Source: a virus. From it: a DNA stretch of 32,107 nt. Of the stretch, positions 1 to 32,107 are shown in pieces. The stretch lies in IMG/VR virus record IMGVR_UViG_3300043540_000294, positions 1-32,107 of that record. One strand, written 5' to 3'. Both the position numbers and the translations under genes were made by a program. The notes beneath the pieces are model-generated. The model made no database searches. It saw only the letters and a list, made by a program, of their open reading frames with translations, and was not told where the DNA came from. Each line of letters starts with the position of its first letter. Position 1 is the stretch's first letter.

Positions 1-151
1 CGAAGTAGTCCATGTAGACCGCAGCCGTTTCCATCCAGTTCGCCAGCGTCTCGAAATTGAACCGCAGCTTCTCCGGGTCCAGATGTATCTCTTCCGTGCC
101 GATGGTCAGTTTCCGACTGTCCAGCGGCAATCCTTTTTCGTTATTCGTCAT
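1..151 (-). CDS. Unknown phage protein, N-terminal part (runs off window)
   Basis: Only the first 50 codons are inside the window; the gene continues past position 1. It starts MTNNEKGLPLDS and contains a charged, helical stretch with no motif that I recognise. A GAGGAG ribosome site lies 6-11 bases upstream of the ATG, inside the end of the helicase gene, and the two genes overlap by 11 bases. It is therefore translated with the replication operon. Function unknown. Confidence 0.7.
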   Translation of the reverse strand, partial: MTNNEKGLPLDSRKLTIGTEEIHLDPEKLRFNFETLANWMETAAVYMDYF

Positions 152-1649
152 GCAATATCTCCTCGTCCCCCTTGGGGTTGAATTTCGGTTTGATCTCATC
201 TATTTTGTCGCCCACTTCGTCAGACTTCAAGGCAGCCTGTTCGTTGCAGCGCATACGGTATTTATGCTGCGTGATCTCTTTGATATCGAGGAGTTTATAA
301 TCAAACTCGATCCAGAACGGGAACCGGCTCTTACCGTTGCGATGTTTGATGACGAACACACGGCCCACCTTGGCATCCTTCTCTTGCGTTAGCTGGTTGA
401 TCGACCAGAAACCGTCCAAAGGTTTGAACTGGTCGAAGCTGGTGCCGATATTGCTCTCGTCAATATACTGGTGAATCTCCAGTTCGGCGGCACTCTTGTT
501 CGGCTGCACGCAGGTGAAGCAGCAGAACTTCTCTTCGATGGCGAAGCCACGGAGGTCACGGAGAATGCGGTAGCGGCTCTCCCAGGTCGGGATACCGGGG
601 AAGTCCCGCATTTCACCGATATAGTCCACGATCACCAAGTCTGGCCGGAAGCCGTGCAACTGCAACTGCGAGTGGTAGGCCCGGATGCCGTTGACATCCA
701 ACTGGCCGGAGGGAAACTGCTTGATAATCAGCCGGTTGCCGTCGTCGTAATCCTTGGCGAAATCCTTGGCGAATTGGACGATCTCCTTCTGGAAGTTGGC
801 CAGTTCATTGATGGGATAGCTGGCGAACTGCGACGTGAAGCGCTGGCCGATGCCAAGCTCGTCCATTTCGAGCGAGATATAAAGCACCTTCTTGCCGGCC
901 ATGACGTTGGCCACGGCGGCTTTGACGAGGGCCAGCGATTTGCCGACACCCGGCAGGCCGATCCAGGAATATATCTCACCACGCCGGGGACCGCCGAAGG
1001 CAATAGCTTCGTCAATACTTTTGAAGCCGGACGTGAATATTTCCACGCCCGTCTCGGCGGTCTTCATCCGCTCGAACAGTTCCTCGATATTCGGGAAATA
1101 TTCCAGACCCTTCTCGAAGCTGCGGTCCACCGTCATGGCGGTGCGCAGCATGTCGGATATCTTCATCCAGGTAGCTTCGTCCTCGGGTGCCTTGCGCCAC
1201 AGTTCGTGGCAGTGGTGGAAGGCCAGCTTCATGGCCTGGACCTTGGCGAAGGCCGTCAGCTTATCCAGCAGCACGTCCCGGCTCTGGAAACCGGGGACGA
1301 AGAAGTCGTAGAGGGAGTCCAGTTCCGAGCGGTAGGCTAACTGAATGGCGGCGTCTCGCTCCTTGATATTCTCGTTGAGGTACTCCTCCATGATAAAGCG
1401 TTCAGGGAGGTTCTTATAGTGGTCGAAATGCTGGAACAGCAGCCGGGCGACCATCGCATGAGATGTGTCGCTGAAGTATTCCGGCCGCACGAGCGACTGA
1501 CTCTGGATCAGGAAATAGCGGTCGGTCAACAACATGCCCAGGAGTCGGCGCTGGAAATTAGCATCCCAGCCGAACTTGGGGTTGGCAACGGCGTCCGTGT
1601 TGACGAGGTTATCAAGAACAGACTTCTCTTTATCATTCAGTTGGCGCAT
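141..1649 (-). CDS. DnaB/gp41-like replicative DNA helicase
   Basis: A 502-residue RecA-fold hexameric helicase expected to unwind the phage replication fork 5'-3' on the lagging strand. The N-terminal part (about 1-170) is helical, like DnaB N-domains. The C-terminal motor shows Walker A GLPGVGKS (231-238), the DnaB-type LYISLEMDE segment (256-264) and Walker B LVIVDYIGEM (338-347). Length fits the DnaB/T4 gp41 family (about 450-500). The start has a clear AAGGAG site. It lies in the same leftward operon as a DNA polymerase, Nudix enzyme and sigma-like gene, which supports a replication role. A primase partner is not visible in this window. Confidence 0.88.
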   Translation of the reverse strand: MRQLNDKEKSVLDNLVNTDAVANPKFGWDANFQRRLLGMLLTDRYFLIQSQSLVRPEYFSDTSHAMVARLLFQHFDHYKNLPERFIMEEYLNENIKERDAAIQLAYRSELDSLYDFFVPGFQSRDVLLDKLTAFAKVQAMKLAFHHCHELWRKAPEDEATWMKISDMLRTAMTVDRSFEKGLEYFPNIEELFERMKTAETGVEIFTSGFKSIDEAIAFGGPRRGEIYSWIGLPGVGKSLALVKAAVANVMAGKKVLYISLEMDELGIGQRFTSQFASYPINELANFQKEIVQFAKDFAKDYDDGNRLIIKQFPSGQLDVNGIRAYHSQLQLHGFRPDLVIVDYIGEMRDFPGIPTWESRYRILRDLRGFAIEEKFCCFTCVQPNKSAAELEIHQYIDESNIGTSFDQFKPLDGFWSINQLTQEKDAKVGRVFVIKHRNGKSRFPFWIEFDYKLLDIKEITQHKYRMRCNEQAALKSDEVGDKIDEIKPKFNPKGDEEILHDE

Positions 1650-1657
1650 AGTTCTCC

Positions 1658-2215
1658 TTAGACGGTGACATTGACAGTGTGCTTCTCTCCAAACGACCGA
1701 TTACGGTCTTCGATGGTCCAGCCCTTCAGGCCGGCTTTGATGAGCGGTATGGCGACCTTGAGGTTCGGCATGAGCCGGGGATCGGCCTTGGCTTCGGCCC
1801 AATAGTACCAGGCTACCGGCTCCGTCTCGCCCTCACGGGGTTTGAGTTCCTGACGGCCGACGACATCCACGACCACGACGTAGATATCGCAGTCGAGTCC
1901 AAGAATCATGCCGACAACCTCGGCGTCATCCGTCGCCACCATCGGGTCGTATTCCGTCAGCCGCTCCAGGCCCGTCTCCTCCTTGAGTTCCCGGCAGGCG
2001 GCTTCCACCGGGTCTTCGCCCGGCTCGATCTTGCCGCCGATGAGATTCAAGCGGCCCTTCAGATAATCCGGCCGGTCCTTGAGAACCAGCAGGACTTTAC
2101 CGAGGACGCTCTCGATATCACGGGCGAAGACCACGACGTACTGTTTGGGTTCGGCTACTTTGAAATCCAGCGGTTTCATCAGGCCACAACCGCTATAACC
2201 GCTAAAGCTCGACAT
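1658..2215 (-). CDS. Nudix hydrolase
   Basis: This 185-residue protein carries a perfect Nudix box (residues 61-83: G-x5-E-x7-REL-x-EE-x-GL), which binds Mg2+ and cleaves nucleoside diphosphate linkages. The N-terminal beta strands (YVVVFARD, KVLLVLKD) and NLIGGKIEPG are typical of the fold. Phage Nudix enzymes often act on (d)NTPs, capped RNA or NAD/ADP-ribose; the substrate cannot be read here. The first ATG (2215) has a GGAAGG site 10-15 bases upstream and overlaps the end of the previous gene by 14 bases. A second ATG at 2179 lacks a good site. Confidence 0.88.
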   Translation of the reverse strand: MSSFSGYSGCGLMKPLDFKVAEPKQYVVVFARDIESVLGKVLLVLKDRPDYLKGRLNLIGGKIEPGEDPVEAACRELKEETGLERLTEYDPMVATDDAEVVGMILGLDCDIYVVVVDVVGRQELKPREGETEPVAWYYWAEAKADPRLMPNLKVAIPLIKAGLKGWTIEDRNRSFGEKHTVNVTV

Positions 2216-2516
2216 CTATGAAAACCTTCCGGTAAAGGGGATTGATGATCGCTGGTTCCTTGCAGGCCCAATCCGGCACGGGCACCGCCTCCGGGGCAAG
2301 GAAGGGGACTATTTCGGGCGGCGCATCGGCCCGGCAGATGAAGCCGTTATCGAGAACGAGGCCGCAGAAATAAACGTCCCGCCAATAAGTGCCCGAGTGG
2401 TTGTAGTGCCGGCTGACAGAAGTGATGAGCAGTTGCCCACCGTCAGGCTTTCGGTAAATGCAGTAGCCCCATCGTGCGGCACATTCCGAGGACCACCAGC
2501 CGTACTTATAGTTCAT
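2202..2516 (-). CDS. Conserved-looking small phage protein, unknown function
   Basis: 104 residues, Trp/Tyr/Cys-rich (starts MNYKYGWWSSECAARWGYC). I chose the ATG at 2516 because GAGG sits 6-9 bases before it. The longer reading from 2567 would have to be translated through a strong stem-loop at 2534-2562. No known domain recognised. Its stop overlaps the start of the Nudix gene. Confidence 0.7.
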   Translation of the reverse strand: MNYKYGWWSSECAARWGYCIYRKPDGGQLLITSVSRHYNHSGTYWRDVYFCGLVLDNGFICRADAPPEIVPFLAPEAVPVPDWACKEPAIINPLYRKVFIDVEL

Positions 2517-2533
2517 ATCGTCCTCGTATAAAT

Positions 2534-2562
2534 GAGCGGCGGGAGACAAGCCCCCGCCGCTC
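2534..2562 (-). terminator. Stem-loop between genes (possible terminator or RNA-processing hairpin)
   Basis: A perfect 10-bp inverted repeat (GAGCGGCGGG / CCCGCCGCTC) with a 9-nt loop lies between the sigma-like gene and the 104-residue gene, just upstream of the latter's ribosome site. On the minus strand it is followed by ATTTATACG rather than a true T-run. It could be a weak terminator, an mRNA-end stabiliser or a processing site. Confidence 0.5.
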
Positions 2563-2586
2563 TTCACCGCACCGAACCAACTTCAT

Positions 2587-3144
2587 TTAACAGCTTACCA
2601 AATAATCGTAGTCAGATAAAGACACCTGCCCACTTCTTATCGGTTTTTCTCTGGTGATGCGCTTCCCCATCGACCTCTGGGCATTCCAGATGATCTGTTT
2701 GCAATATGTCGCAAACTTGGGGTCTAATTTGAGGCGTTGGCGGCGAGAGGGCCGAAGATGTGGCGGGACGACCTGGCGGACGATATTCTTGAGCAGCCTT
2801 TCCTGAAACCGGCCGAACTTCTGCCGGTTCGCACCGTGCCTGGTCCTGTTGTCCCAGAGCATTTGCAGTTCTTCGACCAGGGCCTTGAGGAACGGGTCTA
2901 TAGCGAAGACACGGGCTACTTCGAGCGACTTTTCGATAAAGACTTGACGTTTGAAGTAAGAACCGGCTCGTATGACGGAGAAGATGAGTTCTTGGTGGAA
3001 GTCGTCTACATCGTTCTGGTGGTTATTCTTGGTGTTCTTCCTGGCAAGCTGCCAGGCTGCGTAGTAGCAGAGTTGGCCGAACGCCTTCTCCAACTCTTTG
3101 TATTCCGATTCTGAAATCGGAAATGCCTCGATGATACTTTTCAT
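2587..3144 (-). CDS. Possible sigma factor-like protein (T4 gp55-type), tentative
   Basis: 185 residues. Residues about 30-70 (LARKNTKNN...DDFHQELIFSVIRAGSYF) resemble sigma70 region 2.1, and residues about 140-165 (FATYCKQIIWNAQRSMGKRI) resemble the region 2.3-2.4 helix of sigma factors. A basic stretch (PHLRPSRRQRLKLD) lies between. T4-like phages use a small sigma of about this size (gp55) for late transcription, and the neighbouring replication genes fit that setting. The match is by eye only. It could instead be another helical DNA-binding protein. It has a strong AAGGGGG ribosome site. Confidence 0.35.
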   Translation of the reverse strand: MKSIIEAFPISESEYKELEKAFGQLCYYAAWQLARKNTKNNHQNDVDDFHQELIFSVIRAGSYFKRQVFIEKSLEVARVFAIDPFLKALVEELQMLWDNRTRHGANRQKFGRFQERLLKNIVRQVVPPHLRPSRRQRLKLDPKFATYCKQIIWNAQRSMGKRITREKPIRSGQVSLSDYDYLVSC

Positions 3145-3161
3145 GTACCCCCTTCAATGCT

Positions 3162-4463
3162 TTATCCAATGCGTTTGAGATCATTCTGATTTCTCCCTCC
3201 CTTGACAGAAATTGACAACCTGAGTCCGGGCGCCAGTTCACAATCTGACTCCAGAACTTCCCTGATCGCCAAGTGGACCTTGGACCACTGTTTTGCGGTC
3301 GCCGTGACCGCATAACCGTCGTAAACGTGATAGACCACCCGAGCGGGTTGGTCGAGTAAGACTTGATGCAGGCGGATCAGCTTCTCAAAGCAAACGAGAG
3401 CCGCCGGTGCCTGCACTGAGAAATTACGGGCACGATATTCCTTCTCGGGGAAGTATCGCCACCGGCCGAAGAAGTCCTCAGCCTTGCCGTCCGCCTTTGC
3501 CTGGTCTTGCACCTTCTCGACAAAAGCGATGGCATCCGGGAATAATTCCCGGATTCGATATACGGCCTTCTGTGCCGCCTCGTGAGTAATGCCGATTTTC
3601 TCAGACAGAGCTTCCGCTCCTTGTCCGTATATAACCGGCAGGAACAATTTTTTCGCTACCGAGCGTTCGCCTTTTTCCCCGAAGACCTTCTCGTAGATCG
3701 CCAGGTATACGTCCGGCGTCTGCACCAATTCGCCCAGGAGCTTGTCCTTGCTCAGCCAGGCCAACATGCTGACCTCCATGTGCCGGAAGTCGTAATAGAG
3801 AAATATCTCGCCCAACTGCCGGGGAATAAGGTTCTCTTTATCCTCCGGGCCGAGCGTGTGCGGCAAGAAGGACTGCTTATATTCGCCCCGGCTGCCCAGG
3901 CGTCCGTTATCCTGGCCCTCGATCTCGTAGTACGGGTAAACGACGTTCTCGATGCGGCGGTCGTTGAGGCCGGCGGTTTCCACGGCCGGCAAGACCTTCT
4001 TGATAAGCGGCAGGTGGACCCGGCGGTAGATGCCCAGGATTTTCTCCCAGGTCGAGAACTGGAACAGCGACTTGGCACGCACCAAAGCTTCGCCCAGAGA
4101 CGTGGGCCGCTTATGCCGGTGGCCGAGATATGCCTCCAGGACTTTCAGGTCGATAACGGCCGCATCAACATCAAAGTCTTTGCGCCCGTGGTAGCGAAAA
4201 TACGAAAACAGGTTCTTCACGTTCCAGCAGAATACCTTCCGCCCCTTGCTGAATACCGAACGCCGGAGATTGGACCACAAGAACGGCAAGTTCTTCGGGT
4301 CGAGAGATATCCTCATCTCCGAACCTTCAGCGCAGCAAATAACCAACTCGGCCTTGCTGTCCTGCGCCGTGAAGTCCAAGACCTCCGGTTCGCAGTACAG
4401 GTAGACGGCTTGGCTACGCTTCACCGCATCAGCCAGTAAAACTGAAACCTCGAAGAAACTCAT
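3162..4463 (-). CDS. Short family A (Pol I-like) DNA polymerase
   Basis: A 433-residue polymerase. Motif A is YYDFRHMEVSML (catalytic D225, E230). Motif B is RSVAKKLFLPVIYG (R267, K271, Y279; the usual Phe at the O-helix position is Leu275). The RNFSVQAPAA segment (346-355) matches the Q-helix. Motif C is YHVYDGYAV, keeping D382 but replacing the usual HDE with YDG. Residues about 70-130 look like a degenerate RNase H-type 3'-5' exonuclease domain without the DxE catalytic set. The protein is shorter than Pol I (about 600-900 residues) because thumb and exonuclease parts are reduced. It could be a divergent replicase, a repair or translesion enzyme, or one piece of a split polymerase. It is the first gene behind the promoter at 4503-4531. 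Confidence 0.78.
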   Translation of the reverse strand: MSFFEVSVLLADAVKRSQAVYLYCEPEVLDFTAQDSKAELVICCAEGSEMRISLDPKNLPFLWSNLRRSVFSKGRKVFCWNVKNLFSYFRYHGRKDFDVDAAVIDLKVLEAYLGHRHKRPTSLGEALVRAKSLFQFSTWEKILGIYRRVHLPLIKKVLPAVETAGLNDRRIENVVYPYYEIEGQDNGRLGSRGEYKQSFLPHTLGPEDKENLIPRQLGEIFLYYDFRHMEVSMLAWLSKDKLLGELVQTPDVYLAIYEKVFGEKGERSVAKKLFLPVIYGQGAEALSEKIGITHEAAQKAVYRIRELFPDAIAFVEKVQDQAKADGKAEDFFGRWRYFPEKEYRARNFSVQAPAALVCFEKLIRLHQVLLDQPARVVYHVYDGYAVTATAKQWSKVHLAIREVLESDCELAPGLRLSISVKGGRNQNDLKRIG

Positions 4464-4502
4464 GCCGCCATGATATCAAAGCCAGAGATGCAACACTATG
4501 CA

Positions 4503-4531
4503 ATTCTAGCGAGAGTGACGTGCCTTATCAA
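4503..4531 (-). promoter_or_regulatory. Sigma70-type promoter for the leftward replication operon
   Basis: Reading the minus strand: TTGATA (-35), 17-bp spacer, TAGAAT (-10). Both boxes match consensus at 5 of 6 positions. The predicted start is about 33 bases before the polymerase ATG at 4463, placed to drive the polymerase-to-helicase operon. Confidence 0.65.
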
Positions 4532-5014
4532 CTTGCGCCCACTACTTTTCTCTTATTTACAGACCGAGTAGCAGACTAAGAGGGGGTGTGCCTTAACTAC
4601 TAGGAGTATTAGTCCTAGTAGTGTATAGAGTATACCCGCCTCCAAGTGTAGGCAGCTAGGGTGCCTGTCCTTGGATATGTGTGGTACTTGTTAAAATAGG
4701 ACTTCCTAACCATCCCTCTCGCTCATTGAAGAGCAGTCTGCTTGTTGACAGAGGGTGTACAACCTAGTCCCATTGGCCGTAGAACGCCTCTCGGTGCGGC
4801 GTTGCTATTGGAAGACTAAGACGTTGGCACAGTTGGTCCGGTGCCCGGCGCAGGTTATTGTTATCCGTGTCGCAGCGTTGGCGAGTACCTGGCCTCTTCT
4901 GCGCTTTACGGGGTCCAAGGGGGACCATCCCGGTAAAAAGAAAGTTAGAGAAAGTTGATATCACTATAGCAAGAACCAGAGTGCAGGGAAGCCCAAAACG
5001 GAAATTTTTTGCCA
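4532..5014. other. Divergent intergenic region, non-coding, rich in inverted repeats
   Basis: About 480 bases with no credible gene; the short open frames on both strands have no ribosome site and no protein-like composition. It contains several perfect dyads: 4596-4622 (10-bp arms, 7-nt loop), 4623-4635 (GTATA/TATAC), 4732-4742 (AGCAG/CTGCT) and 4783-4803 (AACGCC/GGCGTT), plus a direct repeat of AAAGTT at 4941-4957. It may hold regulatory sites, a non-coding RNA or a replication origin. I could not match it to a known RNA family; no tRNA T-loop is present. Confidence 0.5.
4596..4622. repeat. Perfect inverted repeat, 10-bp arms
   Basis: ACTACTAGGA and TCCTAGTAGT flank a 7-nt loop. It is followed directly by the shorter GTATA-GAG-TATAC dyad (4623-4635). 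No T-run follows on either strand, so an operator, an RNA hairpin or an origin element is more likely than an intrinsic terminator. Confidence 0.6.
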
Positions 5015-5043
5015 TTGACTGCTCGGAGAAGTGCCTATTTAAT
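5015..5043 (+). promoter_or_regulatory. Sigma70-type promoter with -10 box inside a palindrome
   Basis: TTGACT (-35, 5015-5020), exactly 17 bp, then TTTAAT (-10, 5038-5043). The -10 sits in the centre of the perfect palindrome 5029-5051. Predicted transcription starts about 20 bases before the ATG at 5070. Confidence 0.65.
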
Positions 5044-5051
5044 AGGCACTT
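5029..5051. promoter_or_regulatory. Perfect 23-bp palindrome over the -10 box (candidate operator)
   Basis: AAGTGCCTATT and AATAGGCACTT flank a single T. The 1-nt centre argues against a simple RNA hairpin and for binding by a dimeric protein. Covering the -10 element is a standard repressor placement. No other copy of this palindrome was noticed in the window. Confidence 0.55.
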
Positions 5052-5069
5052 GGCGCTCTATATAGTCGC

Positions 5070-5780
5070 ATGGGGACTGATGACATGGGTTTTGACCGTC
5101 TGGACGCATGTGCCAAGTGGAATATGCCGCCGGATCACGTCCTGGCCTACCAAATCTGCCTGATGTGGATCGAATATTCCAAGCAGGTCTTCCCCAACTA
5201 CCGGCACTATAAAATGCCGGTCAAGGGCGACCCCCGCAAGGGGATGCTCTTCAAATACTGCCTCAAGCTCGTCAACGAAACCAAGGGACTGGTCACGGAC
5301 TACCCGCTTTATATCAAGGCCCAGCTTCAAGTCCTGAAGTGCATCACGGACGGCGTGGAACACCCGCTCATCGACCCTCGCTGCCTGTGTGGTCCCCAAG
5401 CGTGGAAGCGGTGGAAGCTCTGGAAGCGCAAGTACGACCAGTTGCACCAAACCGTGCGCCAGGAAGAGGTTAAGACACCAGTGACCAAGATCAAAATGGC
5501 GCTGGAGAATACCAAGATATTCTTCGTGCAGCAGTGGCACGGCGAGCCAACGCTGGAGAAACTCCGGGAGGCTATAACCAACCGCAATTTATATCGCTGG
5601 ATCGCCGGCAACAAGGTATCGCCGTACTACCTCAAGATGTCGGCGCATATAAAAAGCCTCTTCCCGGACGTGCATGTCCTGGAGTCAGAGGCTCGTGTCG
5701 ATCTCGATCTGTATCAGTTCAATCCTGAAGAACTCCGGCCGGTCTTTCAACAGTTATTTCCCGGCGACACGCCAGTCTGA
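5070..5780 (+). CDS. Unknown phage protein, 236 residues
   Basis: A soluble, mixed-charge protein rich in Trp and Tyr in the first half (MPPDHVLAYQICLMWIEYSK) with a basic middle (WKRWKLWKRKYDQLHQTV). No known domain recognised. The ATG at 5070 lacks a ribosome site and lies about 20 bases from the predicted transcription start. An in-frame ATG at 5085 preceded by GGGGA (spacing 8) is an alternative that removes five residues. The 3' end overlaps the convergent ATCase gene by 62 bases. It is the only gene directly behind the palindrome-covered promoter, so it may be tightly regulated. Confidence 0.75.
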   Translation: MGTDDMGFDRLDACAKWNMPPDHVLAYQICLMWIEYSKQVFPNYRHYKMPVKGDPRKGMLFKYCLKLVNETKGLVTDYPLYIKAQLQVLKCITDGVEHPLIDPRCLCGPQAWKRWKLWKRKYDQLHQTVRQEEVKTPVTKIKMALENTKIFFVQQWHGEPTLEKLREAITNRNLYRWIAGNKVSPYYLKMSAHIKSLFPDVHVLESEARVDLDLYQFNPEELRPVFQQLFPGDTPV

Positions 5781-6663
5781 GCAATGCCATGCGGACGAAC
5801 ATGCCGTAGCGCAACTGCTTCCAAATTACGCACTGCGGCTTGTCCTTCACCCAATCCGGCAGTTCCCAGGTGCAGGGCATCGGGTGCATGATGATGCAGT
5901 CCTTCTTCAAACGGCCGAAACTCTCCCGGTTCAGTCCGTGATCGTCCTGGAGCTTAACGGCCCAGGGTCCGGCCATTTCGTCGTCCCAGCGTTCGGTCTG
6001 TGGCCGAGTCAGGTATAACACGTCGGCACGGGCGAGCATGGCGTCTCGTTCCTGTTTGTTCGACGCCATCTCAAATTGGTGCGGGTGATATAAAGGCGGC
6101 AGTTGTAGGCCGGACGGGCTGGAGCAATATAAATCCACGTCATAGTGGTCCAGCAGCGTGATAAGGGAGTGGATCGTCCGGGCGTGTCGCAGGTCGCCGT
6201 CGAACATGATCTTCAGACCGTCGATGGTCCGCTTTTCTTCCTGAATCGTGAACAGGTCCAAAAGAGCCTGGGTGGGATGCTCGCCGGCCCCATCACCGCC
6301 GCTAATGACCGGCACGGACGAGGCCCCGACCGCCTGTTGGATATCCATGTCCTGGGAGGTCCGAGCGACAATCACGTCAACGTACTGGCTGATGGTACGG
6401 ATCGTGTCCTTGAAACTTTCACCTTTCTTCATGGAGGATAGATCGACGGCCGGGAAGTTGATGACCTCGCCACCCAGACGCTTCATGGCAGCTTCAAAGG
6501 AGACACGGGTGCGGGTGGATGGCTCAAAGAATAGGCTGGCCATCACCTTGCCCCGCAGGTGACGCTTCTGGCCGGTCTTGGCCTCGTGCATGTAGTACCG
6601 GGCCTTGTCGAAAATCGGGTTGACCTTCTCACGGTCAAAATCGAGACAGGTAGTGACGTGCAT
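5719..6663 (-). CDS. pyrB: Aspartate carbamoyltransferase catalytic chain
   Basis: 314 residues, the normal length for the ATCase catalytic chain, which joins carbamoyl phosphate to aspartate in the first committed step of pyrimidine synthesis. Visible motifs: carbamoyl-phosphate loop STRTR (49-53), the 80s loop SSMKKGES with the Lys that reaches the neighbouring subunit (76-83), R101, HPTQ (129-132), DGDLRHAR (155-162) and the 230s loop TRPQTER (219-225). The HPLPR motif is HPMPC here (260-264), losing an Arg. The C-terminal helix GMFVRMALLRLAC is typical. I start at 6663 (GGAG site) because the longer frame runs through its promoter. No regulatory pyrI chain is adjacent, so it probably works as an unregulated trimer. 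Confidence 0.9.
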   Translation of the reverse strand: MHVTTCLDFDREKVNPIFDKARYYMHEAKTGQKRHLRGKVMASLFFEPSTRTRVSFEAAMKRLGGEVINFPAVDLSSMKKGESFKDTIRTISQYVDVIVARTSQDMDIQQAVGASSVPVISGGDGAGEHPTQALLDLFTIQEEKRTIDGLKIMFDGDLRHARTIHSLITLLDHYDVDLYCSSPSGLQLPPLYHPHQFEMASNKQERDAMLARADVLYLTRPQTERWDDEMAGPWAVKLQDDHGLNRESFGRLKKDCIIMHPMPCTWELPDWVKDKPQCVIWKQLRYGMFVRMALLRLACRREITVERPAGVLQD

Positions 6664-6698
6664 AAAATCTCCGAGATGAACAGCGCAAAATTGTACTG

Positions 6699-6726
6699 AT
6701 TTTATCAGGATTGCACTGGTTGTCAA
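6699..6726 (-). promoter_or_regulatory. Sigma70-type promoter for the carbamoyltransferase gene
   Basis: On the minus strand: TTGACA (perfect -35, 6721-6726), 16-bp spacer, TAAAAT (-10, 6699-6704) preceded by TGA. It overlaps the last codons of the upstream gene and predicts a leader of about 30 bases ahead of the ATG at 6663. Confidence 0.7.
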
Positions 6727-7544
6727 TATGTGCTGAGTGCAGCCACAACTGCTTCTCCGATCTCGACTTGGCTCTGCGAAGGCATGAAGATTTCGTCCCA
6801 CTCGCTGGGCTGTGGTTTCCAGGTGTGCTGGGTCATAGGCGAGATCACGTCGTACCCCCAGCAGCGGATGATGCCACGGTTGGGGTTGTGTTGGAGGTTG
6901 ATGTTGAACTCTTCCACACGGGCAGGTTTGTCGCCCTGCAAGCGTCCGACGCCCTGGCCTCGGACGTTGAAGACGATCATGTAGTTGTGATGGTCGAGCT
7001 TCTTGATTCCATCATAAATAAACCACTGCGGGTGGTCCCGGCGGACACGATCCCCGAGGTAAAGAACGAGCTTCTCGAACTCCGGGTAGACGTTCTTGGG
7101 CGCATCCAGCTTACCGTCATCCAGCTTGGATATCTGGTCATAGACCTCGTTGGCGATGCGGGTTTCTCGTTCGCCGCTGATCTCGTGATACTGGCTGATG
7201 AGTGGAAAGACTTTCTTGCAGGTCCAGGTTTGCGTGCCCACGGAGTCGGTGGTCAATTTGCGAACCGTCATACGCAGGGAACCCAGGGGCGAAATTTCGA
7301 CGGCGATGGCGCCGGGCTGGTCGCCATATTCGATATGGTCCAGGAAGGTGCGGCGGGGCTTGAGCTTATTGATCGGGCCGAGGCGGACCAACTCGTCCAT
7401 GAGGATATCAGCCTTGAGGGGCTTCAGAGGTTCCTCGTGTTCGTCCGGCTGTCGTTTAATCGTTTTGTTGAAGCTTAATTCGGCGTCAAAGCCGAACATC
7501 TGCTCGGCGGTCTTGCTGAACCATTCTCGAAAATGGAGTTTCAT
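6723..7544 (-). CDS. Unknown phage protein, 273 residues
   Basis: A hydrophilic protein with alternating charged helices and beta-like stretches (GAIAVEISPLGSLRMTVRKL; HNYMIVFNVRGQGVGRL). No recognised motif. It starts 14 bp from a divergent gene, with only AT-rich sequence between (TATATA) and no clear ribosome site. Its last codons overlap the -35 box of the ATCase promoter, so the two genes could also be cotranscribed. Confidence 0.75.
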   Translation of the reverse strand: MKLHFREWFSKTAEQMFGFDAELSFNKTIKRQPDEHEEPLKPLKADILMDELVRLGPINKLKPRRTFLDHIEYGDQPGAIAVEISPLGSLRMTVRKLTTDSVGTQTWTCKKVFPLISQYHEISGERETRIANEVYDQISKLDDGKLDAPKNVYPEFEKLVLYLGDRVRRDHPQWFIYDGIKKLDHHNYMIVFNVRGQGVGRLQGDKPARVEEFNINLQHNPNRGIIRCWGYDVISPMTQHTWKPQPSEWDEIFMPSQSQVEIGEAVVAALSTY

Positions 7545-7558
7545 AGGTATATATCTAT

Positions 7559-7870
7559 ATGCTTCCGTTCAAGACTTGGTTGGAAATGCGTGATGTTCCT
7601 GATGACATGAAGTCTACTCTCATGTCTTATTTGAGCCTCGGTCTGGACCCTAAAGATGGCCTCATGATGCCGTTCCGGGCACTCAACCGCCCGGAGATCA
7701 TCTCCAAGCTCAAAAGCTGGAACCTCTTTAGTCAGCTTCCTCCCGAGAAACAAAACCAGATGATCGGGATTGTGCATCAACCGAATGCCAATTTGAGTAT
7801 GCTGGCAGCGGCTCTGGAGGACGCCTTCCGGCAGAGACACGTTGAACCAGAAATGACCGAAACGCTATAA
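7559..7870 (+). CDS. Small unknown protein, 103 residues
   Basis: Short helical protein (starts MLPFKTWLEMRDVPDDMKS), no motif recognised. The first ATG at 7559 lacks a ribosome site but has a TATATCTAT stretch immediately upstream. Its stop codon (TAA) is part of the TATAAT preceding the next gene. It leads the rightward metabolic cluster. Confidence 0.65.
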   Translation: MLPFKTWLEMRDVPDDMKSTLMSYLSLGLDPKDGLMMPFRALNRPEIISKLKSWNLFSQLPPEKQNQMIGIVHQPNANLSMLAAALEDAFRQRHVEPEMTETL

Positions 7871-7871
7871 T
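7842..7871 (+). promoter_or_regulatory. Candidate promoter giving a near-leaderless transcript
   Basis: TTGAAC (7842-7847), 18-bp spacer, TATAAT (7866-7871, perfect -10). The -10 ends six bases before the ATG at 7878, so transcription would start at or next to the start codon. It lies within the end of the preceding gene; the perfect -10 could partly be chance because it includes that stop codon. Confidence 0.4.
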
Positions 7872-7877
7872 GGAAAT

Positions 7878-8696
7878 ATGAGCTTGCCGCCTTTGTTCCA
7901 GACACGCATTTTGATGTGTCGGCCGGAATACTACAAAATCAAGTACGAAATCAACCCGTGGATGAACGTCGAGAACCAGCCGTCGTCCGCTGCGGCCCAA
8001 CAGTGGGTCAACCTGCACCACCACATCATCCGTCTGGGCGGTTGCGTCGAGTATATCGAGCCGAAGTCCGGTCTTCCCGACATGGTGTTCACGGCCAACG
8101 GTGGCCTGGTTCATGGCAACAAGGTCGTCCTGCCGAAGTTCAAGCACAAGGAACGGCAGCGGGAGAAGTCTTATTTTAAGAACTGGTTCGTGGACCACGG
8201 TTTCGAGGTCTGCGAACCACGCTGGGGCCACTTCGAGGGTGCTGGTGACGCTCTCTATGCCGGTGACTGCTGGTGGCTGGGCTACGGCTTTCGCAGCGAC
8301 CTGCGGGGGATCACCTATATTCCTGACCTCCTGGGCATCAAGAGCTACCAATATGAGCTTTGTCGGCTGGTCGATCCTTATTTTTACCATCTGGACACTT
8401 GCTTCTGTCCACTCCGAGACAGCCTGGCCCTGGTTTACCCAGATGCCTTCGATGACGAAACCCTGGCCAAAATGACCAACCGGCTCGCCATCGTGCCTGT
8501 GCCGCCTAACGAAGCCCGCAACTTCGCCTGCAACGCCGTCGTCCTGGGCAACGACATCTTAATTCCCAACGGCTGCCCGCTGACTCGGGAACGACTGGTC
8601 GAACAGAATTTCCGAGTGTACCAACTAGACATGACGGACTTCATCAAGGCGGGTGGCGCCTGCAAGTGCCTGACCCTCAAGCTCGGTGACATCTGA
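7878..8696 (+). CDS. Guanidino-group-modifying enzyme (DDAH / amidinotransferase superfamily)
   Basis: 272 residues of the pentein fold that attacks guanidinium carbons with a Cys nucleophile. Family signs in order: MCRPEYYKI (13-21, like the MCRP opening of DDAH), PDMVFTANGGL (67-77), HFEGAGDAL (118-126, acidic residue), YHLDTCFCPL (170-179, catalytic His171) and the C-terminal GGACKCLTLKL with likely nucleophile Cys264. These are the expected catalytic positions, so the enzyme should be active. Possible reactions include hydrolysing methylarginine or arginine to citrulline, or transferring an amidino group to an amine. The substrate cannot be decided from sequence. It lies in a cluster with a phosphatase and kinase and near an ATCase gene. 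Confidence 0.8.
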   Translation: MSLPPLFQTRILMCRPEYYKIKYEINPWMNVENQPSSAAAQQWVNLHHHIIRLGGCVEYIEPKSGLPDMVFTANGGLVHGNKVVLPKFKHKERQREKSYFKNWFVDHGFEVCEPRWGHFEGAGDALYAGDCWWLGYGFRSDLRGITYIPDLLGIKSYQYELCRLVDPYFYHLDTCFCPLRDSLALVYPDAFDDETLAKMTNRLAIVPVPPNEARNFACNAVVLGNDILIPNGCPLTRERLVEQNFRVYQLDMTDFIKAGGACKCLTLKLGDI

Positions 8697-8726
8697 TTTA
8701 CAACTGTCCTCGTTCGGGGTATACTA

Positions 8727-9296
8727 ATGAAGGAATTCTTGCTGATTCGACACGGCCAAAGCTTCTATAACATCCGGGAGACGACCGATCTCGACAGCGA
8801 GTTGACCGAAGATGGTGCGGCTCAAGCACTTGTGACTGCTAAGTACCTGCGGGATCGCTACGATCATCTGAACGGTTGGAAGGGACGAGTTTCGCCTTTT
8901 AAGCGAACCTTGCAGACGGCTCAGATTGTCAATGAAGTGTGCGGCATCGAGTTCGAGGTTGACTACGGGGCCGTGGAGATCATGGTCAAGTACGACCGGG
9001 TGCCGCTCAAGTGCCGGATGGACGAGTACCCGCACTTCTACTGGCCGAAGTTCATGCAAAAGGACATTGTGTACTGTCGGGAATCAATGGAATGGTTCTG
9101 GCAGCGAATGAAAGAGTATATGGAGTCGTTTGGGGACGGGAAGTGGCTGGTTGTCAGCCACGGCACTCCGGTGCAGCGGATGCACGATTATCTGGTTGGC
9201 GACGACCGGGAGGCCAGCTTCGACCTGATAAAGAACTGTTCCATTACTCATGTTGTGGACGGTAAGACGATATGCTTTAATGAGGTCGTCTACTGA
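8727..9296 (+). CDS. Histidine phosphatase superfamily (phosphoglycerate mutase-like) enzyme
   Basis: 189 residues. The N-terminal LLIRHGQSFYN carries the RHG catalytic motif (R8-H9-G10, His9 phosphorylated). SPFKRTLQTA (56-65) gives the second Arg, AVE at 82-84 the likely acid, and LVVSHGTPVQ (141-150) the second His145. Length matches small phosphatases such as CobC/PhoE rather than glycolytic mutases. The substrate is unknown; nucleotide or sugar phosphates are possible. TTTACA-17-TATACT lies directly upstream, but its -10 ends one base before the ATG, too close to serve this gene in a standard way. Confidence 0.85.
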   Translation: MKEFLLIRHGQSFYNIRETTDLDSELTEDGAAQALVTAKYLRDRYDHLNGWKGRVSPFKRTLQTAQIVNEVCGIEFEVDYGAVEIMVKYDRVPLKCRMDEYPHFYWPKFMQKDIVYCRESMEWFWQRMKEYMESFGDGKWLVVSHGTPVQRMHDYLVGDDREASFDLIKNCSITHVVDGKTICFNEVVY

Positions 9297-9308
9297 GAGG
9301 AGGAGGCC

Positions 9309-9723
9309 ATGCCTCAGAAGGTGCCGACGCCGGAGGAGATGGAGAAGCTACAGCGCAAGGACTTGGCGCCGCAGATTGACGAGTTCCTGGAGTTATGTCT
9401 GCGGGCCATCCGCAAGAAACACAACGCCAACACCAACGCTCACGTCGCCGTGCCGTGCAAGGAGTTCTCGCCGTGCCGTGCAAGGAGTTCTCGCCGTGCC
9501 GTGCAAGGAGTTCTCGCCGTGCCGTGCAAGGAGTTCTCGCCGGCCGTGCAAGGAGTTCTCGCCGGCCGTCGTGGAAGCCGTGCAAGAGATGTTGGTGAAG
9601 AAAAATTGGGACTGCACGGCTACGGGCGACGGAACGCACCTGCACATCAAGCGGAAGTACGCAAAGCCGAAACCGGCGAAGGCGACCTCCAGCAGCAGCT
9701 ATGGTGGACCCTGGGACCGATGA
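9309..9723 (+). pseudogene. Small unknown gene frameshifted by a 23-bp tandem repeat expansion
   Basis: The 5' part (MPQKVPTPEEMEKLQ...) starts behind a very strong GAGGAGGAGG site. The 3' part (VVEAVQEMLVKKNWDC ... SSSSYGGPWDR, stop 9723) lies in another frame. Removing 91 bp of repeated sequence between the first and last PCKEFSP copies restores one smooth protein of about 105 residues. Its stop overlaps the kinase ATG as ATGA, the usual coupling in this cluster. As it stands, translation from 9309 leaves this frame and reads on into the kinase frame, predicting a 342-residue fusion. This could be a broken gene, a phase-variable switch or an assembly error in the repeat. Confidence 0.7.
9447..9560 (+). 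repeat. Tandem repeat, four 23-bp units plus one 22-bp unit
   Basis: Units start at 9447, 9470, 9493, 9516 (each 23 bp, identical, GCCGTGCCGTGCAAGG...) and 9539 (22 bp, one G/T step lost). Because 23 is not a multiple of 3, each added or lost unit changes the reading frame downstream. There are no spacers between units, so it is not a CRISPR array. Confidence 0.95.
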
Positions 9724-10337
9724 GCGAGCGATTCTTAAATTGGTATCTGGATTCGCCCGAGAACCCGTACATCTGCTACATCATGCGGGGCCTTCCGGGG
9801 TCCGGCAAGAGCTACGACGCCAAGAAGCTGGCCCCGGAAGCACAAATCTTCTCCACCGATAAGTTCTTCATGAAGGACGGCGTGTACGTCCACGACCCGG
9901 AGAAGCTGAACCACTATCACAATCTCTGCAAAGGGGCGGTGCGGCAGGCCATGCGCCGCCGGCTGACGCCGCTGGTTGTGGATAACACCAACGTCCGGGT
10001 GGCCGAGTTCTTCCCGTTCCTGGAGATGTGTCTCCAGTACGACTACCGGGTGGAGATCAAGGAACCGACCTCTTCGTGGTGGGTCAACGATATCGCTCCG
10101 CACCTGGGTGATGCCAAGGCCCTGGGCCGCATGGGAGCCGACAAGGCGGTCAAGAAGAAGTGGAAGCTGGAGGATCGGCAGAAAGTCGAGCAGTTGGAGA
10201 AGGCGGCGCAGATTCTCTTCGAGAAGAACAGCCACAACGTCCCGCTGGACATTATCTACCAGATGATGCGCCGGTACGCCGTCAAGGTGTCGGCCGAGGA
10301 CATGATGAAGTCCATTTTACGGCAGAACAACCAATGA
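9720..10337 (+). CDS. P-loop polynucleotide kinase-like protein (AAA_33 type)
   Basis: 205 residues. Walker A GLPGSGKS (24-31), the STD motif FSTDKFF (44-50) with Asp47 as likely catalytic base, and VVDNTN (86-91) are the hallmark of PNKP/N4BP2-like kinases that phosphorylate 5'-OH ends of nucleic acids or nucleotides. EIKEPTSSWW (112-121) matches the following strand. The C-terminus is helical and basic. ATG at 9720 overlaps the preceding stop (ATGA). A repair role for nicked RNA or DNA is plausible; no ligase is visible beside it. Read-through from 9309 in the present sequence would give an N-terminally extended form. Confidence 0.8.
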   Translation: MSERFLNWYLDSPENPYICYIMRGLPGSGKSYDAKKLAPEAQIFSTDKFFMKDGVYVHDPEKLNHYHNLCKGAVRQAMRRRLTPLVVDNTNVRVAEFFPFLEMCLQYDYRVEIKEPTSSWWVNDIAPHLGDAKALGRMGADKAVKKKWKLEDRQKVEQLEKAAQILFEKNSHNVPLDIIYQMMRRYAVKVSAEDMMKSILRQNNQ

Positions 10338-10516
10338 GAATCATTGCCATCATTTTGATAGCGGCGGGCATGATCTGGGGCGCCGTTTTGAACTGGAGCC
10401 ATCCAGATATGACTGACCGCCGGATCATCATGGAGTTCCCCATGCAGGTCATCGGGAGTGTCTTTCTGATGATCCTGGGCATGTTGTGGCTCTATCGCTC
10501 GGAGATGAAGCGATGA
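10334..10516 (+). CDS. Small two-helix membrane protein
   Basis: 60 residues (starts MRIIAIILIAAGMIWGAV). Two hydrophobic segments (about 3-19 and 37-54) with a short polar loop between suggest an inner-membrane protein. It overlaps the kinase stop (ATGA) and the next start (ATGA), so it is translationally coupled. It could be a holin- or spanin-like accessory, but nothing proves that. Confidence 0.65.
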   Translation: MRIIAIILIAAGMIWGAVLNWSHPDMTDRRIIMEFPMQVIGSVFLMILGMLWLYRSEMKR

Positions 10517-10701
10517 AAGACATGCGACTCTGGAACCTCCGCAACGTCGTCAAGATGTGGTTGGAGGAGACGAAAAAGCAGGACTTTCTGGAGGGTGGCC
10601 CGCATATGCAGACGGCCATCCTCCTGGACATTACTGATAAGATCGTGGAAGTGGTGAAGATCAACTTCTGCGACCCGGACGCCGAGGAGCCGGGTCGCTA
10701 G
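10513..10701 (+). CDS. Small unknown protein, 62 residues
   Basis: Starts MKDMRLWNLRNVVKMW; helical, charged, ends PDAEEPGR. Coupled to the previous gene by an ATGA overlap and last in the rightward cluster; its end overlaps the convergent virion gene by 4 bases. No motif recognised. Confidence 0.65.
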   Translation: MKDMRLWNLRNVVKMWLEETKKQDFLEGGPHMQTAILLDITDKIVEVVKINFCDPDAEEPGR

Positions 10702-11333
10702 ATTTTGACGGTCATGTAGAAGTTCACGATCATGTTCACGTCTTGCGAACCCACCGAATTATAAACCACTCGGATATAAAGGCCAGCCGGTATCGTTGAT
10801 GCCAACGGTAGCGGCACGTCCACGAAGGTATTCGGGATGACGTACCATTTGTCAACGAACTTGCTGATGACATATCCGGCCCCGGCGCCCAGCAAATTAT
10901 CCACGTCCACAACCTCGAACGTCACGGAATCGCCCATGACGGAGTTCTGGGCAAAATACTGCGCCCCGTAGACGGCCTTGGTGGTTGTCAGGTGAAAGTC
11001 GAAGTTCGTGCTGGTGCCATGAGTCGCCACCCCTTCCATGCCGTCACCGGCAAACTTCACGATAGGATCGGCAAAAGGTTCGAGCTTAACCCCGACCCGG
11101 CTGTTGCAAGAAGCCTTGTAATTACTCTCGAAATCACTGCGGTCAGCGGCCTCGGCGTCGGCGTCAGCGTTCAACGGCTCATAGCCAGCTTTCCAGATTT
11201 TATAGCTGAACGTGACGGTATGATCGACCGCCCAGAGGATGTAGTTAAACCCGGCGTCGTAATACTGCATGAGCAGTGGCTTGGTGTCGCAGATGTTCTT
11301 GAAATCAGCCCAAGACTGTACTTCGATATCCAT
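10698..11333 (-). CDS. Probable virion-associated protein, 211 residues
   Basis: Starts MDIEVQSWADFKNIC. The second half is beta-rich (VTFEVVDVDNLLGAG; PAGLYIRVVYNSVGS; NMIVNFYMTVKI), typical of phage decoration, tail or fibre proteins. It has a strong AAGGAG site and lies directly behind a gene of similar style, in a block of five structural-looking genes. No specific family recognised. Confidence 0.6.
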   Translation of the reverse strand: MDIEVQSWADFKNICDTKPLLMQYYDAGFNYILWAVDHTVTFSYKIWKAGYEPLNADADAEAADRSDFESNYKASCNSRVGVKLEPFADPIVKFAGDGMEGVATHGTSTNFDFHLTTTKAVYGAQYFAQNSVMGDSVTFEVVDVDNLLGAGAGYVISKFVDKWYVIPNTFVDVPLPLASTIPAGLYIRVVYNSVGSQDVNMIVNFYMTVKI

Positions 11334-11340
11334 GTTCTCC

Positions 11341-12423
11341 TTACTTGTTCTTGATGGCGACCATGTGGCACCGGACGCCGTTGGCGACCACCGAGCCTAC
11401 CTGGAAGGCCCAGGCGGTATTGGCGGCAGCTTGTGGCAGTGGTGGGTTGAAGTCCATGATTGCTGGGAGCGCTCCACCAGGCATGTTCACGACAATTACA
11501 GCAGTACCATTATCAAGGATGGTCACTGTAGTATTAGAAGATGTAGCGAAGTTAGCGATGATGATCTTCGTGATGTCCAGAAAGACGCCCGCACCGCCGG
11601 CAGTGAATATGGTTGTGGTCGTAGTTGTTGTTGTGCTGGCGTTGGCGGCGGTGACGAGATCACGTCCGGCGCCGTTCGTCATACAAACACGCCCCGACCG
11701 ATCCATCATCATAGCAACGGCTTGGCCGTCTGATACGGCCGTTGGGCTGGCCGTGACAGCCGCCCGTCCGCCTTCAAGGACCGGGTTGCCGCTGATTGAG
11801 GCGCCACTAGCGGCGGCACCTTGAACTACCGCCGGGTTCGAGGTTGTGGCGATTTCCGTTCCCGAGGCGTTTCTTAGATTAACGTGCAGACCACGGTTCT
11901 GGGTGATACGGCAGGCCGCACCCTGGCCGCTCGACGGTGTGGTGATGGAGTCGTTGAACACACCGCCGGCCGGTGTAATGGCCGTAGAGCCTGCCGTAAA
12001 GGCAGCGTCATCGGTCATCGACGTGCCGCCGCTACCGCCACCGGCAGCGAGATTGATCTTCAGGTTGCCGCTGGAGTCTAGCTGGAGGGCAACCTGCTGG
12101 CCGTTGGTCGGGGCAGGGGCGGCGGTGTTATACACGCCACCGATGAGCATGGACTTCGTGGCAGCGGCGCCGGCCGTGACCGGGCCATCGGCGGTGTCCT
12201 GGACCGTGAAGGTTCCAGAGCCGGCAACGGTGATCGTTGATTGGTCGGAGGCGATAACGATGGGAATGCTGCTGGCCATCGTTTTCTGGCCTTGCGCAGC
12301 TTCTCTGACCACCAAGGCAGCGGCGGTTGAAGACGGGGTAGCGGTGGTGATACCGACTTGTTGGGAAGAACCGTCCGTCACAAAGATTGCTTCGGCGGTT
12401 GCGATTTTACTGAGGTCGCCCAT
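11341..12423 (-). CDS. Probable virion protein, Ala/Gly/Thr-rich with internal repeats
   Basis: 360 residues of low-complexity, beta-prone sequence. Three degenerate repeats are visible: GGVYNTAAPAPTNGQQVALQ, then GGVFNDSITTPSSGQGAACR, then a segment ending SDGQAVAMMMDRSGRVCM, each followed by a short NLKIN/LHVNL-type strand. A run of Thr (TTTTTTTTIF) precedes a C-terminal beta domain (GVFLDITKIIIANF). Such repeats are common in phage capsid-decoration and fibre-like proteins. The leader carries a strong stem-loop (12434-12465) about 10 bases before the ATG, followed by TATATACGGT rather than a clear ribosome site. Confidence 0.65.
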   Translation of the reverse strand: MGDLSKIATAEAIFVTDGSSQQVGITTATPSSTAAALVVREAAQGQKTMASSIPIVIASDQSTITVAGSGTFTVQDTADGPVTAGAAATKSMLIGGVYNTAAPAPTNGQQVALQLDSSGNLKINLAAGGGSGGTSMTDDAAFTAGSTAITPAGGVFNDSITTPSSGQGAACRITQNRGLHVNLRNASGTEIATTSNPAVVQGAAASGASISGNPVLEGGRAAVTASPTAVSDGQAVAMMMDRSGRVCMTNGAGRDLVTAANASTTTTTTTTIFTAGGAGVFLDITKIIIANFATSSNTTVTILDNGTAVIVVNMPGGALPAIMDFNPPLPQAAANTAWAFQVGSVVANGVRCHMVAIKNK

Positions 12424-12433
12424 ACCGTATATA

Positions 12434-12465
12434 GAAATCCCCGGTCAATTATGACCGGGGATTTC
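12434..12465. terminator. Strong perfect stem-loop between virion genes
   Basis: 14-bp perfect stem (GAAATCCCCGGTCA / TGACCGGGGATTTC) with an AATT loop. It lies between the 139-residue gene and the 360-residue virion gene. There is no T-run on either strand, so it may be a transcript-end stabiliser, a processing site or a leader hairpin rather than a classic intrinsic terminator. Confidence 0.6.
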
Positions 12466-12471
12466 GGTTAG

Positions 12472-12891
12472 TTAGAACATTGTGCCTTGGACTTTAACAA
12501 AGCACTCTCGGTTGCCGGTCTTGCCCATGACGTACTTCTTCAGCACGATGCGGGACTTGCCGTTTGAGATAAACTGATAACGGGCGTCGTCGGCCTTGAA
12601 TTGGCGCTGGAGCGAGGCCCGGTCAGTATAAATGACATCTACGAGTGTCGGGTTGTCGAAGTGACCGCTGGCGTCCCAATAAAGTTCAACTCGGACGCTG
12701 GAATTCTTGCGGTTCTCGACGGCGAGCAGCCATTGTGTGAAGACGAAGTTGCCAGCCGGAACTACCCATGTTTCCGTATCCTTGTTGGACAAAGACTTCG
12801 GATAAGTCAGAACGACATTTGGGATAATTGGCTTCGGCAATTTCTTCTTACCTTTCGGTGCTGGTGCCACAGGTGGTGTTGCAGCAGTCAT
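12472..12891 (-). CDS. Virion-type paralog 3 (divergent, N-terminally extended)
   Basis: 139 residues. A Pro/Lys-rich head (PVAPAPKGKKKLPKP) is followed by a domain matching the two upstream neighbours: VELYWDASGHFDNPTLVDVIYTD aligns with VELYFDQAGDGTNMQLIDAIYTD, and SRIVLKKYVMGKTGNRE with SRIVVRRTLLGGTTARE. It is thus the third copy of a tandemly multiplied beta-domain gene. Strong AAGGAGG site. A structural role is inferred from style and neighbours only. Confidence 0.7.
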   Translation of the reverse strand: MTAATPPVAPAPKGKKKLPKPIIPNVVLTYPKSLSNKDTETWVVPAGNFVFTQWLLAVENRKNSSVRVELYWDASGHFDNPTLVDVIYTDRASLQRQFKADDARYQFISNGKSRIVLKKYVMGKTGNRECFVKVQGTMF

Positions 12892-12903
12892 GTGCCTCCT
12901 TAC

Positions 12904-13257
12904 TTAGACAACGGAACCTTGCCACTGAGCGAAGACCTCACGGGCAGTCGTGCCGCCCAACAAGGTGCGACGAACGACGATCCGGGAGTTGGTTCCAACG
13001 GTGTACAGCACGTTCGGATCGAAGTTGTGCTGATAGGTTTCGCTGTCGGTGTAGATGGCGTCGATCAACTGCATGTTGGTGCCGTCGCCGGCCTGGTCGA
13101 AATAAAGTTCTACCTTGCTGCTCTGGTTGGCGACTGCCTGGGCGCCGGCGGCGAAGTAGAAGAAGTTCCAGTTGCCGCTCTGGAACGGAATCGTGAATGC
13201 GCTATCGGTAGTAGCGGTCGAGAGTACATCCTGGTACGTTTGGTGAAAATCGGGCAT
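12904..13257 (-). CDS. Virion-type paralog 2
   Basis: 117 residues. Close relative of the next upstream gene: MPDFHQTYQDVLS versus MPDYSAIYQDTLS, GNWNFFYF versus GNWNFLDW, and matching C-termini EVFAQWQGSVV versus QIYAQWHGSVI. The fold looks like an all-beta domain. Strong AAGGAG site and 10-base gap to the next gene. Confidence 0.75.
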   Translation of the reverse strand: MPDFHQTYQDVLSTATTDSAFTIPFQSGNWNFFYFAAGAQAVANQSSKVELYFDQAGDGTNMQLIDAIYTDSETYQHNFDPNVLYTVGTNSRIVVRRTLLGGTTAREVFAQWQGSVV

Positions 13258-13267
13258 TGCGTCTCCT

Positions 13268-13615
13268 TTAGATAACAGAACCGTGCCATTGAGCGTAGAT
13301 TTGACGAGGCGTGGTCACACCACCCAGGAGTGACCGCCGGACAATTACGTTAGAATTTCCGGTGGAGTTGTAGTAAATGTTCGGGTCAAAGACCTGGGCT
13401 GTCGTGACAGCACCCTTGGTATAAACCGCCGAAACGAGTTCAAGGTTGGAACCGTCGCCGGTTTCATCCCAGAATAGTTCGATCTTGCTATTGCCAACGG
13501 CTTCGGCCGAGGCTTGCCAATCCAAAAAGTTCCAGTTGCCTGGCACCGGAATGGCGTAGCTGTCGTCTTGGGTTATACTCAAGGTGTCCTGGTATATTGC
13601 AGAATAGTCAGGCAT
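13268..13615 (-). CDS. Virion-type paralog 1
   Basis: 115 residues, first of three tandem paralogs (shared IELFWDETGDGSNLELVSAVYT, written here in part, and RRSLLGG). The leader can form a hairpin between GCCTCCT (minus strand, about 13652-13658) and the AGGAGGC ribosome site (13618-13624), which might sequester translation. Nothing identifies the exact virion location. Confidence 0.72.
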   Translation of the reverse strand: MPDYSAIYQDTLSITQDDSYAIPVPGNWNFLDWQASAEAVGNSKIELFWDETGDGSNLELVSAVYTKGAVTTAQVFDPNIYYNSTGNSNVIVRRSLLGGVTTPRQIYAQWHGSVI

Positions 13616-13694
13616 GTGCCTCCTTGAATTTATTGCCTGACATATCTACTCAGGAGGCTTCAAGACTTGGAAATTTGGTTCAGAATTGCTTGCG

Positions 13695-15143
13695 CTAGAA
13701 ATCGAGGGCTTCCTTGACGATAACCTCGTGGCCCTCGTCTCCCAGAATTTTCACCCGCTTGTCGGAGTGCTTCTCCAGGTATTCGTTGATGCGGAAGATG
13801 AAGTCGTAGTAGTGGAGGATTTCTTTATCGTCGGCGGTACGCAGCCCACGGCCCATGCGCTGGACGATCTGGTGTTCCGCCTGACCTCCCGCCGCATTGA
13901 TGAGGTTGTGGACGAAGACGTTGATGCCGGTGTTGAAGATGCCCTGGGTGGCGATGGCAACCACGTCGCCCGTCGCCCGCTTCAACTGGTGGATGACGTG
14001 CTTGCGGCTCTCGTCGTTATCCTTGCCCTGGACCCATAGGCTGCCAGGAATCATGTTATTCAGGGCGTCCCCGTGGCTGAGTCGTTCGACCAGGATGAGG
14101 GTGCGGCCTTTGAGTTTCTTGACAAGGCGGCAGACGATCTCGTGGAAGTGGTAGGACTCAGCGATACCGTGGGTCACGGCATCCATGTAGATGTCGTAGG
14201 GTATCTGCGGCTCCAGGATCGGGTAGAAGACGCAGCGGGACTTGCTGAGCCGGCCACGCTCCTGAAGCTCCTTGGTCGTGATGATGCCGCTCTTGGTGGC
14301 ACTGGTCTTCATGACCGGGCCGAAGAACCCCTTGACGTTCCACTTCTGAACCGGGTCGTCCTCACCGAACTTGAACGGCGTGGCGGACATGGCCACCCGC
14401 ACGCTGGCAGCCGTCATCTTGCGATAGACCGCCATCGGCTTCTTGGACATCATGTCGTGGATTTCGTCCACGAAGAGTGCCCGGAACTTGGGCAGGAGCT
14501 TGACGATCTTGTGGATGGACTGAATGTTGGCGCAGGTGATGATATTCGGCTTGGCGGCGTTGGCCCATAAGGTGCCGACGTTCGGGAAGCCCCAATTGCT
14601 GATCTCTTCGTAGTTCTGCTTGGCAAGCTGGGTGCGGTTTTGCAGGACCAGGATCGGACAGCCGGGCGGCAGGGCCTTCATGATGGAAAGCATAATGAAG
14701 GTCTTGCCGGAGCTAGTCGGGGCGAAGATGATGCCCCGTTGGTGCTGGATGATCTTCTGGGCGAAATCCATCTGATAGTCTTCGAGCGTGATCGGCAGTT
14801 GGGGCGTGCCGTCCACCTGGGTCGCCGGGAGCCACTGGTTGAGGTATTGGCTGTCGATGGACTGGTGGCGCCACTGGACGAGATCACGGTCGTCTATCGT
14901 GTCGTATGGCTCGTTGAATTTGTTAAGGACTGCGAGAATTTCCGGGAGGATGCCGGTCAGGAAGCGGCCGTCCTCCTCCCGGAAGAAATTGTGATAGCCG
15001 TCCCACAGCCGCATTTTATAGCGACGGTTGTGGAAGTAGTTCCGTTCCCGAAAACGCAAGTGCTGGAACAGGACGTGCTTTAACTTGAGGTTATTGCTAA
15101 CCAACCAGCTATAGTCATTGCGCAGTTTGAGGACGGTCTTCAT
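13695..15143 (-). CDS. UvsW-like superfamily 2 helicase
   Basis: 482 residues. SF2 motifs in order: Walker A APTSSGKT (141-148), motif Ia LVLQNRTQLAKQ (165-176), DEIH box (226-229), SATP (253-256) and a late QRMGRGLRT arginine-finger motif VI. The N-terminal about 110 residues resemble the T4 UvsW DNA-binding head (NYFHNRRYKMRLWDGY). UvsW remodels recombination and stalled-fork intermediates and switches T4 from origin to recombination-dependent replication, so this phage may do likewise. A TATAAT lies eight bases before the ATG and there is no good ribosome site. Confidence 0.85.
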   Translation of the reverse strand: MKTVLKLRNDYSWLVSNNLKLKHVLFQHLRFRERNYFHNRRYKMRLWDGYHNFFREEDGRFLTGILPEILAVLNKFNEPYDTIDDRDLVQWRHQSIDSQYLNQWLPATQVDGTPQLPITLEDYQMDFAQKIIQHQRGIIFAPTSSGKTFIMLSIMKALPPGCPILVLQNRTQLAKQNYEEISNWGFPNVGTLWANAAKPNIITCANIQSIHKIVKLLPKFRALFVDEIHDMMSKKPMAVYRKMTAASVRVAMSATPFKFGEDDPVQKWNVKGFFGPVMKTSATKSGIITTKELQERGRLSKSRCVFYPILEPQIPYDIYMDAVTHGIAESYHFHEIVCRLVKKLKGRTLILVERLSHGDALNNMIPGSLWVQGKDNDESRKHVIHQLKRATGDVVAIATQGIFNTGINVFVHNLINAAGGQAEHQIVQRMGRGLRTADDKEILHYYDFIFRINEYLEKHSDKRVKILGDEGHEVIVKEALDF

Positions 15144-15154
15144 GAGGGCCTATT

Positions 15155-15176
15155 ATAGCAGATTCCTTACTGCTAT
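15155..15176. promoter_or_regulatory. Inverted repeat overlapping a TATAAT box upstream of the UvsW-like gene
   Basis: ATAGCAG / CTGCTAT with an 8-nt loop. The minus-strand right arm runs into CTATAAT, eight bases before the ATG at 15143. A second dyad (TAAGCCC at 15178-15184 / GGGCTTA at 15211-15217) spans the rest of the 71-bp gap. Together they could be a regulatory site, an attenuator or a leader structure. Confidence 0.4.
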
Positions 15177-15214
15177 CTAAGCCCTGTGGCGGCGGTTTTA
15201 TCTCCTCTTTGGGC

Positions 15215-15529
15215 TTATTCCTTATCAGCCCGGTCCCCCTTCTCGTCCTTTTCGGCGGGGTCTTTCTTCCGCAACACATATTTCTCCTTCTCGAATAAGC
15301 GGCTCGGGTAATCTATGTACCCGTCGTAGCCGTTATTCTCTTCCGGCTTGGTGCGGAAGAAGGAGGCGTAGTTGCCCTGGATGGTCACTTCCAGGTCGTG
15401 GTGGCGGATTTCGTAATCTTTGTAGATGCTGCGGTCGGTCGGGTGATAGACCCGGAACGTGATGTGGTCCCCGATGGTGCGCAGGAGGAATCCGGTGACA
15501 CCCTCGGCTGGATACTCATTCTCTTTCAT
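15215..15529 (-). CDS. Small unknown protein, 104 residues
   Basis: A beta-rich start (VTGFLLRTIGDHITFRVYHP) and a highly charged Lys/Glu/Asp tail (KKDPAEKDEKGDRADKE). It overlaps the upstream gene by 14 bases. No motif recognised. Confidence 0.68.
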   Translation of the reverse strand: MKENEYPAEGVTGFLLRTIGDHITFRVYHPTDRSIYKDYEIRHHDLEVTIQGNYASFFRTKPEENNGYDGYIDYPSRLFEKEKYVLRKKDPAEKDEKGDRADKE

Positions 15530-15866
15530 GTTGTAGGCCGGTCCAATAATCCGGCATGGGTTTGTTGCCTACGACCCGTGAATCGTAGATACGATAAACT
15601 TCGCCGCCGCTGAGCCGGATGTATTTGCCGATCCGGTAGCGGCGGGGCACCCGGCGGTGCCAGACCAGAGACAGACACTCCTCGTGTTCCTGAATGATGA
15701 CCAGAAAGCGGCGCTCGTCGGCCGGGATCGTGTCAATGATCTGGGTCACTTTCCAGTCGTGGTCCTCATCCCACTTGATGACGACCCCCTTGTAGACCGA
15801 GAAACTAGGCTTCCCTTCCTGCTCCATCTGCGGGAAGTCCCTCGGCCCGAACGTCGGCAGGAACAT
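15516..15866 (-). CDS. Unknown beta-rich protein, 116 residues
   Basis: Alternating strands with basic and aromatic residues (FSVYKGVVIKWDEDHDW, RRYRIGKYIRLSGGEVYRIY). The GGAGAAG ribosome site supports the start at 15866 even though it overlaps the synthetase gene by 62 bases. No family recognised. Confidence 0.65.
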   Translation of the reverse strand: MFLPTFGPRDFPQMEQEGKPSFSVYKGVVIKWDEDHDWKVTQIIDTIPADERRFLVIIQEHEECLSLVWHRRVPRRYRIGKYIRLSGGEVYRIYDSRVVGNKPMPDYWTGLQHERE

Positions 15867-17244
15867 CTTTCTTCTCCAAATGGAAGCGGATTCCGGGCAT
15901 GAAGACTTCGATGAAGGGCATCATCTCGTCAAAAATCCGCTTCAGATTACCGTTGATGGGCTTTTTCTTGGACTCCTCTATATGGTTATCACAAAAGTGG
16001 TGCCAGAAATAGGTGAATAACAGGTAGCCGGCCTCCTGGTAATTATGAACCTCAAAGGCGTTGATGATGCCCTGCTTCATCTCCGACCATTCTTTTTCGT
16101 GCCGCTCACTCGTGTTGGTATCGGGCCGCATGTCCAGGAAACGCTTGGCGTTCTTGATCTTGGTGACGTGCCGCTTGCCGGCGTCCATGACGGCCGGGTT
16201 GCAGCGGGTGTCGGTGCCGATGGTATTCTGGGCGGTCCAGAAGCGTACCCCGGCGGCACCATACTGCTCGATATACTGCTGTGGCGGGACGTAATTGCCG
16301 GCCGACTTGCTGATTTTGTGGCCGTCTTTGTCCAGGGCGTGGCCCGAAATAACAATGGCCTTCCAGGGTATCTGGTCGTTATGATAGAGGCTCTTGATGA
16401 TCGTGAACAAGGCCCAGGTCCGAATGATGTCGTGGGCCTGGAACCGCACATCGAAGATGGGGCACTGGAGACTCGGCTCCCAGATTCCTTCCTTCTGGTG
16501 GGCCAAGTGAGCATCTTCGCCCATCCAGGCAAGCTGGGGCGATAAGCTGGACGTGTGCCAGGTATCAAAGACGATGCCTTCCGGTTCGCCGGGGATCGGA
16601 ATGCCGAACTTGCGCTCCCGGCTGATGCTCCAGTCGTACTTGACATCATCGAGCCAGCGCAATAGGCGGTGCTTGTACATCTCGGGCTGCCAGACGATTT
16701 GTTCCACGGCCTGGCGGATGCGGGGAATCTGGTCCTTGACCTTGATGAACCAGCCCTCGCCGGTGCGGACCTCTACCTTGGCGCCCGAGCGCTCGTAGCA
16801 GCCGTTGGCGTCGATCTCGTTCTGCGAGACGGACGTTTTCATTTTCGGGCAGTAGAAGTATTCCGTCTCGGCTTTATAGGCGTAGCCCTTCTCCACGAGG
16901 TCGTGGAAGGACTTCTGGGCCAGTTTGATGGCATTCTCGCTGAACGTCGAGTAGTGGTGCTGGCTATAACCCATCTCGATCTGCTGGAAGAACAGGCTAT
17001 AGCCAAGCGACTGCTCGTGCGAGAAGTCGATGATGTCCTTTTGGTCCTTGATGCCCTGCTGGTGGGCCAGCTTTTCGGTGGGCAGGCCGTTGTTGTCGTA
17101 GCAGAAGGGGTAGACGAGTTCTTCCCCTTTGATCTGCCGGTGGTAGCGGGCAATAAAGTCCATGTGGCAGTACGAAAAGACGTGCCCCATGTGCAGGAAG
17201 CCCGAAATAGTGGGCGGCGGAACGTCGATTAAGAATTTGGACAT
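15805..17244 (-). CDS. Miniature valyl-tRNA synthetase-like class I aminoacyl-tRNA synthetase
   Basis: About 479 residues from the ATG at 17244; an ATG at 17256 would add four. Signatures, numbered from the longer form: PPPTISGFLHMGH with the HIGH-type motif HMGH (22-25), YDNNGLPTE (53-61) as in archaeal-type ValRS, WSISRERKFGIPIP (209-222), FDTWHTSS (230-237) and the KMSKS-type KISKS (314-318). A normal ValRS is about 850-950 residues. Here the whole CP1 editing insertion is missing between the zinc-like YCPKMKTSVSQNEID segment and the catalytic WFIKVKD segment, and the anticodon-binding tail is short. ValRS is the best family match. It would charge tRNA without proofreading, or serve another aminoacyl-transfer role. 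Confidence 0.8.
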   Translation of the reverse strand: MSKFLIDVPPPTISGFLHMGHVFSYCHMDFIARYHRQIKGEELVYPFCYDNNGLPTEKLAHQQGIKDQKDIIDFSHEQSLGYSLFFQQIEMGYSQHHYSTFSENAIKLAQKSFHDLVEKGYAYKAETEYFYCPKMKTSVSQNEIDANGCYERSGAKVEVRTGEGWFIKVKDQIPRIRQAVEQIVWQPEMYKHRLLRWLDDVKYDWSISRERKFGIPIPGEPEGIVFDTWHTSSLSPQLAWMGEDAHLAHQKEGIWEPSLQCPIFDVRFQAHDIIRTWALFTIIKSLYHNDQIPWKAIVISGHALDKDGHKISKSAGNYVPPQQYIEQYGAAGVRFWTAQNTIGTDTRCNPAVMDAGKRHVTKIKNAKRFLDMRPDTNTSERHEKEWSEMKQGIINAFEVHNYQEAGYLLFTYFWHHFCDNHIEESKKKPINGNLKRIFDEMMPFIEVFMPGIRFHLEKKDVPADVRAEGLPADGAGREA

Positions 17245-17684
17245 ATTGCTTGCCATTCGCCATCGTTATAGACCCAGCCGGCAGAGGTTTGCCAGTCGGA
17301 GTCGATGGTACGAGGCTTGGGTTTATTGGGTTGGGGTCGATCTTGCCAGACTTCCATGTCATATTCGTAGGAGACAATAATCTCCATGTCACGGTGGCTG
17401 AGGTCGCTCCAATTCAGGCGCATCTCGCCAGTAATACGGTTAAGTGTACCGCCGATTATATATGGTTCGAGGCCAATATCGGGAGGCTGCGGAATGACGC
17501 AGCCCTGGGCCGTGATATAGAAATTCTGACCGGGGATTCCTCGGTTGACCCGTCCGGTCAATGTGCCTGCCGTGACCGGGGTGTGTTCAAGCATGTGGTA
17601 GCTTTGAAGCGGTGTGCTACCCTGTGACTTGTGACACACTTCGTTTTGAACAAAAGCCGTGCTGTACCAGTAATTCAAGTTCAT
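17229..17684 (-). CDS. Unknown protein, 151 residues, next to tRNA-Leu
   Basis: Starts MNLNYWYSTAFVQNEVC only three bases after the tRNA-Leu discriminator base. Longer readings would overlap the tRNA. Beta-rich middle (GQNFYITAQGCVIPQPPDIG), Trp-rich tail (DWQTSAGWVYNDGEWQAIC). No ribosome site is possible outside the tRNA, so translation may depend on tRNA cleavage or a leaderless mode. Virion-like in style but unassigned. Confidence 0.65.
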   Translation of the reverse strand: MNLNYWYSTAFVQNEVCHKSQGSTPLQSYHMLEHTPVTAGTLTGRVNRGIPGQNFYITAQGCVIPQPPDIGLEPYIIGGTLNRITGEMRLNWSDLSHRDMEIIVSYEYDMEVWQDRPQPNKPKPRTIDSDWQTSAGWVYNDGEWQAICPNS

Positions 17685-17686
17685 AG

Positions 17687-17793
17687 TGCCCAGGGCGGGA
17701 CTCGAACCCGCACGGGAGTTGCCTCCCAAGGGATTTTAAGATTATCCGCTATCAGGCGGTTTCCCTTGTGTCTACCGATTCCACCACCTGGGC
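17687..17793 (-). tRNA. tRNA-Leu(UAA) with a 21-nt insert beside the anticodon loop
   Basis: Acceptor GCCCAGG pairs with CCTGGGC, discriminator A, no encoded CCA. D-arm GTG...CAC, long class II variable arm (GGGAG-GCAA-CTCCC) and T-arm GCGGG-TTCGAGT-CCCGC are all intact. Anticodon stem AGGGA/TCCCT and loop CTTAAAA (anticodon TAA, + strand 17736-17738) are standard. However, 21 extra nt (17741-17761) lie between stem and loop and can form CCGC/GCGG. The 107-nt length equals a normal tRNA-Leu plus this insert. It could be an unusual mini-intron, an anticodon-nuclease-resistant form or a broken tRNA. Confidence 0.85.
17741..17761 (-). other. 21-nt insertion in tRNA-Leu(UAA)
   Basis: Minus-strand insert AACCGCC...GGATAAT with a 4-bp CCGC/GCGG stem and a 6-nt loop, placed between tRNA positions 31 and 32. 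It is far too short for a group I intron. Confidence 0.75.
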
Positions 17794-17810
17794 AGAACCG
17801 CATTGTATCA

Positions 17811-18521
17811 TCAGTTCGTTTCGGGGTCGATCTTTTCTTCTTCTTCGGCGTCAAAAAGGTCGTGCCAGTCCTCTCCTGGCGGGAACTCGCTGGCCAGAAT
17901 TTCCTTCATTACCTCGTGGGCCTCGTTCATAAAGGCTTCGTTGTCCTTGGGACCGCCCATGAAGCTGATGTCGTCGTAGATGCAGTCCAGGACTTCCAGG
18001 AGGCTGAAGCAGCGTTCGCCTTGGAAGAGTATCTTGTCCGGGTGGGCCTGCTTGTAGACCGTCACTTCCGGGTCTAGCTTCACCGGCAGGTGGGCCAGGC
18101 GGTACATCGGGGTGTACGAGACGCCCCAATTGACGACTTTACCAGTCTTGTCGGGGCCGATGCCGCCGAAGTCGAGGCTCATGGTGAAGTCGGTCTTGCC
18201 CTTGTAGGTGAAGGTTTCAGCGACCCAGGAGACGAGCAGGTGGGTCATTGCCGGCTCGTCGTCGGGCGGGCAGGGCTGGCGGGCCTGTTCGTGAAATTCG
18301 TCAATGGCGGCGCACCAGGAGTATTGGGCGATGAAGTTCTTCAGTTCGGGGAGTGCGTCTACACCGTTGAAGATATCGAGCAGGGTCACGCCCTCCTCGA
18401 TCTCGCAGGCGTCCCGCAGCATGGTCAGGACGTGCTTGGGGCGGCAGCGCTCTTCTTTCTGGGTGCGCTTGTTGAAGCGGTAGAGCCAGATGCCGTCTTT
18501 TTCAATCTTGACGTGTTCCAT
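17811..18521 (-). CDS. Unknown acidic-tailed protein, 236 residues
   Basis: Starts MEHVKIEKDGIWLYRFNKRT and ends with an acidic stretch (DLFDAEEEEKIDPETN). No catalytic motif recognised; the middle (VVNWGVSYTPMYRLAHLPVKL) looks beta-rich. The start has a GGTGAAAG leader and overlaps the upstream gene by 20 bases. It lies just before the tRNA-Leu gene, so tRNA and mRNA probably share a transcript. Confidence 0.72.
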   Translation of the reverse strand: MEHVKIEKDGIWLYRFNKRTQKEERCRPKHVLTMLRDACEIEEGVTLLDIFNGVDALPELKNFIAQYSWCAAIDEFHEQARQPCPPDDEPAMTHLLVSWVAETFTYKGKTDFTMSLDFGGIGPDKTGKVVNWGVSYTPMYRLAHLPVKLDPEVTVYKQAHPDKILFQGERCFSLLEVLDCIYDDISFMGGPKDNEAFMNEAHEVMKEILASEFPPGEDWHDLFDAEEEEKIDPETN

Positions 18522-18690
18522 CTTTCACCAGTTCAGCGTAGACCACTTCGTACTGATAGACGCTTCCGTGCTTGTAGAGGTTCGTGTGGATGACATTCCC
18601 AGGGCACAATTCCTGGAAGAAGTCGTTGAAGGCTTTCTCGATCTCCATCACCGTGGAGCCGATGAACATCTTTAGTCTAGTTCGTCGCAT
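18502..18690 (-). CDS. Small unknown protein, 62 residues
   Basis: Reads MRRTRLKMFIGSTVMEIEKAF... Only 13 AT-rich bases separate this ATG from a divergent gene, with TATAAT three bases upstream. A later ATG (18669) is an alternative start. No motif known. Confidence 0.55.
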   Translation of the reverse strand: MRRTRLKMFIGSTVMEIEKAFNDFFQELCPGNVIHTNLYKHGSVYQYEVVYAELVKDGTRQD

Positions 18691-18703
18691 ACTATTATAT
18701 TCT

Positions 18704-19678
18704 ATGGGGAAATTGAAATTTGAGAATCCCATTACCTGGGATTATCACCGGAGCGGCTGGAAGTGGGTCGTCGCCAATATGCAGCAGCGACTCGGCAACC
18801 CGGCCGGCATATTGATCCACACCTTCCTGGACGACCTCTTCTTCAAGACCGGCACGTTCATCCAGTGGCAAATCAAAGTCCCCGAAGAACCTTTCGTCGC
18901 CTTCCTGCACGGCGTACCCGACGTAGCACCCGGCACGGTCGGGGCGTGGTGGCAACAGGCCGAAGGCCGACCCGACTGCCCTGACATCCGCATGAGTATG
19001 AACAAGTGGCTCGCATCCCCGCACTGGAGCAAGTACACCGAAAAGTGCAAGGGCCTGTTCGTGCTGTCGCAATATAGCAAGCGGTTCCTGGAGTCGAGGA
19101 TCGCTATTCCGGTCGAGCCGCTGATCCACCCGACGCTCATGGCCGACAAGCTCTTCGACTGGCAAAAGTTCACGAGCAACGGCGAGAAAAAGCTCCTCCT
19201 GGTCGGCGTCTGGCAACGACAGTTTCAACACATCTTCGACATCAAGGTGCGTGGCTATGTGAAGGCGATATTGAAGGGGTGTGAGTTCAACTACGAGCAA
19301 CTGTTCACGCACGGCGAGGTCGTGGGCAACCCGGAGATTCGCTGGATACAACGCTTGCCGGACGACCAGTACGACGAGTTCCTGACGAGAAATATCGTCC
19401 TGCTGCCGCTTTACGACTGTTCCGCCTGCAATACGTTGCTGGAGTGCATCGTGCGGCACACGCCGGTCCTGGTGCCGAAAGTCGGCGGCGTTCCCGAGTA
19501 CCTGGGTGAAGACTATCCTTTGTATTACTCGAATCTGGAGGAAGCCGCTGCCAAGGTAATGGATCATGCCGTGGTGCGCCAGGCGCACGAGTATCTGGCC
19601 AGTCTGGACAAGAGCAAATTCCAGATCGACTACTTCCTGGAGTCGATGGAAAATTCACCGCTTTACCAATCGCTATAA
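18704..19678 (+). CDS. GT-B type glycosyltransferase
   Basis: 324 residues. The C-terminal half carries a nucleotide-sugar binding signature of GT1/GT4 enzymes: DCSACNTLLECIVRHTPVLV then KVGGVPEYLG, with an E-x7-type acidic pair region. The N-terminal half has an acceptor-domain feel (PFVAFLHGVPDVAPG; GLFVLSQYSKRFLES). It probably transfers a sugar to phage DNA, virion protein or host surface glycan. The ATG at 18704 is chosen; the longer frame upstream overlaps the divergent gene. No ribosome site is evident. It is the only rightward gene in this stretch. Confidence 0.75.
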   Translation: MGKLKFENPITWDYHRSGWKWVVANMQQRLGNPAGILIHTFLDDLFFKTGTFIQWQIKVPEEPFVAFLHGVPDVAPGTVGAWWQQAEGRPDCPDIRMSMNKWLASPHWSKYTEKCKGLFVLSQYSKRFLESRIAIPVEPLIHPTLMADKLFDWQKFTSNGEKKLLLVGVWQRQFQHIFDIKVRGYVKAILKGCEFNYEQLFTHGEVVGNPEIRWIQRLPDDQYDEFLTRNIVLLPLYDCSACNTLLECIVRHTPVLVPKVGGVPEYLGEDYPLYYSNLEEAAAKVMDHAVVRQAHEYLASLDKSKFQIDYFLESMENSPLYQSL

Positions 19679-19878
19679 CGCTCGGCCTCACTCACTTTCA
19701 TGCTCAGCCGCTCGTGGAGCGCACAGAGTTCGTGTAGGTTGAGGCAGTCCTGGTCGTCCTGCCAGGAGTCGTAGTCTTTAGAGTATTGTCCGTAGTTGCG
19801 GTGCAGGTGGTTGAGGGCGAACACGACGGTGCGAAGTTCACGCTCGCTGAGGCCGATCAGTTTCTCGTTGATGTCCAT
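19663..19878 (-). CDS. Small helical protein, 71 residues
   Basis: Reads MDINEKLIGLSERELRTVVF..., all-helical and His/Leu-rich. The 3' end overlaps the convergent glycosyltransferase by 16 bases. A perfect TATAAT lies six bases upstream of the ATG, at the very 3' end of the RNase P RNA gene, so it may be made from a leaderless message or from the same transcript as that RNA. No motif recognised. Confidence 0.6.
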   Translation of the reverse strand: MDINEKLIGLSERELRTVVFALNHLHRNYGQYSKDYDSWQDDQDCLNLHELCALHERLSMKVSEAERYSDW

Positions 19879-19887
19879 GAATACATT

Positions 19888-20148
19888 ATAGGGCGGTCCC
19901 CGTAAGCAGCCTTCTGTTCTATGCCTACATTTCTCTATGCACCAACCCGGCCCTCATAACGCCCTGCTACACCGGCTGGGGCCTATTTGGCTTGCACGCA
20001 TAGTGGTCCGAACGATACTTGAGGTTTTCGGAGCGGGGCGACCTTGCGGTTGGTCGCTCGTACTAACCCCGTTTCTCTCCCACCGGGAGCAGTTGTGGGC
20101 TGACTTTCCTCTGACGTTGCCGCCAGCGTAGGCTCGGGACCGCCCTAT
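19888..20148 (-). ncRNA. rnpB: RNase P RNA (phage-encoded, compact)
   Basis: RNase P RNA is the ribozyme that trims tRNA 5' leaders. On the minus strand the conserved blocks occur in the right order: GAGGAAAGTC (20102-20111, CR I), GCAAGCCAAATAGG (19982-19995, like GCAAGGCCAAATAGG of E. coli) and AACAGAAGGCTGCTTACGG (19900-19918, CR V). The ends pair over 14 bp (TATAGGGCGGTCCC, 19887-19900 with 20136-20149 = P1). AGCC/GGCT gives P2, and CTGGCG-GCAA-CGTCAG (20111-20126) gives P3 with a GNRA loop. Another hairpin spans 20038-20057. At about 260 nt it is shorter than the usual 350-400 nt. No RnpA protein gene is seen; it may use the host's. Confidence 0.88.
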
Positions 20149-20537
20149 ATTCCAAGAACTGCGTCTTGCAGTTTGAAGATGATCTTCATGTACTTAGTCG
20201 AGGTCGCTCCTGACCAATCATTGCTCGGGTTCAGAATCATCTGGTTTTCGAGGGCGACGAAGTTGGCCTTCGATTCCTGATCCGGGAAGTCAGTAGCCTT
20301 GAGGTCTTTCAGGTAATGCTTCCAGGCGTGTTTGATCCGGTAGTGGAGCGGAATGCAAAGGTGGGCCATGTCCTGGACGGCCTGGACGAGCCGGCGCTTG
20401 ACGTAGCCCGAGTAGATGCCGTCAATCTGTTGTTGCAGTTCCTCCTGCTTCTTCTGCTTTTGCTCGGCGTATTTCTCTTTCTCTTTTTCGGCGTTTGCCA
20501 GGGAGAGGTCCAATAGTTGCTCGGTTGAAGGTTGCAT
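20145..20537 (-). CDS. Coiled-coil protein, 130 residues
   Basis: Starts MQPSTEQLLDLSLANAEKEK; residues about 10-40 form a strongly charged Lys/Glu/Gln coiled coil (EKYAEQKQKKQEELQQQ), then a helical domain (VQDMAHLCIPLHYRIKHAWK). The TAG stop lies inside the P1 helix of the RNase P RNA gene. I chose 20537 (AGGAC just before). ATGs at 20567 and 20636 lie within the zinc-finger gene. A fusion with that gene by frameshifting is possible. Confidence 0.65.
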   Translation of the reverse strand: MQPSTEQLLDLSLANAEKEKEKYAEQKQKKQEELQQQIDGIYSGYVKRRLVQAVQDMAHLCIPLHYRIKHAWKHYLKDLKATDFPDQESKANFVALENQMILNPSNDWSGATSTKYMKIIFKLQDAVLGI

Positions 20538-20664
20538 GTCCTGTGGTCTTTCCGTTGCAGGGCGCATGGTCGCTGATGCACTGCCGGCAATAACTGATCT
20601 TGCAGTCCGGGCAGTGCTTAAACTCTCGCCGGCCAAAATGTTGATCGCAACTCATGCACCACAT
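20422..20664 (-). CDS. Small zinc-binding (RING/treble-clef-like) protein
   Basis: 80 residues. The N-terminus shows eight spaced ligands: C3-C6, C18-C21, C26-C29 and H33-C36 (C-x2-C-x11-C-x2-C-x4-C-x2-C-x3-H-x2-C), like cross-braced zinc domains. From about residue 40 the frame overlaps the coiled-coil gene for 116 bases and looks less protein-like (basic, low complexity), so the real product may end early or continue in the coiled-coil frame. Promoter at 20674-20703. Function unknown; possibly protein or nucleic-acid binding. Confidence 0.6.
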   Translation of the reverse strand: MWCMSCDQHFGRREFKHCPDCKISYCRQCISDHAPCNGKTTGHATFNRATIGPLPGKRRKREREIRRAKAEEAGGTATTD

Positions 20665-20673
20665 GGAAACACC

Positions 20674-20703
20674 ATTATATCAAGTACGAGAGAACTCTGT
20701 CCA
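20674..20703 (-). promoter_or_regulatory. Promoter upstream of the zinc-finger gene
   Basis: Minus strand: TGGACA (-35, 5 of 6), 18-bp spacer, TATAAT (perfect -10), nine bases before the ATG at 20664. The leader would be about 2-4 nt. It may also feed the coiled-coil gene and the RNase P RNA. Confidence 0.55.
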
Positions 20704-21615
20704 CATTTCCTCAATCTTCGCCTGGTAATCAATTTTCTCCCACGGGATACTGGTCATAAGTACCCGCCGGAGCAGGCAATCTTTTTTCCAGGCAAGCAGG
20801 CCGTCCCGCAACTCAATGACATCCTGAAGCCGCTCCTCGGCCAGATCGAGGGCCTTTTGGACCATCCACATCTTCTCGGTGTAGAGGCGGCTGGCCCAGG
20901 AACCGTGGTGGAAGTGGGTGAAGTGGCTGTCAACGTGGCGGGCGACATCCGCCCTGGGGATCGGGCGCAGGATCATGCGGGACCAGGGCACTTTGCGGAA
21001 CATTTCAGCGAATGGGCACAGATCGAAGCCCAGCGATTCCACCATGTAGACGGAATCGCCGCCGCCGAGAATCTGGTACGGGTTCAGACCGCCGATCTCC
21101 CGCCAACGCTTTTTGGTGATGCCGACGCAGATGCCTGGGTTCCAGGCAGGCACACGCTCGTTAATGAACTTGACCGCCGAGTTCCAAGTCAACTTGTCGT
21201 CCACTGTGTCTTTGGCGGTTGAATAGCCGGAGATAAAACCGTTGGGGTGTTCCTCCAGGAGTCGCCTTATCTTGAGGAAGCAATCCAAGTCTTCGGTACG
21301 CACGTCGGCGTCGATTAGGATATAATGGTCGTAGTCATACGTTTGAATGGCCTGGTTAAGAAGTGCCTCTTTCTGGAAGAGGTAGCGGTTTTCGTCCTTG
21401 GCTTCCGTGCAGGTGTATTGCATTTTCTTCCCGGACCACTTCTCGGTGATTTTGTGGAACACTTGAGCGTCGGGGGAGAACGTCATTTCCACGAAGATGA
21501 AGTTGAAGTCACCGTTGAGTTGCGTCACCCCACGCAGGGCCTCGTAGGCGGCTTTTATTCGCAGCATTTCCGCCTGGTTGAAGAAGCACATGATGACGGC
21601 CGTATCTTCAAGCAT
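20680..21615 (-). CDS. GT-A fold glycosyltransferase, tandem copy 2
   Basis: 311 residues. Shares MLEDTAVIMCF(F/Y)NQ, a DAD metal motif (102-104, YILIDADVRTED), WNPGICVGITKKRWREIGG and QILGGGDSVYMVES with its neighbour. The DxD and GGGDS segments match GT2/GalT-type nucleotide-sugar enzymes. Together with its paralog it is likely to build a glycan on DNA, virion or host surface. The start overlaps the end of the paralog by 8 bases; AAGG site. Confidence 0.78.
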   Translation of the reverse strand: MLEDTAVIMCFFNQAEMLRIKAAYEALRGVTQLNGDFNFIFVEMTFSPDAQVFHKITEKWSGKKMQYTCTEAKDENRYLFQKEALLNQAIQTYDYDHYILIDADVRTEDLDCFLKIRRLLEEHPNGFISGYSTAKDTVDDKLTWNSAVKFINERVPAWNPGICVGITKKRWREIGGLNPYQILGGGDSVYMVESLGFDLCPFAEMFRKVPWSRMILRPIPRADVARHVDSHFTHFHHGSWASRLYTEKMWMVQKALDLAEERLQDVIELRDGLLAWKKDCLLRRVLMTSIPWEKIDYQAKIEEMWTEFSRT

Positions 21616-22570
21616 GTTTCGCCTTGTACAACTCCTTGACCTGCTCCTGGTAGGTGTCCGGCTCGAACTTGTCCTTGTTTTTGACGATATCGACCATCAG
21701 TGAATTGGGGTCTTTGAACGCCATCAGTCCTTTGTCGTCTATTTCAACGGCGTCGAAGATCGTCTGGCCGAGCAGGTCCAGCCCGTACTGGAGCAGGTGG
21801 CGGCGAATCTTATACTTCCGCTCGGCCATATAACCGTGGAAGAAGTGTTTGAGGACGGATTCGGTGTACTCAATGTGGGTGGTCTTGGGCAGGTCCGGGC
21901 GATAGATGGCGGCTGACCAGGCGTCATCGTGGACCAGCCGGGTGTGCCAGCCGCCGACCTCCAGGCCGATGTTTTCGTAGTAGAAGATCGAATCCCCGCC
22001 GCCGACGATCTGCCAAGGGTTCCAGCCGCCGACCTCCCGTAAGCGTTTCTGGCCAATGCCCACGCACATGCCGGGGTTCCAGCCGATCATGGTTTCCTTG
22101 TCGCCGTGGTGATAGCGGTAAGCGGCCGAAAAGAAGCAGAAGAAATTATCGTAGGTATCGTGGGCGAAAACGTAGCCGTTGACATAGGCGTCGTCGTGCG
22201 CCGCCAGCTTCTCACGGACCTTGACGATCCAGTCCTTATCGTAGGCGGCAACGTCGGCGTCAATGAAGACGAGGTACTTGTACTTCTCGTTGATCTGTTG
22301 CAGGGCGATGTTGTAGAGGGCCTCTTTTTGGCAGAGGTAGCGGTTCTGCTCCTCGCCCTGGATGAAGAGGTAGACGGTGTTCTTGGGGTAGAGGATTTCG
22401 CTGATATTGTTGAAGGCGTAGTAATCGCCCGGAAAGACGAGTTCGACCACAAACGTGGTGAAGTCACCGTGTTGTTGAGCGAGGGCGGCGAAGGTTTCTT
22501 GGGCCGCTTTTAGTCTGAGTTGGTGTCGTTGGTTATAGAAGCAAATAACGACCGCAGTATCTTCGAGCAT
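21608..22570 (-). CDS. GT-A fold glycosyltransferase, tandem copy 1
   Basis: 320 residues. DAD motif at 104-106 (YLVFIDADVAAYD), WNPGMCVGIGQKRLREVGG and WQIVGGGDSIFYYENIG, as in the second copy. Starts three bases after the tRNA-Leu(UAG) discriminator, so it has no room for a ribosome site unless read before tRNA processing. The paralogs differ most at the C-terminus, suggesting different acceptors. Confidence 0.78.
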   Translation of the reverse strand: MLEDTAVVICFYNQRHQLRLKAAQETFAALAQQHGDFTTFVVELVFPGDYYAFNNISEILYPKNTVYLFIQGEEQNRYLCQKEALYNIALQQINEKYKYLVFIDADVAAYDKDWIVKVREKLAAHDDAYVNGYVFAHDTYDNFFCFFSAAYRYHHGDKETMIGWNPGMCVGIGQKRLREVGGWNPWQIVGGGDSIFYYENIGLEVGGWHTRLVHDDAWSAAIYRPDLPKTTHIEYTESVLKHFFHGYMAERKYKIRRHLLQYGLDLLGQTIFDAVEIDDKGLMAFKDPNSLMVDIVKNKDKFEPDTYQEQVKELYKAKHA

Positions 22571-22573
22571 AAG

Positions 22574-22656
22574 TGGCTTCGCCGGGACTCGAACCCGGAC
22601 GCCCTTTCGGGCACATGGTCCTAAGCCATGCGTGTCTGCCGTTCCACCACGAAGCC
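22574..22656 (-). tRNA. tRNA-Leu(UAG)
   Basis: 83 nt class II tRNA: acceptor GGCTTCG/CGAAGCC with discriminator A, anticodon stem around loop CTTAGGA (anticodon TAG, + strand 22621-22623), variable arm GTGCCC-GAAA-GGGC, T-arm CCGGG-TTCGAGT-CCCGG. No CCA is encoded (CTTATG follows). Its structure is fully canonical, unlike the other tRNA-Leu here. Confidence 0.95.
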
Positions 22657-22665
22657 GTTCTTAAA

Positions 22666-23058
22666 TTAGTAATCGCCGTCGTCATACCAGGAACGAGAAC
22701 GATTGCTATTTACTGTAGTGAGGTCGTGCCGGAAATAACGGGCACCCCGACCCACGCCCAGCCGTTGCAAGCGGTTCGGCACGGCTACCTCCCGGAAGGT
22801 CATGCCGCCGCCGAAGAAATCCTCGATAATATCCATGCACGCCATGTCGGTGATCTTGGGGGCATTCTTCTGGTACAGCGTGACGTGGATGTATTTGCCC
22901 GGCTTCAGCCAAAAGACGACGACAATATCGTTCCAGGCTTTATAAGCCGCCCGGCTTTCCTCGCCGTCCACTGGCACGGGCAGGAGGTTGTTGTCCAGCT
23001 TCTCCCAGCCCTGGCGGACGGAGTAGCGGAGGTACTGACTTATCAGGTTGCTTATCAT
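22666..23058 (-). CDS. Unknown protein, 130 residues
   Basis: Starts MISNLISQYLRYSVRQGWEK, coupled by ATGA to the upstream helicase. The middle is beta-rich (DIVVVFWLKPGKYIHVTLYQ), with a GGGMTFREVAVPNR segment. It ends nine bases before the tRNA. No family recognised. Confidence 0.7.
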   Translation of the reverse strand: MISNLISQYLRYSVRQGWEKLDNNLLPVPVDGEESRAAYKAWNDIVVVFWLKPGKYIHVTLYQKNAPKITDMACMDIIEDFFGGGMTFREVAVPNRLQRLGVGRGARYFRHDLTTVNSNRSRSWYDDGDY

Positions 23059-24107
23059 TCCTGCACCCAGATGATCGAATGCTTCGCTCGGGAGGCGGCG
23101 GTATAGTTCCAGCGCCGCATGTCCCACTTGTCGCAGTTCTGCTGGTAGACGATGATGTTATCCCACTCGTCGCCCTGGGCCTTGTGGCAAGTGATGCAGT
23201 CGGCCCAATCGAACGGGTTGGGGGCGTCACGGTCCCATTTCTGTTCCAGCCGCTCCTTGCCGAACTGGTGCGGGTCGTAGTAAATCTTCGGGTGCAGAAT
23301 GCCGTTGGACAGAAAGTCCATGCGGTGCCCGCCGTGGACCCGCTGGACGGTCCCCTGCATCCCGTTGAAGAGGCCCAGGCGCTTGTTGTTTCGCAGGCAG
23401 ATTACCTTCTCGCCCACCACCAGTTGCTTCTTGTAGCCTCGTGCGCTGCGCAGGTGGCGGTTGGTGCGGCACCTGAAGGCGTTATAAGCACAGATGATCT
23501 GGTCGGTGGCGATCAGAATGTCGTCGTTCAGGTCGAACTTGGTGCAGACCTGGACTTTATCACCACGCTCGAAGGTGGATGCCGGCTGACCTTTACGCAG
23601 ATGTTCGGCAAAGTGGGCGATCTCGCCGGCATTGCGGTGGACGGTTTCCAGCTTGTACTGCGGGTTGCCCATCAGGTTGAAGTCCGAGCCGACCGGCTCA
23701 AGCTGTCCGTGGTCCCCGACGTATATGATCGGTAGTCCGTATGAGCGCAACGCACTGTCAAGCTCGGCGCCCACCATTGAACCTTCGTCCACTATGAAGC
23801 CGTTGACGCCGAGTTCTTCACGGGTCTTCATGGTGTCGAAGACCAGATCGCCGTCCTCGTCCTCGTAGGGCTGGCGGTAGATCGTACTGTGGATGGTGGC
23901 GGCGTGGCTGATGCCCTTTTTCCGCAAGACGTTCGCCGCCTTGCCGGTGAAGGCGCAGACGGCGTAGTTTTGGAGCTTGTGAACCAAGTGGGCGATTACG
24001 GTCGTTTTCCCGGTGCCGGCGTAGCCGCCGAGGGTCTGCACCGGCTCTCTACTCACGTTCGTGAGGAGCTTGATGCAGATGTCTTTCTGTTCGTCGCTGA
24101 GCAACAT
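23055..24107 (-). CDS. Dda/RecD2-like superfamily 1B DNA helicase
   Basis: 350 residues. Walker A GYAGTGKT (28-35), Ia-type CAFTGKAANVLR (51-62), Walker B VDEGSM (106-111), motif III GDHGQLEPVG (131-140), motif IV-like ETVHRN, KAQGDEWDNIIV (motif V) and YTAASRAK (motif VI). These mark a 5'-3' SF1B helicase like T4 Dda, which helps origin firing, removes proteins from DNA and acts in recombination. It is the third helicase in the window. An AGAAGGGGA site supports the start. Confidence 0.88.
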   Translation of the reverse strand: MLLSDEQKDICIKLLTNVSREPVQTLGGYAGTGKTTVIAHLVHKLQNYAVCAFTGKAANVLRKKGISHAATIHSTIYRQPYEDEDGDLVFDTMKTREELGVNGFIVDEGSMVGAELDSALRSYGLPIIYVGDHGQLEPVGSDFNLMGNPQYKLETVHRNAGEIAHFAEHLRKGQPASTFERGDKVQVCTKFDLNDDILIATDQIICAYNAFRCRTNRHLRSARGYKKQLVVGEKVICLRNNKRLGLFNGMQGTVQRVHGGHRMDFLSNGILHPKIYYDPHQFGKERLEQKWDRDAPNPFDWADCITCHKAQGDEWDNIIVYQQNCDKWDMRRWNYTAASRAKHSIIWVQE

Positions 24108-24303
24108 TCCCCTTCTCCCGGAATTTCCAGCATTTGAGGCAATAGTCGTACTGCGGCCAGCCCGGTTCCCCCATGCCGGCCCAATAGAATGTATCCCACA
24201 AATGGCCGAATGTAAGCAGACAAATCAGTCTTCTTGCCCAGGAAGGGTGAGGAATCAGGCTCGGCGGCGACGGCCAGCGGTCACGGGGCCAGAATTGCTT
24301 CAT
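24049..24303 (-). CDS. Small Trp-rich protein, 84 residues
   Basis: Starts MKQFWPRDRWPSPPSLIPHP, with a CLKC pair near residue 55-58. Coupled by ATGA to the gene before it and overlapping the helicase by 59 bases. The C-terminal part that overlaps the helicase is Arg/His-rich and may be under weak constraint. Function unknown. Confidence 0.55.
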   Translation of the reverse strand: MKQFWPRDRWPSPPSLIPHPSWARRLICLLTFGHLWDTFYWAGMGEPGWPQYDYCLKCWKFREKGNVAQRRTERHLHQAPHERE

Positions 24304-24464
24304 GGCATGGCCTGCACTTTCTGCTCGATCTCGTGAACCTTGACTTCCAGGCTCTTGAACTTCTGGCTCCAGTAGTAGTTGCTGACAGCCGCCCCCAGAA
24401 AGAAGGCGGTCAGGAGCCAGAGAAACAAGCTAAAGCGGCGGATCATCAACATGGGGCTTGTCAT
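24300..24464 (-). CDS. Small single-pass membrane protein with coiled tail
   Basis: 54 residues. A hydrophobic helix (FSLFLWLLTAFFLGAAVSNY) is followed by a charged amphipathic tail (LEVKVHEIEQKVQAM). The layout resembles small phage membrane proteins such as spanin-like parts, but there is no proof. GGAGGG lies ten bases before the ATG. Confidence 0.6.
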   Translation of the reverse strand: MTSPMLMIRRFSLFLWLLTAFFLGAAVSNYYWSQKFKSLEVKVHEIEQKVQAMP

Positions 24465-24708
24465 TCTTTCCCTCCATGTAGGGCTTGCTGATCTTCCATG
24501 CCACGTCGATCCAGCCAGCGGCGCCGTGGATGGCCTGGCCGGCGGTCTTGAGCGCCATCGCCAATTGGGTTCGGCCACGGGCCTCGTCCTTGTCTCCGTC
24601 CTTGGTAAGTTTCTCGGACAGAGCCTCCAGGAACTTGGTCAAGGCGTCGTAGCGCAAATTGCCCAGGTCTTCGGGCAAGTTCTCAGGAAACTCAGTCTTG
24701 TGTTCCAC
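24430..24708 (-). CDS. Small unknown protein, 92 residues (GTG start)
   Basis: Helical, starting at GTG and reading MEHKTEFPENLPEDLGN. It overlaps the preceding gene by 17 bases and the next by 35. No family recognised. Confidence 0.6.
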   Translation of the reverse strand: MEHKTEFPENLPEDLGNLRYDALTKFLEALSEKLTKDGDKDEARGRTQLAMALKTAGQAIHGAAGWIDVAWKISKPYMEGKNDKPHVDDPPL

Positions 24709-25045
24709 GGCGGGCCTTCTCCCATTTCTCGGGATTCTTTTTCTGGTCTGCCCGGATGCCGTGCAGGATGCCCAGGTGGACCGGCTCCGGCAGGGGCTTG
24801 GTCATCTTGATGACCCACTTACCCGGTTCGGGGCAGTCGATGGAGTCCAGGTACTCCTGTGGGTCTTTGCCCTGGCCCTTGAGTATCTGGCACATGACAA
24901 CGGCGTAGGCCGAAGTCTCAACGTGGTCGGTGAACTCGATATTCGCCGGCGCCATCGGGACCGGCTCGGCCCCGAGTTGCTGAGCCAGCCACTCGGGGTC
25001 GATGCGTTCCTTGGCCTTGTCCGTGCAAACGATACGCTCCGTCAT
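24692..25045 (-). CDS. Small unknown protein, 117 residues
   Basis: Starts MTERIVCTDKAKERIDPEWL; coupled to the PPOX-like gene by an ATGA overlap. Contains RADQKKNPEKWEKARRG at the end. No motif recognised. Probably cytoplasmic. Confidence 0.65.
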   Translation of the reverse strand: MTERIVCTDKAKERIDPEWLAQQLGAEPVPMAPANIEFTDHVETSAYAVVMCQILKGQGKDPQEYLDSIDCPEPGKWVIKMTKPLPEPVHLGILHGIRADQKKNPEKWEKARRGTQD

Positions 25046-25476
25046 GGTTTGAATCCCTTTTGATAATCCTTGAGTTCGACCCACTCGGCCGAGGCAAAGC
25101 CGCCGACGTAGTATACTTTCTCGATCTCCATTCGGTAAAGATGGAAATCGGCTAACTGGAACAGTATCTCGGCGTCGGGATGACGGTCGAGGTACAGTTT
25201 CTTGGCTTCTTCGACTTCTTTCTCGGGAACGGGCGTCATCTTGCCGATCAGTGTGATCCGAGGACTCTCGTAGACGGACTCCTCGTTGATCTTGCTGACC
25301 ATGATGCTACAGGAGGGGTTCTTGTCGAGGTTGTCAGTGTGAACGCTGATTTCACTGACGAGGATGATGGGTCGGCCGTCCGCATCGACAACGTAGGGCA
25401 CAAAGGACGTGAAAGTCCCTTTTTCGTAGCTGGTCGATAGGGCAGCGGCCTTGCTGGATTTGACTAACGTATGCAT
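25042..25476 (-). CDS. PPOX/HugZ-like FMN- or heme-binding split-barrel protein
   Basis: 144 residues from the ATG at 25476. The order AALSTSYEKGTFTSFVPYV (about 10-28), DGRPIILVSEISVHTDNL (33-50), SCSIMVS, PRITLIGKM and VGGFASAEWV matches the HugZ/PPOX split-barrel family, which binds flavin or heme. Family members degrade heme or reduce small cofactors; the exact reaction is open. An upstream ATG at 25527 would add a hydrophobic MLNILFSLCFLIAEEPT lead, which might be a signal sequence. The weak AGAAG site favours 25476. Confidence 0.65.
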   Translation of the reverse strand: MHTLVKSSKAAALSTSYEKGTFTSFVPYVVDADGRPIILVSEISVHTDNLDKNPSCSIMVSKINEESVYESPRITLIGKMTPVPEKEVEEAKKLYLDRHPDAEILFQLADFHLYRMEIEKVYYVGGFASAEWVELKDYQKGFKP

Positions 25477-25542
25477 GGTAGGTTCTTCTGCTATTAAGAA
25501 GCAGAGCGAAAATAGGATGTTTAACATGCGCTATAAGAGCGC

Positions 25543-26086
25543 CTATAGAACAATTCCTTGTCGTCGCAGCTTCGCATCAAAGCCTGGCTTCCAAATATAG
25601 GCCCAATTTTCTCGCTGGCTGATACGCCGCACCTGATTCTTGCTCAGGCCCAGGCGGATGGCGATCTCTTCGTGGGTTTCGCCGCCCATTATCAGGGCGT
25701 CCCGCACGTCGAGCCTGCTCCAGTGTCATGCGGGATTGCGAGTTGTCTTCACCGATGTTGAGGAAGCCCTCGTGCTTGTGGTAGTAGTAGGCTGCGGCTC
25801 GGCGGTCCTCAAATATCTTCAGGTGCTTCGGGTTGAAGCAGGCCGGGTTGTCGCATTTGTGGTAGATGATATTCTTGCAGATGAGCGGCAGACCACGCCA
25901 TAAATGGGCCGCAACGCAGTGGGCCTGGCGCATCCGCTTGAACGGATAGTAGACGATGTTGACACGTCCGTAGCCATTGCTGTGCCATTGGGCGGTGTAA
26001 ATCCAGCAGTTTGTCTCGGGGTCGATCTCCCGGTTATCGAGTAGCTTTCTCTTCAGGTCCGCCTTGGTACGAAACTCAGGAGGCAT
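25543..26086 (-). pseudogene. HNH endonuclease (homing type) with a 1-nt frameshift before its HTH tail
   Basis: The N-terminal domain is clear HNH: CWIYTAQWHSNGYGRV, AHCVAAHLWRG and HKCDNPACFNPKHL. After GEDNSQSRMTLEQA (about residue 120) the frame turns basic and unlike protein. Shifting by one base near 25707-25716 restores ALIMGGETHEEIAIRLGLSK then NQVRRISQREN, a helix-turn-helix tail that ends at TAG 25543. The uncorrected frame ends at 25577. This may be natural decay of a selfish gene, programmed shifting or a sequencing error. Confidence 0.75.
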
Positions 26087-26534
26087 CCTCCTTCTCCTTG
26101 TATGTCCAGACCTCGGTGACTTTATAGTTGCCTTCTCGGATATCCCGCAGTCCCTCGTACATCTGCTTGGTGAGCCGACTTCCGAAGGACTGCGGGTTAT
26201 ATTTTGGGTCGAGCTTTTCGCTCGCCTCCCATGCCTTCATCCAGTCCGAGCCGATCTTGGCGTAAAGATCGTCCGGGCTGAAGCCTGGTAAGGCGGTGCC
26301 GGTGGCGTGATACTGCTCGGCTTTCCAGTGGCAGTTGTCCTGGTCTTCGCCGGCGCAGAGCGTGATGCCGTTTTCCGGGACGTAGCCGCCGTTGGGCATG
26401 ATGTGTCTATCTTCCACATGATGTGCGTCCAATTTACAATTAGAACGTCCGCACATCACGCACTTATATCCGTCCCGCTCGAAGACGGCGCTACGAAACG
26501 CTTCCCGGATTTTCTTTTTGTCTTCTTTGCTCAT
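26076..26534 (-). CDS. HNH endonuclease
   Basis: 152 residues. RDGYKCVMCGRSNCKLDAHH (about 20-39) gives the Cys pair and catalytic His, GGYVPENGITLCAGE (50-64) the Asn-containing turn, and CHWKAEQYH the end of the beta-beta-alpha metal site. It cuts DNA; homing or packaging-related roles are possible. It overlaps the next HNH gene by 11 bases but is not a close copy of it. Confidence 0.8.
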   Translation of the reverse strand: MSKEDKKKIREAFRSAVFERDGYKCVMCGRSNCKLDAHHVEDRHIMPNGGYVPENGITLCAGEDQDNCHWKAEQYHATGTALPGFSPDDLYAKIGSDWMKAWEASEKLDPKYNPQSFGSRLTKQMYEGLRDIREGNYKVTEVWTYKEKEDAS

Positions 26535-26865
26535 TGGCTTTCTTCAACCTTTCGTTGTGCGCCTTCATCTGCGCACGACTGATGTGAATGTTCTTGCTTT
26601 TGCCGCTCATGATGTCCTGAAGGCGGCAGGAGCTACACAGAAGGTTCGGGTACGGACGAATGATACCAGGAATGGTACTACCTGTACACTCGTGGGCCTG
26701 AATTTTTTCTTCCTGCTTGAACTTCTCCGTGTACCAGTTGTTGAACTTCCAGCGGTAGTAGCTCCAGTAGCCCCGCTTGTGGACCCAGACGACCAGCCAG
26801 CCGAGCAGGAAGGCTAAGACGTTGGAGATGATGGTGATGATGCACCACGTCCGGTCGAATTCCAT
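26491..26865 (-). CDS. Membrane-anchored protein with Cys pair, 124 residues
   Basis: One N-terminal hydrophobic helix (CIITIISNVLAFLLGWLVVWV) then a polar domain holding CSSC (about residues 77-80) and a basic coiled tail (KAHNERLKKANEQRRQKE). GGGGG lies upstream of the start. The 44-base overlap with the HNH gene is longer than usual here. No family known. Confidence 0.62.
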   Translation of the reverse strand: MEFDRTWCIITIISNVLAFLLGWLVVWVHKRGYWSYYRWKFNNWYTEKFKQEEKIQAHECTGSTIPGIIRPYPNLLCSSCRLQDIMSGKSKNIHISRAQMKAHNERLKKANEQRRQKENPGSVS

Positions 26866-26866
26866 A

Positions 26867-27043
26867 TCAACCCCCGAACAGTACGGTCAAAAGGGCCAGG
26901 ACGCTAAATACGGCTGTGATAGCGAGGCTCATCAGTATAAGCACGGCTCCACGAGCCAGGCCAATACGAAGTATCTCACCCGCCGTGCAGGTGGACGGCG
27001 ACATGGGCCGAAAGGAGAAACGCCAGAGATCGAGAACTTTCAT
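26867..27043 (-). CDS. Small membrane protein, 58 residues
   Basis: Starts MKVLDLWRFSFRPMSP; the C-terminal third is a single hydrophobic helix (VLILMSLAITAVFSVLALLT). Coupled by ATGA to the 32-residue gene upstream. Unknown function. Confidence 0.6.
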   Translation of the reverse strand: MKVLDLWRFSFRPMSPSTCTAGEILRIGLARGAVLILMSLAITAVFSVLALLTVLFGG

Positions 27044-27138
27044 TTCTTCATCTCCTCCATCAGCATGATGATCGTGCCGAGCAGGAAGAAGATACAACCG
27101 ATCAGATAGCACAGCAGAGCGAGCATGGCACGTTTCAT
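27040..27138 (-). CDS. Very small membrane protein, 32 residues
   Basis: One hydrophobic helix (LALLCYLIGCIFFLLGTIIM) with a basic start (MKRA) and charged end (EEMKK). ATGA overlaps on both sides make a coupled three-gene chain, which is the best evidence that it is real. Confidence 0.6.
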   Translation of the reverse strand: MKRAMLALLCYLIGCIFFLLGTIIMLMEEMKK

Positions 27139-27527
27139 GGGGCAGCCTTGCGGCCGGTGAACGTATACAGCAGGTCGTCGTACATCTCGGCCTTCTCTTC
27201 GTCGCTCATGTTGTTGAGCAATTCCCAATTGATGAAGCCACGGCCGATATGGGGTTGGCCGTCCTGACCACGCTGGATGGTCAGGAACTCACCCTCGATG
27301 AAGGTCTGGAGACGTTGGTGAAGCTCTTCGCCGCAGACGAGCGTGAGGGGCTTCATGTTGTCGATGCCGCCCTGGGTGAAGACCACGTTGTCCTGGACCA
27401 TCGGCTCTTCAGCGATAAAGCCGATCTGGTAGTGGTAGCGGCCGTTGATGACTTCCGGGGTCTTGTTGAGGAACTTGAAGTTGTAGTAGGGGTATTTGCC
27501 CACGAAGACCATGTTGTCGGCGTCCAT
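27135..27527 (-). CDS. Unknown protein, 130 residues
   Basis: Starts MDADNMVFVGKYPYYNFKF; beta-rich and acidic. Very strong AAGGAGG site. Coupled to the small membrane gene after it. No motif recognised. Confidence 0.72.
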   Translation of the reverse strand: MDADNMVFVGKYPYYNFKFLNKTPEVINGRYHYQIGFIAEEPMVQDNVVFTQGGIDNMKPLTLVCGEELHQRLQTFIEGEFLTIQRGQDGQPHIGRGFINWELLNNMSDEEKAEMYDDLLYTFTGRKAAP

Positions 27528-27536
27528 GATACCTCC

Positions 27537-27875
27537 TTACGGGAAGCTGATGGCGTCCCAGGCTTCTTCGGCGTAGCTGTCTTCTTTGACGCCGGCCCAG
27601 AAGGTCGGGACTTCACTCGGATTTAAGAACGGGCCTCGGGGCGTGAGCGTGTTGATAACGTCGTGCATTGTGCCAAAGATCAGGACCGGCGCCCACTGCA
27701 AATCTGTGTGCATCCGGTTGAACTGGAATATCCTGAACTTGGCGGCGTCCAGCCTGATCTTATAGGCCAGGACGTGCGTGTAGAACTTCAACTCGTGACT
27801 GCCGGCGGCAACTCCGAGGTTGCCCATTTGCTGGTTGATGTCAACCAGGAGCGGGTCTAAAGGGTGATCGTGCAT
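27537..27875 (-). CDS. Unknown protein, 112 residues
   Basis: Reads MHDHPLDPLLVDINQQMGNL...; helical start, mixed later part (LQWAPVLIFGTMHDVINTL). It overlaps the upstream gene by 19 bases. A later ATG after about 16 codons is possible. No family known. Confidence 0.65.
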   Translation of the reverse strand: MHDHPLDPLLVDINQQMGNLGVAAGSHELKFYTHVLAYKIRLDAAKFRIFQFNRMHTDLQWAPVLIFGTMHDVINTLTPRGPFLNPSEVPTFWAGVKEDSYAEEAWDAISFP

Positions 27876-28096
27876 CCCTTATTTAGCGGCGGTGCCATCA
27901 TTTGCGGCTGGTGAATCGGGTAGTCGCTCCAGCAGCGGAAGTCGTCCAGGCTCCAGGCGTTGCCCCAGCCGGTGCGCATGACGATCCCCGCAGCGAGAAC
28001 AAGGACAATTTCCACCTGATGGTGGTCATTGTCCTTGTACACGGCCCAATAATGACCCGTCACTTTTGGTTTATTGGTCGTCCATATCATCAGCAA
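27857..28096 (-). CDS. Small beta-rich protein, 79 residues
   Basis: TGHYWAVYKDNDHHQVEIVL is followed by WSLDDFRCWSDYP, reminiscent of short phage proteins of the DUF551 style, but the match is only impressionistic. Its start overlaps the upstream gene by 7 bases. Confidence 0.6.
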   Translation of the reverse strand: MLMIWTTNKPKVTGHYWAVYKDNDHHQVEIVLVLAAGIVMRTGWGNAWSLDDFRCWSDYPIHQPQMMAPPLNKGCTITL

Positions 28097-28938
28097 TATC
28101 CTGGAACTTGCCGCTGGGTGATCTCGATACCTTTCTCCAGGGACACCCGCACTTCACGGATGACGTAGTTCTGGACCTGGATGCGTCCGCCTTCCTTGTT
28201 CTCGTTGAACTGGTTCAGGTGGTCGGCCAATTCCTTGGCTTCCTTGGGCGTGCGGTAGATGGCGTAGCCGCCGCTGCGCAGGTCCACGATCTCGTCCTTC
28301 TCAACACCTTCCTCGGTGAAGAGGCAGTAGACGGCGTAGCCGAGGACCGGAGGATACTCCAGTTCCTTCAGGTGGTTATAGAGCGTCGTGATGGCCGGGA
28401 CGAGGCGAGGCAGGTGCCGGCGCCAGATGATGCCGCTTTCGTACTTCTGCCGCTCGTCCTTATTGAAAAGGTCTTCCCAGGCCAGGATATGCGTGGCGTT
28501 GGCGATAGTGCAGATGGCCTCCTTGACGTTATCCACGTCCTTGGTGACGCCACGGGCGTGACAGTGGGCGTCTGGCTCGATGGTTTCCCAGACCTTGGCG
28601 AGCTTGGCAAGCGGTCCCCCTTCGTCAATCTCGCCGCAGTCGCCGTGGTTTTTGAGCAGGGTGACGGCCTCGTAGAGTTCCTCGCAGCGGATGTCGCCGC
28701 TCTCCCGGATGGCGTCGAAGAGAATATCCCGCACCCGGCTGATATTGCCGCAGCACATGGGCAGATATTCGCCCTCTTTGTCCAGCACGCCGATCCACTC
28801 TTCCGGCGTTAAGTCGAGCTTCACCGAAGCAATCCGGGGCTTGTCACCCCAATCGGTGCTGATTTCGAGGCCCTTTTCGGCGTACTTCGCCTCCAGTTGA
28901 CGGCGCTTCTTTGTTTCGTAAGTGACCTTCTTGGCCAT
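28090..28938 (-). CDS. Unknown protein, 282 residues
   Basis: Starts MAKKVTYETKKRRQLEAKYA; helical, soluble and charged, with Cys/His scattered in the middle (MCCGNISRVRD; DAHCHARG). No recognisable catalytic signature. The longest unknown in the leftward run. Confidence 0.75.
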   Translation of the reverse strand: MAKKVTYETKKRRQLEAKYAEKGLEISTDWGDKPRIASVKLDLTPEEWIGVLDKEGEYLPMCCGNISRVRDILFDAIRESGDIRCEELYEAVTLLKNHGDCGEIDEGGPLAKLAKVWETIEPDAHCHARGVTKDVDNVKEAICTIANATHILAWEDLFNKDERQKYESGIIWRRHLPRLVPAITTLYNHLKELEYPPVLGYAVYCLFTEEGVEKDEIVDLRSGGYAIYRTPKEAKELADHLNQFNENKEGGRIQVQNYVIREVRVSLEKGIEITQRQVPGYC

Positions 28939-28939
28939 G

Positions 28940-29227
28940 CTACACCCGTGGCGAAAAACGATGGTTCAGCACCCACTGGCCGGTGAAGCGTTCGGTCTTC
29001 TCGATTAGTTCCGCATCACCGTTCTCGTGTACCTTCCACACGGCACGGGCACCCTGGCTGTCCATGAGGACGAACTTGTCCAGGGTGAACTTGGGCGGCT
29101 CAAGCCGCTGTTTCTCGTTCGTCACCAAGTCCTGCACCCACTGCTCGGCCATGTAGTCATACTCGATGTTGTTGACTTTGCCAGCGAGGGTGTTGCCCGG
29201 CTCGTTGTCGTGTACTTCGAGGATCAT
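28940..29227 (-). CDS. Unknown protein, 95 residues
   Basis: Starts MILEVHDNEPGNTLAGKVN; beta and charged (FVLMDSQGARAVWKVHENGD). No ribosome site before the ATG, but CATAAT directly precedes it. No family recognised. Confidence 0.62.
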   Translation of the reverse strand: MILEVHDNEPGNTLAGKVNNIEYDYMAEQWVQDLVTNEKQRLEPPKFTLDKFVLMDSQGARAVWKVHENGDAELIEKTERFTGQWVLNHRFSPRV

Positions 29228-29249
29228 GATTATGGTACTTCGAGAATGG

Positions 29250-29981
29250 TTATTCGTAAACCTTGGTTCCGAAACCCATGAAATACTGATTCTTCACGGG
29301 CGGTTTCGGAATCTTCCGCAGTTGCCGGTTGGGGATGACCTTGATTTCATCCACGTTGCCGAACCAGACTGGTGTGAAGTTCTGAGGAACTTCCTGGCCT
29401 TCTTCTGGTTTGATAACGACACCATAGTAGCCGTAGTCGTGGTGGACGTAATCGCCAACCTCGAAGGTCGGCATGGGCGGCGGTGGCGGCTTGGGCTTCT
29501 TCGCCTCTTCCGCCATGCGCTTGCGACTTTCCATGCTCGGCCCGGCGTGACCGCTGAAGTTGCGGTCGGCCATGTCCTGGCCGCATTCGATCTTCTCCCG
29601 CAGGGCGAACATATCATCGACCGCCTTGCTCGGGTCGGTATATTCTTCCTGAAGTACACCGTCCAGGTAGAGGAACCATCGCTGGTTCATGCCGTAATAG
29701 GTGCGCAGTTCGATGAAGGTGTCGTGGTCCAGGCAGCCTTGTCGCTGCTCGCCCTCGAAGGCCGGGCCGATAATGCTGACGCAGAAGCCCACGTCGTTCT
29801 GGATCAGCGTCAGGATAGCTTTCTTGTGGGCCTCCGGCTCCATCGTGGACCAGTAGCTCCGGCCGGTTTCCTTGCCGGTAGCCTTTTCACGGGTGATATA
29901 GACCGTGCCGGTTTCGGTCTTCTCTTCTGCCCGCTCGTATTTCTGGTCCCAATGGAGGGGCTGCCAGTTGAGTTCATCCAT
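29250..29981 (-). CDS. Unknown protein with Pro-rich linker, 243 residues
   Basis: N-terminal mixed domain (about 1-150), then a Lys/Pro linker (KKPKPPPPPMP) and a C-terminal strand domain (FEVGDYVHHDYGYYGVVIKP) that resembles KOW/SH3-like barrels found in DNA-binding or structural proteins. AAGGAG site. It overlaps the upstream gene by 8 bases. Confidence 0.68.
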   Translation of the reverse strand: MDELNWQPLHWDQKYERAEEKTETGTVYITREKATGKETGRSYWSTMEPEAHKKAILTLIQNDVGFCVSIIGPAFEGEQRQGCLDHDTFIELRTYYGMNQRWFLYLDGVLQEEYTDPSKAVDDMFALREKIECGQDMADRNFSGHAGPSMESRKRMAEEAKKPKPPPPPMPTFEVGDYVHHDYGYYGVVIKPEEGQEVPQNFTPVWFGNVDEIKVIPNRQLRKIPKPPVKNQYFMGFGTKVYE

Positions 29982-30321
29982 CCCGGTACTCCTTGTAGGT
30001 CTGGGGGACGTGGCCGGCGATAGCGGGCCAGTTTTTCTCGAACATTTTGCGGATCGGGTTGGGGCTGTCAGGGCTGATCTCCCCGGCCTCCACTTGAGCC
30101 TTCCACTTCTCGTAGTCCATGTACTCGTTCATCTTATCGAAGAGGTACTGGCAGAAATCGTTCTTGCGCTGGAGGGCTTCCTGCTCCAGAGCGTCTTCGT
30201 CCTGGTGCGGTTCGGCGGCGAGATATTCCTTCTTATCGGCGTCGATCTTGGCGAAGTTCTCCTCGATAATGCTGACGGCATCCTTGATGAAGTGGATGAT
30301 CTCGCCCTCGGGCACGGGCAT
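29974..30321 (-). CDS. Unknown acidic helical protein, 115 residues
   Basis: Reads MPVPEGEIIHFIKDAVSII...; almost all helix, acidic. The 5' end lies inside the Tat-like gene (193-base overlap). Its frame stays open upstream without a start codon (LKKRN before the Met), so fusion by frameshift with the preceding gene cannot be excluded. Confidence 0.65.
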   Translation of the reverse strand: MPVPEGEIIHFIKDAVSIIEENFAKIDADKKEYLAAEPHQDEDALEQEALQRKNDFCQYLFDKMNEYMDYEKWKAQVEAGEISPDSPNPIRKMFEKNWPAIAGHVPQTYKEYRDG

Positions 30322-30506
30322 GTTCCGTTTCTTGAGGCCCGGCGGATGAGGATGTCGATGGTCGTGACGAGCATGGGCGGCAGGGTGCTTTGGACGACGG
30401 GGGCGGCTTGGGTCATGACCAGGGCGCTGGCGCCCGTGGTGAGGATCGAGCCGGTGCCGAAGATGGCGGCCTTGAGTGCTTCACGACGGTCCATCTGGTC
30501 GTTCAT
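30129..30506 (-). CDS. Small protein with twin-arginine-like leader (3' part doubtful)
   Basis: The start MNDQMDRREALKAAIFGTGS continues as ILTTGASALVM, matching a Tat signal: RR followed by a hydrophobic helix. A second hydrophobic patch (LPPMLVTTIDILI) follows. After about residue 62 the frame is Ser/Arg/Thr-rich and overlaps the next gene, so it looks like non-coding frame. The real product may be only about 60 residues or be joined to the next gene. AAGGG site. Confidence 0.5.
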   Translation of the reverse strand: MNDQMDRREALKAAIFGTGSILTTGASALVMTQAAPVVQSTLPPMLVTTIDILIRRASRNGTCPCPRARSSTSSRMPSALSRRTSPRSTPIRRNISPPNRTRTKTLWSRKPSSARTISASTSSIR

Positions 30507-30681
30507 CTTTATAGCCCTTGATGATAATGAAGGAACGAATATCAGACTTCATCACCCGGCCGGTGTCGAGTTCTACCCAACGGTCGGTGCGGTCGAGGAA
30601 CTTGCCAACAAGTTCACTCCCGTTGCGGAGAATGATCTTGACTCGTTTACCACGCCTGGTTGCCGTATGAGGGACTCGCAT
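30481..30681 (-). CDS. Small Sm-like fold candidate, 66 residues
   Basis: From the ATG at 30681: MRVPHTATRRGKRVKIILRN followed by GSELVGKFLDRTDRWVEL. The core (V-x-I-x-L-x-N-G-x-E-x-x-G-x-F ... D-x-W-V) resembles the Sm1 motif of LSm/Hfq proteins, and FIIIKG may be the last strand. That would suggest an RNA-binding ring protein, but a generic small beta barrel is equally possible. It overlaps the Tat-like gene by 26 bases. Confidence 0.5.
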   Translation of the reverse strand: MRVPHTATRRGKRVKIILRNGSELVGKFLDRTDRWVELDTGRVMKSDIRSFIIIKGYKDERPDGPS

Positions 30682-30689
30682 ACAAATAT

Positions 30690-31868
30690 CTATCCCCCAA
30701 ATTTGTGTCTCGAACCAAATAGGTGCGGAATGAACCGACTGGTGTTGGTCGTGACCAGGCCGTCGCCCTCCCGGATGCCCATGCCGCAGGCCCAACCGTT
30801 GACGATCCAGCTTCCGATGACCGGAAACTTGCCGTCGAAATTGGGCAGTTCCCAGAGTTCCTGGTAGATGGCCGGGCCGTCGCCGTAAGGGCCTTCCGTC
30901 TCCAGCACGGTCTTGCCGTACTCCACGATGGCGACGTTGGCACCCTCACGGGAGAGGATCGGCTTCTTGACGTAGCACTTGCAGTCGTGGACTTCCGCTT
31001 CCTCGGGCGTGTGGAATGCCTTGAGGAGAAACTCATGGTTCGGGTTGAGTTCCCAGAGTAATGGTAGCAGAGCCTTGTTCGATAGTAAAGCTTTCCAGGG
31101 CGGCTCCCACCATTTCGTGCGGGATTTGAGCAGGTGTGTGGCGAACTGCTCCCGCATCATCCACTCCCACGGGTAGAGTTTGAAGATGTGCTTGATTTCC
31201 CGCTCCTGGAGGTCGGTGAAGATTCCTGCCCCTTCATGCCAGCCAATATCTTCGATGTGAAGGTACTCGGCGCCGTTGATCGGGCCGAAGCCGGCCTGGA
31301 CCGCAATATCCCGCAGATATTGGACGGTCATATAATCTTCGACGTTGCCCTTCTGGGCGGCGAAGTAGAACCGTTCGTCCCCGATCTCCTTGCGAAGCGT
31401 CTGGAAGATTTCGAGTAGACGCTCGTGGATGGAGTTGAACTGGTTGGCGTGCGGGAAGACATCCTTGAGCCAAAACCACTGGATCACCGAGCCTTCCAGC
31501 AGGGCGGTCGGGGTGTCGGCGTTATATTCCAAGAGCATCGGCCGCTGGCCGGGGCGGAAGCAGAAGTCGAAGCGGCCGTAGAGGGTGTGTTCGTCCTCTT
31601 CCCAGGACTTGGCGATCCAGTCCCGGTGGCTTTCTGGAATTAAGAAGCGGTCCCAGAGGTCGTTGTCGATGATGTGCTGGACAGCGGCCAGACATATCTT
31701 GTCGCACTCGTAGGTCGCCTTCTCGATCAGGTCGATTTCGGCCTGATCGAATTCGTAGTAGGCGTCTTCGGTCCAGTAGGGTTCGTCATCCAGGCTGTGA
31801 TAGTGCATCCCCTGGTGGGTGACGATCTGCTGCCAGTCGTGGCGTGGCTCGATGGTTTTGCGATTCAT
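30690..31868 (-). CDS. Glutathionylspermidine synthase-like ATP-grasp ligase (YgiC/GspS family)
   Basis: 392 residues, the normal size for the stand-alone synthetase domain. Mg-ATP and substrate motifs are complete: LYGRFDFCF (96-104), MLLEYNADTPTALLE (111-125; E114, N116), KKPILSREGANV and CGMGIREGDGLVTTNTSRF near the end. Family members join amines such as spermidine to glutathione or related peptides using ATP. There is no amidase domain, as in YgiC/YjfC. The real substrate is uncertain. ATGA overlap with the upstream small gene. Confidence 0.88.
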   Translation of the reverse strand: MNRKTIEPRHDWQQIVTHQGMHYHSLDDEPYWTEDAYYEFDQAEIDLIEKATYECDKICLAAVQHIIDNDLWDRFLIPESHRDWIAKSWEEDEHTLYGRFDFCFRPGQRPMLLEYNADTPTALLEGSVIQWFWLKDVFPHANQFNSIHERLLEIFQTLRKEIGDERFYFAAQKGNVEDYMTVQYLRDIAVQAGFGPINGAEYLHIEDIGWHEGAGIFTDLQEREIKHIFKLYPWEWMMREQFATHLLKSRTKWWEPPWKALLSNKALLPLLWELNPNHEFLLKAFHTPEEAEVHDCKCYVKKPILSREGANVAIVEYGKTVLETEGPYGDGPAIYQELWELPNFDGKFPVIGSWIVNGWACGMGIREGDGLVTTNTSRFIPHLFGSRHKFGG

Positions 31869-32041
31869 TTCAGCATTGCCGATTTCGGGGTGGCGGGGTC
31901 GAAGGGTTTGGAGACGTAGCGGAGTTCCGGCCGCAGGTCTTTCAGACCGTTCGGGAAGTGGTGGATGACGTGCTGCTGGTGATCGCAGGGCTTAAACCGT
32001 TCCAGAAAACCTAGGGAAATCTGGTTCGCATAGGACAACAA
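31865..32041 (-). CDS. Small protein, TTG start, 58 residues
   Basis: Reads from TTG (32041) with AAGG seven bases upstream and ends with the TGA that overlaps the ligase ATG. The sequence (FLERFKPCDHQQHVIHHFPN, ELRYVSKPFDP) looks protein-like. An in-frame stop lies just upstream, so a larger gene is excluded. No motif recognised. Confidence 0.55.
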   Translation of the reverse strand: MLSYANQISLGFLERFKPCDHQQHVIHHFPNGLKDLRPELRYVSKPFDPATPKSAMLK

Positions 32042-32057
32042 GCATCAACCTTAGTCC

Positions 32058-32107
32058 TCATCGGAGGTTGACCTGGATCAGCGTGTTGATAAATTCAGCC
32101 TCGTAAG
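32058..32107 (-). CDS. C-terminal end of a gene running off the window
   Basis: Only the last 15 residues are inside (YEAEFINTLIQVNLR, stop at 32058-32060). The frame is open to the window end. Too short to classify. Confidence 0.5.
   Translation of the reverse strand, partial: YEAEFINTLIQVNLR

Follow-up and report, generated by a model that had tools for sequence, protein, structure and literature searches.

A 21-nucleotide insert in the anticodon loop of a phage tRNA-Leu(UAA) gene as a probable short intron

Introduction

The tRNA-Leu(UAA) gene of the phage fragment studied here raises the question of what 21 extra nucleotides are doing in the anticodon loop of a tRNA, and whether they are removed from its transcript. 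To our knowledge, bacterial tRNA introns are self-splicing ribozymes, and splicing of tRNA introns by proteins is documented for archaea and eukaryotes but for neither bacteria nor their viruses. An earlier note on this DNA had considered a new kind of mini-intron, a form that hides the anticodon from anticodon nucleases, or a decayed tRNA. A family of anticodon-loop inserts of 10-22 nt that turn over rapidly within conserved phage tRNAs would imply a splicing activity so far overlooked in phages or bacterial cells, and it bears on the reason for which phages encode tRNAs and numerous RNA ligases.

The tRNA-Leu(UAA) gene and its insert

The window, by which we mean the whole stretch of DNA analysed, is a 32,107-base virus fragment from IMG/VR (IMGVR_UViG_3300043540_000294) with replication genes of phage type, namely a DnaB-like helicase, a family A DNA polymerase and a Dda-like helicase. 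It also holds a 23-nt tandem repeat (TCGCCGTGCCGTGCAAGGAGTTC) in about five copies at 9445-9559. The tRNA-Leu(UAA) gene lies on the minus strand at 17793-17687 and, as the earlier note had said, is intact in its other parts by cloverleaf reading and by its match to the Rfam tRNA model (42.5 bits, E 5.9e-6), from which it departs in an anticodon loop of 28 instead of 7 nt. Its 5' part (17762-17793, minus strand; positions 1-31 by Rfam RF00005 alignment and cloverleaf pairs) comprises the 7-bp acceptor stem GCCCAGG/CCTGGGC, followed by TG, the D arm GTGG-AATCGGTAG-ACAC, A26 and the 5' strand of the anticodon stem. The 3' part (17687-17740, minus strand; cloverleaf reading and Rfam) runs from the loop CTTAAAA, with the anticodon UAA at 17738-17736 on the same strand, through the long variable arm TGGGAGGCAACTCCCGT and the T arm GCGGG-TTCGAGT-CCCGC to A73; CCA is not encoded. 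Between them lies the proposed intron AACCGCCTGATAGCGGATAAT (17741-17761, minus strand), delimited by excision enumeration and by alignment with an insert-free orthologue, without which the anticodon stem AGGGA/TCCCT closes the loop CTTAAAA.

Run on the window, ARAGORN missed this gene and reported only a tRNA-Leu(UAG) at 22573-22656 (minus strand; also found with Rfam), which is normal, has no insert and served for comparison. Genes of this kind are probably under-counted, because they can escape the usual tRNA finders, as this one escaped ARAGORN. Downstream of tRNA-Leu(UAA), separated from it by one small gene, lies a class I aminoacyl-tRNA synthetase-like gene (15805-17256, minus strand; Pfam PF00133; the linkage is seen in contigs L081, L198 and L199). 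Its product of about 480 aa is ValRS/MetRS-like by Pfam and common to these phages. TTA codons make up 28 of 7674 in selected window ORFs; they are rare, so the need for a tRNA-Leu(UAA) is modest, which counts against an intron in a functional tRNA.

Excision enumeration left only two insertion points that yield U33 and the anticodon UAA, 31/32 if position 32 is C and 32/33 if it is A. The placement between stem strand and position 32 that had been proposed earlier fits the first of these; the second is the alternative. When the anticodon region of the window was shuffled, an equally canonical arm arose in 22 of 200,000 trials. The small hairpin described in the earlier note is present as CCGC-CTGATA-GCGG at 17759-17746 (minus strand; RNA fold and the layout shared with relatives), so that in the insert the stem of 4 bp and its loop of 6 nt have 2 nt before them and 5 nt after them. 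By itself this hairpin is weak evidence, as at least 4 bp are found in 14% of shuffles; across nine inserts of at least 17 nt, hairpins as strong as those observed are commoner than in shuffles with a Fisher-combined p of 1.2e-5, which is approximate because the inserts are partly related.

Orthologues with and without the insert

Of the relatives found, G003 (343 kb), which is syntenic with the window, and G006 (56 kb) stand nearest to it; G014 (259 kb) is more distant. The tRNA-Leu(UAA) of G003 reads CGGGA, a 10-nt insert TTTAAGTCGG and CTTAAAA TCCCG; that of G006 reads GAGGA, a 13-nt insert TTAAGCCAGGCAA and CTTAAAA TCCTC; and that of G014 reads CAAGA C, a 22-nt insert AAGCGACAGTCATCGCTATGAA and TTAAAA TCTTG. 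In G003 and G006 the insert-bearing gene stands just upstream of the class I synthetase gene of the window, and in G003 it is the only UAA isoacceptor found, the other leucine genes being CAA, CAG, GAG and UAG. A further phage, G010, carries a tRNA-Leu(UAG) with CATGA, a 21-nt insert CCACGGCCAAAAAGCCGCCAA and TTTAGGA TCATG, identical in two contigs from different metagenomes. Insert-free counterparts exist as well: the tRNA-Leu(UAA) of G012 (CAGGA TTTAAAA TCCTG) lies upstream of the same helicase gene, and those of contigs L466 and L467 likewise lack an insert. Neither viral contigs nor genome contigs gave a match to patterns, exact or gapped, that stay close to the tRNA of the window. Among candidates that were discarded, the apparent 29-nt insert of L128 is really a partial tRNA-Leu fused to a complete one, L100 is truncated, and L064 and its fellow matches in the same pattern search are due to chance.

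The alignment of homologous phage tRNAs that the earlier note had recommended shows that the sequence of the insert is not conserved while its site and the exons are: the site is the same in the tRNA-Leu(UAA) genes of the window, G003, G006 and G014, and their inserts are mutually unalignable. In an alignment of leucine tRNAs from the window and its relatives, insert-free ones included, cloverleaf pairs are intact in 99.3% of cells, and none of 500 shuffles was as good. Nine cloverleaf pairs have changed on both sides, three of them among the five pairs of the anticodon stem, and compensatory changes keep this stem perfectly paired in the insert-bearing orthologues. TTAAAA is identical in all tRNA-Leu(UAA) genes compared. 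Such retention of pairing and TTAAAA, with inserts that differ, is not what one would expect of a pseudogene or a pure decoy. The decayed tRNA of the earlier note is thus disfavoured, and the random decay in relatives that it had named as evidence against its own reading is not what the relatives display, since they keep both stem pairing and TTAAAA.

Recurrence in other isoacceptors and other kinds of insert

A layout of 1-3 nt, a stem of 4-5 bp, a loop of 4-6 nt (mostly 6) and a further 4-5 nt recurs in the tRNA-Leu(UAA), tRNA-Arg(UCU) and probable tRNA-fMet(CAU) of G014 (the last assigned from its loop and a 1-72 mismatch), in tRNA-Phe(GAA) of G012, tRNA-Leu(UAG) of G010 and tRNA-Lys(CUU) of G001. 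Excision restores a canonical arm in these window-type inserts. Common descent or a common recognition element is suggested by the hairpin loops of four of them (CAGGCA, CAGTCA, AAGTCA or CAGACA) and by the ending ATGAA in two. Counting against an intron, insertion points vary from 31/32 to 36/37 across isoacceptors, some being ambiguous because of short repeats, and no splice-site sequence is shared. The tRNA-Val(UAC) of G014 has a 22-nt insert without a clear hairpin by strict count.

A second family, of 53-57 nt, lies within the 5' strand of the anticodon stem in four tRNAs of G001 and two relatives in G014 (L038:871-995, 6212-6336 and 14780-14904; L039:14759-14888; L548:10160-10290; L550:3490-3616). 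Its pattern is AGUCUCAGC...UCC-UNCG-GGA-AUGC...GUUGGGAUUACAU; in G001 an outer stem AGUCUCAGC/GUUGGGAUU encloses a UNCG hairpin, and in G014 the outer stem is altered to AGUUUCAGC/GUUGGAACU with pairing kept. The exact motif was not found elsewhere in viral contigs, and in G001, where more than one excision or an unusual loop would fit, its exact splice sites are uncertain. This family has no homology to the window insert, but with it the phage group is seen to have several kinds of tRNA insert.

Further candidates that we place in no class are W01 365524-365647 and some large inserts in G012 and G014. For some other inserts of large phages, excision gives no canonical arm, which counts against the intron reading. 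Several apparent families of phage tRNA-like genes (L232/L275, L258/L280, L251/L302, L238/L272 and L256/L276/L278) keep the acceptor, D and T arms intact, but their anticodon arm has been replaced by one that excision never makes canonical. Phage tRNA-Ile(UAU) genes on unrelated contigs have a long variable region with a hairpin whose loop is CAGATTA, CTGATTA or similar (L228, L230, L231, L233, L242, L249, L250, L267, L282, L283, L285, L292, L300, L303 and L039:7217-7314). We set aside the possibility that one mobile element accounts for both the window hairpin CGCCTGATAGCG and the variable-arm hairpin GCGCCTGATTAGCG of tRNA-Ile(UAU) in G001, the latter belonging to this wider class with its CAGATTA/CTGATTA loop. 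In bacterial genome contigs, 11-12-nt inserts near tRNA position 37 with the loop CTGTAGA (L376:7541-7604 and L393:1571-1633) are either artefacts or real.

A control scan of excision

As a control, viral and genome contigs were scanned with a pattern that couples one common D-arm type with additional length ahead of the T arm, and an arm was called canonical on excision at a score of at least 15; the resulting figures describe the matches listed for that one D-arm type and are not frequencies. Among the matches listed from genome contigs archaea dominate, and 92% are canonical on excision as against about none in shuffles, while among those listed from viral contigs the figure is 4%. Of the good viral candidates among the matches listed, 50 of 67 have an anticodon arm that no excision restores. 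On the same scale the window, G003, G006 and tRNA-Lys of G001 reach 15.9, and the window is thereby grouped with true introns. Most tRNA-like genes of the generic scan were not counted as introns since they are not canonical on excision; by this measure most other odd phage tRNA-like genes are a different class.

Splicing machinery

At gathering thresholds, Rfam gave only tRNA matches in the window and no group I intron. This and the length of 21 nt (10 nt in G003) bear out the earlier judgement that the insert is far too short for a group I intron, and self-splicing is improbable because orthologous inserts go down to 10 nt. The predicted folds of the anticodon arm contain no bulge-helix-bulge (3-nt bulge, 4-bp helix, 3-nt bulge), and window-type inserts have 0-3 predicted base pairs between exon and insert. 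No PF01974 domain was found in G001, G003, G006, G008, W01 or W02, whereas control archaea match, and no RtcB (PF01139) was found in eight phage records; a host could supply the endonuclease and may have an RtcB, and absence from the window and several relatives means little because these are fragments. As far as these tests reach, group I and archaeal-type introns are excluded. RNA ligases of PF09414 occur in G001 (3), G002, G003 (2), G014, G009, G015, W01 (5) and W02 (2), those of PF09511 in G001 and G015, and the two ligases examined match phage RNA ligase families. Ligases of jumbo phages are usually explained as repairing tRNA cleaved by the host (PMC7824862), and hence their presence is compatible with splicing without proving it.

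Weighing the explanations

The insert at its site turns over fast within a conserved tRNA, has insert-free counterparts and recurs in its layout; the finding holds up, the phenomenon is conserved, and we see here neither a one-off error nor evident decay. We consider it probable that the 21 nt are a short intron, spliced from a functional phage tRNA-Leu(UAA). The pre-tRNA would be transcribed together with the insert, a putative protein endonuclease of phage or host, guided by sequence or structure, would cut on both sides of the hairpin, and an RNA ligase, for example of the ATP-grasp type present in several relatives, would join the halves into the 7-nt loop CUUAAAA; both the excision and the enzymes responsible are what we infer from comparing sequences. 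Of the three options in the earlier note, the mini-intron is thus the best supported, with exons kept, inserts changing and excision canonical, but it is not wholly unprecedented given the tRNA introns of Lak phages. A wider proposal, plausible but tentative, is that a clade of large phages might have its own protein-based tRNA splicing, with an endonuclease unrelated to those of archaea and eukaryotes that would remove 10-22-nt hairpin introns from several isoacceptors, perhaps making pre-tRNAs immune to host anticodon nucleases.

It is rather unlikely that the insert is never removed and that the RNA acts as a stable, leucine-chargeable, non-decoding decoy for anticodon nucleases or in another role outside translation. 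Charging by the LeuRS of E. coli is independent of the anticodon; phages do keep tRNA-like molecules whose anticodon arm cannot be restored (the 50 of 67 good candidates among the matches listed), and in G003 and G006 the insert is predicted to pair with the anticodon and hide it (TTAAG with CTTAA), a pairing not predicted for the window. Nevertheless, four tRNA-Leu(UAA) orthologues with unalignable inserts do not differ in the 3' half of the loop, and stem and 7-nt loop are exactly canonical after excision, which a non-decoding RNA has no reason to keep. An unspliced tRNA that decodes UUA with the hairpin protruding at the 5' side of the loop, possibly resisting anticodon nucleases, would agree with the position of the insert and the intact 3' stack 33-38, but it is very improbable: the anticodon is predicted to be paired in G003 and G006, the inserts of other isoacceptors interrupt the very anticodon, and loops of 17-28 nt lie far beyond the functional enlarged anticodon loops known to us.

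That a random hairpin insertion struck a decaying tRNA gene is improbable. Phage tRNA genes are frequently lost and L128 contains a truncated tRNA-Leu relic, but here the stem changes are compensatory, all tRNA elements are present, and the same site is used in three further phages and in another leucine isoacceptor. The chance of a sequencing or assembly artefact is slight indeed. Such things occur, as in a bacterial tRNA of a metagenome-assembled genome that is interrupted by the adapter-like GACGCTCTTCCGATCT (L389:4282-4351), but the insert site is the same in independent contigs from different metagenomes, and the tRNA has exactly the same sequence in L469 and L470.

Comparison with known systems

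In the part of the literature covered, we found no description of 10-22-nt hairpin inserts in phage tRNAs. The closest precedent is the tRNA introns of Lak megaphages, which Devoto et al. (2019, PMC6784885) described as enigmatic; on account of such introns, tRNAs were called with eukaryotic settings in PMC8346664. Like those introns, the inserts lie in tRNA genes of huge phages that are otherwise intact, have no known splicing mechanism and vary in presence, with insert-free counterparts in relatives. In the clear case from Lak-A1 (500004-500167) the anticodon loop runs to about 100 nt and encloses a nested tRNA-like element, whereas the window clade has hairpin inserts of 10-22 nt at 31/32 to 36/37; the tRNA regions of Lak-A1 examined showed no hairpin insert of 21 nt.

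The introns of archaeal and eukaryotic nuclear tRNAs, removed by EndA/SEN with RtcB or a tRNA ligase, are similarly short, lie in the anticodon loop, leave a canonical arm on excision and sometimes pair with the anticodon. In contrast to them, the window type lacks the canonical bulge-helix-bulge, the phages searched have no endonuclease homologue or RtcB, and the site is not fixed at 37/38. Group I introns of bacterial tRNA-Leu(UAA) share the tRNA and the anticodon loop, but they are self-splicing, longer than 200 nt and located at 34/35, as opposed to 10-22 nt at 31/32 or 32/33 here. Finally, T4-like tRNA repair by Pnkp and RNA ligase and the phage tRNAs with mutated anticodon loops (PMC10264068) also involve phage tRNAs, the anticodon loop and RNA ligases; in the known cases host nucleases cleave the tRNA or single positions are changed, whereas the inserts described here are encoded in the tRNA genes themselves.
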